NCBI GenBank assembly: GCA_001805055.1
Contig: MHDZ01000037.1
Location: forward strand, 1-37,572
Source of the DNA: Nitrospirae bacterium GWC2_57_13
GTDB lineage: Bacteria > Nitrospirota > UBA9217
Length of the DNA stretch: 37,572 nt
Direction: 5' to 3'
How positions within the stretch are numbered: position 1 is the stretch's first letter; each line of letters opens with the position of its first letter. A program made the position numbers and the translations under genes. This document shows positions 1 through 37,572 of this stretch, in pieces. The notes under the pieces were generated by a model, which searched no databases, was not told where the DNA came from, and saw nothing but the letters and a program-made list of their open reading frames with translations.

Positions 1-241
1 TCAGAAGTTTTCGCATGACAACGGATATTCCGTGACGACCGCTGCGAAATAACAAATGAACGTGGTTGTCTAACAACACCCATGCATAAATAGAACAATC
101 TGCCTCAAGGACGTTTTGCCCGAGCCGCTCAAGGAACTTGGCTTTATCCTGATCGTCTTTGAATATCTTCGACTTGTCAAGCCCGCGGACAATGATATGA
201 TGCAGTGCTCCGGGGACGTCTAATCTTGCTTGTCGTGGCAT
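1..241 (-). CDS. IS200-like / REP-associated tyrosine transposase, partial (N-terminal 80 residues)
   Basis: Reading from the ATG at 241 gives a protein that begins MPRQARLDVPGALHHII and continues to the window edge without a stop, so the C-terminal part is missing only because the window ends. It belongs to the Y1/HUH transposase superfamily (RAYT, TnpA-REP group), single-strand DNA transposases that cut with a tyrosine. The metal-binding HUH signature is visible as NHVHLLF near residue 60, and the N-terminal PRxxRxDxPGxxxHxI pattern is characteristic of the group; the catalytic tyrosine helix would be beyond the edge. The start is supported by the family N-terminus and by a consensus promoter just upstream. 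The upstream DNA holds a GGGGACGTT motif and a truncated cassette-like ORF, suggesting it landed in the cassette array. Confidence 0.85.
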   Translation of the reverse strand, partial: MPRQARLDVPGALHHIIVRGLDKSKIFKDDQDKAKFLERLGQNVLEADCSIYAWVLLDNHVHLLFRSGRHGISVVMRKLL

Positions 242-247
242 GAAGCG

Positions 248-276
248 ATTATAGGCATCAAACGGGTACTTGTCAA
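248..276 (-). promoter_or_regulatory. Consensus sigma70-type promoter of the transposase
   Basis: On the minus strand TTGACA (276-271) is followed by exactly 17 nt and TATAAT (253-248). Only six bases separate the -10 box from the ATG at 241, so transcription would start at or next to the start codon and no Shine-Dalgarno site fits between them. The mRNA would be leaderless. Confidence 0.6.
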
Positions 277-295
277 GCTAAATGCAACGTAAGCA

Positions 296-355
296 TCAAC
301 GTCCCCGATGCCTCTCCCCTGCAATAGACAAAAACAGCATTCTCGTCGCGTTCAT
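296..355 (-). CDS. Start of a truncated cassette-like ORF (19 codons)
   Basis: An ATG at 355 is preceded by a strong AGGAGG (368-363) with 8-nt spacing and encodes MNATRMLFLSIAGERHRGR before TGA at 298. It begins about 35 nt after the GTTACGC core of the candidate attC at 387-453, the distance seen for other cassette genes here. The ORF ends at the GGGGACGTTGA sequence that leads into the transposase unit. I read it as the 5' end of a cassette gene cut by the transposase insertion, but it could be a leader peptide or chance. Confidence 0.25.
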   Translation of the reverse strand: MNATRMLFLSIAGERHRGR

Positions 356-386
356 ACAGGCACCTCCTCTTAGATCCCTATGGGTC

Positions 387-453
387 GCGTAACAATCATC
401 AGGAATGAACAACGTCCATTTCCTGCGAGGAAATCAGTACGATGAAGTTAGCC
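387..453 (-). other. Candidate attC recombination site C (degenerate)
   Basis: Read on the minus strand, the 67-nt stretch begins GGCTAAC (453-447) and ends GTTACGC (393-387), each one mismatch from the attC core consensus RYYYAAC / GTTRRRY. The flanks of the cores pair as AAC-tt-CATC against GATG-att-GTT. It lies 63 nt downstream of the cupin stop codon. The internal arms are weaker than in the two sites further right, so this is the least certain of the three. Confidence 0.35.
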
Positions 454-515
454 TCCGAAATAAGTGAAGTGGCTTGATGTTATTACAGTCAGCTCGCAAA
501 ACCTGGTTATGCCGA

Positions 516-881
516 TCAACCTTCATCTCTATGGACGGCATCAGGAGAGAATGCCGGCATACACACTGCTATATATTCAGCTCCTTCATTTCCCGGCGTG
601 CTATATTGGACCCACTCGTTTGCCTTTACAATAATTGCCTCTCCCGCATGAACATCTAATTGCTCTTTTTCAGTTTTAACTCGCAACATTCCCCTTAAGA
701 CAACCGTATATTCAGCAAACTCAGGCTTCTGCCCCGGCTCTAACCAGCCTGCCGGACTGACCATGTGAGCTATACTCAGGTCGGATGTTTGTGAATTAAC
801 AAAGCCAATATATTCCTTGATCACCTTTGGCTTGTTGCCAGCAGCTTTAATTATCGTAGGCTTATCGATCTTAATTGGCAT
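516..881 (-). CDS. Small cupin-domain protein
   Basis: The 121-aa product has the alternating beta-strand and turn pattern of a single-domain cupin, resembling the EutQ-like group: residues 40-70 (MVSPAGWLEPGQKPEFAEYT then VVLRGMLRV) form motif 1, and residues 73-100 (LDVHAGEAIIVKANEWVQYS) form motif 2. The motif 1 histidines that usually bind metal are absent (an EFAEY stretch takes their place), so a catalytic metal site is doubtful and a substrate is not predictable. No signal peptide or membrane segment is seen, so it is probably cytosolic. The start is ATG at 881, about 20 nt after the core of the candidate attC at 897-984, as in integron cassettes. No good ribosome site is visible. The fold is fairly clear and the function is not. 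Confidence 0.75.
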   Translation of the reverse strand: MPIKIDKPTIIKAAGNKPKVIKEYIGFVNSQTSDLSIAHMVSPAGWLEPGQKPEFAEYTVVLRGMLRVKTEKEQLDVHAGEAIIVKANEWVQYSTPGNEGAEYIAVCMPAFSPDAVHRDEG

Positions 882-896
882 ATTAATATCTCAAGA

Positions 897-984
897 ACAT
901 AACGCCGCCTTTGAACCTCGACCGCTATGCGACATCGGGAAACGGAGCAATGTATCCGGTGTCGGCTCCAAAGGCTTGTTTGGC
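897..984 (-). other. Candidate attC recombination site A
   Basis: On the minus strand this 88-nt element starts GCCAAAC (984-978) and ends GTTATGT (903-897), each one mismatch from RYYYAAC / GTTRRRY. The arms pair imperfectly: AAC-AA-GCCTTTG-gagC-CGAC against RC AAC-GCC-GCCTTTG-aacct-CGAC, giving a paired core box, an unpaired spacer, a 7-bp paired box and a shifted stretch, which is the architecture of attC sites. It lies 42 nt downstream of the lipoprotein gene stop and about 20 nt upstream of the cupin start. Confidence 0.58.
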
Positions 985-1025
985 ACTATCCGGTGCAATA
1001 TCGACATCGTTTCAGCTGATTCGGT

Positions 1026-1553
1026 CTATGTGTCGTTACGACAAAAGTCGGGCTTTCTCTCGGGGTCAGGATAAAACTTTACCGGCACTTCTGACTTCTG
1101 GATGGCACCGTTCTTTTCAGACAATCTATACATTTTCAAATTGCAGGAGTCGGTGCCAAGAACATAGTCCGCTTGGTACTGTTCGTGCGGCTGAGGCCGA
1201 AATGAGAACACGAGTACGCATCTGTTGGTCTTTATTGTTGAACCGGACACTATGCCATGCGCGAACATTACCCGAAAAGGCAGCGTTCTATCGGCGGGGA
1301 TTAGTCTCTCCATGACCTCATTGTTCTTGTCGCTACGTGTCCCGTACATTTTCACAGGTGAGATTTCTTTCCACCACTCGTTTCTTATCATCCCACCCTT
1401 AATAAATCGGTCATTTTCACATGGCATTCCGACAGCCACGGGAACATTGGCGGTAAATCGAATCATTGCAGTCGGTACGTTTTCCGGAAAGGGGGGCGTT
1501 GCGCACCCGGTCGAAAGCAGTAAAAACGGGATAAAAAGAAATCTGTAAGTCAT
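1026..1553 (-). CDS. Lipoprotein of unknown function (cassette-borne)
   Basis: The 175-aa product begins MTYRFLFIPF and has a hydrophobic segment ending in the lipobox LSTGC with Cys17, so it should be exported by Sec, lipidated and anchored in an envelope membrane. The mature part is rich in Phe, Arg and Asn and contains five further cysteines. I recognise no domain. ATG at 1553 is preceded by GGAGG with about 8-nt spacing, which fixes the start. It lies between two attC-like palindromes (897-984 downstream, 1681-1742 upstream) and has the unknown-function character common for integron cassette products. A 26-codon ORF precedes it within the same inferred cassette. Confidence 0.7.
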   Translation of the reverse strand: MTYRFLFIPFLLLSTGCATPPFPENVPTAMIRFTANVPVAVGMPCENDRFIKGGMIRNEWWKEISPVKMYGTRSDKNNEVMERLIPADRTLPFRVMFAHGIVSGSTIKTNRCVLVFSFRPQPHEQYQADYVLGTDSCNLKMYRLSEKNGAIQKSEVPVKFYPDPERKPDFCRNDT

Positions 1554-1575
1554 AGCTATGTCCTCCCATTAGTTA

Positions 1576-1656
1576 TCATAGTTCAGCTTTTACTTGAACT
1601 ATCAGTGTCAAGCTCCGTGCTAATTGAGCGACAGCACTCCAATCGTTAAGATTCAT
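1576..1656 (-). CDS. Possible 26-aa peptide or truncated cassette ORF
   Basis: ATG at 1656 follows GAGGGGG with about 5-nt spacing and encodes MNLNDWSAVAQLARSLTLIV plus six more residues before TGA at 1578-1576. It starts 31 nt after the GTTATTC core of the attC-like site at 1681-1742, the position expected for the first gene of a cassette, and ends 22 nt before the lipoprotein start. An 8-bp hairpin (1578-1585 with 1595-1602) covers its last codons. It could be a leader peptide, a remnant of a longer gene, or chance. Confidence 0.3.
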   Translation of the reverse strand: MNLNDWSAVAQLARSLTLIVQVKAEL

Positions 1657-1680
1657 GAATACCCCCTCATGGTTTGTGAA

Positions 1681-1742
1681 GAATAACGACGCGGGTCACG
1701 CGCCGCCTCGTGGCGCGTCGCTGTGGACCCGCCTCGTTAGAA
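1681..1742 (-). other. Candidate attC recombination site B
   Basis: On the minus strand the 62-nt element starts TTCTAAC (1742-1736) and ends GTTATTC (1687-1681). The arms AACGA-g-GCGGGTC and its counterpart RC AACGA-c-GCGGGTC pair with a single unpaired central base, and an inner stem ACGCGCC/GGCGCGT closes a 7-nt loop. The outer core-box pairing with a mismatched spacer fits attC folding. It lies 37 nt after the stop of the HEPN-motif gene. The last four bases of the right core (ATTC) fit GTTRRRY poorly. Confidence 0.58.
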
Positions 1743-1779
1743 TTCGCAGTGGGTTTCATTTCGATCTACCGGCACGGGG

Positions 1780-2520
1780 CTATTCGTTTAATTCGAAAAT
1801 CCAATAAGTGCCAAATTTATAATATGCGTAAGGATCTAGCTTGTTATCCTTAAGATAAATTTCTAGATTATTCAGGCAAGTTGAAACTAGTCTCTGAAAA
1901 AACATGACTGGATATACAAGTTCAATGCTCTTCTCTTCTTTTCCAGCGTCAACTATTGTCATCCCGTGATAGTACGGGTAATCCTCGTCGTCCTTTGACT
2001 CAATCCCATAGCCAGGTTCTCTCAATTCATGTACCAGACTGTTTCGGTAGGCATAAAGCAGGTGAAAATGCTGTAATGACTCTAATGTTATTCCTTCGAT
2101 TGGGATTCTGCACTCCTTTAGAGTAGGCCAATTCTTCTTAATTTCATCGCTTGTTGGATCCGTATCAAGTCCGACAAGCTGTGATCTGTGGACGTTTGAT
2201 CTATCGTACGCTTCAAAAATTATCTTCCTAAGTTTTTCAAAAGCGGGATCTGGGTTTATTCTTAATAGTTGCGCCAAATGAGGCATGCTTATTCTGTAAC
2301 CTTCGCTCCAATTCGCAAATCTCATTAAGAAAGCTACAAAGCGCTCATGGTTTTTACCATTCCTGTGTGGGAATACACTCTTAGACAATGCATCAATAAC
2401 GCTAACATACAGAGCTTTTTTAAACTTTTTGCTTGAATCCGATGCCGGAATTGCATCAATCATCCTTAACTCATTTTCGAAATACTTTTTGAATCTGTTA
2501 ATGCGATCATCGATTGTCAA
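1780..2520 (-). CDS. HEPN-motif protein of unknown function, candidate RNA-targeting toxin or defence factor
   Basis: The 246-aa, mainly helical, soluble product carries YRNSLVHEL at residues 158-166. R159-N160-x3-H164 matches the RNxxxH signature of HEPN-superfamily ribonucleases, which act in toxin-antitoxin, abortive-infection and CRISPR effector proteins. The N-terminal 100 residues are charged helices with no domain I recognise. The start is TTG at 2520, with AGGAG eight nt upstream. The gene is clearly AT-richer than rel next door, pointing to horizontal acquisition. It is followed by the attC-like site at 1681-1742, and a perfect GTTRRRY core (GTTAGAC, 2546-2540) lies 20 nt upstream of the start, so it looks like a complete integron cassette. 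The motif is short, so a non-catalytic helical protein is an alternative. Confidence 0.72.
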   Translation of the reverse strand: MTIDDRINRFKKYFENELRMIDAIPASDSSKKFKKALYVSVIDALSKSVFPHRNGKNHERFVAFLMRFANWSEGYRISMPHLAQLLRINPDPAFEKLRKIIFEAYDRSNVHRSQLVGLDTDPTSDEIKKNWPTLKECRIPIEGITLESLQHFHLLYAYRNSLVHELREPGYGIESKDDEDYPYYHGMTIVDAGKEEKSIELVYPVMFFQRLVSTCLNNLEIYLKDNKLDPYAYYKFGTYWIFELNE

Positions 2521-2539
2521 TTTTTCAACTCCTATCTGG

Positions 2540-2546
2540 GTCTAAC
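2540..2546 (-). other. Candidate cassette boundary (GTTAGAC core site)
   Basis: On the minus strand GTTAGAC matches the integron core consensus GTTRRRY exactly and stands just before the ribosome site of the HEPN-motif gene. A left partner with good pairing is not obvious to the right of it, so it could be the recombined edge of an attI-like site or a decayed attC. Confidence 0.4.
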
Positions 2547-2570
2547 AAGTTATTATAGAAACGACTCATG

Positions 2571-2698
2571 GTATCCAATATTATATACTGGCATATAATA
2601 TTGGATACCTGCATCTAGTATTATATGCTTTTCTGGCATCTAATATTAGATGCTTTTTCCTGTTTCACATGAGTGCCAGAGCATCTAATATTATATGC
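2571..2698. repeat. Five 18-bp AATATT-centred palindromic repeats
   Basis: Related 18-mers lie at 2571-2588 (GTATCCAATATTATATAC), 2591-2608 (an inverted copy), 2611-2628 (GCATCTAGTATTATATGC), 2636-2653 (GCATCTAATATTAGATGC, a perfect palindrome) and 2681-2698 (GCATCTAATATTATATGC). Start-to-start distances are 20, 20, 25 and 45 nt. The cluster sits between the rel stop and the HEPN-motif gene start, so it occupies the upstream region of the latter. Tandem palindromes at near-helical spacing suit protein binding; a decayed dispersed repeat is the alternative. Confidence 0.85.
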
Positions 2699-2773
2699 TT
2701 CTCCAGATTCGTTCCTTTGATCCTGCCGAACGGAATGAATCAGGGCCTCACATTTTGCCGACAATGGATGACA

Positions 2774-2829
2774 TCCTGTACCCTGTACCCTGTACCCTGT
2801 ACCCTGTACCCTGTACCCTGTACCCTGCA
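2774..2829. repeat. Tandem heptamer array, eight CCCTGTA units
   Basis: Six perfect CCCTGTA units (2781-2822) are flanked by a TCCTGTA and a CCCTGCA variant. The array ends two bases before the rel stop codon. Both strands are open through it only because 7-mers cycle through all frames; I see no gene here. Confidence 0.97.
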
Positions 2830-2831
2830 AA

Positions 2832-4979
2832 TCACCCCGCCTTCACCCTGCTGACGCTCGCAACACCGTTCAGCTTCTCGATGCTCTTGATAATGCGGTT
2901 CAAGTGCTCCACGTCGCGTATATCAAGGGTGAAGTTGAGCTGGCCGCGCCGGTCTTCGCTGACCGTGGCCTCGGCATGGGTGATGTTCGCCTCGGCAGCG
3001 CTGATTGCCGACGAGACGCTGCCGAGCATGCCCGGCTTGTCCTCGACGAGCACGGCGATCTTGACGGCATGGGACGTTGACCGGAGGTCTCCCCAGGTCA
3101 CGTCCACGAGGCGCTCCTGGTCCACGGACAGTTCGGCCACGTTCGTGCAGTCCGCCGTGTGCACGGACACGCCCCGACCCCGCGTAATGAACCCCACGAC
3201 GCGGTCGCCGGGAACGGGATTGCAGCACTTGGACAGGTGGATCAGCATTTGGTCCATGCCGCTGATGTTCATACCGGCGCCGTGGGAAGGCAGGGGTTTC
3301 TTGACGGTCTTTTTGGTTACGTGCTCCAGCGGCGTTTTCTCGGGCGCGAGCTTGTTCGCCACCTGATGGGCCGAGACCTTGCCGTAGCCGATGGCGGCAA
3401 GGAGGTCGTCAAGGGTGTTATGGGACATCTCCTGGGCGACAGCGATAAGACCTTCGGACTTCATGGTCTTCGCGGGCGACAGCTCATGCTTGCGCAGGTC
3501 CTTTTCCAGCAGTTCACGGCCCAGCAAAATGCTCCTGCGGCGCTCCTCGGCCTTGAGCCATGCCTTGATCCTGGTGCGCGCCTTGGAGGTCTTGACGAAT
3601 TTGAGCCAGTCCCTGCTCGGCACGTGTCCGGTCTGGCTGATGACCTCGATGCGGTCACCGTTCTGGAGCTGATATTTCAGCTGCACGATCTTGCTGTTCA
3701 CCTTCGCGCCTACGCACTGGTGGCCGATGTCGGTGTGCACGCTGTAGGCGAAGTCAACGGGCGTGGACCCCAGGGGCAATTCCTTCACGTCGCCATGGGG
3801 GGTGAAAACATAGACCACATCGGGAAAGAGGTCCCCCTTCACGCTCTCCATGAACTCCCGGGCGTCGGACAGATCGCGCTGCCATTCGAGTATCTGCCGG
3901 AGCCACGAAAACTGCTGCATGTCGCGCTGGCTGACCGTGGACCGCTCCTTGTACTGCCAGTGCGCGGCGATGCCCTCCTCGGCGATTCGATGCATGTCCT
4001 CGGTGCGCAGCTGGAACTCGACGCGTTCGCCCTTGGGGCCGATGACCGTGGTGTGGAGGGATTGGTACATATTCGACTTGGGCACGCCGATGAAATCCTT
4101 GAACCGGCCCGGCACAGGCGTCCAGAGCGAATGAATGAGGCCGAGGATGGCGTAGCAGTTAACCTTGGTGTCGGTCATGATCCGGATGGCGATAAGATCG
4201 TACACGTCCTCGAAGGAGATGCCCTGTTTCTGCATCTTCTGATATATGCTGAAAAAATGCTTGGGCCTGCCCGTCACCTCGCCCTTGAACCCGTGCTCGG
4301 CAAGGTGGCGCTGCACGATCTCGATCAGCTCATTGATGTAGGAGTCTCTCTCGGCCCGGCGCTTCGACACCTTCCGGGATATCTCCTCGTAGGCCTCGGG
4401 ATGCAGGTACATCAGGGCAAGGTCTTCCAGCTCCGTCTTGATCCTGGCGATGCCGAGGCGGTTGGCAAGGGGCGAGTAGATATCGAGCGTTTCCTGGGCG
4501 ATGTGCTTCTGTTTTTCCAGGGGAAGGTGCTTGAGGGTCCGCATGTTATGAAGCCGGTCGGCGAGTTTGATGAGGATCACGCGGATGTCGTTGGCCATGG
4601 CCACGATCATCTTGCGGAAGTTCTCGGCTTCGCGCTCTTCGCGACCCTTGAGCTCGATTCGGCTGATCTTGGTCATGCCTTCGACGAGCATGGCGACCTC
4701 AGGCCCGAAGATCTCCTTGATCTGCTCGGCCGTCGTTGGCGTGTCTTCCAGCGTGTCGTGCAGCAGCCCAGCAGCCACGGTGGCGGAATCGAGCTTCAGC
4801 TCTGCGAGGATATTCGCCACTTCCAGGGGATGGTCCAGATAGGGTTCGCCGGACATGCGCGTCTGCCCCTGGTGGACCTTGGCGGAAAAAATGTAGGCGC
4901 GCCTCACCAGGTCCACATCCGCTTCGGGGTGGTCCTTCTGAATTCTCTCGACAATGTCTTCCAGACGTGTTATCGGCAT
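2832..4979 (-). CDS. rel: Bifunctional (p)ppGpp synthetase/hydrolase, Rel/SpoT family
   Basis: The 715-aa protein has full Rel length and domain order. The N-terminal HD hydrolase domain shows H50, H74-D75 (LLHDTLED) and the KLADRLHN helix with D141. The synthetase domain at about 235-350 contains RFKD at 292-295 followed by KSNMYQSLHT. The RxKD form of this motif marks bifunctional Rel/SpoT enzymes, whereas RelA-only synthetases carry ExDD. A TGS domain follows (about 395-460), and the last 75 residues form an ACT domain (AVLVEDKPGMLGSVSSAI). It makes and degrades (p)ppGpp from GTP/GDP and ATP in response to starvation, in the cytosol and at ribosomes. It is transcribed away from recJ with a 71-nt gap behind it. 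The heptamer array begins just past its stop. Confidence 0.97.
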   Translation of the reverse strand: MPITRLEDIVERIQKDHPEADVDLVRRAYIFSAKVHQGQTRMSGEPYLDHPLEVANILAELKLDSATVAAGLLHDTLEDTPTTAEQIKEIFGPEVAMLVEGMTKISRIELKGREEREAENFRKMIVAMANDIRVILIKLADRLHNMRTLKHLPLEKQKHIAQETLDIYSPLANRLGIARIKTELEDLALMYLHPEAYEEISRKVSKRRAERDSYINELIEIVQRHLAEHGFKGEVTGRPKHFFSIYQKMQKQGISFEDVYDLIAIRIMTDTKVNCYAILGLIHSLWTPVPGRFKDFIGVPKSNMYQSLHTTVIGPKGERVEFQLRTEDMHRIAEEGIAAHWQYKERSTVSQRDMQQFSWLRQILEWQRDLSDAREFMESVKGDLFPDVVYVFTPHGDVKELPLGSTPVDFAYSVHTDIGHQCVGAKVNSKIVQLKYQLQNGDRIEVISQTGHVPSRDWLKFVKTSKARTRIKAWLKAEERRRSILLGRELLEKDLRKHELSPAKTMKSEGLIAVAQEMSHNTLDDLLAAIGYGKVSAHQVANKLAPEKTPLEHVTKKTVKKPLPSHGAGMNISGMDQMLIHLSKCCNPVPGDRVVGFITRGRGVSVHTADCTNVAELSVDQERLVDVTWGDLRSTSHAVKIAVLVEDKPGMLGSVSSAISAAEANITHAEATVSEDRRGQLNFTLDIRDVEHLNRIIKSIEKLNGVASVSRVKAG

Positions 4980-5033
4980 GTTCCGAATATCCTGGGCGCA
5001 CTGCCCGATGCGTCATTCATTACTTATGCAATG

Positions 5034-5050
5034 CCACGCCTTCAGCGTGG
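5034..5050. repeat. Short hairpin CCACGC-cttca-GCGTGG between recJ and rel
   Basis: Six perfect base pairs enclose the loop CTTCA, ending at the recJ stop codon. There is no U-tract, so it is at best a weak terminator. Similar TTCA-loop hairpins occur at 9258-9275 and 17616-17634. Confidence 0.45.
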
Positions 5051-6817
5051 TCAGGCCTTGTCCGCCTTGAGGTCCCTGACCTCCAGTTCCACGGCGGTCC
5101 TGTTGTTCCAGGTGTTGACGCGAGGCGTGAAGACCGCTGCCACGCGGTTGCCGTTTCGCGCGATCTTGCCGTGAAGCCCGGCCCGGCTGAAAGCGATGGC
5201 ATCGATGGGCTGGCCCTCACCCTGCCGGACGCGAAGCTTCAGATGCTTAGCGCCGACGATCCTCGACGAGATCACTTCGAGCCCACGCGCGCCGAGCCGC
5301 GGTTCTGGATTGCCCTGGCCGAACGGCGCGAGCCGCTCGATCTCCTCGACGAGTTCCCTGCCCAGTTCTGCGAGGGAAACAGATCCGTCGATCCGGAGCG
5401 TACGGACAAAACCGTCGGCACCCGCGCGCTCCCGCGCCACGGCGTCAAGCCTGGCGCTCAGTTCTTCGATACGCCCCTGGTCCACGGTGAATCCGGCTGC
5501 GTACCGGTGGCCGCCGTACCCGAGTAGCAGATCAGCGCACTGCACTAAAGCTCTGTACAGGTCGAAACCCGGCACGCTGCGGGCCGAGCCCTTCCCGATC
5601 CCATCCTGGAGGGAAATAAGCGCTGTTGGCCGGTAGAACTCCTCGGCTATGCGCGAGGCCACAATGCCGATCACTCCCGGGTGCCATTTCTCCGATGCAA
5701 GCACGAGAGCGCCCGTGGACGGGATGTCCTTGTGCAGGCACATGCGCCGGGCATCCTCCCAAATGACATCTTCAATGGACCGGCGTTCGCGGTTCATCGC
5801 ATCAAGCATTTCAGCCAGCTCGGCAGCCTCGCTGCTCGATTCGGTGGACAAAAGCCGAAATGCGGCCGAGGCGTTCTCAAGCCTGCCGCTCGCATTGATC
5901 CGCGGGGCCAGGGAGAAGCCCACAGTGCCTACGCCCACCTTTTTCCCTGTCAGTCCGGCAACGGCCTTCAGCGCTGCCACACCGGGCCGCTGCGCCGAAG
6001 CAGACGAAAGGGCCTCAAGCCCATGCTTCACCAGGACGCGGTTCTCTCCCGTAAGGCTGCCCATGTCCGCCACGGTGCCGAGCGTCACGAGATCGAGATA
6101 GTGCAGCACTCCGGCATCGCCTGCTCCCGTGTCCAGAAGAGCCTGGGCAAGCTTGAAGGCCACACCGACTCCTGTCAGGCCGGCCACGCTGGACGCCACA
6201 GGCTCCGGAACATCGGGTGCCAGCAGCAGAGGATGGATCACTGCATAGGCTGCGGGCGCGGAACGGCCCACCTGTCCTGCCTCGCGCTCTTCTCCACTGT
6301 CGTTACGACCGCCAGGCAGTTCATGATGATCGGTGATGATCAGATCGATGCCCAGGGAACGGGCCTGCTCAGCCTCGTGCAGAGCGCTGATGCCGCAATC
6401 AACGGTGATGACAAGACCGGTACCCGATCCCTTGAACATCTCCAGGGCGCCCGCATTCAGGCCGTAGCCTTCGCTCATCCTGTCGGGGATGTACCAATCA
6501 ACGACTGCTCCCAGGCCGCGCAGGACCAGCGTCAGGAGCGTCGAAGCGGTTATGCCGTCAACGTCATAATCACCATAGACGACGATCTTTTCCTTGCGAG
6601 CCAGGGCGTCTCTGATACGCCGGACAGCCCGCTCCATGTCTCGGAAAATGCGGGGATCGGAGAGGGTGGAGAGGTCGCAGGTGAGGAACGAAAGCGCTGC
6701 TGCAGGGTCGGTGATTCCCCGGTTGACCATCAGCCGCGCGACCAGCGGGTGGAGGCCGGCGGCTTGAGCGAGCTCCGAAGACGCCTCCTCATTGGATTCT
6801 GTGAGGATCCATTTCAT
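5051..6817 (-). CDS. recJ: Single-stranded-DNA-specific 5'-3' exonuclease RecJ
   Basis: The 588-aa product has RecJ length and its DHH-family motifs: YGDYDVDGIT at 81-90 (motif I), TDHHELP near 165 (the DHH triad of motif III), and the C-terminal DHHA1 nucleic-acid-binding region with GYGGHRYAAGFTV (GGHxxAAGF). The last domain, about 450-588, is the OB-fold that completes RecJ. It degrades ssDNA from the 5' end in recombination and mismatch repair, using Mn/Mg. ATG at 6817 is preferred to the ATG two codons earlier because GAGGG then stands 7 nt upstream. A short gap separates it from tatA on the same strand, so it may be co-transcribed with mobA and tatA. Confidence 0.96.
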   Translation of the reverse strand: MKWILTESNEEASSELAQAAGLHPLVARLMVNRGITDPAAALSFLTCDLSTLSDPRIFRDMERAVRRIRDALARKEKIVVYGDYDVDGITASTLLTLVLRGLGAVVDWYIPDRMSEGYGLNAGALEMFKGSGTGLVITVDCGISALHEAEQARSLGIDLIITDHHELPGGRNDSGEEREAGQVGRSAPAAYAVIHPLLLAPDVPEPVASSVAGLTGVGVAFKLAQALLDTGAGDAGVLHYLDLVTLGTVADMGSLTGENRVLVKHGLEALSSASAQRPGVAALKAVAGLTGKKVGVGTVGFSLAPRINASGRLENASAAFRLLSTESSSEAAELAEMLDAMNRERRSIEDVIWEDARRMCLHKDIPSTGALVLASEKWHPGVIGIVASRIAEEFYRPTALISLQDGIGKGSARSVPGFDLYRALVQCADLLLGYGGHRYAAGFTVDQGRIEELSARLDAVARERAGADGFVRTLRIDGSVSLAELGRELVEEIERLAPFGQGNPEPRLGARGLEVISSRIVGAKHLKLRVRQGEGQPIDAIAFSRAGLHGKIARNGNRVAAVFTPRVNTWNNRTAVELEVRDLKADKA

Positions 6818-6865
6818 AGGCATGCCCTCGTGAACCGCAGCATCGCCGGACAGGGGTCGTCGGCC

Positions 6866-7045
6866 TCAGCTTTTCGCGTTGCGGTCTGAGTCCTTGTCCG
6901 TGTCCGCTGCTTCGGAGATGCCTTTTTTGAAGCCCTTGATCGCCTTGCCGAGCCCCTCGCCGAGCATCGGCAAACGGCTGGCGCCGAATATGACAAGCAC
7001 GATCAACAAAATAATGATCAGTTCCTGCATTCCCAGTCCGAACAT
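6866..7045 (-). CDS. tatA: Sec-independent translocase subunit TatA/E
   Basis: A 59-aa protein read from ATG at 7045 (AGGAGG upstream, good spacing) begins [20 protein letters not shown] and continues [21 protein letters not shown]. This is the TatA pattern: one short N-terminal membrane helix, the invariant F-G hinge (FGAsrLP), then an amphipathic helix with [13 protein letters not shown] and a charged, acidic tail. TatA polymers form the pore through which folded proteins with twin-arginine signals cross the inner membrane. It overlaps the 3' end of mobA by 28 nt in another frame, which suggests translational coupling. A Tat-signal cytochrome is encoded at 9311. TatB and TatC are not in the window. 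Confidence 0.9.
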
Positions 7046-7608
7046 AGTGCCTCCTGGTACTCCTGCGGTGTATTGAGATTGATGAACGAGCGATGAAGCG
7101 GATCGTAACGGTCGATCTCGTTCTCCGTGATGAACCTGACGTTTTTGCCTTCGAACAACTCCTGGATGCGCCTTTGGTCCTTTTGGAGAAGGGCCTCGAT
7201 GTCCGGCAGCAGACGACGGTGGTACACGGCATGAAGAGGTTCAAGAAGCTCGCCGATGCGCGGCACTGCGGCGTCATATCCCCCGGCTTCCCGGACCATA
7301 AAGGCAAGCAGACCGGCATGCAGAAATGGCATGTCGCAGGCCACGACGATATGATACTCATCGTCGGAAGCCATCATGCCGGTATAGATGCCGGTCAAAG
7401 GGCCGCGAATGGCAAACGCGTCGGGAACCACCGTGACGCCGTAGGGAGCATACCCTTCCGGCGAGTTGGTTACAACGACCACGGCGCTGCAGATGCCTTT
7501 CAGCACGTTGATGGCGCGATCAACAAGAGGCCTGCCGCGGAACTCGAGAAAGGCCTTATCCCTGCCCATGCGCCGATTTTCGCCGCCTGCAAGGACAATT
7601 CCGGTCAT
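7018..7608 (-). CDS. mobA: Molybdenum cofactor guanylyltransferase MobA
   Basis: The 196-aa product has the nucleotidyltransferase signature [14 protein letters not shown] at 6-19, GPLTGI at 69-74 and CDMPF at 91-95, all diagnostic for MobA. It joins GMP from GTP to molybdopterin to make the guanine dinucleotide cofactor of DMSO-reductase-family enzymes. Length fits (about 195). The gene is divergent from cysQ and overlaps tatA by 28 nt. That pairing makes sense because many MGD enzymes are folded in the cytosol with cofactor and exported by Tat. It does not contain MobB. The 242-nt gap before cysQ holds TTGACA on the plus strand at 7753 without a convincing -10 box. Confidence 0.93.
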
Positions 7609-7851
7609 GATTAAATCTACAGGATTCGGCGCAGAGTGTCAATATCGAAGTCGGGGCGGGAGCAGACCAGCGCGAGATGGTAACGGTCCATCTGCTGCTA
7701 TCTCAAGCAGACACTTCTCTTTTGGCAAGAATGCGACATTTCTACTTTGGCTTGACAGAGGCTGCCATGACACTTGCTTTTTGCGATCAATTCAATTAAC
7801 CTTGCAGCAGGCCGATTTGCCGCACTGAGATCGGCCGGGAAGGATGTGTTC

Positions 7852-8646
7852 ATGACTTCTGACGAAACGAAACAGATGATCGAGGACCTCGTAGCACTAT
7901 CGCGTGAGGCAGGCAAGGCGATCCTGGAAGTCTACCAGTCGGAATTCGCTGTTGAGCGAAAGGACGACAAAAGCCCCCTGACCCTGGCGGACAAACGGTC
8001 CCACGAGATCATCACCGGCGCGCTGCAGCGTACCTACCCCTATCCGGTGCTGAGCGAAGAAGGCAGGAACATCCCCTACGAAGAGCGCAGGGCGTGGGAC
8101 ACCTTCTGGCTCATCGATCCGCTGGACGGAACCAAGGAGTTCATCGGCAGAAACGGTCAGTTCACCGTCAATATCGCTCTGATCCGCGGCAACCGCCCCG
8201 TGCTCGGCGTGATCCTGGTGCCGGTGACCGGAGAGGTCTATCATGCTGCCAAAGGACGGGGCGCCTTTCGGATACATGAGGGCGCGGAAGAACGGCTGCC
8301 GCTTCGTACCCGGCATGAAGTGTTCACCGTTGTAGGCAGCAGGTCACATTCATCGCCGGAGCAGGAAGAATATATCAGTTCGCTCCGGAAGCAATACGGC
8401 GAGATCGATTTCGTTTCAGCGGGAAGCTCCCTCAAGTTCTGCCTCGTGGGAGAGGGGCAGGCCGACCTCTATCCCCGGCTGGGGCCGACGATGGAGTGGG
8501 ACACTGCTGCAGGACAGATCATCGTGGAAGAGGCGGGAGGAAAGGTTCTGCAATTCGGCAAGGAAACCCCACTGGAGTACAACAAGAAGGACCTTCTGAA
8601 TCCCCGGTTCATCGTGCATGGAAATACGCGAAGGGAATGGTCCTGA
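7852..8646 (+). CDS. cysQ: 3'(2'),5'-bisphosphate nucleotidase CysQ
   Basis: The 264-aa protein belongs to the inositol-monophosphatase superfamily. Visible metal-binding motifs are LSEEG at 67-71, WLIDPLDGTKEFI at 86-98 (D89, D92) and EWDTAAGQ at 215-222, all in the CysQ form. It hydrolyses 3'-phosphoadenosine 5'-phosphate to AMP and phosphate, recycling by-products of sulfate assimilation and of phosphopantetheinyl transfer, with Mg2+. ATG at 7852 is preceded by GGGAAGGA about 8 nt upstream; longer readings lack a ribosome site. It stands alone on the plus strand, divergent from mobA. No sulfate-assimilation gene lies near it. Confidence 0.93.
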   Translation: MTSDETKQMIEDLVALSREAGKAILEVYQSEFAVERKDDKSPLTLADKRSHEIITGALQRTYPYPVLSEEGRNIPYEERRAWDTFWLIDPLDGTKEFIGRNGQFTVNIALIRGNRPVLGVILVPVTGEVYHAAKGRGAFRIHEGAEERLPLRTRHEVFTVVGSRSHSSPEQEEYISSLRKQYGEIDFVSAGSSLKFCLVGEGQADLYPRLGPTMEWDTAAGQIIVEEAGGKVLQFGKETPLEYNKKDLLNPRFIVHGNTRREWS

Positions 8647-8765
8647 CAAAGCCGGATACCCTACTTCCAGAACCACGCCCTTTTTGTGGACGATATCGTC
8701 GCATGATGACTATGCATAATATCGCACATCCGCAACGCGGAGCTATCTAAAATTATAAGTTTACG

Positions 8766-8794
8766 TTGACATCGCTCAAGCTGATACATATAGT
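8766..8794 (+). promoter_or_regulatory. Sigma70-type promoter abutting the start of the small secreted protein
   Basis: TTGACA (8766-8771), a 17-nt spacer and TATAGT (8789-8794) are followed after six bases by ATG at 8801. The expected transcription start coincides with the start codon and no Shine-Dalgarno site precedes it, so the mRNA would be leaderless. Confidence 0.6.
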
Positions 8795-8800
8795 CAGGCC

Positions 8801-9091
8801 ATGAGATGGAAAGCTGTCATCGTGCTTGCGGCGCTTGCCCTGACAATTGCAATCCCGCCCTCGCTTCAGATCGTCATCGACGATGACAGCGCGCCCCTGC
8901 TCATCACACTCAACGTCTGCCATACGGCCGTTCCCGCGCTCTCAAGCAGCGGCGACATGCCCTGCGTCCCTGAATGCCCCTGCAGGCACTGTCCCTCCCT
9001 GATCGTGGAGTTCTTCAGGCTGAACGAGCCAATCTATATTCTCACTCCCTTTTCTGACCGTCATTATCGCCCTCCCAAGATCAGCGTCTGA
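8801..9091 (+). CDS. Small secreted cysteine-containing protein, unknown function
   Basis: The 96-aa product starts MRWKAVIVLAALALTIAIPP, a typical Sec signal peptide or N-terminal membrane anchor, followed by a short mature part with five cysteines, four of them clustered (CVPECPCRHC, about residues 55-64). Such clusters bind metal or form disulfides; CPCRHC also recalls a degenerate heme or zinc motif but lacks CxxCH. I recognise no family. The reading is supported by the promoter immediately upstream rather than by a ribosome site. It lies 219 nt before the split-Soret-like cytochrome gene on the same strand and may belong to the same redox locus. It could be a chance reading, but the signal peptide and promoter together argue for a gene. 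Confidence 0.5.
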   Translation: MRWKAVIVLAALALTIAIPPSLQIVIDDDSAPLLITLNVCHTAVPALSSSGDMPCVPECPCRHCPSLIVEFFRLNEPIYILTPFSDRHYRPPKISV

Positions 9092-9256
9092 GAACCATTA
9101 CAACTCCCCAGTGCTGAAGTCTTCGCTTCCATCGCTATCGGCTCTCAGAAACGCGCAGCCTTGTCGATTGACATGCTATTCCTGCGCGTCTGGTGGGACC
9201 CTTCGGCAATAATAGCCGTTCCGCCGTGGCGGGACATCGATAACACCATATTCTGC

Positions 9257-9287
9257 GATCCCGCTTCAGCGGGATTTTCGCGGGATC
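9257..9287 (+). promoter_or_regulatory. Alternative hairpins upstream of the cytochrome gene
   Basis: GATCCCGC (9257-9264) can pair with GCGGGAT (9269-9275, loop TTCA, followed by TTTT, terminator-like) or with GCGGGATC (9280-9287). The two pairings exclude each other and end nine bases before the AGGAGG of the next gene. Upstream, ACGCGCAG (9151-9158) and CTGCGCGT (9182-9189) form a separate 8-bp inverted repeat around TTGACA at 9168. This could be an attenuator or simply a terminator of the preceding small gene. Confidence 0.45.
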
Positions 9288-9310
9288 AATTCTCAGGAGG
9301 AAAATACACC

Positions 9311-10123
9311 ATGGATAAAGATACGCTTGTTCAACAGGAGCTATCGAGAAGAAACTTTCTTTTCGACACAGGAAAGATCATCGCCGGTGCTGCCGGCATT
9401 GCCGCATTTGCCGCGGGCAGTGAAGGACTGGTGTCCCTTGCCCTGGCAAAAGGCGCGTCAACGGGCAAATGGCCCTGGCCCTATGTGAAGCTGGACCCCC
9501 AGAAGACCGCCGATATCGCCTATGAAGAATGGTACCGCGTTTTTTGCGGAGCGGCAGTGATCAACAGCGTATTCAGCCAGCTCCGGGAAAAGGTCGGTGA
9601 GCCGTACAAGTCTTTTCCCAGCGACGCATTCGTATTCCTCGAGGGTGGGATGGTCGGATGGGGCACCGTTTGCGGCTCCAACGCCGGCGCCAATGTGGTC
9701 AGCAACGTCATCATCGGCCCCCGTATCGCCGGGCCCAAATCAGAGCACGGCCATTCCATCGGTTCGGACATGATGCAGTGGTATTCCGATACATCCCTAC
9801 CGGTGTTTACTCCCAAGGAGCCGCGGCAGAAGACCGCTATCATTCAGACGACCAGCGAATCGCCGCTCTGCCACGTTTCAGTCGGAAAGTGGATGAAGAA
9901 ATCCGGCTACGCGCTCGCCAGTCCGGAGCGCAAGGACCGGTGCGCCCGGGTCGCCGCCAGCGTCGCCTACAAACTCGTCCAGGACCTGAACGATTGGAAG
10001 GACGGCAAGTATGATGCGAAATCCCACTGGGCGCCAGGCAGGGATGTGGGGATCACGGCACAGCAGAACTGCACCGAGTGCCACGGAGACAAGGTCCCGT
10101 CGCCGCCCATGGCCGCCAAATAA
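9311..10123 (+). CDS. Tat-exported C_GCAxxG_C_C-family, split-Soret cytochrome c-like protein
   Basis: The 270-aa product carries a twin-arginine signal, LSRRNFLF at 11-18 followed by an Ala/Gly-rich hydrophobic stretch ending near 47, so it should be exported folded to the periplasm. The mature part shows the spaced cysteines of the C_GCAxxG_C_C family: C79 (FCGAAV), C121, C187 and C211. A single c-type heme site CTECH (C254, C257, H258) lies near the C-terminus. This combination matches split-Soret cytochromes c of sulfate reducers, which hold a heme pair per dimer and probably an iron-sulfur site; only one CxxCH is seen here. ATG at 9311 has AGGAGG 9 nt upstream, which rules out the in-frame ATG at 9161. 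A DUF2318 lipoprotein gene follows after 99 nt. The redox partner is unknown. Confidence 0.8.
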   Translation: MDKDTLVQQELSRRNFLFDTGKIIAGAAGIAAFAAGSEGLVSLALAKGASTGKWPWPYVKLDPQKTADIAYEEWYRVFCGAAVINSVFSQLREKVGEPYKSFPSDAFVFLEGGMVGWGTVCGSNAGANVVSNVIIGPRIAGPKSEHGHSIGSDMMQWYSDTSLPVFTPKEPRQKTAIIQTTSESPLCHVSVGKWMKKSGYALASPERKDRCARVAASVAYKLVQDLNDWKDGKYDAKSHWAPGRDVGITAQQNCTECHGDKVPSPPMAAK

Positions 10124-10222
10124 CGCTTCATACAAGAGCAACCGATGGCCGCAGTCGGGAGGCGGATGCCTCCCCTCTGCGGCAACCTATTGTTCTGCCT
10201 CACCGAACGTGTTGGAGAGAAT

Positions 10223-10684
10223 ATGAGGGCAATTCCTTTCGCGTCCAAGAACAGAGTGCACTCACTACTGACGGTCATGTTCATTTTGATCTTTTCTCTC
10301 GCGTCCTGTTCGCAACAGCCCACATACTCCCCGCCGCCGCAGGCAGGACCTGATGTGATCATCAAGACGGACCAGATTCTTCCGGAGACGCCTTTGTTCT
10401 TCACCTACCGGCAGGGAACGAAGAGTATAAATTTTTTTGTTATCAAGATCCAGGGGAAGGTACAATCATTTCTCGATGCCTGCATGACCTGCTACCCAAA
10501 GAAAAAAGGGTATAGATCTGAGGATGATACCGTTGTCTGCCGGGCTTGCGACCAGCGGTTTTCCGTTCATACGCTTGAAAAAGGAATCGGTGGCTGCTAC
10601 CCTATCAAGCTGCCTGGTCGGGAGAAAAAAGGAACATACTTCATCTCTATCGCCGCGATCGAGGCCCAGGCAGACAAGTTCTGA
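10223..10684 (+). CDS. DUF2318-type lipoprotein with Cys pairs
   Basis: Read from ATG at 10223 (GGAG 5 nt upstream) the protein has 153 residues. It starts with a lipoprotein signal ending in LASC (Cys29). Residues 60-150 match the DUF2318 pattern: FFVIK at 71-75, then DACMTC (C87, C90), VVCRACDQRF (C106, C109) and GGCYPIKL (C125). This domain is known from membrane proteins associated with iron or heme handling, and the paired CxxC suggest a bound metal or iron-sulfur site. It would face the periplasm, lipid-anchored. It lies directly downstream of the Tat cytochrome and probably shares its transcript, suggesting a joint redox or metal-delivery role. A longer in-frame reading from 10145 is not supported by a ribosome site. 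Confidence 0.82.
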   Translation: MRAIPFASKNRVHSLLTVMFILIFSLASCSQQPTYSPPPQAGPDVIIKTDQILPETPLFFTYRQGTKSINFFVIKIQGKVQSFLDACMTCYPKKKGYRSEDDTVVCRACDQRFSVHTLEKGIGGCYPIKLPGREKKGTYFISIAAIEAQADKF

Positions 10685-10756
10685 CGGAACGTCAGTGATC
10701 GAAGGATTATCGAGGCATTGCGCTGAAAATCGTCGGGGACGAAGCTACAGTGCACC

Positions 10757-11257
10757 TCAGATATTCCTGCACATCCGGGGTTCCGCGCCTATCCGGTAAA
10801 GAAAGTTCGCCATAATGCAGAAGCCGGTGAAGGCAAAGAAGATCGTAGCCATGCCAACGAAGCCCGTGAAGTAGAGCCAGTAGGCACTGTGAAACCTGGC
10901 AAGGAGGGAGCTTAGTGAGAGGTTGACGCCAACGAAGATATAGATGTACCGTTCGAGGTACCACCTGTCGGTCTGCATGAAATAGAGCCTGCGCTGTTCC
11001 CCGCCACGCCGAACCTCAGCCGGCAGCAAAGGTGTTGCTCCAAGAAAATACATGACGTTGCCGACAATACAGAACCCCGTGAGCGCGACAAGAATGGAGC
11101 AAAGACCGACGAAGAGCATTGAGAAAGCCCAGTTGGGGTTCACCAGGAACGTAAAGAGCGAACTGAGCAGCACATCCGTTCCAGCCACGAGCCACACGAT
11201 CCGCTCAACATACCACCAGTCCGTCTTGACAAAAAAAAGGCCCTGTCTTCCCTTCAT
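10757..11257 (-). CDS. Tandem-duplicated DUF2892-like (YgaP-type) membrane protein
   Basis: The 166-aa product consists of two homologous halves. Each begins with a (K/Q)TDxWYxERxxxxxxG stretch (TDWWYVERIVWLVAG at 12-26 and TDRWYLERYIYIFVG at 96-110), followed by a hairpin of two membrane helices ending TGFCIxxNxxYxxGAxP. This repeats the DUF2892/YgaP membrane module, normally a single 60-70 aa unit. It sits in the inner membrane; no enzymatic motif is visible. Start at 11257 has AAAGGAA upstream, and TATAAT (11300-11295, minus) could be its -10 box. It faces the DUF2318 gene convergently. A role linked to redox or sulfur handling is possible, since YgaP modules are often joined to rhodanese, but nothing here shows it. 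Confidence 0.72.
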   Translation of the reverse strand: MKGRQGLFFVKTDWWYVERIVWLVAGTDVLLSSLFTFLVNPNWAFSMLFVGLCSILVALTGFCIVGNVMYFLGATPLLPAEVRRGGEQRRLYFMQTDRWYLERYIYIFVGVNLSLSSLLARFHSAYWLYFTGFVGMATIFFAFTGFCIMANFLYRIGAEPRMCRNI

Positions 11258-11557
11258 GCAAATATTCCTTTCAAGCTGACGACGCCCGCCAATAATTATA
11301 GCACAAGATGGAGTTTAAACTCGCGCAGGGAAGCTATGATCGTAGACGCAAAGAAGCGCAAGAGTCGCAACGGGACAGATTCCAATACTGTGCGAACTTT
11401 TGAGACTTTTTTGCGACAAAAAACCTGAAATCGAATCAACACCGTAATTGTTTTGTCTAAAAATATACCCACTTGATTTGGACTTGAGCCAGAGTTTTAC
11501 TGTTTGGTTTTATTCGCTGTTCCGGATCTTATCCGCGTCCAAATGCTTTTTTCAGGC
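11258..11557. other. Intergenic region with no gene seen
   Basis: About 300 nt between the DUF2892-like gene (leftward) and the macB-like stop. It contains a TATAAT -10 candidate (11300-11295, minus), an A/T-rich stretch around 11400-11480, and a copy of a dispersed motif (TCCGYGKCCAAATGCTTTT, 11534-11553) also present at 15270-15292. No ORF with a ribosome site was found. Confidence 0.7.
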
Positions 11558-12762
11558 TTATTCGTACCGAAGTGCCTGGATGGGATCCTGAAGCGCGGCC
11601 TTGCGCGCAGGGTAGACGCCGAAGAACACGCCCACGGCAACGGAGAAGAAAAAGGCGAGCAGGATAGACCAGAGCGAGACGCTGGTGGGCAGGACGGTCA
11701 CGAAAACGGGGATGAGCAGGGAAATGCCGACTCCCAGGGCGATGCCGATCACGCCGCCGGCCGCCGATAGCGTCATGGCCTCGATCAAGAACTGGGCCAT
11801 GATGTCCTTGTTTCGAGCGCCGATGGCCTTGCGGATGCCGATCTCGCGGGTGCGTTCGCGCACCGAAACGAGCATGATGTTCATGATCCCGATCCCGCCG
11901 ACGAGCAATGAGATGCCCGCAATCCCGCCGAGCACCGCCGTCAACACGCCGAGGATGGTGTTCATGGTCGCGAGCATGGCGCCCTGGGTCATGATGGTGA
12001 AGTCCTCCTTGTGCGCGTGGCGCCGCGTGAGGATATCCTTGATCTGGCCAATGGCACGGTCCGTGTCCTCCGCGCGAGGCGTGGACGCAATGATCTCGAA
12101 GATCGCATCGGTGTCGAAAAGCTCCTGTCCGCTGGTCACGGGGATGAAGACCACGTCGTCCACGTCCCAGCCAAGGCTCATGCCTTTCTTCCGCATCACG
12201 CCCACGACCCGGTAGCGCGCGTCCGAGAGCATTACCACCTTACCCAGCGGGCTCTCGGCACCGAAAAGCTCGTCTTTCACCTTCCTGCCGAGAACCGCGA
12301 TCTTTGCCTTTGAGTCGACGTCGGCCTGCGTGACGTACGACCCGGTATCGACAAAGAGGTTCCGGACACGCTCGAACTCCGCCGTGGTCCCGATGATCGT
12401 CGTGTCCCTGAACTTGTTCTGGTACTTCACCTTCCCTGTGCCGAGCACGATCGGGACCGCATCGGTTAAAAGCCACGCCCTGCGCCGGAGGGCAAGTGAA
12501 TCGTCGTACGTGAGCTTCCGCACCGTCCCTGCGGACGGCGGGTGGAAGCCCCCGCTTGTCGTCGTCTTTCCCGGTGTGATGATCAGCAGGTTGGTGCCGA
12601 GTCCGGTGAGCTCCTTGGTAATGTAGATACGCGCGCCCTCACCGATAGAGACGAGAAGGATAACGGCCAGCACGCCGATGATCACACCGAGCATGGTGAG
12701 GCCGGAGCGGACCTTGTTCGATATGATCGCCTCAAAGGCGACTTTGAAGGTTTCGAGGAAGT

Positions 12763-12766
<4 letters not shown>
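11558..12766 (-). CDS. MacB-type ABC transporter permease
   Basis: The 402-aa product begins MNFLETFKVAFEAIISNKVR and has the MacB/FtsX permease layout: one N-terminal membrane helix (about 20-42), a large periplasmic MacB_PCD domain (45-270), then three membrane helices in the last 120 residues with the conserved loop VRERTREIGIRKAIGA. It converts ATP hydrolysis by the neighbouring ATPase into motion that drives periplasmic substrate through the adaptor and TolC. The start is fixed by an ATGA overlap with the stop codon of the ATPase gene (12763-12766); a longer in-frame reading has no support. It is the last gene of the operon. The ATPase is a separate protein here, unlike E. coli MacB where both are fused. 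Substrate unknown. Confidence 0.93.
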
Positions 12767-13440
<674 letters not shown>

Positions 13441-13472
13441 GAAAGTCCGAAAAGAATTGTAATATGCAAATT

Positions 13473-13557
13473 GTAAATATCAAATCGCAAATTGGTGGTA
13501 TGGTTTTCTACCATGTTTTTGATATTTTAGATTTCCAATTTTCAATTTGCAATTTAC
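13473..13557. repeat. AT-rich inverted repeat between adaptor and ATPase genes
   Basis: Arms 13473-13495 and 13535-13557 are 23 nt each and match at 19 of 23 positions as inverted repeats (GTAAATatCAAATcgcAAATTGG against its reverse complement). Between them lies a small hairpin ATGGT-tttct-ACCAT. This is the only sizeable gap in an otherwise overlapping operon. It could tune the ratio of adaptor to ATPase by RNA folding or be a decayed dispersed repeat. Confidence 0.8.
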
Positions 13558-13563
13558 ATTGCC

Positions 13564-14649
13564 TCACTCAATCCTCACCTTCGCCCCGTCCTTCAGCCCC
13601 TCGGCCTCGGGCGTGGTGATGACGTATTCACCGTCGGACAGGCCCTTGGTGATCTCGGTGAAGCTCCAGTTCGTTTCGCCGATGTCGATCGGCTTCAGTT
13701 TAACAGCGGCCTTCGAGCCTGTTCTTATGTTCTTACCCTCGGCGACATACACCTGCTTTTTCCCGTCCCGCTCGATCACGGCCTGGGATGGGACCGAAAG
13801 CACCGAAGCGAGGATAGATACCAGGACCTCTATGTCCGCAGACATGCCGGGCTTGATCTTTGTCTGATCTTTACTGAAATATATCCAGACGTCCGCGGTG
13901 CGGGTCTCGAGCTTCCCCCCGCTCACGATCGGAGAAATCCTTTTGATAACGCCGTCATACTTATCGTCAGGAAAGGCGTCGATCGTGATCGCCACGCGCT
14001 GGCCAAGGCGCAGCCTGCCCACGTCAACTTCGTCGATGGTCGCCAGAACATAGATACGGTCCGGGTTTACGAGCGTGACGATCTGCTTGCCCGGCAGAAG
14101 GAGCTCGCCCACCTCGGTGTATTTTTTGGACACCACGCCCGAGAAGGGCGCCCGGACCACGGAATAATCCCGCCGAACCTTCGCGTCATCCCGGGCCGCC
14201 CCGAACTGGGACTGCGCCACATCAAAGGCGCGGCGGCTCGCGTCGAGGTCCTGCTGGGCGATCATGCCCTTGTCGAAAAGGTCCTGCATCCGCTCGAGGT
14301 TCTTCTTCGCCTCCTCGTAAGTCGCCCTGCTCTGCACAAGGGCGCTCTCCGACTGGACTTGCTCCTCCGTGAGGTCGAGCCGCGCGATAAGCTGTCCTTC
14401 CTTCACGCGGTCCCCTTCACGCACAGGAAGCGAAACGACCCGTCCCGTGCGCTGTGCCGCCAGGGTCACCTCGAACTCGGACTTGATCGTCGATGTGGTC
14501 GTGGCGTTCACGATGACGCGCAGCTCGCCGGGCTCCAGCTTCACGACCTTGACCGACACCGGCTTCCCCGATGCCAGCACCGAGACGATCACAGCACCAG
14601 CCGCTGCGACGCCGATCCAGAGCAGAATTTTTTTCCTGCGCGACATCAT
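13564..14649 (-). CDS. MacA/HlyD-type periplasmic adaptor (membrane fusion protein)
   Basis: The roughly 361-aa product has a signal anchor (residues 6-27), then the adaptor layout: a half-lipoyl domain (LAAQRTGRVVSLPVREGDRV), an alpha-helical coiled-coil hairpin of about 70 residues (EEQVQSESALVQSRATYEEA onward), the second half-lipoyl (APFSGVVSKKYTEVGELL) and beta-barrel and membrane-proximal domains. It links the inner-membrane MacB-type permease to TolC across the periplasm. The start is probably ATG at 14649, which shares one base with the stop codon of the SRPBCC gene (TGATG), with GGAGG upstream; TTG 14652 and ATG 14646 are alternatives. Both TolC and the ATPase/permease genes lie in the same operon. 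The closest known group is MacA-like; substrate is unknown. Confidence 0.92.
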   Translation of the reverse strand: MMSRRKKILLWIGVAAAGAVIVSVLASGKPVSVKVVKLEPGELRVIVNATTTSTIKSEFEVTLAAQRTGRVVSLPVREGDRVKEGQLIARLDLTEEQVQSESALVQSRATYEEAKKNLERMQDLFDKGMIAQQDLDASRRAFDVAQSQFGAARDDAKVRRDYSVVRAPFSGVVSKKYTEVGELLLPGKQIVTLVNPDRIYVLATIDEVDVGRLRLGQRVAITIDAFPDDKYDGVIKRISPIVSGGKLETRTADVWIYFSKDQTKIKPGMSADIEVLVSILASVLSVPSQAVIERDGKKQVYVAEGKNIRTGSKAAVKLKPIDIGETNWSFTEITKGLSDGEYVITTPEAEGLKDGAKVRIE

Positions 14650-15110
14650 CAAGAGGATACCTCCGACTCATCCTCGATCATCCACTCAAGCTGCTCCTTG
14701 ATGTTATGGATGAACTTCTTTGCAAGATCCCTGAGCTTTTCGGCCACGACCATGTCCTGGAGCGCGGCAAAATGGCCGGTCACATGGCCCTCGATACGGT
14801 AGGCCACCTGCGTTTCGTTGTCCGACAGCTTTTTGAGCGCGACCGACCCTGTGGACTTGAGATTATCTCCCTCGGCCTCCCAGGCCAGCTTCTCAAACTC
14901 CCGGTACTCTGTCGTATGGGTCTTCATCTGCACGGTCCGGCTGAAGGGTCCGAGGCTGACCCGGACGGTCCAGATGGAATCAAGATCGTTCAGGACCTTG
15001 ACGCCTTTGCACCCGGGAAAGAGACATCCCACCTCGTGGCGGTCCGACATGAAGGACCATACGATCTTGATGGGGAGACGTATCGTGAATGTATGCTCGG
15101 TAACAGGCAT
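14649..15110 (-). CDS. SRPBCC / CoxG-like protein
   Basis: The 153-aa protein has no signal peptide and no membrane segment. Its helix-grip layout, an N-terminal strand (TFTIRLPIKIVWSFMSD), the FPGCKGVKVLND segment and a long amphipathic C-terminal helix (120-150), fits the SRPBCC superfamily, closest in pattern to CoxG (carbon-monoxide dehydrogenase subunit G) proteins. These have a hydrophobic pocket for lipids or other apolar ligands; nothing fixes the ligand here. There is no CO dehydrogenase in the window. The gene sits between tolC and the adaptor of the MacAB operon and overlaps the adaptor start by one base, so it is translationally coupled. This context suggests a cytosolic ligand-binding partner, but that is inference. 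Confidence 0.8.
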   Translation of the reverse strand: MPVTEHTFTIRLPIKIVWSFMSDRHEVGCLFPGCKGVKVLNDLDSIWTVRVSLGPFSRTVQMKTHTTEYREFEKLAWEAEGDNLKSTGSVALKKLSDNETQVAYRIEGHVTGHFAALQDMVVAEKLRDLAKKFIHNIKEQLEWMIEDESEVSS

Positions 15111-15173
15111 GGTTTACACAGGCTCCTTAATCACTGAATACGGTAGTGGCAACTACTGATGAACACATGAAAA

Positions 15174-15240
15174 AGCATAGAGCATAGAGCAAAGCGCATA
15201 GCGTTTATAACCCTCTGCTCCATGCGCCATGCCCTCTGCG
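15174..15240. repeat. Imperfect inverted array of GC(A)TAG-type heptamers
   Basis: AGCATAG, AGCATAG, AGCAAAG and CGCATAG (15174-15201) are followed by CTCTGCT, CCATGCG, CCATGCC and CTCTGCG (about 15212-15240), whose reverse complement has the same period of seven and matches the first half at most G, C and A positions. The pair could fold into a long imperfect hairpin. No gene is seen in the 231-nt gap between the SRPBCC and tolC genes. Confidence 0.72.
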
Positions 15241-15341
15241 CGTTCACATTATATCCGTGTTTATCTGTATAGATCCGTGGCCAAATGCTTTTCTCAGTTC
15301 AACGAGTATTGTTTATTATCATCTCGTGCCCGCCTGCACTG

Positions 15342-16628
15342 CTATTCCATCCTGCCCATGGCCCTTCTGAGCCGCGCCACTGCCAGCTGATAGTCATGCA
15401 ACGCCTGCACCTGGTCTGTTTCGGCATTGATCGATGCGAGCTGTGCATCGGTCACCTCGATGTACGCTCCGACGCCGGCCTCGTATCTCCCCTGGGCGAT
15501 GTCAAGGTTCTCCCGAGCCTTCTTGAGGGTCGCATCCATCACCTCGATCCGGGCTGTGGCGTTCTCGATCTCGGCATAGGCCTGGTTCACGTCCAGCAGC
15601 ACCGACTGCCGCAGAAGGTCCTGCTGTGCGTCAAAGGCGAGGAGGTTCGCCCGCGCCTCGCTTACGCGCGCCCGGGTCAGTCCTCCTTCGAAGAGGGGCA
15701 GCGTTAGCGTTATGCCGGCGTTCCAGCTGTTGCCGATATCCGCTTTCGGAAAGAACGCGCCGGCCTCGGATGTGCCGCTGTTCCAGTTGTAGGCGCCGCT
15801 TGCCGTGATGAAGGGCAGGTAGCCGGAGCGCTCCGCGCCGACCTGCGCCCGGGCTGCATCTACGTCAGCCCGCGCCTTGAGCATCTCGGGCCGTCTTGCC
15901 AGAGCCTCAGCTTGAGCCTCTTCCAGACCGGGGACTGCAGCGGGAACGGACAGGACATCCTCGATCGCCACGGGCGCGCGGGGGGGGGCTCCCATGGAGT
16001 TGTTCAGGGAGATCATGCGCACCCGCACTGAGTTCTTCGCGTTAATGACATCGAGTCTTGCATTGTTCACCTCCACCTCGGCCCGCGTGACATCGAACCT
16101 CGGCTTGGCGCCTGCGCGAAAAAAGGCCTGGGCTTGGGCAAGATGGCGATTGGCCTGCTGCAGGGTCTGCTCTGCCACAGTAACAAGCCGCTCGGCCTGG
16201 AGTAAGGCATAGTAGGTTTCCTTCACGTTCAGCACCACGTTCTGCCGCACCCGCTCAAAGTCCCATTCCGCGGCCTGCATGCCGGAACGCGCAGCATCGA
16301 GGGCATTGCCGGTGCGGCCGAAATCATAGACCGACTGGCTCAGGGAAAGGGAGGTCGTGGCGCTTTTCGTGGTGTTCTCGCCGAGGGCGTTCGTGGAATG
16401 GCTCTCTGAATATCCCGTTGCTGCCTGGAGCTGGGGAAAATAGCGTGAACGCGCCTGTCCCACGCGGCCTTGCGCCGCGTTCATGGCCCCTTCGGCTGCG
16501 CGGATGCTCGGATGGTTCCGGACCGCCGCATCGATGCAGTCCCGAAGCGTGAGCTTGTCTCCAGCGCCGGCCAGCGCCGGAACATGAAGAAGCCAGACAA
16601 GGCCGATGACGATGGCAAACCTGATCAT
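15342..16628 (-). CDS. TolC-family outer-membrane efflux protein (MacAB operon)
   Basis: The 428-aa product has a signal peptide (MIRFAIVIGLVWLLHVPALA) and two tandem OEP repeats of about 180 residues each with long heptad-rich helices (FERVRQNVVLNVKETYYALL; LLRQSVLLDVNQAYAEIENA), the hallmark of TolC trimers that form the outer-membrane channel and the periplasmic tunnel. It is the first gene of the minus-strand operon, so it probably supplies the exit duct for the MacAB-like pump. ATG at 16628 is preceded by GAGG with 9-nt spacing. A run of nine G (15980-15988, plus strand) falls inside the coding sequence at MGAPPRAPVA. A second TolC gene lies at 27306. Confidence 0.93.
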   Translation of the reverse strand: MIRFAIVIGLVWLLHVPALAGAGDKLTLRDCIDAAVRNHPSIRAAEGAMNAAQGRVGQARSRYFPQLQAATGYSESHSTNALGENTTKSATTSLSLSQSVYDFGRTGNALDAARSGMQAAEWDFERVRQNVVLNVKETYYALLQAERLVTVAEQTLQQANRHLAQAQAFFRAGAKPRFDVTRAEVEVNNARLDVINAKNSVRVRMISLNNSMGAPPRAPVAIEDVLSVPAAVPGLEEAQAEALARRPEMLKARADVDAARAQVGAERSGYLPFITASGAYNWNSGTSEAGAFFPKADIGNSWNAGITLTLPLFEGGLTRARVSEARANLLAFDAQQDLLRQSVLLDVNQAYAEIENATARIEVMDATLKKARENLDIAQGRYEAGVGAYIEVTDAQLASINAETDQVQALHDYQLAVARLRRAMGRME

Positions 16629-16665
16629 GCGGTAAATCCTCGTTCACTGTTCCTGCACAACGTGC

Positions 16666-16694
16666 TTGCAACTTCCCGTATCTTCGGGTATAAC
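16666..16694 (+). promoter_or_regulatory. Sigma70-type promoter abutting the PAP2 gene start
   Basis: TTGCAA (16666-16671), a 17-nt spacer and TATAAC (16689-16694) lie seven bases before ATG 16702. As with the transposase and the small secreted protein, the expected transcription start falls on the start codon. Confidence 0.58.
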
Positions 16695-16701
16695 AGGCTC
16701 C

Positions 16702-17595
16702 ATGCGGAACATCTTCAAGCCCGTTGACGTCATCACCCTGGCCTTCGTGATGCTGCTCATGGCGATAACGGCCCTGTTCTTCGCTGCTCTTCCTCACTGG
16801 CCCTGGCAGATCGCCCGATTCGCCCTGCTCGTGGCGGGGATAACGGCAATCGCGTTCTCAGCAGCTCGGCCAAATGCCTGGAAGCCGGCAACTTACCTGC
16901 ACGCCTTCCTGCCGGTCGTTGTGATCGTCGTGGCCTTCGACAGCCTTGGCGACCTTATCCCCTGGATCTGGCCGCACTACTTCGATGATGAGCTCATCAG
17001 GATCGATCGTGCGATCTTCGGCGTCCATCCCACGGTCTGGATGGAACGTTTTATCCATCCTGTCATGACGAATGTACTCCAGATCGCTTACATCAGCTAC
17101 TATCCCATGTCGATCACACTCGGCATCGTACTTATCATGAAACACCGGACCGCTGCATTCGATGAGGCCGTCTTCGGGATAGTGCTCTGCTTTTATCTGT
17201 CCTATGTCGGGTACCTGCTGGTCCCCGCTGTGGGCCCCCGGTTCACCCTTGCAGACCTGCAGACCACGGGGCTTCAGGCAAGCTCATTCACTCTGGCCAT
17301 CCAGAACACACTGAACGCGCTCGAGCACAACAAAACCGACGCCTTTCCCAGCGGCCACACGGCCGTTGCGCTCATGACGCTCTACTATGCCTGGAAGTTC
17401 CGGGAGAAGCGCTACGCAACGATCCTGGCCCCGACCGTTCTTGCCCTGATCCTCGCAACGGTCTACCTCAGATACCACTATGTCATTGATGTGATCGCAG
17501 GGGTCCTGCTTACGGTACTGACCATCGGGATCGCACCGGCGCTCTACCGGCGGCTCTCTCGAAAGGGCCCTTCAGGTGACAGCGCCGGGGCATGA
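16702..17595 (+). CDS. PAP2-superfamily integral membrane phosphatase/phosphotransferase
   Basis: The 297-aa product has at least six hydrophobic segments and the PAP2 active-site motifs in order: VPAVGPRF near 184-191, FPSGHTAVALM near 219 (catalytic His) and YLRYHYVIDVIAG near 261 with the second His (R-x5-H-x3-D type). Such enzymes act on lipid phosphates at the outer membrane leaflet. The subgroup with this long N-terminal membrane part includes inositolphosphotransferase/AUR1-like enzymes, which move head groups onto ceramide, as well as undecaprenyl or phosphatidate phosphatases. ATG 16702 is chosen because a promoter ends seven bases before it. It is divergent from tolC and convergent with a lipid-kinase-like gene; the sphingolipid trio follows. 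A head-group transferase for ceramide is an attractive guess only. Confidence 0.85.
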   Translation: MRNIFKPVDVITLAFVMLLMAITALFFAALPHWPWQIARFALLVAGITAIAFSAARPNAWKPATYLHAFLPVVVIVVAFDSLGDLIPWIWPHYFDDELIRIDRAIFGVHPTVWMERFIHPVMTNVLQIAYISYYPMSITLGIVLIMKHRTAAFDEAVFGIVLCFYLSYVGYLLVPAVGPRFTLADLQTTGLQASSFTLAIQNTLNALEHNKTDAFPSGHTAVALMTLYYAWKFREKRYATILAPTVLALILATVYLRYHYVIDVIAGVLLTVLTIGIAPALYRRLSRKGPSGDSAGA

Positions 17596-17615
17596 TATCG
17601 AATGCGCGACGCTCC

Positions 17616-17634
17616 GCCCCGCATTCAGCGGGGC
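17616..17634. terminator. Hairpin between two convergent genes (GCCCCGC-attca-GCGGGGC)
   Basis: A perfect 7-bp GC stem with loop ATTCA stands in the 46-nt gap between the PAP2 stop and the lipid-kinase stop. No U-tract follows on either side, so termination may be weak, but the location suits a bidirectional terminator. Confidence 0.5.
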
Positions 17635-17641
17635 AGCAGGA

Positions 17642-18226
17642 TCACGCTGCAAGTCTGAGCAGCAGTTCCATCACCCCGCCTGATACAACAGGAATGACGA
17701 GGTTGTCGTTCACCGGGATCGGAAGCAGTTCTACCACCGCCGCAACCAGCGCGCCGGTCAGCATAATCCAGGGCGCAAGGCCGATCCCGAACAGATGCAG
17801 CAAAAACCCCGCTGTTGTCGCCGCAACGATGAACGCTGCGGTGCCTTCCAGGCTTTTCCCCCAGATCTTTGTCCTGCCGAACCGCTGTCCGATGATCGCC
17901 GCAGCCACGTCGCCAAAGGCGAGAAAGCAGACGCCTGCAGCGGCGACCTCAGGCGAAAAGAGGAAAAAGGACAGGCCGATCCCCAGAAGATAGGGCGGCG
18001 TGCCTGTCAGCCTCTTGCCCTCCCGTTCGCGGATGATGCTCCCGAACCGCTCGAACACGAACCGGTTCATCGCCGGCACTTTCAGCCGCACAATGTCCAG
18101 GACCAGCACGACGGCAAACAAAACGCCGTAGAACAGAAGCGCCGGCTCCCTGCCGAGGATGAAATAGACGGACAGCAGCGCTGCGCCGCCGATGGAATGG
18201 TATATTTTTCTGCCCTGTGGGTCCAT
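17642..18226 (-). CDS. Dolichol/phytol/diacylglycerol-type (SEC59/DGK1/VTE5) lipid kinase
   Basis: The 194-aa membrane protein begins with RKIYHSIGG and ends with PIPVNDNLVIPVVSGGVMELLL, and contains the motif FGDVAAAIIGQRFGRTKIWGKSLEGT (residues about 103-128), all conserved in the CTP-dependent polyprenol/DAG kinase family. About six membrane helices are predicted. Members transfer phosphate from CTP to a hydrophobic alcohol. In yeast, Dgk1 acts on diacylglycerol, and others act on dolichol or phytol. The substrate cannot be told from sequence; the neighbouring acyltransferase, SPT and reductase genes make a ceramide or long-chain base kinase conceivable. It ends 46 nt from the PAP2 gene and starts about 110 nt from the acyltransferase gene, across a GGGACAGTCCCC hairpin. 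Confidence 0.85.
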   Translation of the reverse strand: MDPQGRKIYHSIGGAALLSVYFILGREPALLFYGVLFAVVLVLDIVRLKVPAMNRFVFERFGSIIREREGKRLTGTPPYLLGIGLSFFLFSPEVAAAGVCFLAFGDVAAAIIGQRFGRTKIWGKSLEGTAAFIVAATTAGFLLHLFGIGLAPWIMLTGALVAAVVELLPIPVNDNLVIPVVSGGVMELLLRLAA

Positions 18227-18249
18227 ACATGAGATCCCTGCCTGATACA

Positions 18250-18284
18250 GGGACAGTCCCCTTTGATTCCAGGGGGACTGTCCC
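18250..18284. repeat. REP-like hairpin GGGACAGTCCCC ... GGGGACTGTCCC
   Basis: Twelve perfectly complementary bases (18250-18261 and 18273-18284) flank an 11-nt loop between the lipid-kinase and acyltransferase genes. GGGGACxGTCCC hairpins are the sort of short palindrome that REP-associated transposases mobilise; one such transposase is at 1-241. The right flank also shows GGGGACGTT-like sequence, but no copy identical to this hairpin was noticed elsewhere in the window. Confidence 0.8.
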
Positions 18285-18337
18285 AGTCTTCGGGGGCGCC
18301 TTTGCGAGAATAATATTTTTTCCGTTTTATTCGGCGA

Positions 18338-19453
18338 TCACAATATCCGCTCAAAGATCCGGTATTTCTTATACAGTTTCCCGCCCATGAGCTCGCAGCC
18401 CTTCTGCATCAGCACATTGTCCTCAAGGACCCAGGACATCTCGGCGCGTTCGTATCCTCTCTTCATCGCCGCCTTAAATGACGCGAGATAGAGCATGGCC
18501 TCGATCCCTTTTCTGCGATATTCTTCCTTCACGCCCAGGGTGAGAACGCGGATATCCTTTATCTTGCGGGAATGCCACAGGAACTTGAGAATTTCCACGG
18601 GCCCCAGTTTTCCGTTCAGCTTGCTCAATACATGATTGAAGTCCGGCACGGCCATGAAGAAGGCCACGGGGTCGCCGTTGACCTCGGCCATGATCAGCAG
18701 ATCGGCCACGAGCAGGGATTTGAGCCGGTCCGCCAGGGAATCGATTTCCTCTTCCGTCATGGGCACGAACCCCCAGTTGTGGACCCAGGCGGAATTATAG
18801 ATATCCTTGACCGCCGACAGTTCCTTCTGGAACTTTCTCATGTTCGCTGGCCGCACAACAAGACCCGGGATCCTTTTCCGCAGGGAGGCGGCCAGTTTTT
18901 CGAGCCGGTCAGCTGACGGCACATCCTTGATGACCGAGATATAGGCATACAGATCCTTGACCTTGGCCAGGCCGCAGTGTTCCATGTAATCGAGATAGTA
19001 GGGAGGAGTATAGGGCATCATGATCATGGGAGGACTGTCGAATCCTTCGAAGAGAAAACCGCATTCATCGTTCACCGAGGGGTTCATGGGGCCCCGCATC
19101 ACCTCAATGGCGCGTTCCTTCAACCAGCCCGAGGCAGCGTTCAGCAGCCCTTCCGCCGCAGCAATTTGCACGGGAAGGCATTCGAAAAACCCGAAAAAAC
19201 CAACCTGCTCATTGTGGATATTGATATGATTGCGGTCGATGATAGCAGCGATTCTTCCGACCACGGCGCCGTTCTCTCGGGCAAGAAAATAGGCTGACTC
19301 GGCGTGCTTGAAGAAGGGATTCTTGTCGCCGAGCATGAACTCCATCTCCTTCAGGAGCGGCGGCACCCAGTGCGGATTCCCCTCGTAGACCTTCCAGGGG
19401 AAGCGGATGAACTGGCCCATGTCTTGCTTGTCTGAAACAAGATCGATCTGCAC
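18338..19453 (-). CDS. YghO-like GNAT acyltransferase, candidate bacterial ceramide synthase (bCerS)
   Basis: The 371-aa product (from GTG 19453, GAGG 5 nt upstream; an in-frame start at 19549 would add an unconserved N-terminus) is a GNAT-fold protein of the YghO group. Characteristic segments are FIRFPWKVYEGNPHWVPPL, NPFFKHAESAYFLARENGAVVGRIAAI and GFFGFFECLPVQIAAAEGLL, then RGPMNPSVNDECGFLFEGFD and YTPPYYLDYMEHCG. The bacterial ceramide synthase of Caulobacter is a GNAT acyltransferase of this kind, which N-acylates long-chain bases. The next two genes encode SPT-like and CerR-like enzymes in the same direction, so N-acylation of 3-ketosphinganine or sphinganine is a reasoned role; an acetyltransferase of unrelated substrate is the alternative. 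An ACP or acyl-CoA ligase is not encoded nearby. Confidence 0.82.
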   Translation of the reverse strand: MQIDLVSDKQDMGQFIRFPWKVYEGNPHWVPPLLKEMEFMLGDKNPFFKHAESAYFLARENGAVVGRIAAIIDRNHINIHNEQVGFFGFFECLPVQIAAAEGLLNAASGWLKERAIEVMRGPMNPSVNDECGFLFEGFDSPPMIMMPYTPPYYLDYMEHCGLAKVKDLYAYISVIKDVPSADRLEKLAASLRKRIPGLVVRPANMRKFQKELSAVKDIYNSAWVHNWGFVPMTEEEIDSLADRLKSLLVADLLIMAEVNGDPVAFFMAVPDFNHVLSKLNGKLGPVEILKFLWHSRKIKDIRVLTLGVKEEYRRKGIEAMLYLASFKAAMKRGYERAEMSWVLEDNVLMQKGCELMGGKLYKKYRIFERIL

Positions 19454-19543
19454 GAACACCTCGCATCGATGATAGAGCTCCTGCCGAGGACAAGCTGGAA
19501 ACAAAGCAGTTACTAAGACATGCGGTAGTAATGCCACATAGTT

Positions 19544-19616
19544 CGTCATTCCCGCGAAAGCGGGAATCCAGAAACAATGTCAAAACTCTGGATTCCGGGT
19601 CAAGCCAGGAATGACG
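19544..19616. repeat. Dispersed inverted repeat (GTCATTCC... type)
   Basis: Arm 1 (19544-19571) starts CGTCATTCCCGCG, contains a small hairpin TTCCCGC-gaaa-GCGGGAA and ends in ATCCAG. Arm 2 (19588-19616) starts CTGGATTCC and ends GGAATGACG. The two are inverted copies with some drift in the middle. This type of repeat is widespread in environmental bacterial genomes, between genes. Confidence 0.85.
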
Positions 19617-19730
19617 GATTATTTTCTATGAGGCTCTACTAATGACCATCTTAGTAAACCACTGGCGGCTCTGCCGCACACGGATAAAACCATATACGAA
19701 ACGAACATTCAAACCTGTGTTCATCCGTGA

Positions 19731-19747
19731 GTCCCGTTCTGCGGGAC
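19731..19747. repeat. GTCCCG-ttctg-CGGGAC hairpin downstream of the SPT gene
   Basis: A 6-bp perfect stem lies 49 nt past the SPT-like stop codon. It may act as a weak terminator. No gene is seen from 19550 to 19795 apart from this and the dispersed repeat above. Confidence 0.45.
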
Positions 19748-19795
19748 CCGTGGTTTCATAAATTATATTATAGAATTTAAGATTCAGCGCCTGCC

Positions 19796-20974
19796 TTAGA
19801 TAACTCCCAGCTTCTTCCCCGCCTTTTCCAGGATCACCAGCACCCGGTCGAGCATCTCATCGGAGTGCGTGGCCATGTAGCTGGTACGGATGAGACAGCG
19901 TCCGGCCTGCGTGCCCGGCGGGACCACGGGATTCACGAACACACCTTCCTCGCTCAGGATCTTCCACATCATGAAGGCCCGGTCCTGCTCGCCCATGAGC
20001 AGCGGAATGATCGGCGTCTCGGAGTTCCCGGTGTCGTATCCCATCTCCTTGAAAGCCTTCATCATCTTATGCGTGTTCTTCCAGAGGCGTGCAAGCCGGT
20101 CGGGTTCACTGTCAATGACCTCGAGCGCCGCAATGACCGACGCCACCGATGCCGGCGGCGGACTTGCCGAGAAGATAAGCGGCCGCGATGTATGCTTCAT
20201 GTAATGGATAATGTCCTCATCGGCCACGACGAACCCGCCGATGGATGCCAGGGACTTGCTGTAGGTCCCCATGATCACATCCACTTCCTTTTCGAGGCCG
20301 AAATGCTCAGCAGTACCGCGCCCTGTTTTACCCAACACCCCGACGCCGTGAGCATCGTCCACCATCAGCCGGGCGCCGTACTTCTTGCAGAGCGTCACGA
20401 TGTCCGGCAGCGGCGCAATGTCCCCTTCCATGCTGTATACGCCGTCAACGACGACGAGCTTGCCCCTGTTGCCGTTCTCTTTCAGAACGTACTCCAGGCT
20501 CGTCATGTCGTTGTGCTTGAACTTCTTGAGCTCGGCATAAGAGAGCCTGCAGGCGTCGAAAATGCTGGCATGGTCCAGCTTGTCGACGAAGATAACATCG
20601 TCCTTGCCTGCCAGGGAGGAGATGATGCCGAGATTCGTCTGGTAACCGGTGGAAAAGGTGAGCGCCCCTTCCTTGCGGAAAAAAGCTGCGAGCTTTTCCT
20701 CGAGCTTCACATGGATGTCCAGGGTGCCGTTCAGGAACCGTGAACCCGCGCATCCGCTGCCGTATTTCTTGACCGCCGCGACGGCTGCATCCTTGACCTT
20801 CGGATGGCTTGTGAGACCGAGATAATTATTCGACCCGAGCATGATCATCTTCTTTCCTTCGACGATCACCTCCGGATTCTGCTCCGACTCCACAACGCGG
20901 AAATAGGGATAGAATCCCGCTGCCATAATTTCCTTTACAGCGGTGTACTTCCTGCACTTCTCAAAAAGATCCAA
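19796..20974 (-). CDS. spt: Serine palmitoyltransferase-like alpha-oxoamine synthase
   Basis: The 392-aa protein is a fold-type I PLP enzyme of the alpha-oxoamine synthase family. Visible landmarks are NNYLGL at 49-54, the His stacking on PLP in DHASIFDACR (H135), VDDAHGVGVLG at 195-205, and the Schiff-base lysine in GTYSKSLASIGG (K240). Its FSTGYQTNLGIISSLAG and MMWKILSEEGVFVNPVVPP stretches match bacterial SPT (Sphingomonas, Caulobacter) more closely than 8-amino-7-oxononanoate synthase or KBL. SPT condenses serine with a long acyl thioester to 3-ketosphinganine. The next gene downstream encodes a GNAT candidate ceramide synthase and the one upstream a CerR-like reductase, all on the minus strand. 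ATG 20974 is kept; no better start is seen. Confidence 0.85.
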   Translation of the reverse strand: MDLFEKCRKYTAVKEIMAAGFYPYFRVVESEQNPEVIVEGKKMIMLGSNNYLGLTSHPKVKDAAVAAVKKYGSGCAGSRFLNGTLDIHVKLEEKLAAFFRKEGALTFSTGYQTNLGIISSLAGKDDVIFVDKLDHASIFDACRLSYAELKKFKHNDMTSLEYVLKENGNRGKLVVVDGVYSMEGDIAPLPDIVTLCKKYGARLMVDDAHGVGVLGKTGRGTAEHFGLEKEVDVIMGTYSKSLASIGGFVVADEDIIHYMKHTSRPLIFSASPPPASVASVIAALEVIDSEPDRLARLWKNTHKMMKAFKEMGYDTGNSETPIIPLLMGEQDRAFMMWKILSEEGVFVNPVVPPGTQAGRCLIRTSYMATHSDEMLDRVLVILEKAGKKLGVI

Positions 20975-21059
20975 CGCTTCTACCTCCGACTCGAAAGATG
21001 TATTTCACTGATTCACCTTCATACCTTCCCATCTTCCCAACTTCACATCTTCTGCACTA

Positions 21060-22067
21060 TCATATCCAGCCCTGCTCGCGGTACCATTTCCAGGTACGCG
21101 CAAACCCCTGTTCCAGGGGTATAGCTGACTGGAATCCCAATTCTCGTCCGATCTTTCCAACATCGCCGATCCAGTGCTTCTGACGCGCCTCACGCACTTT
21201 CTGCCGGTTCGTAAGCGCGGGCCTTCCGGTAAGCAGCCCGCCTGCCTCGGACAGAAGACCCATGAGATAAGCCGCGAAATATGGGATCGTCACTGTTCGT
21301 GCTTTTACCCCGCCTGTCCGGAGCAGCACGTCCCGGAACGCTGACCACGAATAGGGCCTGTCCTCGGAAACGAAGTAGATGCTGCCCGAAAGGACGTCCT
21401 TTTCCACGGCGAGGACCAGCGCATCGGCCAGGTCTTCCACATAACAGGGCGCGAGATAGCGCTCGCCGCCGCTAATCTTCACGAACAATCCCTTTGCAGC
21501 CCAGCGGAATAGTTCGAACATGTCCCTGTCCCGGGGGCCGTATACCGCCGAAGGCCGCAGGATGACCAGGGGAAACCGGGCGCGATAGCGGATCGCTTCC
21601 TGCTCGGCGAAAAGCTTGCTCTTTCCGTAGTCCGATACGGGCCTCGGCGTGTCGGTGTCCTTCACCGGCTCGCCATCAAGACTCGGTCCGGCAGCAGCAA
21701 GGCTCGAGACGAGTACAAATTTTTTTACGACGTTGCCGGCGTTCGCGCAGGCGTCGAGAAGGTTTCGCGTGCCGAGATGATTAACTTCATAGTATTCACG
21801 CGCCCAACGCGCCTTGGTCAATCCCGCGGCGTGGATCACCGCCGACACGCCGTCCAGGGCCGGAGGGATCGTACCGGGAAGCGTGCAGTCTCCCTCTATG
21901 ATCCTCACGTTCGATCCTGTGAGCCATCGCAGCCGGGCCGGGTCCCTGACAAGACAGGTGACGTCCCATCCCCTCATGAGGAGCCGCTCCACGGTATGGC
22001 TGCCGACCAGACCAGTGGCTCCGGTCACCAGGACCCGAGGGGAAGTTGCTGTCATGCCCGCCCGCAC
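21060..22067 (-). CDS. NAD(P)-dependent extended SDR, candidate 3-ketosphinganine or ceramide reductase (CerR-like)
   Basis: The 335-aa product is an extended short-chain dehydrogenase: Rossmann motif TGATGLVGSH (15-24), NHLGTRNLLDACA, active-site SSLAAAG and Y147-x3-K151 (DYGKSK), and a C-terminal substrate domain ending in WYREQGWI. The reductase that lowers the ketone of 3-ketosphinganine or 3-ketoceramide in Caulobacter (CerR) is an NAD-dependent epimerase-like protein of this class. It sits 85 nt upstream of the SPT-like gene on the same strand, separated only by a small repeat-rich gap, so co-transcription is likely. The first codon is GTG at 22067; ATG at 22055 is an alternative and neither has a convincing ribosome site. 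Other hydroxysteroid- or UDP-sugar-type activities are less likely in this context. Confidence 0.82.
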   Translation of the reverse strand: MRAGMTATSPRVLVTGATGLVGSHTVERLLMRGWDVTCLVRDPARLRWLTGSNVRIIEGDCTLPGTIPPALDGVSAVIHAAGLTKARWAREYYEVNHLGTRNLLDACANAGNVVKKFVLVSSLAAAGPSLDGEPVKDTDTPRPVSDYGKSKLFAEQEAIRYRARFPLVILRPSAVYGPRDRDMFELFRWAAKGLFVKISGGERYLAPCYVEDLADALVLAVEKDVLSGSIYFVSEDRPYSWSAFRDVLLRTGGVKARTVTIPYFAAYLMGLLSEAGGLLTGRPALTNRQKVREARQKHWIGDVGKIGRELGFQSAIPLEQGFARTWKWYREQGWI

Positions 22068-22147
22068 CTGAAGCCAAAATTATTGGGTAGTGTATCCAAA
22101 GTACTCGCCTTCTGTCAAGGAATATACTTCTCGTTCGTGGTGCTTTT

Positions 22148-23104
22148 TCAACGGTGGTTCTCGACGTCTGAGGGCAGCGGGCAGGAGGGACTCATGTCGC
22201 ACCGCTCGCATTCGAGCTGGATGGTGCTGTGCAGAACCTTGAACTTGTCTAAAAGAATGGACCGGATCTTGTCCAGGATGTCCCTGCTTCCGCTCACCAA
22301 CTGATCGTCGATCACTACATGGGCGCTCAAAGCATAGACCCCTGACGTGATGGTCCAGAGATGCACGTGATAGGCTTCGCGCACGCCTTCGATCTTCTCG
22401 ATCTCTGCGCTAACCGAAGCGATATTGATATGGGCAGGAGCGGATTCAAGGAGAATATGGACCGATTCCATCACGAGCGCTCCTGCGCTGATAATGATGG
22501 CAACGGCTATGAGGATGCTCAGAAGCGGATCAATGAGATACCATCCCGTGTAGATGATGACAATGCCGCCGATGATGACCCCCACCGAGGACAGGGCATC
22601 ACCGACGATGTGCAGGAAGGCGCCCCGGATGTTCAGGTTCGTCTTGCGGTGCTTCAGCAGGAAGAACCCGCCGACAAGGTTCACAAGGAGGCCCAAAACT
22701 GCGACGGCGAACATGAGCCCCCCTTCAACTGACTGAGGCGCAAGGATGCGCTGGTAGGCATGATAGATGATGAAGAGCGATACGATGAGCAGGACGGTCC
22801 CGTTCACAAGGGCGGCAAGGATCTCGAGGCGGTAAAAGCCGAAGGTCTTTTTTTCCGTGGCCGGCATGACCGCAAAGGTCATGGCGAAGAAGGAGAGGGC
22901 AAGAGCAAGGCTGTCGGTAAGCATGTGCCCGGCGTCGGACAGAAGAGCGAGACTGTTCGAAAGCAGTCCGCCGACCACCTCGGCCACCATCATGACCACG
23001 GTGATCGAGAGGGCGATCAGCAGGCCGCGCTTGCCGCCTTCCGCGTTTTCCCGGTAAACGTGGCCATGGCCGTGATGATCATCATGGGTGTGGGAATGGG
23101 ACAT
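22148..23104 (-). CDS. Cation diffusion facilitator (CzcD/ZitB-type) metal exporter
   Basis: The 318-aa product has six membrane helices, a His-rich N-terminus (MSHSHTHDDHHGHGH) and a C-terminal metal-binding domain. The intramembrane site is visible as SLALLSDAGHMLTDSLAL (D57, H60, D64) and LHIVGDALSSVGVI on helix 5. The His-rich head and H/D set point to zinc/cobalt/cadmium. CDF proteins export divalent metal in exchange for protons across the inner membrane. ATG at 23104 is preferred because it starts the conserved MSHSH head; the AGGAGG upstream has rather long spacing (14 nt). The last residues include CERCDMSPSCPLP, which could add a metal site. It follows mqnA in the same direction, with an 87-nt gap. 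Confidence 0.92.
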   Translation of the reverse strand: MSHSHTHDDHHGHGHVYRENAEGGKRGLLIALSITVVMMVAEVVGGLLSNSLALLSDAGHMLTDSLALALSFFAMTFAVMPATEKKTFGFYRLEILAALVNGTVLLIVSLFIIYHAYQRILAPQSVEGGLMFAVAVLGLLVNLVGGFFLLKHRKTNLNIRGAFLHIVGDALSSVGVIIGGIVIIYTGWYLIDPLLSILIAVAIIISAGALVMESVHILLESAPAHINIASVSAEIEKIEGVREAYHVHLWTITSGVYALSAHVVIDDQLVSGSRDILDKIRSILLDKFKVLHSTIQLECERCDMSPSCPLPSDVENHR

Positions 23105-23191
23105 AATATCGTACCAGTTCCTCCTCGGGGATGTACCGCTCAGGCCATCAAGCGTAGGGGCGGGCATGCCCGCCCATTGGGCTGGTCCATA

Positions 23192-24010
23192 TCACGGAGC
23201 TTGCCAGAACCTCAGATCAGGAACGGACTCGATCATGCCGAGCTCCGCGGCATAAGCATAATAGGTCAGCAGTCCCTTCTGTTCCTTTTCCGAGAGATCG
23301 AAACTGAAGGATCGCCAGTAGTCCAGCAGGCGTTCGGCCGGGATGCCGAAGCGTGCAGAATAGTCCCTGGCCAGCCCCTCCAGATGCGACAGCCCGTATT
23401 CCTTGGAACGCTGGAGAACATCATAAAGCAGGACGAGGTCTTTATCAATGGTTTTTTTGTAGTTCACCTGCCAGAGAGCGAAGACAAAGGGAAGGCCGGT
23501 AAATTCATGCCATAACGCGCCGAGGTCGTACAGATGGGGGAATCGAGGCGACGGCTCCAGCTTCAACGCGTGGTCGCCGATTGTGAGCGCTGCATGGACC
23601 CGCGCAGGCGGCTCCTCCTTCCCCTGCTCGAAGTCAATGTAATCGGGTGAGAGACCCGAACGAAGTTCAAGCAATATCCGCAGCAGGACCACTGACGTGG
23701 CTGAAGCCGTGGTAAGGGCCACGGTGCCGCGGTCGAGTTCGTTCAAGGGCACACTGCTCTGAAGAATGATGCTTTTTGCCGCGCTTCGCGATGTAATGGA
23801 AAACCCCGGCAGGATCCGGTATCTGCCGGGATTATAAGCGTATTCGATGGAAGATGACGGCGAGATATCAATCCCTCCGTCCAGCAGCAGACGGTTCAAG
23901 GCTGTGGGTATGCCGTCAACAAGAGTAAACGGGAACGGCACAACGCCGGTGATGATCCCCGCGTGCATGGGAAGACAGTTGGAATAGATGATATGCCCGA
24001 GTTTGATCAT
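23192..24010 (-). CDS. mqnA: Chorismate dehydratase MqnA (futalosine menaquinone pathway)
   Basis: The 272-aa product has MqnA hallmarks: start MIKLGHIIYSNCLPMHAGI, GIDISPSSSIEYAYNPGRY (the conserved DISPVSSIEYA-like segment), SIILQSSVPL, the GDxAL box in TIGDHALK, and YDLGALWHEFTGLPFVFALW. MqnA removes water from chorismate to give 3-enolpyruvylbenzoate, the first step of the futalosine route to menaquinone. It implies this organism respires with menaquinone; MqnB-MqnE are not in the window. The start is ATG at 24010. It lies 153 nt downstream of the RND pump gene, in the same direction, with a stretch of dispersed ATCCGCG-type repeat in the gap. Confidence 0.9.
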   Translation of the reverse strand: MIKLGHIIYSNCLPMHAGIITGVVPFPFTLVDGIPTALNRLLLDGGIDISPSSSIEYAYNPGRYRILPGFSITSRSAAKSIILQSSVPLNELDRGTVALTTASATSVVLLRILLELRSGLSPDYIDFEQGKEEPPARVHAALTIGDHALKLEPSPRFPHLYDLGALWHEFTGLPFVFALWQVNYKKTIDKDLVLLYDVLQRSKEYGLSHLEGLARDYSARFGIPAERLLDYWRSFSFDLSEKEQKGLLTYYAYAAELGMIESVPDLRFWQAP

Positions 24011-24162
24011 GGCTGATTGTTATATTGGCCGCAGATTTACGCAGATGAACGCGGATAACATCGTAAAACATTTCCCATGCATGGATGCAATCCGTCAAAA
24101 CAAGATAAAACCTCTGATAATATGAGCTTTATCCGTGCCTATCCGCCTTTATCCGCGTCCAA

Positions 24163-27100
24163 TCATACCTCTTTCTTTCTCTTAAAGAAATTCTCCAGAT
24201 CGTCCACCAGCGTATACACCACCGGCACGACAACGAGCGTCAGCAGCGTTGAAGTGACCAATCCTCCGATAACGGCAATGGCCATGGGAGCCCGCAGTTC
24301 CGCGCCCTCGCCGAGCTTCAGCGCCGTGGGCAGCATACCGAAGACCATGGCTGCCGTGGTCATCAGGATGGGCCGCAGCCGCACAGGCCCGGCCTTCAGG
24401 AGCGCCTCGTTCCGCTCCATGCCCTTGTGCCGGAGCGTGATGGTGTAGTCCACGAGCAGGATGGCGTTCTTTGTCACGAGTCCCATAAGCATAATAATGC
24501 CGATGAGGCTGAAAATATTGATCCGTTCGCCGGTAATATACAGTAGCCCCATAGCGCCAATGAAGCTCACCGGAAGCGAGAACATTATGGTGAATGGGTG
24601 AACAAAACTCTCGAACTGGGACGCCAGGATCATATAGACCATGATCACCGCGATGATCAGGGCAAAGACGATGCTCTCGAAGGATTCGAGCATTGCATCA
24701 GCCATGCCGATGTAGCGTGTGGAATACTCCTCGGTCAGGTTCTTTGCGGCGATGGCGTTCAAGTCGTTCATGGCTTCAGCCATCGGCTTACCCGCTTCGG
24801 TGTTCGCAAAAAGGGTGGCTGACCGCTGGCGGTTCATGTGGGTGATCACTGTCGGGCCCGTGCCGATGTCTAGCGTGGTCACATCCTCGAGCCCCACCAA
24901 TTCGCCGGTGGAGGAACGGACCCGCAGGCCTTCGATCTGGCCCGGCTTCCGGCGAGATTCAGGAATGAGCCGGGCGGTTATGTCGTACCGCTGTCCCTCC
25001 CTCTCATCCTTGTACTTGCCGATGATCTCACCGCCGATCATGGTGTTTACCGTATTACCGATGGACGCTGCGCTCACTCCAAGATTGGCTGCTTTGTCGC
25101 GGTCGATCCGCACCCGCACCTCGGGTTTACCGGTCTCGATGTCCGTATCCGCGTCCACAATGCCGGGAATGACCGCAAAGGCGTCCTTTATGACCAGAGT
25201 CCGTTTGTGGAGGTCTTCAAGGTCCCGGCCCTGAACGACGAGCTGGATGGGAACGGCCCGCATGCCGCCGCCGACCATGGCGATCGGCTCGACCGATGTC
25301 TTGAGATCCTTTGTGCCGGTGATATCATCGCGGATCACCTTCATGGACCCGAGCTGGTCGATGGTCCGATCCTTCCTTTCCTTCAGGTTCACATAGATCC
25401 TGCTCTTGTTAATGGCCGGCGCGAAGTCCGTCCCGGTAACATAGAACGTGCCAGACACCTCGGGCCGCTGCCGGAGCTTCTCATCGACGCTCATCATGAG
25501 CGAGTCAGCACGCTGCAGCGAATAGTCGATAGGCGCCTCCAGCCTCACCAGATACCGACCCTGGTCTTCGGCAGGCATGAATTCCTTTCCCAGCAACACA
25601 AAGATCGCAAGGCCAGCCACAACACTCCCCAGGGCGATAGTTATGACTGTCGGTCGATGACGAAGGGCCCAGGCCAAGAGCGGCCGGTAGAACTCATAGA
25701 GCTTCTCGTACCCTTTTTCGAGGAACATATAGATTTTTCCATGCTTCTGCCGGTAGTACAGAAAGCGCGATGAGAGCATGGGAGTGAGCGTAAGCGAGAC
25801 AAAGAGCGAGACGAGCACCGCAACGGTCACGGTGATGCCGAACTCGTAGAAAAATTTACCTACGATTCCTTTCATAAAGGCCACGGGTACGAAGACGGCT
25901 ACGATAGAGAAGGTCGTCGCCATGACGGCAAGACCGATCTCGGAGGCGCCTTCCCGGGCTGCCTGGACCGGCGGCTCCCCTTCTTCCATCCGGCGATAGA
26001 TGTTCTCGAGCACCACGATGGCGTCATCGATCAGGATGCCGATTGACAGGGATAGCGCCAGCATGGTCATCATGTTCAGCGTGAACCCGAGAAACTGGAT
26101 GAAGGCAAAGGTGGCGATAACCGAGGTCGGCAGGGCCACGGCACTGATCAGGGTGCTCCGGACGCTCCTGAGGAACACGAAGATGATCACCACGGCCAGG
26201 ATCGCACCGAGCCAGAGGGCTATCTGCACGTCCTCAATGGAGCGCTTGATGTAGATCGACTGGTCGAAGGTAATGTTCAGCTTTATGCCCTTCGGCGGCT
26301 TGACCGCTGCCACCGCTGCCTTGACGCGATCCGCCACGGCCACGGTATTTTCCCCGGACTGCCGCTTCACTGACAGGCCCACAGCTGTCTTGCCGTCGTA
26401 TCGTGTGATAGACCGCTCGTCCTCGAGGCCGTCCTCAGCGTAGCCGATGTCCTTCAGTTTAATGAGCCGTCCGTGGCGATAGGAAATTACCATGCCGTTG
26501 AACGCCTCGGGCGTCTCATACTCGCCCTTGGTCTTGACAATATATTCCATGCGGCTGTTCTCGATCCTGCCGCCTGGAACTTCCTTGTGCTCGGCGCCCA
26601 ATGCCCGCTTCACGTCTTCCGACGTGAGCGCGGCAGCCTCCATCTTCTTTTGGTCAAGCCAGATACGCACCTGCCGCTCCCGGCCGCCGCTTATCGTGAC
26701 CGACCCCACGCCAGGGATCTTCTCGATGTCCCGCTTCAGCACCTTGTCGGCATAGTGCGTCATATCCTTTATGGTCCGGTCGCCCCAGGCCGCTATCCAG
26801 ATGATGGGCTGGTCCTCGGGGCTGATCTTCTCGATCACCGGCGGCTCGGTTTCCTTAGGCAGCTGGTTTCGTACGGCGCCGACCTTGTCGCGCACGTCCT
26901 GGGCAACCAGGTCGATATTCCGCTCAAGATGGAACTCCACGGTCACGATGGAAAATTCCTCCATGCTGGAGGAACGGATGGACTTGACGCCGCTGATCGT
27001 ATTGACCGCTTCCTCGATCACATCGGTGACGTCGATCTCCATCACTTCAGGGCTTGCGCCAACGAGCTTGGTGGTGATGTTGATCACCGGAAAGTCAACT

Positions 27101-27216
27101 TTGGGGAAAAGATCGAGTGCGAGCTTCGGATAGGCCACAACCCCGAAAACGATCAGGGCAAGCGTTACCATAGTCATGAAGACCGGCCGCTTGATGGATA
27201 TTTCAGGAAGTTTCAT
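24163..27216 (-). CDS. RND (HAE1/AcrB-family) multidrug-type efflux pump
   Basis: The 1017-aa protein has the RND layout: a first membrane helix (residues 13-33, [19 protein letters not shown]), a large periplasmic porter loop, helices 2-6, a second porter loop and helices 7-12. The proton-relay pair is in [20 protein letters not shown] near 400-420 (DD conserved), as is the [15 protein letters not shown] segment of helix 4. The pump exports amphipathic compounds from the periplasm, driven by protons. Start ATG 27216 follows GAGGG at 7 nt. It follows a TolC gene and a TetR gene, all in one direction, but no adaptor (MFP) gene is present between or beside them. The pump may borrow the adaptor at 13564-14649 or one elsewhere; substrate cannot be told from sequence. 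Confidence 0.96.
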
Positions 27217-27232
27217 AGGCAACCCTCTAATT

Positions 27233-27308
27233 AAGTGAAGTTGGGAAGGTAAGAAGGTAGGAAGTTAAAACCATCTGATTCACAACTTCTTACCATCTCA
27301 CCATCTTA
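27233..27308. repeat. GAAGTTGGGAAGG-type imperfect repeat in the tolC-RND gap
   Basis: The gap between the RND pump and tolC genes holds GTGAAGTTGGGAAGG followed by AGAAGGTAGGAAG and, in reverse, AACTTCTTACCATC, an imperfect inverted array. A related stretch (reverse orientation) is found at 21018-21056 in the SPT-CerR gap. It has no coding capacity and may affect mRNA folding. Confidence 0.5.
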
Positions 27309-28613
27309 CGTGCTATTCGCTAATAATTCTTTCCCCAGCAGTCCTACGCTCCGCTGAAGTTGCAGCACCGCCACCTCGCGGTCGTAGAGCGCGACACTAT
27401 ACTCCCGCTCGGCCAGGAAGAGCGCTTGCTGGGCGTCGATAAGGGCAAGGCTGGATGCCAGACCCTGTCCAAAGAGGGATTCCACTGCGTCGAAATTCTC
27501 CTTGGCGTCGCTATACTGCTGCTTCGCCGTATTCAGAACCGAGGTGATGGTCTGCAGGTTCACGTAGGCCTCAAAGACCTCTGTCTCGATGTTCTTTCGG
27601 AGAAGTGCCGTGGCAAGCTCGGCCTGGCGCTGCTTCGAGCGCGCAGCTGCGACCTCCGCCCTCATCAGTCCCCCTTCGAAGATCGGGATCGTGAGCCGCA
27701 CCCCGCCGTAGTAGATGGTCCCGTCGGTCAGCGTCTCGGGGTCGGAACTTTTGTACTGAAGAGCGCCTTCAGCGTACGCCTGCGGATAGTGGGCGCCTTT
27801 CACGATGGTAATGTTCTCGGCTGCCACCTTCTCGTTCAGCCGTGAGCTCGAAAGATCCTCCCGGCTCTCATAGGCCAGGGACTTCAGGTCTGCAAAGCTC
27901 TGGGCAGGCTCCTGGACGGCCGCCGGTTCGGAGAGGTCCACGTTCTCCGGAAGCCCTGTCAGGATGCTCAGTCTCTGGCGCGCGATCCGCAATCCGTCCT
28001 GGGAGCGCGTCAGGATGATTCCCGCCTGGCTCACCAGCGTGTTGGCCCGGAGCAGCGCCGATATGTTCGCCTTGGTCCGGCGCGTCGCGGCCTCACGCTC
28101 CGCGACCTTTCTGTGTCGCACCATGCGGGCCAGCGAGGCCCTGCTCAATCCAACGAGTTTCCCAGCCTTCAGTACGCCGTAATAGGCTTGCGATACGCTA
28201 AGGATGATGTCCTGCTGCGCGCTGGTGAGCTGCCGGAAGCTTACCTCCCGCAGGGTCTGGGTGGTCCGATAGGCAGCGAAAGTCCTCCCGCCGGTATAGA
28301 TCGACTGGGTCAGGACCATGCCTGCCAGGAACTCATCGAGGGGCTGGAAAACGAAGCCACCTGACGGAGGCAGGACCTCGTTATAGCGGGTATAGGATGA
28401 CTTCGCGGTCAGCCGCGGGAAAAGATAGCTCCGCGCCTGGTCAACGACCGCATCAGCCTGCGTGACGCCCTCCCGGGCGATGCCGACCACCTCATTCGTC
28501 CTGAGGGCGGACTGGTAGGCTTCAGGGAGCGTAAAGGCCTTCTCGGCGGCAAAAGAGAAGGACGCGGGAAGGAGCAGGCATCCGATCATCACAATACTCT
28601 GTACGGTTCGCAT
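27306..28613 (-). CDS. TolC-family outer-membrane efflux protein (RND operon)
   Basis: The 435-aa product starts at ATG 28613 (GAGGGG upstream; in-frame ATGs further up lack it) with signal peptide MRTVQSIVMIGCLLLPASF. Two OEP repeats with long helices and PIFEGGLMRAEVAAARSKQR in the second repeat identify the TolC family. It forms the outer-membrane duct for an efflux complex, presumably with the RND pump whose gene follows after 90 nt. The upstream TetR-family gene ends 32 nt before it and likely controls the whole unit. It is only distantly similar to the other TolC gene in the window (15342-16628) in the aligned helices I compared by eye. Confidence 0.92.
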   Translation of the reverse strand: MRTVQSIVMIGCLLLPASFSFAAEKAFTLPEAYQSALRTNEVVGIAREGVTQADAVVDQARSYLFPRLTAKSSYTRYNEVLPPSGGFVFQPLDEFLAGMVLTQSIYTGGRTFAAYRTTQTLREVSFRQLTSAQQDIILSVSQAYYGVLKAGKLVGLSRASLARMVRHRKVAEREAATRRTKANISALLRANTLVSQAGIILTRSQDGLRIARQRLSILTGLPENVDLSEPAAVQEPAQSFADLKSLAYESREDLSSSRLNEKVAAENITIVKGAHYPQAYAEGALQYKSSDPETLTDGTIYYGGVRLTIPIFEGGLMRAEVAAARSKQRQAELATALLRKNIETEVFEAYVNLQTITSVLNTAKQQYSDAKENFDAVESLFGQGLASSLALIDAQQALFLAEREYSVALYDREVAVLQLQRSVGLLGKELLANST

Positions 28614-28644
28614 CGATAACATCCCCTCGCGGTTTACATCCGTT

Positions 28645-29313
28645 TTATTTTCCGGTAACGCCGAGACCATCGAAAAAGAAGTCGGTCACGAAGGCACCGA
28701 ACTTCCTGGATGACAGATCAACCTTTTTTCCATGCAGATGCTCGGCGATGGGCTGCATGATAAAGTTGTGGACGATGATGCCTATGAGCGAAGCCACAGC
28801 CAGAGAGGGGTCGACCTTCCTGATCTCGCCATTCTTTATACCTTCATGAATTATATGGACAAGCCGCGCATGATTATCGGCAAAAAAGTTCTCGCAAACC
28901 CAGGTCACGCCCCCGCCGCTTACCGCGAATTCCATGGCCATGATCCGGCGCAGGTCTTCGTTCGCCTGGTGGAAACGGATATACTCTTCAACATACTTGC
29001 GGATCTTTTCCCTGGCAGGCGAGTCCGATTTGAAGATCTCATTGTCCCAGATGGCGATCAGAGCGGAGAAAGAATCGGAAAGCACGGCCCGATACAGGTT
29101 TTCCTTATCCTTGAAATAGTAGTACAGCATGGCGGTATTCACCTTGGCCGCCATGGCCACGTCCCGGATCGACGCACCGTCAAGGCCCCGCTGTGCAAAG
29201 ACCCGCCGCGCTGCTTTCAGGATCGCAGCCCGCGTGTCCCCTTCCGCCCGCTGGGCTTTTGGCCTACGCCCCGCCGACCTGCGACCTTCTGTTATTTTCC
29301 GATCTGGTGTCAT
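28645..29313 (-). CDS. TetR/AcrR-family transcriptional regulator
   Basis: The 222-aa protein has the TetR helix-turn-helix at 26-75 (TRAAILKAARRVFAQRGLDG then ASIRDVAMAAKVNTAMLYYYFKDKENLY), followed by an all-helical ligand and dimer domain. Family members dimerise and repress efflux genes until a ligand binds. An unusually basic N-terminal extension (RRSAGRRPKAQRAEG) precedes the domain, as in several CerR/AcrR-type regulators. The gene starts at ATG 29313. An ATTAAC-GTTAAT palindrome overlaps its transcription start region, suggesting autoregulation. It is the first gene of the TetR-tolC-RND unit; ligand unknown. Confidence 0.93.
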   Translation of the reverse strand: MTPDRKITEGRRSAGRRPKAQRAEGDTRAAILKAARRVFAQRGLDGASIRDVAMAAKVNTAMLYYYFKDKENLYRAVLSDSFSALIAIWDNEIFKSDSPAREKIRKYVEEYIRFHQANEDLRRIMAMEFAVSGGGVTWVCENFFADNHARLVHIIHEGIKNGEIRKVDPSLAVASLIGIIVHNFIMQPIAEHLHGKKVDLSSRKFGAFVTDFFFDGLGVTGK

Positions 29314-29317
29314 AGCT

Positions 29318-29335
29318 ATTAACTGAACGGTTAAT
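29318..29335. promoter_or_regulatory. Candidate TetR operator (ATTAAC-6-GTTAAT)
   Basis: ATTAAC (29318-29323), TGAACG and GTTAAT (29330-29335) form an 18-bp palindrome a few bases upstream of the regulator start and 13 nt past its -10 box. Such a position suits repression by the encoded TetR-family protein. Confidence 0.6.
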
Positions 29336-29348
29336 TAATTAGGATAGA

Positions 29349-29377
29349 TTTATACCATCGCTTCCGACGTCTGTCAA
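29349..29377 (-). promoter_or_regulatory. Promoter of the TetR-tolC-RND operon
   Basis: On the minus strand TTGACA (29377-29372), a 17-nt spacer and TATAAA (29354-29349) direct transcription into the regulator gene. The palindrome just downstream overlaps the expected start of transcription. Confidence 0.65.
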
Positions 29378-29655
29378 GGTATTTTTCCCCCATTCGGCAG
29401 CGACCGTGCCATTTGTTGCCCCAGAAACCAAAATAAGACTCCTCTGCCGCGGTACTATTACCCAGCGAATGTAATTTCGTTCCTGTGGCGCTGTGACCGG
29501 CAGGTCACGATAAGATGCATAATTTTGATATTAGGCTTGCTCTGCAGCTGTATCTTTAGGTATAATAAAAAAATAGTAGTCAGGTCGGCGCACCGTCAAA
29601 ATCGGCGCGCTGATCACAACGCAATCTATTCAATGGCTCCAGAAAGGTGCATGTC
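29378..29655 (+). promoter_or_regulatory. Intergenic region with promoter of the CsgG-like gene
   Basis: The 342-nt gap between the TetR start and the CsgG-like gene holds TTGCTC (29537-29542), an 18-nt spacer and TATAAT (29561-29566) pointing right. The resulting leader would be about 85 nt. AAAGG (29643-29647) precedes ATG 29656. Apart from the TetR promoter nothing else stands out. Confidence 0.5.
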
Positions 29656-31008
29656 ATGACAAAAACAGGCTGGTCATTATTTATCGCAGCAGTACTCGCG
29701 GTTTCCGTCCTTCTCTCCCCTGCTCATGCCGCTTCCCTGAAGACCAAGGTCGCTGTCCTGGATTTTCAGCTCCACGGAGATCATGAAAATGAGGACATGG
29801 GAAAGATCTTTGCCGAGTGGCTCATCACCGCCCTCGTCAACCAGGGCCGCCTTGAAGTGATCGAACGCCGTCTCCTTGAGAAGGTCCTGTCTGAGCAGCA
29901 GCTCGGCGCCACTGGCCTTGTGGACGGACAGTATGCATCACGTCTCGGAAAGATGCTCGGAGCGCGCGCGATCGTTTCCGGAGCGCTCATGAAATTCCAG
30001 AACGTGATCGAGGCCAACGTCCGCATCATCGACGTTGAATCCGGCGCCGTCATCGCCGCCGAGATCGTCCGCAGTTCCAGTGTGACCAAACTGGAAGACC
30101 TCGTGAACCAGATGGCGGAGAAGATCATCAGGGACTTCCCCATCGAAGGCTATATCGTAAAGCGCACGGATACCGGCGTTCTGATAGACGTAGGAAGACT
30201 GAGCGGCACGAAAAAAGGCATGCGGTTCAGCGTATATAAAGAAGGCCCTGCGATCAAGCATCCCAAGACAGGCGAGGTGCTTGACGTGGAACGCATCGAA
30301 ATGGGCACGATCGAGATCCGGTCCATGAACGAAAAAACCGCCGATGCGGTCATTATAAAAGAAGCCTCAGCTGATTCCATTCAGTACGGGCAGATGGTAA
30401 AGAGCCTGAAAGAGGTCGGCACGGGAACAATGGTATCGCGCCCGGATCCCGGAACAGTGAATCCCATGCAGTCTACGGCAATGGGCAGCGGAGCGCAGGA
30501 CATAGCGGCAGCTGAAGCGATCATCGAAGAGCTGGGACGGCTTAAGAAGATCGGCGACAAAAAATGGGCCTACAAGAAAAAGGAAGCCGCACGAGCGCTC
30601 AAGGTCCTGTCCAAAAAATACCGGCGATCTCCCGACCTGTCCATTGCCTATGCCAAATACTACCTTGCTCTTGAAAACCTGCCCGACATGGACAGCCATC
30701 TTTCCCGGGCCATCTCCTACGGAGCCAATGCCACGGAAGTATATATCTTTCAGGGTGACATATATGTTGAGGCCTCTGCACGGCGCTCCAGCAACGCAAG
30801 GTACGCAGTGAAGGCCTATGACCAGGCTGCAGGCTCATCAACGGACAAAGATCTTCAGGCCTCTCTGTATCTGAAGATTGGCAACATCTGGGCCGACGTC
30901 CTGACAAACCCCGGCAAAGCCAAGGATTACTGGAAAAAAGCTGCGGCTACGCAACCGAACGGAGAGCATGCGCGGTCGGCGTCTGAGCGCATGGCCCTCG
31001 TCAAGTAA
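29656..31008 (+). CDS. CsgG/FlgT-like periplasmic or outer-membrane protein with C-terminal TPR-like repeats
   Basis: The 450-aa product starts at ATG 29656 (AAAGG 8 nt upstream; the in-frame GTG at 29647 is less likely) with a Sec signal peptide ending near AHA-A (residue 25). Residues 30-160 resemble the CsgG/curli-assembly and FlgT middle domain: KVAVLDFQLHGDHENEDMGK, LVNQGRLEVIERRLLEKVL, LGARAIVSGALMKFQNVIEA, then IIDVESGAVIAAEIV. Residues about 165-240 (GVLIDVGRLSGTKKGMRFSV) recall the FlgT C-terminal domain. The last 130 residues form helical repeats of TPR type (YAKYYLALENLPDMDSHLSR, YDQAAGSSTDKDLQASLYLK). No lipobox is seen, so it is soluble or outer-membrane-associated. It stands alone; a role in secretion or envelope integrity is a guess. 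Confidence 0.75.
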   Translation: MTKTGWSLFIAAVLAVSVLLSPAHAASLKTKVAVLDFQLHGDHENEDMGKIFAEWLITALVNQGRLEVIERRLLEKVLSEQQLGATGLVDGQYASRLGKMLGARAIVSGALMKFQNVIEANVRIIDVESGAVIAAEIVRSSSVTKLEDLVNQMAEKIIRDFPIEGYIVKRTDTGVLIDVGRLSGTKKGMRFSVYKEGPAIKHPKTGEVLDVERIEMGTIEIRSMNEKTADAVIIKEASADSIQYGQMVKSLKEVGTGTMVSRPDPGTVNPMQSTAMGSGAQDIAAAEAIIEELGRLKKIGDKKWAYKKKEAARALKVLSKKYRRSPDLSIAYAKYYLALENLPDMDSHLSRAISYGANATEVYIFQGDIYVEASARRSSNARYAVKAYDQAAGSSTDKDLQASLYLKIGNIWADVLTNPGKAKDYWKKAAATQPNGEHARSASERMALVK

Positions 31009-31074
31009 CAGCAGAAACAGAAGCCCTGCAGCTTTGAACGTCGAAGACATTTCGTAACCGCGATTGGGAGAGCG

Positions 31075-31764
31075 CTACCAGAGCTTGACCGGCGGGATCC
31101 AGCCGTTGAAGGCCATGCCTTTGAGAAAGGTCCTGGCTCCGAGAAGAATGATAAGGACCGCTGCAATGCGGTACAGGATGAGCTTGAAATGAGGCTTGAT
31201 CTTCGTCACCAGCAGACCGAAGGCCATCAAGGCAGGCATGGTGCCCAGACCAAAGACGACCATGATCGTCGCACCTGACAGGAAGCTTCCGCTTGCAGCG
31301 GCGTTCAAAAAAATTGGATACAGTAATCCGCATGGCAGGAATCCCAGGAGCAGGCCGAGCACCAGGGCGCCCCAGGCGCTCTCGAACTTGAGGATCCGCT
31401 GCAGCGTCTTCCGGAACATGGGAAGCTCCGTGATGCCGGCATCCTCGAACATCCCCCGCTTTCCAAGCACTCCCGCGATATTCAGTCCCATCAGGACCAT
31501 CATTGCCCCCGCGAAAAGAAGCACGCCGCCCCGGAAGCCGTGCAGCGCGGCAGCGGTCTGCGCCAGAGAGCCGAGAAAACCCATCACGCCGCCGATCACT
31601 GCGTAGGTCGTGGTCCTGCCCACGTTGTACAGAATATGGTACGGCATCGACGGCCCGTCTGCGGGCTTTTTGAGCGAATACATGGCCACAAATCCGCCGC
31701 ACATACCGATACAGTGCATGCTGCCGAGCAGCCCGATGATGAATACTTCGAAGTAAGCGGTCAT
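31075..31764 (-). CDS. TauE/SafE (CcoH/DsbD-like) membrane protein, copper or cytochrome-oxidase associated
   Basis: The 229-aa membrane protein has about six helices, HCIGMCGGFVAMYS at residues 17-30 and GFLPCGLLYPIFL in the second half, the two cysteine-containing motifs that define the branch of the TauE/SafE family found with cbb3-oxidase assembly genes. Such proteins are thought to handle copper or thiol redox across the membrane and commonly sit next to ccoI, ccoS and ccoG. Here ccoS and ccoI lie 2.7 kb to the right, with unrelated genes between. ATG at 31764 follows GGAGAG. The family name includes sulfite exporters, but the CxxxC motif makes the oxidase-assembly group the better fit. 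Confidence 0.88.
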   Translation of the reverse strand: MTAYFEVFIIGLLGSMHCIGMCGGFVAMYSLKKPADGPSMPYHILYNVGRTTTYAVIGGVMGFLGSLAQTAAALHGFRGGVLLFAGAMMVLMGLNIAGVLGKRGMFEDAGITELPMFRKTLQRILKFESAWGALVLGLLLGFLPCGLLYPIFLNAAASGSFLSGATIMVVFGLGTMPALMAFGLLVTKIKPHFKLILYRIAAVLIILLGARTFLKGMAFNGWIPPVKLW

Positions 31765-31850
31765 TATTCTCTCCTTGGCCCGTCTGTTTAAAACATCGGG
31801 AAGATTCCCCCCTGAAAAAGGGAGAATAGGAATGCTTTTTTATGTTATCA

Positions 31851-32537
31851 CTACGGTTGGTAACGGAAATGTCCGATAATCCGCCCTACGAACAGCGCGT
31901 CTTCCAGCTTTGGCCCCTGCCCGATGTTGTGAACAATAAGATGACGCTTTCCGTCCCGGGATCTCGGTACCACAACGAGACCGATATGAAGCAGCCCGTT
32001 GCTCAACTCCCATGCCACGATATCCCCTGGACGATAGATCAAAGGATCATTGTCTATGGGAAGCACTGACCCCTTCCTGGTCAAATAGATCATCAGGTTC
32101 GGTACCCGCCGATGATCGATGTTCGGGTCCGGTCCAGTCATGCGCCAGAGCTTCGGATAGCTCCAGAAGACCTCCTTCATGTCCTCATGGACCCCGGCCT
32201 GCAGGTCGATGCCGACACGACGATATGCCCTGACGATCTCGTCCGTGCATACGCCCATACCTGCGGGTACGTCACCGTTGGGATAGGGTATCCTTACGTA
32301 GGCTGGATCGTAGCGTACCTTATACTTTGTCCGCTCAACACCTGCCGACGCCAACCTTATGAAGAAATGATCGTCAGACCGGCTATCGCTGATTAACTGC
32401 GATGAATACTCGCCCAACCAACTGCGTACGAATCCACTACGCGATACCGATGAAAATGCTGACAGGTAGCCGATACCGATCATGACCGACAGCAGGAAAA
32501 CGATGAAAATCCATTTAACTGTCTTCTTTTCTATCAT
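31851..32537 (-). CDS. DUF1287-domain membrane-anchored protein (NlpC/P60-like)
   Basis: The 228-aa product has an N-terminal membrane anchor (residues 8-27) and a DUF1287 domain. Landmarks are YDPAYVRIPYPNGDVPAGMG, VCTDEIVRAYRRVGIDLQAG, VHEDM, NIDHRRVPNLMIYL, and YRPGDIVAWEL with HIGLVVVPRS. The Cys in VCTDEI, the His in DHRR and HIG are the expected papain-like (NlpC/P60-related) catalytic residues, suggesting a peptidase or amidase of the cell envelope. A longer reading from 32585 adds 16 unconserved residues; neither start has a clear ribosome site. The gene stands alone between the TauE/SafE-like gene and small membrane-protein genes. Confidence 0.85.
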   Translation of the reverse strand: MIEKKTVKWIFIVFLLSVMIGIGYLSAFSSVSRSGFVRSWLGEYSSQLISDSRSDDHFFIRLASAGVERTKYKVRYDPAYVRIPYPNGDVPAGMGVCTDEIVRAYRRVGIDLQAGVHEDMKEVFWSYPKLWRMTGPDPNIDHRRVPNLMIYLTRKGSVLPIDNDPLIYRPGDIVAWELSNGLLHIGLVVVPRSRDGKRHLIVHNIGQGPKLEDALFVGRIIGHFRYQP

Positions 32538-32685
32538 TGCGTCCCGATGTAACGCATTGGTACTTACGTTAGTGCCATGCAGCACCGAAATCCCGCTTTA
32601 GACAAGATCGTCCCGGAAGTGAAGAAAAGGCCCGCCGTTTCGATTACGACACGGCGAGCCTTAGAATGGAACATAACAGCTGTTA

Positions 32686-32955
32686 TTACGATGAGACGGG
32701 AACCTGCTGCATCATGGAATCAGGCATGAACAGTATGCCTATTACAAAAAAAGGAATCGAGATCAAGCCCATTAAGAAAGGCTTTTTTGCGACATCCCAG
32801 TGAAGGATAACAAAAAGCAGCGATACAAAGGGAACAAATATCGAACCGAGCCCCCAAAGAACCGACGTTTGAAATGCCTTGACCAACAATATGATACCGT
32901 ACACAATCGCAATCACCGCTCCAATAAGCATAAATACCAGACCCAGCATTTCCAT
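32686..32955 (-). CDS. Small two- to three-helix membrane protein, unknown
   Basis: An 89-aa product with three hydrophobic stretches (3-27, 36-53, 60-76) and a short polar tail. ATG at 32955 is preceded by AAGGAGG at 8 nt, so it is very likely translated. The pattern VKAFQTSVLWGLGSIFVPFV with VILHWDVAKKPFLMG recalls short DUF-type inner-membrane proteins found across proteobacteria, but I cannot name one. Upstream lies the 44-bp direct repeat copy 32981-33024, which contains a TATAAT on the minus strand that may be its -10 box. Nothing suggests a function. Confidence 0.65.
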   Translation of the reverse strand: MEMLGLVFMLIGAVIAIVYGIILLVKAFQTSVLWGLGSIFVPFVSLLFVILHWDVAKKPFLMGLISIPFFVIGILFMPDSMMQQVPVSS

Positions 32956-32980
32956 GTTTCTTTTCCTCCTTTTTGAGCTT

Positions 32981-33024
32981 ATGTCTGACTCGAAATTAAC
33001 AACCTGATGGATTATAGCAAAAAA
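32981..33024. repeat. 44-bp direct repeat, copy 1
   Basis: It matches 34309-34352 with three mismatches in 44 (both share GACTCGAAATTA and CAACCTGATGGATTATA). On the minus strand it carries TATAAT upstream of the small membrane protein at 32955. The two copies flank about 1.28 kb that contains the frameshifted gene and the unknown membrane protein. An unrelated 12-bp palindrome GACAATATTGTC follows at 33027-33038. Confidence 0.9.
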
Positions 33025-33132
33025 AAGACAATATTGTCCGACTTATTGAGGCATGAGCGGAGCGAGCAGAAGGCCGATAGTTATAAATGCAGCTAAGAAT
33101 AAGTTGAAGAACCAGGCTAGGTGTTTTTCAAC

Positions 33133-33338
33133 TTAATATCGTATGAAATAGGGTAGGGCCATGAAAATAATAGCAATAAGAATCATAAGAAACACATTGG
33201 AGGCAAAATAAGGGAAAATACATAGCAAAACACCAGACAGGAAAGCAATGCCTCGCTGTTGCTTTTTCCCGCAGATTAAGTATCCCATCCCGATTGAGCA
33301 AACAACACTCCCCACATTATTGATGCCGTAGTATCCAT
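33133..33338 (-). pseudogene. Frameshifted small membrane protein of the GSIGxGYxxYGKK family
   Basis: From ATG 33338 one frame reads MDTTASIMWGVLFAQSGWDT and stops. A second frame, open from GTG 33315, reads (I)GMGYLICGKKQQRGIAFLSG and ends VFLMILIAIIFMALPYFIRY. Related proteins I know begin MDTTxxxWGxLFGSIGxGYxxYGKKQ, so adding one G near 33300 (TTTGCTC to TTTGGCTC) restores a continuous protein of about 67 aa with two membrane helices. The break is either a true mutation or a sequencing/assembly error. Function of the family is unknown. Confidence 0.6.
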
Positions 33339-33427
33339 ACTATCTTAACCTTTTCTTTTGACACATAATGCAGCAACGATACCACAGCGCAGCGGTCGAC
33401 CTTGAACTCCAGGTTCTGCCCGAGCGA

Positions 33428-34195
33428 TTAGTCGAAGTCGTTAAACTTTGCTTTAGTAACAGCCTTTCCATCATTCTCGACAAAACAAGTGAACCTTCCA
33501 AATGACCGGGGAGAGTGAATAATAAATGAGCATGTGCCTTCTCTTTCATAATTCTCCGTGATACGAAAACCGGAATGTTCTAATGCACGCGATCGCACTG
33601 CTTCAATTGATTCGTTCACTATTATTGAGCCGCAAAACTTGCTGATACGGTAATGATCAACTGGGTACACTGCAAAGCTCCCGCCAATCATGAGAATCAG
33701 CAGCGCGGATACAATCCAACGAATTTTTATTTTATAACGTGCGCCAGTTATGCGCGGCATAGAACGCAATGCCCGGAAATCGGCAACAAAATCGCGCAAG
33801 GAGCCCCGATATAACCAAATGGTTCCTGACAGGAAGTACAGAGCAGATGATGCATAAAAATTTTCGCGGCGAAGCATTTCATTTCCAACAATGGAGTGGT
33901 ACAAATAATAAACACCATCGATTACGACCAGGGCCACAGCAACAGCACTTCCGATCCAGAGCAGCCAATACTTGGGACGGAATCTCAGACTAACCAGAAT
34001 GACTCTTACGCTCCACGGTGCACAGAGATACGTCAGCCCCCCCATCAACAGGCTAATGCCGACATCCCAGTCAGAAATACCGTAGTTTAATGCACCAAAC
34101 AGCAGCCAGGCCATCCCAATTGCAAAGCTGGCAAGCTTCCATGGACGTCTTAGCTCTGCAATGTAACTACGATCAGGCAGCATGTTTTGCACCAA
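33428..34195 (-). CDS. Unknown membrane protein with C-terminal soluble domain
   Basis: The 255-aa product has four or five hydrophobic helices in its first 180 residues (ASFAIGMAWLLFGALNYGIS, ISLLMGGLTYLCAP, YWLLWIGSAVAVALVVI, IRWIVSALLILMIGGSFAVY) and a soluble C-terminal part of about 70 residues rich in Arg and Phe (ESIEAVRSRALEHSGFRITE). I recognise no family. TTG at 34195 (GGAG 6 nt upstream) or GTG at 34192 are the likely starts. The base composition is lower in G+C than the flanking cco genes, and it lies inside the segment bounded by the 44-bp direct repeats. No neighbours suggest a role. Confidence 0.6.
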   Translation of the reverse strand: MVQNMLPDRSYIAELRRPWKLASFAIGMAWLLFGALNYGISDWDVGISLLMGGLTYLCAPWSVRVILVSLRFRPKYWLLWIGSAVAVALVVIDGVYYLYHSIVGNEMLRRENFYASSALYFLSGTIWLYRGSLRDFVADFRALRSMPRITGARYKIKIRWIVSALLILMIGGSFAVYPVDHYRISKFCGSIIVNESIEAVRSRALEHSGFRITENYEREGTCSFIIHSPRSFGRFTCFVENDGKAVTKAKFNDFD

Positions 34196-34308
34196 AATTA
34201 TCTCCTGTGGTTAACCAGCGATTGAATGTCGGGTAGGCTTTCATCAAACATGCAACCCTTTTGTATATTTAAACATTTTGCACACCGCCAGCCCATCGAA
34301 AAAACTTT

Positions 34309-34352
34309 ATGACTGACTCGAAATTATCAACCTGATGGATTATAACAAAAAA
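34309..34352. repeat. 44-bp direct repeat, copy 2
   Basis: Matches copy 1 (32981-33024) with three mismatches in 44. It lies 57 nt downstream of the ccoS stop and about 115 nt upstream of the unknown membrane protein. On the minus strand it carries the same TATAATCC as copy 1, with T for C next to it. Confidence 0.9.
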
Positions 34353-34408
34353 TATATGGCCTTGTCGTATTTATCATGCTTGGCAACCCTCTTCGGCTAT
34401 GCCAAATT

Positions 34409-34570
34409 TCAGCTATCCTCGTCCATCATCCGGTGCTTGGGCCGCTCCACGTCGTCGAACTGGCCGGACTTGACAGCCCAGAGGAAGATGAACCACCCGG
34501 CGAGGCCGAAGGCGAACATCAGAATTATGAGGGCGATGATGGTCCAAAGCATATGAACTAGGCTCCGCAT
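34409..34570 (-). CDS. ccoS: cbb3-type cytochrome oxidase assembly protein CcoS
   Basis: The 53-aa protein has one membrane helix (WTIIALIILMFAFGLAGWFI) followed by FLWAVKSGQFDDVERPKHRM, which matches the WxxxSGQFDDxExPxxRML pattern of CcoS. CcoS is needed for assembly of the cbb3 oxidase, probably heme or copper insertion, together with the CcoI ATPase. Start ATG at 34570 is chosen to begin the family region; in-frame starts further up (34603) and at 34552 are possible. It follows ccoI on the same strand after a 283-nt gap, so co-transcription is possible. Confidence 0.9.
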   Translation of the reverse strand: MRSLVHMLWTIIALIILMFAFGLAGWFIFLWAVKSGQFDDVERPKHRMMDEDS

Positions 34571-34853
34571 CTCAAATGACAAATTCTCAACGTCCTCGCA
34601 CAAAACCGAAAAACTATCATTCTCGCAGAGGCGCAGAGCTCGCAGAGAAATACATTAACTCGGTTTTAAACCCAGATTTAAGGTTTCCTTTGCGTCCCTC
34701 TCCGTCCCGCCTCTGATGTTATTAGAAACGGAGCGAGGCGCGCCTTGGCGGTTCAATTACATTCTTTTTGTTTCACCGGTTTGAAACGGCCCCTCGCTAC
34801 TGATCAGCGTTGATCTGCGTCTAGCTATAATATTGCACGGTACCCTGTAAATG
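34571..34853. other. Gap between ccoI and ccoS with low-complexity repeat, no gene
   Basis: A CGCAGAG-type degenerate repeat occurs at about 34624-34650 (CGCAGAGG, CGCAGAGCT, CGCAGAG). A copy of the dispersed TGATCTGCGTCTA-like element is at 34808-34826. Nothing coding is supported. Confidence 0.7.
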
Positions 34854-37373
34854 TCATCTCGCTCTCAGCGAGTTCGTCACCACCGACACGGAGCTCACCA
34901 CCATTGCCGCCGCTGCCACGACAGGCACGAGCATCCCCGAAACTGCGAGCGGCACTGCCGCGACGTTGTAAAAAAAAGCCCAGAAGAGGTTCTGCTTGAT
35001 GATGCGGAGGGTCTTCCGGCTGATCTCGAAGGCTTCCACCGCAGTTTCCAGGTCCCTGCGGACGAGCACCACGCCTGCGGACTCAATGGCCACGTCCGAG
35101 CCCGAGGACATGGCTATGCCCACATCAGCCGCTGCAAGGGCCGGCGCGTCATTGATCCCGTCGCCTACCATGGCCACGGCCTTGCCTTGCCGCCGGATCT
35201 GACGAACTGCATCGGCCTTTCCGCCGGGCAGAACACCTGCCAGGACCTTTTCAATTCCCATGCCGGATGCGACTACATGCGCTGTCGCCTCATTATCTCC
35301 TGTTATCATCATCACGTCCATACCCAGTTTTTTGAACCGGTTCACTGTCGCGGACGCTTCGGACCTCGGCGCATCCATGAGCGCGATGTATCCAATAAGT
35401 TTTCCTGCGCGCGCAACAAACACCACAGTCATGCCCTGCTCTTCGAGCTGCTGTGCCGCTTCTTCCGCATCGCTCGGGATGTGCACACCCTCGCCTCCAA
35501 GCATCTCTTTCTTGCCCACGAAAATGCGCTTTCCATCCACCGTGGCGCGCACTCCCTGGCCCGGCAAAGCGCGAAAATCACCGGCAGGAAGCAGCTCGAC
35601 CCCCTGGTCCTTCGCATGGTTCACTATCGCAGCGCCGAGAAGGTGTTCTGATGCTTGCTCTGCTGATGCCGCGAGTTGGAGCAGTTCGGATTCCCGCTCT
35701 TCATTCCGCACTCCGCATTCCGCATTCCGCATTCCAATCTTCGATCCCACACTCCACACTTCCTCGACTCCCATCTTCCCCGTCGTGAGCGTTCCGGTCT
35801 TGTCAAATACAACAACGCGCACCGCCCTCATCCGCTCCAGCACGTCCCCGCCCTTGATCAGAATGCCCCTCCGAGCGGCCCTGCCAGTTCCCGCAAGGAT
35901 TGCAACCGGTGTTGCAAGACCGAGGGCACAGGGACAAGCGATCACGAGCACCGACACGGCGCTGAGCATCGCTGCGGCACTGTTGCCGCCTCCCTGCATC
36001 GACCAATACCCGAAGGTCGCCGCAGCCACTGCCAGGATCACGGGAATAAAATAGGCCGATACCCTGTCTGCCAACCGCTGGATCGGCGCAGCAGCGGACT
36101 GGGCATTCTCCACGAGCCTGATGATCTGGGCAAGCACCGTTTCCTGGCCTGTACGCGTTACTTCCATCAGGAGCACGCCAAGACCGTTCATGGTGCCGCC
36201 GATGACCGATGAACCAGGCTCTTTGTCCACAGGTTTCGACTCGCCTGTAACAAGCGACTCGTCTGCTTCCGAGACCCCTTCGAGAACGGTCCCGTCACGT
36301 GCGATGCGTTCCCCGGGCCGCACCTCAAGATGATCGCCCTTCACAACTTCCGAGACTGGTACCATGCGCCTCTCTGCGCCGCGCACCACACGCGCCTCCC
36401 GAGGCTGGAGGGACAGGAGCTTTCCCACAGCCTGGGACGCGGACCGCCGCGCAGCGTGCTCAAGGTACCTGCCCAGCAGCACAAGGGTGATGATCATTGC
36501 CGCAGTGTCGAAGTAGACCTCGCCGCCGAAGAGCATATGGGCAATGCTCACTCCATAAGCCGCGAGCGCTCCGATCGAGATCAGTACATCCATGTTCAGG
36601 GCCCGGTTGCGGATGCCGCGCCATGCGCCGGCCAGAAAAGGCCCGCCTGAATAGAACAGGACAGGCGTAGACACGCCAAAGGCGGCTGCTTCGAGCCACT
36701 TTTTCGTCATCGGATCGATGCCCTGGAAAAAACCGGCATAAAGCGCGATGCTGTACAGCATGAGCTGCATGGAGAAAAAAAAGGCCGTGCCGAGCCGTAT
36801 CAGCAGGTCCCTGCCCTGCCGCTGAAGTGCTTCATCATGAGCTGAAACAGAATAGGGCCGGGCAACATACCCTATAGACCGAAGCCGGGAGAGTATTCTC
36901 GCGAGATTGATAGTCATGCTGTCCCATCTCACCACGGCACGGTGCGTGGCAAAGTTAATGCGCGCTGAAATCACACCCTCGGTTCGCTCCAGCACCAGCT
37001 CGTTCAGCCAGATGCAGGATGCACACCGGATGCCGTCGATCACCAGGTCTGCTTCACGGATATCCCCGTCCTCGCGGATAAAATCTGCCGACCCTGGTTC
37101 CCCGCTCTGCGCGACGTCAGCTGATTCGCCGCCCGACTTGAGTACCTCGGGAATTCCCGGCGAGCTCCAGTACCTCTTGCGGTAAAAATCGCCGAAGCCC
37201 TCTTCCTGTATCATCCGATAGATGGCATTGCAGGCGCGGCAGCAGAAGACCTTGCGGCCTGCGGGATGATCATCATAGACCGCATCCCTGTCAGTGACCG
37301 GAAGCATGCAATGGTCACACAAGAGCGAGGACGATTCAAGCCTGGTCTTTTGCGTCGGAGTTTGTGTTTTCAT
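34854..37373 (-). CDS. ccoI: Copper-transporting P1B-type ATPase CcoI (cytochrome oxidase assembly)
   Basis: The 839-aa protein (ATG 37373; the in-frame extension to 37484 is unconserved repeat-like sequence) starts with a Cys-rich zinc-ribbon-like head (SSLLCDHCMLPV; FCCRACNAIYRMIQEEG), then an HMA domain with IRCASC, eight membrane helices, TGES, the metal-gate motif CPC (IACPCALGLATP), the phosphorylation site DKTGTLTTG, an N-domain SEH, and MVGDGINDAPALAAADVGIAM. This is the layout of CcoI, which exports Cu+ for cbb3-oxidase assembly. It precedes ccoS. A GGAATGC heptamer array is inserted in frame between DKTGT and the N-domain (35702-35736), giving IGMRNAECGVRNEE, which is not part of the family sequence. 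Key residues are intact, so activity is likely retained. Confidence 0.95.
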   Translation of the reverse strand: MKTQTPTQKTRLESSSLLCDHCMLPVTDRDAVYDDHPAGRKVFCCRACNAIYRMIQEEGFGDFYRKRYWSSPGIPEVLKSGGESADVAQSGEPGSADFIREDGDIREADLVIDGIRCASCIWLNELVLERTEGVISARINFATHRAVVRWDSMTINLARILSRLRSIGYVARPYSVSAHDEALQRQGRDLLIRLGTAFFFSMQLMLYSIALYAGFFQGIDPMTKKWLEAAAFGVSTPVLFYSGGPFLAGAWRGIRNRALNMDVLISIGALAAYGVSIAHMLFGGEVYFDTAAMIITLVLLGRYLEHAARRSASQAVGKLLSLQPREARVVRGAERRMVPVSEVVKGDHLEVRPGERIARDGTVLEGVSEADESLVTGESKPVDKEPGSSVIGGTMNGLGVLLMEVTRTGQETVLAQIIRLVENAQSAAAPIQRLADRVSAYFIPVILAVAAATFGYWSMQGGGNSAAAMLSAVSVLVIACPCALGLATPVAILAGTGRAARRGILIKGGDVLERMRAVRVVVFDKTGTLTTGKMGVEEVWSVGSKIGMRNAECGVRNEERESELLQLAASAEQASEHLLGAAIVNHAKDQGVELLPAGDFRALPGQGVRATVDGKRIFVGKKEMLGGEGVHIPSDAEEAAQQLEEQGMTVVFVARAGKLIGYIALMDAPRSEASATVNRFKKLGMDVMMITGDNEATAHVVASGMGIEKVLAGVLPGGKADAVRQIRRQGKAVAMVGDGINDAPALAAADVGIAMSSGSDVAIESAGVVLVRRDLETAVEAFEISRKTLRIIKQNLFWAFFYNVAAVPLAVSGMLVPVVAAAAMVVSSVSVVTNSLRAR
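35702..35736. repeat. GGAATGC heptamer array inside ccoI
   Basis: On the minus strand five units (GGAATGC, GGAATGC, GGAATGC, GGAGTGC, GGAATGA) lie in the reading frame of ccoI and encode IGMRNAECGVRNE. The array sits in the loop after the phosphorylation site, where family members have a short variable linker. Confidence 0.95.
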
Positions 37374-37492
37374 CTGAACATGCCTTTGCAGCCGGCGGAA
37401 GCATCGCACCTGGAACAAAAATGACTGAACACGAATTGCACACATGGAACAAATGACACGAATAAGAACTTCATCCTTTAACACTACCTTAT

Positions 37493-37570
37493 TTATCCGA
37501 CCTGATCCGTGCCATCCGTTGTTTCCGTGTCCAAACCCCTCTTCTTATTCTTCTGGCTCTTCTCCAAGTC
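37493..37570 (-). CDS. Possible C-terminal end of an upstream gene (25 codons)
   Basis: At the right edge a minus-strand frame, DLEKSQKNKKRGLDTETTDG and five more codons to TAA at 37495-37493, is open. The last part (DTETTDGTDQVG) lies in the ATCCGTG-type repeat, so the true end may be earlier. It could be the C-terminus of another cco gene, or nothing. Confidence 0.2.
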   Translation of the reverse strand, partial: DLEKSQKNKKRGLDTETTDGTDQVG

Positions 37571-37572
37571 GA

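Follow-up and report, generated by a model that had tools for sequence, protein, structure and literature searches.

Organization of the locus

The window analysed here, a stretch of 37,572 nucleotides, is contig C37 of the 3.32 Mb draft genome (105 contigs) of Nitrospirae bacterium GWC2_57_13. Along its minus strand rel is followed by a gap, a HEPN-like ORF, palindrome 1, a lipoprotein-like ORF, palindrome 2, a cupin ORF, palindrome 3 and a Y1 transposase. The features referred to throughout, including those located in the gap, are the following:

2832 to 4979, minus strand: rel (RelA/SpoT; Pfam HD_4/RelA_SpoT/TGS/ACT), left neighbour of the array
2680 to 2739, minus strand: gene X remnant, 20 C-terminal codons (FIPFGRIKGTNLEKHIILDA), in frame, located by tblastn
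2681 to 2698, 2636 to 2653, 2611 to 2628, 2591 to 2608 and 2571 to 2588: five 18-bp palindromic iterons, consensus about GCATCTAATATTAGATGC
2540 to 2554, minus strand: attI core AATAACTTGTTAGAC, insertion point G^TTAGAC, with the first cassette directly after it
1780 to 2520, minus strand: cassette 1 ORF, 246 aa, HEPN-like R-x4-H motif
1681 to 1742, minus strand: palindrome 1, attC 1, 62 nt
1026 to 1553, minus strand: cassette 2 ORF, 175 aa, lipoprotein-like, taken from the ORF list
897 to 984, minus strand: palindrome 2, probable attC 2 with a long loop, 88 nt
516 to 881, minus strand: cassette 3 ORF, 121 aa, cupin (Pfam Cupin_2)
387 to 453, minus strand: palindrome 3, unsupported as an attC
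2 to 241, minus strand: N-terminus of a RAYT-like Y1 transposase (Pfam Y1_Tnp), which ends the array and continues into contig C92

In the eight relatives with enough downstream sequence, ridA always follows rel within about 0.05-0.5 kb. Here ridA is found at C92:2682, 5.4 kb from rel across the C37/C92 junction, with the array in between. The ends of the two contigs coincide exactly over 83 bp, and joining them there restores the 326-aa frame of a RAYT-like transposase; the join rests on this overlap inside the transposase gene, which could be a repeat. A toxin-antitoxin-like pair (ParD/RelE type by eye) occupies C92:1629-2157, between the array and ridA. Window positions 327-437 and C92:2201-2317 are diverged copies of one sequence, the 5' region of an ORF for a small membrane protein; the copy in the window is truncated and adjoins the Y1 transposase, and the duplication may record the insertion of the latter.

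Among the labels given to the three ORFs in the preliminary description, which read them as an integron-like cassette array, that of the cupin is borne out by Pfam, whereas that of the HEPN protein has the R-x4-H motif (RNSLVH) behind it but no Pfam, NCBIfam or convincing PADLOC support. The lipoprotein-like ORF gave no family match in profile searches. A comparison between strains had been proposed earlier as a check on single cassettes; at the level of the family, the cassette 1 gene is missing from all 13 other genomes, distant homologues occur in 6 of 396 genomes of the phylum and a related-locus search with its protein returned no relatives. Cupin homologues are present in 37 other genomes among the 396 searched; 19 of the homologue loci were examined for attC, and none has one within 1.5 kb. 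No cassette-gene homologue elsewhere was found adjoining attC sites.

attC sites in the array

The palindromes, whose coordinates and sequences are as first described, begin 37, 41 and 62 nt past the stop codons, within the 37-63 nt reported. The accompanying claim of a start 20-35 nt beyond each core is correct for genes 1 and 3; the lipoprotein gene departs from it, with its ATG about 128 nt past the core. Using a strand-specific anchored-stem score and 2000 dinucleotide shuffles of each intergenic stretch, we obtained chance frequencies of 0/2000 for site 1, 7/2000 for site 2 and 184/2000 for site 3, the last being not significant.

Arrays beside the integron integrase gene (intI) in relatives were scanned for paired AAC...GTT hairpins, and a covariance model (R1) was built from 11 aligned sites, nine from relatives and two from contig C1 of the same genome, with the window excluded. 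In this alignment the 12 pairs are formed in 97% of cells as compared with 71% in shuffles (0/500), and both-side changes occur at 8 of the 12. A broader model (R2) was built from 62 sites, 52 of them distinct, in an alignment fitted to the structure, where covariation was again matched by 0/500 shuffles. Within the window R1 is significant only at palindrome 1, with 55.2 bits (E 1.3e-8 genome-wide) against 9.9 bits on the opposite strand, and R2 assigns this palindrome 62 bits. It displays pairing R''/R' cores, pairing L boxes with an unpaired base, and strand asymmetry, and we identify it as a true attC, although its outer core bases (TTCTAAC and GTTATTC) deviate from RYYYAAC...GTTRRRY. The paired feet, covarying L stem, one-strand scores and intI-adjacent positions in relatives of the copies of this hairpin led us to reject a REP element or terminator as candidate assignments.

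Sites 2 and 3 are missed by R1 alone. R2 places site 2 on exactly the boundaries first described, with a non-significant 4.7 bits, and this site is probably an attC with a long loop. R2 does not rescue site 3, whose region aligns with C92:2201-2317, the 5' region of the small ORF, both before and beyond the supposed core; considering its shuffle frequency, the absence of a model match and this homology through the core, site 3 is not supported as an attC. An Rfam scan of window positions 1-6000 gave no match. The cassette-array reading, checked in this way with our own models, thus stands at the first palindrome and probably at the second, but the third attC lacks support.

An attI core and a platform remnant at the head of the array

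The perfect GTTAGAC noted earlier before the first gene is real (2540-2546, minus strand) but forms part of an attI-type core rather than an attC. Zero-mismatch matches to AATAACTTGTTRRNY (AATAACTTGTT-RRNY) are found only twice in the 3.3 Mb genome, at window 2540-2554 and at C54:10-24, the latter being the attI beside the one intact intI of the genome, and a one-mismatch match heads part of an array on contig C27. The same core is present at intI-linked heads in four loci of relatives (G005:C12, G010:C128, G004:C53 and G007:C55). Given its identity to intI-adjacent insertion points, its GTTRRRY end and a first cassette directly downstream, window 2540-2554 is assigned as an attI core. It shares its layout and GTTRRRY right end with the attI cores of class 2 (AATAAAATGTTRRRY) and class 1 (AAACAAAGTTRRRY) integrons (PMC12901181), and to the left of RRRY it matches the class 2 core at 9 of 11 positions; unlike both, it is flanked by palindromic iterons linked to gene X. 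According to the IntegronFinder authors, attI sites outside class 1 are poorly described (PMC9024848). At C54:1-28, G004:C53, G004:C111 and G007:C55 the same short hairpin, GAACTAAGCCGCTgCGCGGCaGTGT, stands directly after the attI core; it resembles a minimal attC, and contig ends fall at the same place.

Upstream of the core a platform block extends over 2571-2739. The gene X remnant is 80% identical to residues 95-114 of an intI-adjacent gene X in a Geobacter MAG, with a tblastn E of 4e-9 against a 400-bp subject, and it is overlapped by the first iteron (2681-2698). The iteron stretch contains five palindromes as compared with 1.5 in shuffles, and iterons of the same type are present in G010:C128 and in Geobacter platforms. 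Aligned with the G010:C128 platform, the head block DNA scores 110 (shuffles: mean 19, maximum 32, n=300). The second array of the genome, on C27, has a similar head with iterons and AATAACTTGTTAGGG, which aligns with that of the window with a score of 89 (shuffled maximum 65). A tblastn search for an intI remnant in window 2501-2900 gave only spurious matches to a 7-bp tandem repeat. This repeat, (TACCCTG)n, occupies 2777-2828, after the rel stop and before the platform remnant, and possibly marks a deletion or insertion junction. With iterons and core kept and intI missing, the platform of the window is, judged from its sequence, a remnant and not an intact member of the gene X/iteron type.

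Integrase and other arrays in the genome and the family

A TIGR02249 profile search of the genome contigs bore out the earlier statement that the window has no integrase gene. The single clear integron integrase is encoded at C54:205-1635 (476 aa, 373 bits); the contig starts just beyond the attI of this intI. The closest named relatives of the integrase are mostly from Nitrospirota MAGs, which makes the host an uncultured Nitrospirota bacterium. Matches resembling intI are confined to C54, C18 and C80, with none on C37 or C92. More attC sites, a search for which had been proposed, were also found elsewhere in the genome, as several dispersed clusters with matches on C1, C27, C32, C33 (two places), C48, C76, C86 and C91, most of them in same-strand groups and most behind a same-strand ORF. 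Across the family, intI exceeds the cut-off in 7 of 14 genomes, and attC matches are present in all 14, at up to 34 per genome and in small groups on many contigs, even where no intI was detected. Scattered small arrays are therefore normal in this Nitrospirota family, with the draft assembly inflating the apparent scatter.

Two more attI-like regions without a working intI, on C94 and C4, share a conserved promoter-like pair TTGACC-N17-TATGCT; the former includes a stop-containing remnant of the intI N-terminus and the latter leads into a TIR-like gene. At its N-terminus, the IntI of C54 and of about 20 other loci has roughly 100 additional aa, which look like a faint second copy of the core-binding domain (hhalign probability 42%, E 3e-4).

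The gene X-iteron platform in relatives

A complete platform is found in G010:C128, with intI at 1620-3053 (minus strand), gene X at 3430-3801 (plus strand), the iterons, the core at 3884 and cassettes with attC at 4418 and 5450. The intact order of intI, gene X, palindromic iterons, attI and cassettes is displayed in Nitrospirota, Geobacter and other Desulfuromonadales. Gene X lies divergently beside intI in 21 of the 66 related intI loci whose upstream sequence reaches 600 nt or more, among them loci of Geobacter argillaceus, Geotalea, Geomonas and Desulfuromonadaceae. Of the 14 genomes of the Nitrospirota family, 10 carry gene X, entire or as a fragment; no copy was found on plasmids. Downstream of gene X, palindromes exceed the shuffle mean in every tested locus and are followed in most by an attI-type core. 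Several relatives retain gene X only as 3' fragments, in three cases followed by attC sites (G010:C108, G010:C41 and G012:C33), so that decay of the type seen in the window recurs. In G012:C50 an array at about 19242-25594 has an intact gene X and several attCs downstream, in a genome with no intI passing E 1e-70. The open-licence literature gave no instance of DUF5710 together with integrons, nor of a gene plus iterons between intI and attI, and the gene X-iteron platform provisionally appears to be undescribed.

The C-terminal half of the gene X protein matches DUF5710 (PF18974) in all 20 members scanned, whereas Pfam, NCBIfam and PHROG gave nothing convincing for the N-terminal half (LKPGQKGTK...YGD.L.CVRYRYDE). 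The predicted structure (mean pLDDT 77, pTM 0.41) gave a best E of 0.69 with Foldseek against the PDB, and thus no fold-based function, and a sequence search of the PDB returned no match.

The iteron half-site varies with the gene X clade (CATCTAAT, CATCTACA, CATCCTAT, TTACCTAT, TTTATAAT and others). We compared the two with a Mantel test over 22 loci, using gene X residues 1-95 and leaving out the stretch that overlaps the first iteron. Gene X distance follows iteron distance (r 0.59, p 0.0001), equally so after removal of the intI distance in a partial Mantel test, while intI and iteron distances show no correlation when gene X is partialled out (r 0.16, p 0.07). This covariation fits binding of the iterons by the gene X protein, which is probable, and could also come from joint inheritance of neighbouring sequence. 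In intact platforms the protein would bind the iterons and control either the cassette promoter and its transcription or recombination at attI.

Origin of the array

The locus holds an attI core, iterons, a gene X remnant and attC 1, while intI is absent here and found elsewhere in the genome. We consider the window very probably to be a decayed chromosomal integron, from which intI and most of gene X are gone and in which the iterons, attI and two or three cassettes remain; it goes beyond a mere cluster of attC sites because an attI-type core, iterons and a platform-gene remnant head the array. The ancestral integron, ordered intI, divergent gene X, palindromic iterons, attI core and cassettes, would have lain between rel and ridA, and loss of intI and of gene X down to about its last 20 codons would have left the present remainder. 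The attI-cassette block could instead have been transferred here without intI.

Considering that cassettes away from platforms are common in this family, with its attC matches on many contigs of all 14 genomes, the array might be a plain CALIN, its cassettes having been put into a secondary, attG-like chromosomal site by an integrase acting in trans where an integron was never present. The relatives that lack cassette 1 are in agreement with this, as is the use of attG sites by IntI for genome insertion, cited in PMC12901181. At a secondary site, however, neither a core with the attI sequence nor an upstream flank with a gene X remnant and iterons matching those of intI platforms is expected, and we regard this origin as improbable. 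An ordinary three-gene operon with terminator hairpins, or REP-type repeats spread by the RAYT-like transposase at 2-241, would account for the Y1 transposase adjoining the array and for about five related copies of hairpin 1 in other parts of the genome, whose GC-rich centre is conserved. In those copies, nevertheless, the AAC...GTT feet still pair and the L stem, which has one unpaired base, covaries; they adjoin intI in relatives, score on a single strand only and lie mostly downstream of a same-strand gene, often 40-60 nt away; no sequence is common to them and site 2, and none of the 13 family relatives has cassette 1. This explanation is the least credible, and we give it hardly any weight.

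As a decayed integron, the array would have been frozen by the loss of intI unless the C54 integrase serves it in trans. IntI acts on the folded bottom strand of attC and inserts at G^TT of attI, and cassettes of the window could by prediction still move through the C54 IntI acting on attC 1 and the window attI.

Comparison with known integron systems

The preliminary description had left the choice between an attC cluster lacking an integrase (CALIN) and the end of a chromosomal integron. CALINs have been proposed to be degraded integrons (IntegronFinder, PMC9024848), and the window shares with them attC-bearing cassettes without an adjoining integrase. Their definition asks for at least two attC and no integrase nearby; with one attC certain and a second probable, the window stands at the bottom of that range. 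It is more than a CALIN in keeping the attI core and part of the platform, a direct sign of decay. A complete integron, with intI adjoining the array, is not present in the window. In sedentary chromosomal integrons, where attI adjoins intI, cassettes likewise point away from attI, the attCs are short hairpins and the core is GTTRRRY; they differ in the intI that the window lacks, and its intact platform relatives have gene X and iterons between intI and attI.

The LexA/SOS control of intI known from beta- and gamma-proteobacteria (PMC3108266) likewise places a DNA-binding regulator at the integron platform, if gene X has the role suggested here; in contrast to that system, the protein is not LexA, its gene forms part of the platform, and its presumed sites lie at attI. 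An evenly balanced proposal is that Nitrospirota and Desulfuromonadales share a previously undescribed platform in which the small conserved protein of gene X, encoded between intI and attI, binds several palindromic iterons at attI and governs either the expression of cassettes or the access of integrase; gene X and its iterons would then be a module that evolves largely independently of IntI.

As a single locus the window is of modest interest, displaying integron decay with attI still in place where CALINs were only proposed to be degraded integrons (PMC9024848). Its value lies in the platform type that it revealed, which has its own candidate DNA-binding protein and repeated operator-like sites at attI, outside the LexA-controlled beta and gamma groups, and which offers a testable handle on the regulation of environmental integrons.
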